The notes under the pieces are model-generated. The model made no database searches, was not told the DNA's origin, and saw only the letters and a program-made list of their open reading frames with translations. Made by a program: the position numbers and the translations under genes. Shown one piece after another: positions 1 to 6,484 of a stretch of DNA of 6,484 nucleotides (position 1 is its first letter; each line of letters opens with the position of its first letter). Origin of the DNA: a bacterium (GTDB lineage: Bacteria > UBP15 > UBA6099 > DSWB01); assembly GCA_020061125.1 (NCBI GenBank), contig JAGUYV010000137.1, positions 1 to 6,484 on the forward strand, given 5' to 3'.

Positions 1-141
1 CATTACCGCGCGGCCGCGGCCCTGGAAGCGCCCCCCGTGTCCGCAGCAGCCCGCCGCCACATAGACTACCCCTGCACCGCAAAGGCCCTTGCGGATGTGG
101 CCATCGAATACACCGTGGGCACTGCCATAGCCAGGTATTGA
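1..141 (+). CDS. 3' end of an unidentified protein-coding gene (partial)
   Basis: Frame 1 of the plus strand is open from the window edge to a TGA at 139-141, giving 46 C-terminal residues that end in EYTVGTAIARY. The other two plus frames are less convincing: frame 2 stops at 61-63, and frame 3 reads as Arg/Pro/His-rich shadow sequence. No minus-strand frame here gives a credible gene start. The codons favour G or C in third position, as in the neighbouring genes, but include ATA twice and AGG once. The stop is followed within about 30 bases by a hairpin with a T run, which fits a gene end. The gene converges on the enoyl-CoA hydratase gene. I do not recognise the family from so short a tail, so no function is offered. 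The coding call itself is moderately sure. Confidence 0.5.
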   Translation, partial: HYRAAAALEAPPVSAAARRHIDYPCTAKALADVAIEYTVGTAIARY

Positions 142-165
142 TCGGCAACCGTTTATCCCTCAAAT

Positions 166-206
166 AAAAACCGCGCCCGGCGTTGCCGGACGCGGCGTTG
201 GTTTTT
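166..206. terminator. Bidirectional intrinsic terminator between convergent genes
   Basis: The arms CCGCGCCCGG (171-180) and CCGGACGCGG (186-195) form a 10-pair stem with one C/A mismatch around a CGTTG loop. On the minus strand the stem is followed directly by TTTTTATTTG, which suits the end of the enoyl-CoA hydratase transcript (stop at 226). On the plus strand GGTTTTT follows at 200-206, so it can also stop the plus-strand gene ending at 141. The outer A run (166-170) and T run (202-206) can pair and lengthen the stem past a small bulge. Confidence 0.8.
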
Positions 207-225
207 CACGAATTCGCCGAACGGG

Positions 226-999
226 TTATTCGCCCTTGAACTCGGCTTTGCGCTTTTCGAGGAATGCGCCGATGCCTTCCGCGGCGTCCTTGGTTTTGAC
301 GACCTGGCAGAAGTCGTCGCACTCGATGTCCAGGCCTTGTTCCATAGTGGTCTCCACGCCGCGGTTCACGGCGTCGAGGATATACTTTGTGGCAAAGGGC
401 GCGCGCGCGGCGCAGGCGGCCGCCACGGCTTTGGCTTCGTCCAGAACCGTGCCTGCGGCGCACAGCTTGTCCGCCAGTCCAATTTCCACGGCTTCTTTGG
501 CGCTGCACGCCTTGCCCAGGATCATCAGTTCGAGGGCCTTGGGCTTGCCGATGAGCCGCGCCATGCGCTGCGTGCCGCCGTAACCGGGGATGATGCCCAG
601 GTTGGACTCGGGCAGGCCGATCATTTTCACGGTTTCATCAATGAAGCGCCAGGTGCATGACAGGGCCATTTCGCAGCCGCCGCCCAGGGCCACGCCGTTG
701 ATGGCCGCGATCACGGGCTTGCCGCACCGCTCGATTTTAAGGAAACAACCCTGGCCTTTCTTGATTAAATCCGCGGGGTTTTCGCCGAATCCGCTCTTGA
801 GGTCGGCGCCCGCGCTGAAGGCTTTTTCGCCCTCTCCGGTGATGATGATGGCGCGCACTTCCTTGTCCGCGGTCAGTTCGGTAATGGCCGCTTCCATGTC
901 CTCAAGCAGTTGCACATTGATGGGATTGAACGGCGGCCTATTGATGCTCACGATTGCGTATCCGTTTTCCTTTGCCACATTCACTGTTTCGTATGCCAT
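226..999 (-). CDS. Enoyl-CoA hydratase (crotonase family)
   Basis: Cytoplasmic crotonase-fold enzyme of 257 residues, the usual family length. It likely adds water across a 2-enoyl-CoA to give 3-hydroxyacyl-CoA in beta-oxidation or its reverse. Visible signatures: the first oxyanion-hole segment AFSAGADL (60-67); ALGGGCE (104-110), giving the second oxyanion-hole glycine and the first catalytic Glu110; and GLPE (128-131) with the second Glu131, followed by LGIIPGYGGTQR (134-145). Both glutamates needed for hydratase activity are present, which argues against an isomerase-only member. They lie 21 residues apart, one more than the 20 of rat crotonase (Glu144/Glu164). The C-terminus FLEKRKAEFKGE is typical of the family. 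An in-frame ATG at 1071 would add 24 residues, but it overlaps the promoter elements; the ATG at 999 has a strong ribosome site 10 bases upstream and starts like the family. A short-chain (crotonyl-CoA) substrate is plausible but unproven. Confidence 0.92.
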   Translation of the reverse strand: MAYETVNVAKENGYAIVSINRPPFNPINVQLLEDMEAAITELTADKEVRAIIITGEGEKAFSAGADLKSGFGENPADLIKKGQGCFLKIERCGKPVIAAINGVALGGGCEMALSCTWRFIDETVKMIGLPESNLGIIPGYGGTQRMARLIGKPKALELMILGKACSAKEAVEIGLADKLCAAGTVLDEAKAVAAACAARAPFATKYILDAVNRGVETTMEQGLDIECDDFCQVVKTKDAAEGIGAFLEKRKAEFKGE

Positions 1000-1009
1000 G
1001 AGTACGGTT

Positions 1010-1015
1010 CCTCCC
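1010..1015 (-). promoter_or_regulatory. Ribosome binding site that fixes the hydratase start
   Basis: On the minus strand GGGAGG, followed by AA, lies 10 bases before the ATG at 999-997. It sits in the same CCGGGAGGA context as the sites before the thiolase and the acyl-CoA dehydrogenase. It rules in the start at 999 over the upstream in-frame ATG at 1071, which has no comparable site and lies within the predicted promoter. Confidence 0.8.
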
Positions 1016-1061
1016 GGATTATCGGCGAAATGCGTCCCGCTCTCTCCGGCGGGGCGATCAG

Positions 1062-1090
1062 ATTCTATCATCGGGCATGCGGGGCGTCAA
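1062..1090 (-). promoter_or_regulatory. Sigma-70-like promoter for enoyl-CoA hydratase
   Basis: On the minus strand TTGACG (1090-1085) is followed, after exactly 17 bases, by TAGAAT (1067-1062). Both boxes match the sigma-70 consensus at five of six positions. Transcription would start near 1055 and give a leader of about 55 bases with the ribosome site near its end. The leader can form a short CCCGC/GCGGG stem (1053-1049 with 1040-1036). The promoter lies in the 114-base gap after the thiolase stop, so the hydratase can be expressed apart from the thiolase; no terminator is visible in that gap, so read-through from the thiolase is also likely. Predicted from sequence only. Confidence 0.55.
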
Positions 1091-1113
1091 ATTGCATGCT
1101 GCGGCTTTCATGG

Positions 1114-2307
1114 TTACACCCTGTCCACGATCATGGCGATGCCCATGCCGCCGCCGATGCACAGGGAGGCCAGGCCGCGGGCTGCGTCCTTTTCCTGCAT
1201 GGCGTAAAGCAGGGTCACGAACACGCGCGCGCCCGAGCAGCCGATGGGATGGCCCAGGGCGATGGCGCCGCCGTGGATGTTGATCACATCCATGCGGTTC
1301 TCAAGCCCGAGATCGCGCACCACGGCCAAAGCCTGGGACGCAAACGCTTCATTCAACTCGAAGATGTCAATGTCGTCCAGGGAACAGCCGGCTTTTTGCG
1401 CGGCCTTGCGCGATGACGGCGCAGGCCCCATGCCCATGTATGCGGGATCCACGCCCGCGGATGCATAGGACACGATTTTCGCGATCGGCTTGAGGCCAAG
1501 CTCATCAACTTTTTCTTTGGACGCGAGAATCACGGCGGCGGCGCCGTCGTTGATGCCCGAAGCGTTGCCTGCGGTCACGGTGCCGCCGTCTTTTTTGAAG
1601 GCCGGGGGCAGTTTGGCCAGGGCCTCGGCCGTGGTGCCAGCGCGCGGATGCTCATCCGTGTCGAACGCCAGGGGATCGCCCTTGCGCTGCTTGATGCTCA
1701 CGGGCACGATCTGGGACTTGAATGCGCCGGATTCGATGGCCTCGCATGCGAGCTGCTGGCTGCGCGCGGCGAAGGCGTCCTGATCCTGGCGGCTGACGCC
1801 GTATTTTTCCGCGATGTTCTCTGCGGTCATGCCCATGTGATAGCCGTTGAAAATCTCGAACAGGCCGTCGTGTATCATGGTGTCAATTACGCTGCCCTGA
1901 CCCATGCGATAGCCCCAGCGCGCGCCGGGCAGGGCGAAGGGTGCGGCGCTCATGTTCTCCATGCCGCCCGCGGCCACGATGTCCGCATCTCCGCACTGGA
2001 TGGCCTGCGCGCCCAGGGCGATGGCTTTAAGGCCGGAACCGCACACCTTATTGATGGTGAACGCGGGGTTCTCCTTGGGAATGCCCGCTTGCATGGCGCT
2101 CTGGCGCGCGGGATTCTGACCCTGTGCCGTAGTCAGCACACAGCCCATGATGGTTTCCTCCACCTGCGCAGGCTCCACGCCCGCGCGCTGCATGGCCTCG
2201 ACCAGGGCCACGCGGCCAAGCTCCACGGCCGGGGTGTCCTTGAGCGTGCCGCCGAACCGGCCCACGGCCGTGCGAACCGCTGATGCGATGTATACATCTT
2301 TTATCAT
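1114..2307 (-). CDS. Acetyl-CoA C-acetyltransferase (thiolase)
   Basis: Thiolase of 397 residues, the standard length for biosynthetic/degradative acetoacetyl-CoA thiolases. It joins two acetyl-CoA into acetoacetyl-CoA plus CoA, or runs the other way as the last step of beta-oxidation. All active-site signatures are present: nucleophile Cys89 in [17 protein letters not shown] (114-120), [10 protein letters not shown] (248-257), NEAF (319-322), His353 in [16 protein letters not shown], and Cys383 in CIGGGMG. The N-terminus [16 protein letters not shown] is also typical. The ATG at 2307 is preceded by GGGAGGA with 8 bases between. The gene has a predicted promoter of its own after the terminator of the upstream unit, and the enoyl-CoA hydratase follows 114 bases downstream. 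Acetyl-CoA acetyltransferase (AtoB/PhaA type) is the best call; a broader 3-ketoacyl-CoA chain range cannot be excluded from sequence. Confidence 0.95.
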
Positions 2308-2379
2308 TATTGATGTCCTCCCGGGATGCCCCGCGCGAACAGCGCGCCCTCGCGCGGCGCCTGCGTTTTGATTTGGATG

Positions 2380-2408
2380 ATCTTAATGGATTCGCGGCAC
2401 GGGTTCAA
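2380..2408 (-). promoter_or_regulatory. Sigma-70-like promoter for the thiolase
   Basis: On the minus strand TTGAAC (2408-2403), then 17 bases, then TAAGAT (2385-2380). Transcription would start near 2373 and leave a leader of about 65 bases. That leader is very GC-rich and contains a GCGCG/CGCGC stem around a five-base loop (2347-2343 with 2337-2333) upstream of the ribosome site. The promoter lies just past the terminator of the upstream unit, where the thiolase would need one. Not tested experimentally. Confidence 0.55.
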
Positions 2409-2437
2409 CCGCGCGGGCAGGGCTGCAAAATGTAAAA

Positions 2438-2464
2438 ATCCCCCGCACGCATCCGGCGGGGGAT
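2438..2464 (-). terminator. Intrinsic terminator after the isomerase-like gene
   Basis: A perfect nine-pair stem, ATCCCCCGC with GCGGGGGAT, encloses a nine-base loop (2447-2455). On the minus strand the stem runs straight into TTTTACATTTT. There is no T run on the plus-strand side, so it acts only on minus-strand transcription. It ends the unit holding the acyl-CoA dehydrogenase and the isomerase-like gene, and separates that unit from the thiolase. Confidence 0.88.
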
Positions 2465-2469
2465 GAATC

Positions 2470-2511
2470 TGTCCGGAACAATCCTGACATGGCGCGGGCC
2501 AGGCCCGCGCC
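2470..2511 (-). repeat. Two further inverted repeats in the 3' untranslated region
   Basis: Between the TGA of the isomerase-like gene (2517-2515) and the intrinsic terminator lie two more potential hairpins. The first, at 2491-2511, is a palindrome of ten-base arms around a single central base; as RNA it would fold with an eight-pair GC stem and a five-base loop. The second, at 2470-2489, pairs TGTCCGGA with TCCTGACA apart from one mismatch, around a four-base loop. With the terminator they make three adjacent stems. They may protect the transcript's 3' end or reinforce termination; neither role can be shown from sequence. Confidence 0.6.
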
Positions 2512-2514
2512 GCG

Positions 2515-3579
2515 TCACTTGCCTTTGCGGCTTTTTATCACTTTGGCGATGAATCGCTTGTCCAGCCCCAAGACACGGAAGACTTCTTCATAGCAGGCCA
2601 CGGCGTCGCGGCGGGACTGCGCCTCGTTGAGAGCTTTCTTGTCTAAGCGCCGCGCGAGATCCCAGATGAATTCCCATTGGAGCACGCTGCGGCGCACGGC
2701 GTCCACCTGGTTCTCGGTGTATGGGAACAGGTCGTAGCCCACGCGCTCGCCGTTTGCGCCGTAGCCAACTCTCTGCAACTCCACGGCCAGGCCCAGCGTC
2801 TGCATGAAAAACGATGCGCCTACCATGTTGTCGTCGTCGAAGCTGCCCCAGCCGCTGTTGCCGTGCTGGTGCCCGAGCTTTCCTTCGGACGCGAGCAGGG
2901 CCGCGTACTCGGCCAGAGGCTCGCCGTTCATGATCAGATGCTGCCAGTCCATGTTCACAAGCACATGATCCGTGGGCACGCCGCGGTCCTTCACCTTCTG
3001 GATCGTGAACAGCGTCATGCCGATGTCGCGCATGAGGATGCGCATGGCCGGCTCGGAGTTTTTGTGTTCAAGCAGCATGGTCACGCCGTAGTCCGCGCAG
3101 TGCGCGGCCGCATCCGCGATGCCGTCTACGAACCACTCCCAGGTTTTGCCGTAATCCACCTGAAAAGGATAGTTGTAGCCCTCGGAGCCGGGCCAGATGA
3201 TGAACTTCGCGCCGATGTCCGAGGCCAGTTCGATACCCGCGCGGGTGATGGCGCGCACCTCTTTGCGGATTTTCAATGACGGGTTGATGAAAGAGCCGTG
3301 GCTGTACTTGGGGTCGCTGAACAGGCCCAGTGCGATGCAGTGGATGTCGCACGAGCCGAGCAGGGCCTGAATTCGCCCGAGGGTTTTTTCGTTGACCTCG
3401 CCGGGGTAATGGTACTCGAAACCGTCCACGATGTCCGACAGCCCGGCCACGGCGCGCTCCGTGCGCTGGAACATGGTTTCCTTTCCCGCCTCGGGCTGGT
3501 ATCCGCCGGGCATGAACCGCGTGGCGTTGCCCCCGAACGCCCAGATCCCCACACTGTTTTTCACTCTTTTTGCAGCCAT
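2515..3579 (-). CDS. Xylose-isomerase-like TIM-barrel protein of unknown substrate
   Basis: This 354-residue soluble protein matches the xylose isomerase layout when aligned from memory with the Streptomyces enzyme (about 388 residues). Landmarks in order: VGIWAFGG (10-17), His57 in the place of catalytic His54, Phe87 near PKYSHGSFINP, LASDIGAKFIIWPGSEG (118-134), Glu171 and Lys173 in LLEHKNSEP (metal ligand and catalytic Lys), Asp211 and His214 in NMDWQH, His237/His239/Asn241 in GHQHGN, Asp248 and Asp250 in FDDD, and Asp283 in GYDLFP. Differences: the metal-1 ligand Asp245 is replaced by His239, Glu217 by Asp211, catalytic Asp57 by Gly60 and Lys289 by Phe285. It is therefore probably a metal-binding isomerase or epimerase, but not a standard xylose isomerase. 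The ATG at 3579 follows GGGAGAGGA with five bases between, 25 bases after the acyl-CoA dehydrogenase stop, so the two are probably cotranscribed. The substrate is unknown. Confidence 0.75.
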   Translation of the reverse strand: MAAKRVKNSVGIWAFGGNATRFMPGGYQPEAGKETMFQRTERAVAGLSDIVDGFEYHYPGEVNEKTLGRIQALLGSCDIHCIALGLFSDPKYSHGSFINPSLKIRKEVRAITRAGIELASDIGAKFIIWPGSEGYNYPFQVDYGKTWEWFVDGIADAAAHCADYGVTMLLEHKNSEPAMRILMRDIGMTLFTIQKVKDRGVPTDHVLVNMDWQHLIMNGEPLAEYAALLASEGKLGHQHGNSGWGSFDDDNMVGASFFMQTLGLAVELQRVGYGANGERVGYDLFPYTENQVDAVRRSVLQWEFIWDLARRLDKKALNEAQSRRDAVACYEEVFRVLGLDKRFIAKVIKSRKGK

Positions 3580-3604
3580 GCGATTCCTCTCCCTTGCGAG
3601 CCTG

Positions 3605-5320
3605 TTACGGATTCATCTGGTACGCGCCCTTGAGCGCGAACACATGCTCGTTCCACACGCGATCGAATCGTGCCCGATCCGTCACCGGATTCATAATCAT
3701 CTTCATGCAAAGATCCTGCTGCGCGGGTGTGGCGCTGGGCTTCTGGTACAGTTGCAGGGCGTAGCGCGAGAAATCACGCACCATGAAGTCGAAAATCTGG
3801 TCCAGGAGATCGTCGGACACATCGTCCGTGAGATTGCGGTACTCGATGATGAGCTGCCCGTAGGCCACGAGTGTGAACAGTTCGCCCATGGAAAGCAGGA
3901 AATCAATGTCGCGGGACTGGGCTTTGGCCGCCTCGGCGTCTGTTGCGGAGGCCATGAGGAACTGCTTGAAGACTTCAATCTGCTTTTTGAACACCGCGAT
4001 ATTGGGGAGGTCCGCGCTATTGTATGCGATGTTGAAATCGTGGAACTGGATGCCTCCAAGGCCCTTGGTCGGCCCCTGGTTGAAGAGGAAATCGTCGTTG
4101 CGCGGATCCGTGACGCGCGGGATGTCGGGGAACTTGCCGGGATTGAAGAAATAGTTGCGGATAAACTTGATGATGAGGGCCATGTTCACATGGACCGTTC
4201 CCTCGAGCTTTGGCAGGGCGCGGATGTCGCGCGCGGCCATCTCGAAATAGGTGTCCTTCTCGAAGCCCTTGGCCGCGATCACATCCCACAGCAGATTTAT
4301 GACCTCCTCGCCCTGGCAGGTGACCTTCATTTTCACGAGCGGGTTGTAGAGCAGATAGCGGCGGTCGTCGGCCGAGGCCGAGCGCATGTAATCAATGGCG
4401 CGGCGCGAGAAAACTTTCATGGCCGCGAGGCGCGTGTACGCATCCACGAAAAGCTGCTGGATGTGCGGGAAATCCGTGACATGTTTGCCGTAAAGCACGC
4501 GGTTGGCGGCGTGGTCAATGGCTTCATAGAACGCATGCGTGGCGATGCCGATGGACGCCCAGCCCAGGTTGAACTTGCCCACATTCACGGTGTTGAGCGC
4601 GCTGTCCCAGGCGTCGCGGCCTTTGGTCAGGATGTCGGCGTCCGTGATCGGGTAATCGTGCAGCGCGAACTGGGCCACATAGGACTGCACATTGACCACA
4701 TTGCGGATCAGCTCGTACCACTTGGCTTTGGAGCCGACGGCGAAGAACACGAAATCGTCCGTGCCCTTGATTTTGCCGAAGGTGGACACGAGCGCGGCCT
4801 CGTTGGCGTTGCCGATGTAATACTTCTCGCCGTTGGCAAGATAGGTCCCGTCCTCCTGGGGCGTGAGGTTTGTTTCCGTGGAATACAAATCCGCGCCGTG
4901 GTGCCGCTCGGACAGGCCGAAGGCGAAGATGCCGCCGTCGTCCAAAAGCTGCGCGGTCTTCTTTTTTACCTCCTCGTTCTGCCCCATCCAGATGGGGCCG
5001 AGGCCCAGGATGGACACCTGCCAGGTGTACCAGTAGTGCAGGGCGTAGAACGCGGTGATTTCGTTGAACTCGCAGTTGCGGTATGTGTCCCAGCGATACT
5101 CGTGCGTTGCTCCGTAGGGCGAGGGGGTGAGCAGGCGCGCGAAGATCTTGTTGTATTTCTGGAAATCCAGAAAATCCTGATACCAGACGGCCTTACGGTC
5201 ATCGGCCTTGAGTTTTTCCTTGCCCTTGTTCTCAAAGAACTCAATGGTCTTTTTCATCATGTCTTTTGACGCGTCATCGAGCAGTTGCGGGTCATATTTT
5301 TTTGGGTTGAACAGAATCAC
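3605..5320 (-). CDS. Acyl-CoA dehydrogenase with long C-terminal extension
   Basis: FAD enzyme of 571 residues that should oxidise acyl-CoA to 2-enoyl-CoA, the first step of beta-oxidation, passing electrons to an electron-transfer flavoprotein (none encoded here). The middle domain shows FAFGLSERHHGADL (132-145) and NGEKYYIGNA (163-172), typical flavin/substrate-contacting segments. The C-terminal helical domain has LYGKHVTDFPHIQQ (276-289) and RDIRALPKLEGT (364-375), where Glu373 sits at the position of the catalytic Glu of medium-chain enzymes. About 198 residues follow that Glu, against roughly 20 in the usual 380-400-residue enzymes; this tail looks helical and acidic and is part of the long-form subfamily. 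The start is GTG at 5320, chosen because GGGAGGA lies six bases upstream. No signal peptide or membrane segment is visible. Chain-length preference cannot be read from the sequence. Confidence 0.9.
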   Translation of the reverse strand: MILFNPKKYDPQLLDDASKDMMKKTIEFFENKGKEKLKADDRKAVWYQDFLDFQKYNKIFARLLTPSPYGATHEYRWDTYRNCEFNEITAFYALHYWYTWQVSILGLGPIWMGQNEEVKKKTAQLLDDGGIFAFGLSERHHGADLYSTETNLTPQEDGTYLANGEKYYIGNANEAALVSTFGKIKGTDDFVFFAVGSKAKWYELIRNVVNVQSYVAQFALHDYPITDADILTKGRDAWDSALNTVNVGKFNLGWASIGIATHAFYEAIDHAANRVLYGKHVTDFPHIQQLFVDAYTRLAAMKVFSRRAIDYMRSASADDRRYLLYNPLVKMKVTCQGEEVINLLWDVIAAKGFEKDTYFEMAARDIRALPKLEGTVHVNMALIIKFIRNYFFNPGKFPDIPRVTDPRNDDFLFNQGPTKGLGGIQFHDFNIAYNSADLPNIAVFKKQIEVFKQFLMASATDAEAAKAQSRDIDFLLSMGELFTLVAYGQLIIEYRNLTDDVSDDLLDQIFDFMVRDFSRYALQLYQKPSATPAQQDLCMKMIMNPVTDRARFDRVWNEHVFALKGAYQMNP

Positions 5321-5326
5321 TTGGGG

Positions 5327-5333
5327 TCCTCCC
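5327..5333 (-). promoter_or_regulatory. Ribosome binding site that fixes the GTG start of the dehydrogenase
   Basis: On the minus strand GGGAGGA ends six bases before the GTG at 5320-5318. No in-frame ATG lies at a comparable distance from a Shine-Dalgarno sequence, so the GTG is the supported start. The same extended CCGGGAGGA context precedes the thiolase and the hydratase. Confidence 0.8.
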
Positions 5334-5374
5334 GGGGGGATGATTTGGGAAAAACATTCACTTGCGGGTATTCA

Positions 5375-5403
5375 AGTATAGAAAATTGCGGAATCGTTGT
5401 CCA
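5375..5403 (-). promoter_or_regulatory. Sigma-70-like promoter for dehydrogenase and isomerase-like gene
   Basis: On the minus strand TGGACA (5403-5398), 17 bases, then TATACT (5380-5375); each box matches the sigma-70 consensus at five of six positions, and the spacer is AT-rich towards the -10. The start would be near 5368, giving a leader of just under 50 bases. The -35 box begins eight bases after the stop of the upstream metallopeptidase gene, so the promoter fills the short gap. A six-pair palindrome abuts the -35 box. Confidence 0.6.
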
Positions 5404-5420
5404 CGCGGGCCTAACCCGCG
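5404..5420. repeat. GC-rich inverted repeat over the metallopeptidase stop codon
   Basis: CGCGGG (5404-5409) and CCCGCG (5415-5420) flank the five-base loop CCTAA, which contains part of the TAG stop of the metallopeptidase gene. The repeat touches the predicted -35 box of the next unit. There is no T run after it on either strand, so it is not a standard intrinsic terminator. It could be a weak transcript-end hairpin or an operator; chance is also possible in such GC-rich DNA. Confidence 0.4.
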
Positions 5421-6484
5421 CCGCCCACCACCAGGGAGGACAGCAGGATGTGCGGCCCGCCCGCGTTCACGGGCATGCCCTGCCCGGATTTGCCGCAGGT
5501 GCCCGGCATCTCCAGGCTGAAGGCGTTGCTCACGCCGATCACATTGGCGAGAGCCTCGAGAACCAGGCCGCTCACCGAGACATCGCGCACCGGCCTGTCG
5601 AGAATGCCGTTTTTGATGATCCAGCCCTCGGACGCGCTGCATGTGAACTGGCCCTTTTCCGTGGCCACATAACCGCCCAGCGCGCCCTTGATGTAAAGCC
5701 CGTTCCCGGCCATTTTGAGGAGATCCTCGAACGACGATTCGCCAGGCTCGAAAAATGTGTTGCTCATGCGCACAATGGGCGGATACTGGTGGTTCTGGGC
5801 GCGGGCGCTTCCCAGGGGCGTCATGCGGAAGTGCGCGGCGGTCTCGAGGCTGTGGAGAAAGTTGCGCACCACGCCGCGCTCGACCAGGGGGCGCCGCGCG
5901 CCGGGCGTGCCCTCGCCGTCAAACGCGTAACTGCCCCATGCGCCCGGGATCGTCGAGTCGTCGGTAATGTTCACAAGGTCCGACCCAATGCGCTCTCCCA
6001 TGCGGCCGGAGATGATGGATTCCCCGTTCCGCACCAGGTCCGCCTCGCTGTTGTGGCCGAAAGCCTCATGCGCGAGCAGGCCCGTTATGTCCGGGTCGAA
6101 CACAACGGGCATGGGACCTGACGGGGGAGGGGCCGCGGACAGCAGGGCCACGGCCCGCTCCGCGGCGGGCAGGCTGTAATTCTCTGGGGTGAGGTCCTCG
6201 ATCATCTCGAAGCCGGACTGCTGGCCGATGATCTCGCGGGCGATCTGTCGCGAGGCGTCATCCGAGGCCACCACGCTCAAGGCAATGCGTGTGCGCACGG
6301 AGCGGTTGCGTACGCAGGTTCCCCGCGTGTTGGCCACAATCATGTTTGTATCGCCGTCTCCGAACTGCAGGTTCGTGGCGGCCACGCGCTTGTCCGCGGA
6401 GCGCGCGGAGCGCTCCAGGGCGGCGAGTCTGGCGGCTTTTTCCCTGACCGGCACGGACGCGGGCGGCTTCTGAATCCCGCCGGG
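5411..6484 (-). CDS. tldD: TldD-type metallopeptidase, N-terminus cut off by window edge
   Basis: The reading frame is open from the window edge to a TAG at 5413-5411, giving 357 C-terminal residues. TldD proteins are about 450-480 residues, so roughly 100 or more N-terminal residues lie outside. A GTG at 6454 lies within the frame, but the frame stays open past it and the family is longer, so it is not the start. The zinc site HEAFGHNSE is intact at visible residues 139-147 (bases 6070-6044), with the HExxxH pattern. Near the C-terminus, GTCGKSGQGMPV supplies the conserved Cys330 ligand. These two motifs mark the catalytic TldD subunit and not the non-catalytic PmbA/TldE. Family members work as TldD/TldE heterodimers that cut unfolded peptides and mature some peptide toxins and RiPPs; no partner is visible here. 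It is separated from the dehydrogenase by only 90 bases, but that gene has its own predicted promoter. Confidence 0.88.
   Translation of the reverse strand, partial: PGGIQKPPASVPVREKAARLAALERSARSADKRVAATNLQFGDGDTNMIVANTRGTCVRNRSVRTRIALSVVASDDASRQIAREIIGQQSGFEMIEDLTPENYSLPAAERAVALLSAAPPPSGPMPVVFDPDITGLLAHEAFGHNSEADLVRNGESIISGRMGERIGSDLVNITDDSTIPGAWGSYAFDGEGTPGARRPLVERGVVRNFLHSLETAAHFRMTPLGSARAQNHQYPPIVRMSNTFFEPGESSFEDLLKMAGNGLYIKGALGGYVATEKGQFTCSASEGWIIKNGILDRPVRDVSVSGLVLEALANVIGVSNAFSLEMPGTCGKSGQGMPVNAGGPHILLSSLVVGGAG

Follow-up and report, generated by a model that had tools for sequence, protein, structure and literature searches.

A RhaI-type sugar isomerase from a widespread, apparently undescribed family predicted to act on D-xylose

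In the crystal structure of the L-rhamnose isomerase (L-RhI) from L. rhamnosus, Mn1 is bound by Glu228, Asp261, His288 and Asp328, and Mn2 by His264, Asp296 and Asp298 (PMC10908623). Among xylose isomerases, the non-canonical enzyme XylA-II of Clostridium acetobutylicum (CAC2610) was first found through its genome context (Gu et al. 2010, PMC2873477). Here we describe a sugar isomerase that shares features with both RhaI and the canonical xylose isomerase XylA. It is encoded on a bacterial contig of 6,484 nucleotides (JAGUYV010000137.1), which was analysed over its whole length and is referred to as the window. The features of the window are as follows.

226–1071, minus strand: enoyl-CoA hydratase (Pfam/NCBIfam)
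1114–2307, minus strand: thiolase (acetyl-CoA acyltransferase; Pfam/NCBIfam), the next unit downstream
2430–2514, minus strand: two strong hairpins, the second followed by TTTTT (−49.9 kcal/mol, z −4.8)
2515–3579, minus strand: RhaI-type sugar isomerase, predicted D-xylose isomerase, 354 amino acids
3605–5320, minus strand: acyl-CoA-dehydrogenase-like protein, 571 amino acids, GTG start, upstream of the isomerase
5411–6484, minus strand: TldD/PmbA metallopeptidase gene, cut short by the end of the contig so that the N-terminal part is missing

The isomerase open reading frame is intact, with an ATG at 3579 that is preceded by a purine-rich stretch and a stop codon that ends at 2515. The stop codon of the acyl-CoA-dehydrogenase-like gene ends 25 bases ahead of this ATG, and because the gap is so short the two genes are probably carried on the same transcript. 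The hairpins directly after the isomerase stop codon form a probable transcription terminator; they were not reported by a simple terminator scan. In the acyl-CoA-dehydrogenase-like protein, Pfam matches cover residues 133–385 only, the C-terminal 185 residues are without a Pfam match, and no NCBIfam model scores above its cut-off. This protein is present in just 6 of 59 other sampled genomes, at 60–73% identity.

The only Pfam match to the isomerase is AP_endonuc_2, the xylose-isomerase-like TIM barrel (1.7e-15), which has eight matches in the genome of the window, seven of them above cut-off. RhaI_grampos (TIGR02635) is the top NCBIfam model, with 69.9 bits over residues 9–340 against a cut-off of 531. 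The scores against xylA_Arthro (TIGR02631) and xylose_isom_A (TIGR02630) are 53 and 28 bits, where the cut-offs are 447 and 533, and no member of the isomerase's family reaches either of these XylA cut-offs. The top ketose 3-epimerase model gives 19 bits for the isomerase against a cut-off of 317, and other family members likewise match epimerase models weakly. In Pfam the isomerase does not match the FucI family (PF02952), to which the XylA-II type belongs; assignment to that type was ruled out, as it is a different fold family. The predicted xylose isomerase is missed by existing family models.

An AlphaFold2 model of the isomerase, built on the family alignment, has a mean pLDDT of 90.5 and a pTM of 0.89. 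Foldseek ranks the putative sugar isomerase 3ktc first, then Pseudomonas stutzeri L-RhI, then XylA. Superposition with VIA-align results in a Z score of 34.8 to 3ktc and of about 32–33 to XylA, the overall range to these structures being Z 31–35 with ∼320 residues aligned.

Two sources served to map the active site residues, HMMER alignments with xylose isomerases of class I and a MAFFT alignment of 46 rows. His57, Trp129, Glu171, Lys173, His214, Asp248, Asp250 and Asp283 of the isomerase are the same as at the matching XylA positions. Asp211 is situated at the position of XylA Glu217, and His239 at that of Asp245. The His54-Asp57 pair of XylA is not kept, as there is no equivalent of Asp57, where the isomerase has Gly60. 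The position of Lys289, which is mostly Lys in XylA and either Lys or His among the class I sequences aligned, is occupied by Phe285. The original prediction had listed both the retained XylA residues and these four replacements from a mapping by eye, and the two alignments agree with it throughout. Among 42 homologues from many phyla, 53–66% identical to the window isomerase, His57, Trp129, Glu171, Lys173, Asp211, His214, His239, Asp248, Asp250 and Asp283 are invariant in all 42, so that this set is not a product of chance; Gly60 and Phe285 vary among family members.

Asp and His are found at the 211 and 239 positions in all eight RhaI-type sequences of the 46-row alignment. A mapping in two steps, from the window isomerase to the RhaI of Thermogemmatispora and from there to P. 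stutzeri L-RhI, pairs Glu171, Lys173, Asp211 and His214 with Glu219, Lys221, Asp254 and His257, and pairs His239, Asp248, Asp250 and Asp283 with His281, Asp289, Asp291 and Asp327. The predicted ligands of metal site 1 are Glu171, Asp211, His239 and Asp283, and those of site 2 are His214, Asp248 and Asp250, to which Asp211 may be added by analogy. As judged from the alignments, which also underlie the proposed ligand geometry, both metal sites are complete and take the L-rhamnose isomerase form, and the protein would bind metal. The earlier proposal that site 2 is nearly complete while site 1 is changed therefore has to be given up. An altered or damaged metal site was ruled out, since RhaI carries these residues as a rule and none of the 42 homologues departs from them. 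Two proteins on the XylA side (L131 and L098) have an intermediate site composition, with Glu at 211, His at 239 and Lys at 285.

In a maximum-likelihood tree, the family of the isomerase forms one clade (support 100/100), RhaI forms a separate clade (100/100) that does not include the isomerase, and XylA classes I and II form two more. The branch that parts XylA from the family, RhaI and the 3ktc-like proteins has a support of 100/98, and the branching order among the latter three groups is left unsettled by the tree. The protein has a clade of its own and scores far below the RhaI and XylA cut-offs. Its description as a divergent isomerase is borne out. It is assigned to neither RhaI nor XylA, because tested features of each are lacking. 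The original prediction had also considered an already characterized family in which these residues are standard; RhaI is such a family as far as the residues go, but the isomerase is not a member of it.

The metal ligands identical to those of RhaI, the top rank of RhaI_grampos among the NCBIfam models and the place of P. stutzeri L-RhI among the top structural matches could indicate a divergent L-rhamnose isomerase. Such an activity is very unlikely in view of the large shortfall from the RhaI cut-off, the two fully supported clades and the type of the kinases linked to the family, and the same three grounds rule out membership in the L-rhamnose isomerase family.

Species genomes were scanned for the family and 146 relatives were confirmed; the loci of the best 80 were analysed. 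These 80 include Chloroflexota, Actinomycetota (Rubrobacteraceae, Thermoleophilia), Bacillota, Bipolaricaulota, Elusimicrobiota, Sumerlaeota and others, together with one metagenome-assembled genome (MAG) labelled Euryarchaeota. Phage records contained no match. A search limited to open-access papers turned up no account of the family, which is widespread and apparently undescribed.

At 63 of the best 80 loci, tblastn revealed a close XylB homologue in the fetched flank, and at 46 of the 80 it lies directly downstream of the isomerase gene, within 100 bp and on the same strand. Nine linked kinases that were tested in full score 543–687 bits against the XylB model TIGR01312 (cut-off 380), a model that also matches kinases acting on other pentuloses. 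Six of the nine were scored against the rhamnulokinase model TIGR02627 and reach 57–99 bits with a cut-off of 528, so that they are poor candidates for RhaB. At one locus (L034) the protein is a more distant FGGY protein and not XylB. In the window there is no rhamnulokinase linkage, nor is there a rhamnulose-phosphate aldolase gene among its Pfam and NCBIfam matches. Further neighbours in the relatives often include GH3 enzymes, ROK regulators and XylF- and XylG-like parts of D-xylose transporters, whose counts are lower bounds because longest-ORF calling in GC-rich loci gave spurious reading frames. The GH3 neighbour shown in full has a β-xylosidase/α-L-arabinosidase as its top model, under that model's cut-off.

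Canonical XylA of either class is found in one of 50 family genomes, that of Thermoanaerobacter wiegelii. Among the 39 family genomes with a linked xylB the count is also one, compared with 16 of 43 control genomes (Fisher p 8e-5), where the controls are the genomes with XylB above cut-off from a broad set of 290, and where phylogenetic independence is lacking in family and control genomes alike, many of them being incomplete draft MAGs. The scarcity of XylA in family genomes is support, not proof, for a role in xylose metabolism. FucI-family genes are present in 19 of the 50 genomes, and 22 of the 39 xylB-linked genomes yielded no XylA and no FucI-family gene. Seven of the 50 also carry a true RhaI above cut-off next to their family gene, and this speaks against a role of the family as the rhamnose isomerase there.

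Linkage to a xylulokinase would fit any aldose that yields D-xylulose, and a single RhaI enzyme has been reported to act on several aldoses (PMC10908623). The family might thus serve another aldose whose ketose is accepted by XylB or enters the same pathway, for example D-lyxose converted to D-xylulose, with D-xylose as a minor substrate. In T. wiegelii (L037, 7995–11889) the family gene (7995–9023) lies directly upstream of a canonical xylA and then xylB, all in the same direction; this organism would have little need of another xylose isomerase, which counts against the xylose reading, and the two genes may do different jobs. Even so, a main role on another aldose is unlikely: 38 of the 39 xylB-linked genomes are without canonical XylA, which would leave many of them without a D-xylose isomerase, and the nearby XylF-type transporters and GH3 xylosidase-like genes point to xylose. 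The xylA of T. wiegelii belongs to class II, so that two predicted xylose isomerases adjoin each other, and a GH3 gene is situated near the family gene.

Taken together, we consider it likely that the isomerase is a two-metal aldose-ketose isomerase on the RhaI plan and that its family is a separate lineage of D-xylose isomerases feeding XylB, and we infer that D-xylose is the substrate. The suggestion that the enzyme differs from XylA in its substrate is, if anything, contradicted by the gene context. The evidence also favours, with slightly less assurance, a third D-xylose isomerase lineage with the RhaI-type Asp/His site instead of the Glu/Asp of XylA, present in at least Chloroflexota, Actinomycetota, Bacillota and several candidate phyla, as the missing xylose isomerase of, for example, Rubrobacteraceae and Thermogemmatispora.

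The window copy itself is found in a different setting. No kinase lies near the isomerase gene in the window, and the gene is outside any xyl operon, among β-oxidation genes. The assembly of the window, which is 79% complete, contains neither canonical XylA nor XylB above cut-off, the top XylB score being 224 bits; this absence of XylB and the β-oxidation setting also count against the xylose reading. Two diverged FGGY kinases are present in the assembly, with XylB as their top model. Six genomes of the same order were searched and yielded no such isomerase, apart from one 27% match. Three same-order genomes carry the acyl-CoA-dehydrogenase-like gene at 73% identity, and in both of those with readable downstream sequence it is followed by other genes. 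Because of this absence, and because other genes follow the native upstream gene, the isomerase gene was probably acquired by the organism of the window. The GC3 of the isomerase is 0.83, matching its neighbours, so that composition gives no hint of a recent arrival from elsewhere or of a contig joined wrongly.

A transferred copy could have taken on a changed or minor role, for example on some other sugar, as would fit the assembly without XylA or above-cut-off XylB, the six same-order genomes in which only the 27% match was found, and the neighbouring acyl-CoA-dehydrogenase-like, thiolase and enoyl-CoA hydratase genes. We regard this as quite improbable, since all key residues are kept, the kinase may be missing from an assembly that is 79% complete, and the two FGGY genes have XylB as their top model. 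We infer that the window copy retains the D-xylose isomerase function predicted for the family despite lying outside a xyl operon.

On the model of RhaI and XylA, the open-chain sugar would be held at O2 and O3 by a structural metal that Glu171, Asp211, His239 and Asp283 coordinate. The other metal, coordinated by His214, Asp248 and Asp250 and bridged to the first by Asp211, would activate water and drive a hydride shift between C1 and C2. Lys173 would contact O1, and His57 may help to bind the sugar or to open the ring. The family enzyme would then supply D-xylulose to the xylulokinase XylB. The metal chemistry is most likely RhaI-like and the pathway role XylA-like.

If this is correct, the family would fill the missing xylose isomerase step in many genomes that are positive for xylulokinase and lack XylA, including those of cultured thermophiles, and it would offer a fresh scaffold for the heavily used industrial glucose/xylose isomerase activity. 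In that case there would also be reason to think that substrate does not have to follow the type of site, Glu/Asp as in XylA or Asp/His as in RhaI, so that these two residues would be unfit for assigning function.

The closest solved structure is 3ktc, a putative sugar isomerase from Erwinia (Pectobacterium), which is 25% identical to the isomerase and differs by an Asp at the position of His239. In the tree, the relatives of 3ktc on Rhizobiales plasmids stand on the isomerase's side. Three of these proteins (L124, L125 and L126), which are 32% identical, carry Asn in place of His57 and Gly in place of Asp250, and their metal site 2 looks genuinely changed in the alignment. They are encoded in operons with a sugar ABC transporter, a PfkB/ribokinase-type kinase and an RpiR regulator.

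RhaI (TIGR02635), represented by P. stutzeri L-RhI (2hcv) and L. rhamnosus L-RhI, shares with the isomerase the fold, the His101-type histidine, the Trp, the Lys and all seven metal ligands (Glu-Asp-His-Asp and His-Asp-Asp). It differs in its separate clade, and the isomerase is about 23–27% identical to the RhaI proteins compared; among relatives of the isomerase no rhamnulokinase linkage was seen. The XylA-II enzyme CAC2610 belongs to the FucI family and is not homologous to XylA, whereas the isomerase has a TIM-barrel fold and belongs to the XylA/RhaI superfamily. XylA of classes I and II shares the fold and the equivalents of His54, Trp137, Glu181, Lys183, His220, Asp255, Asp257 and Asp287. 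The isomerase departs from it in the exchanges of Glu217 for Asp211 and of Asp245 for His239 and in lacking equivalents of Asp57 and Lys289, but its relatives, like XylA, are linked to xylB and to xylose transport genes.
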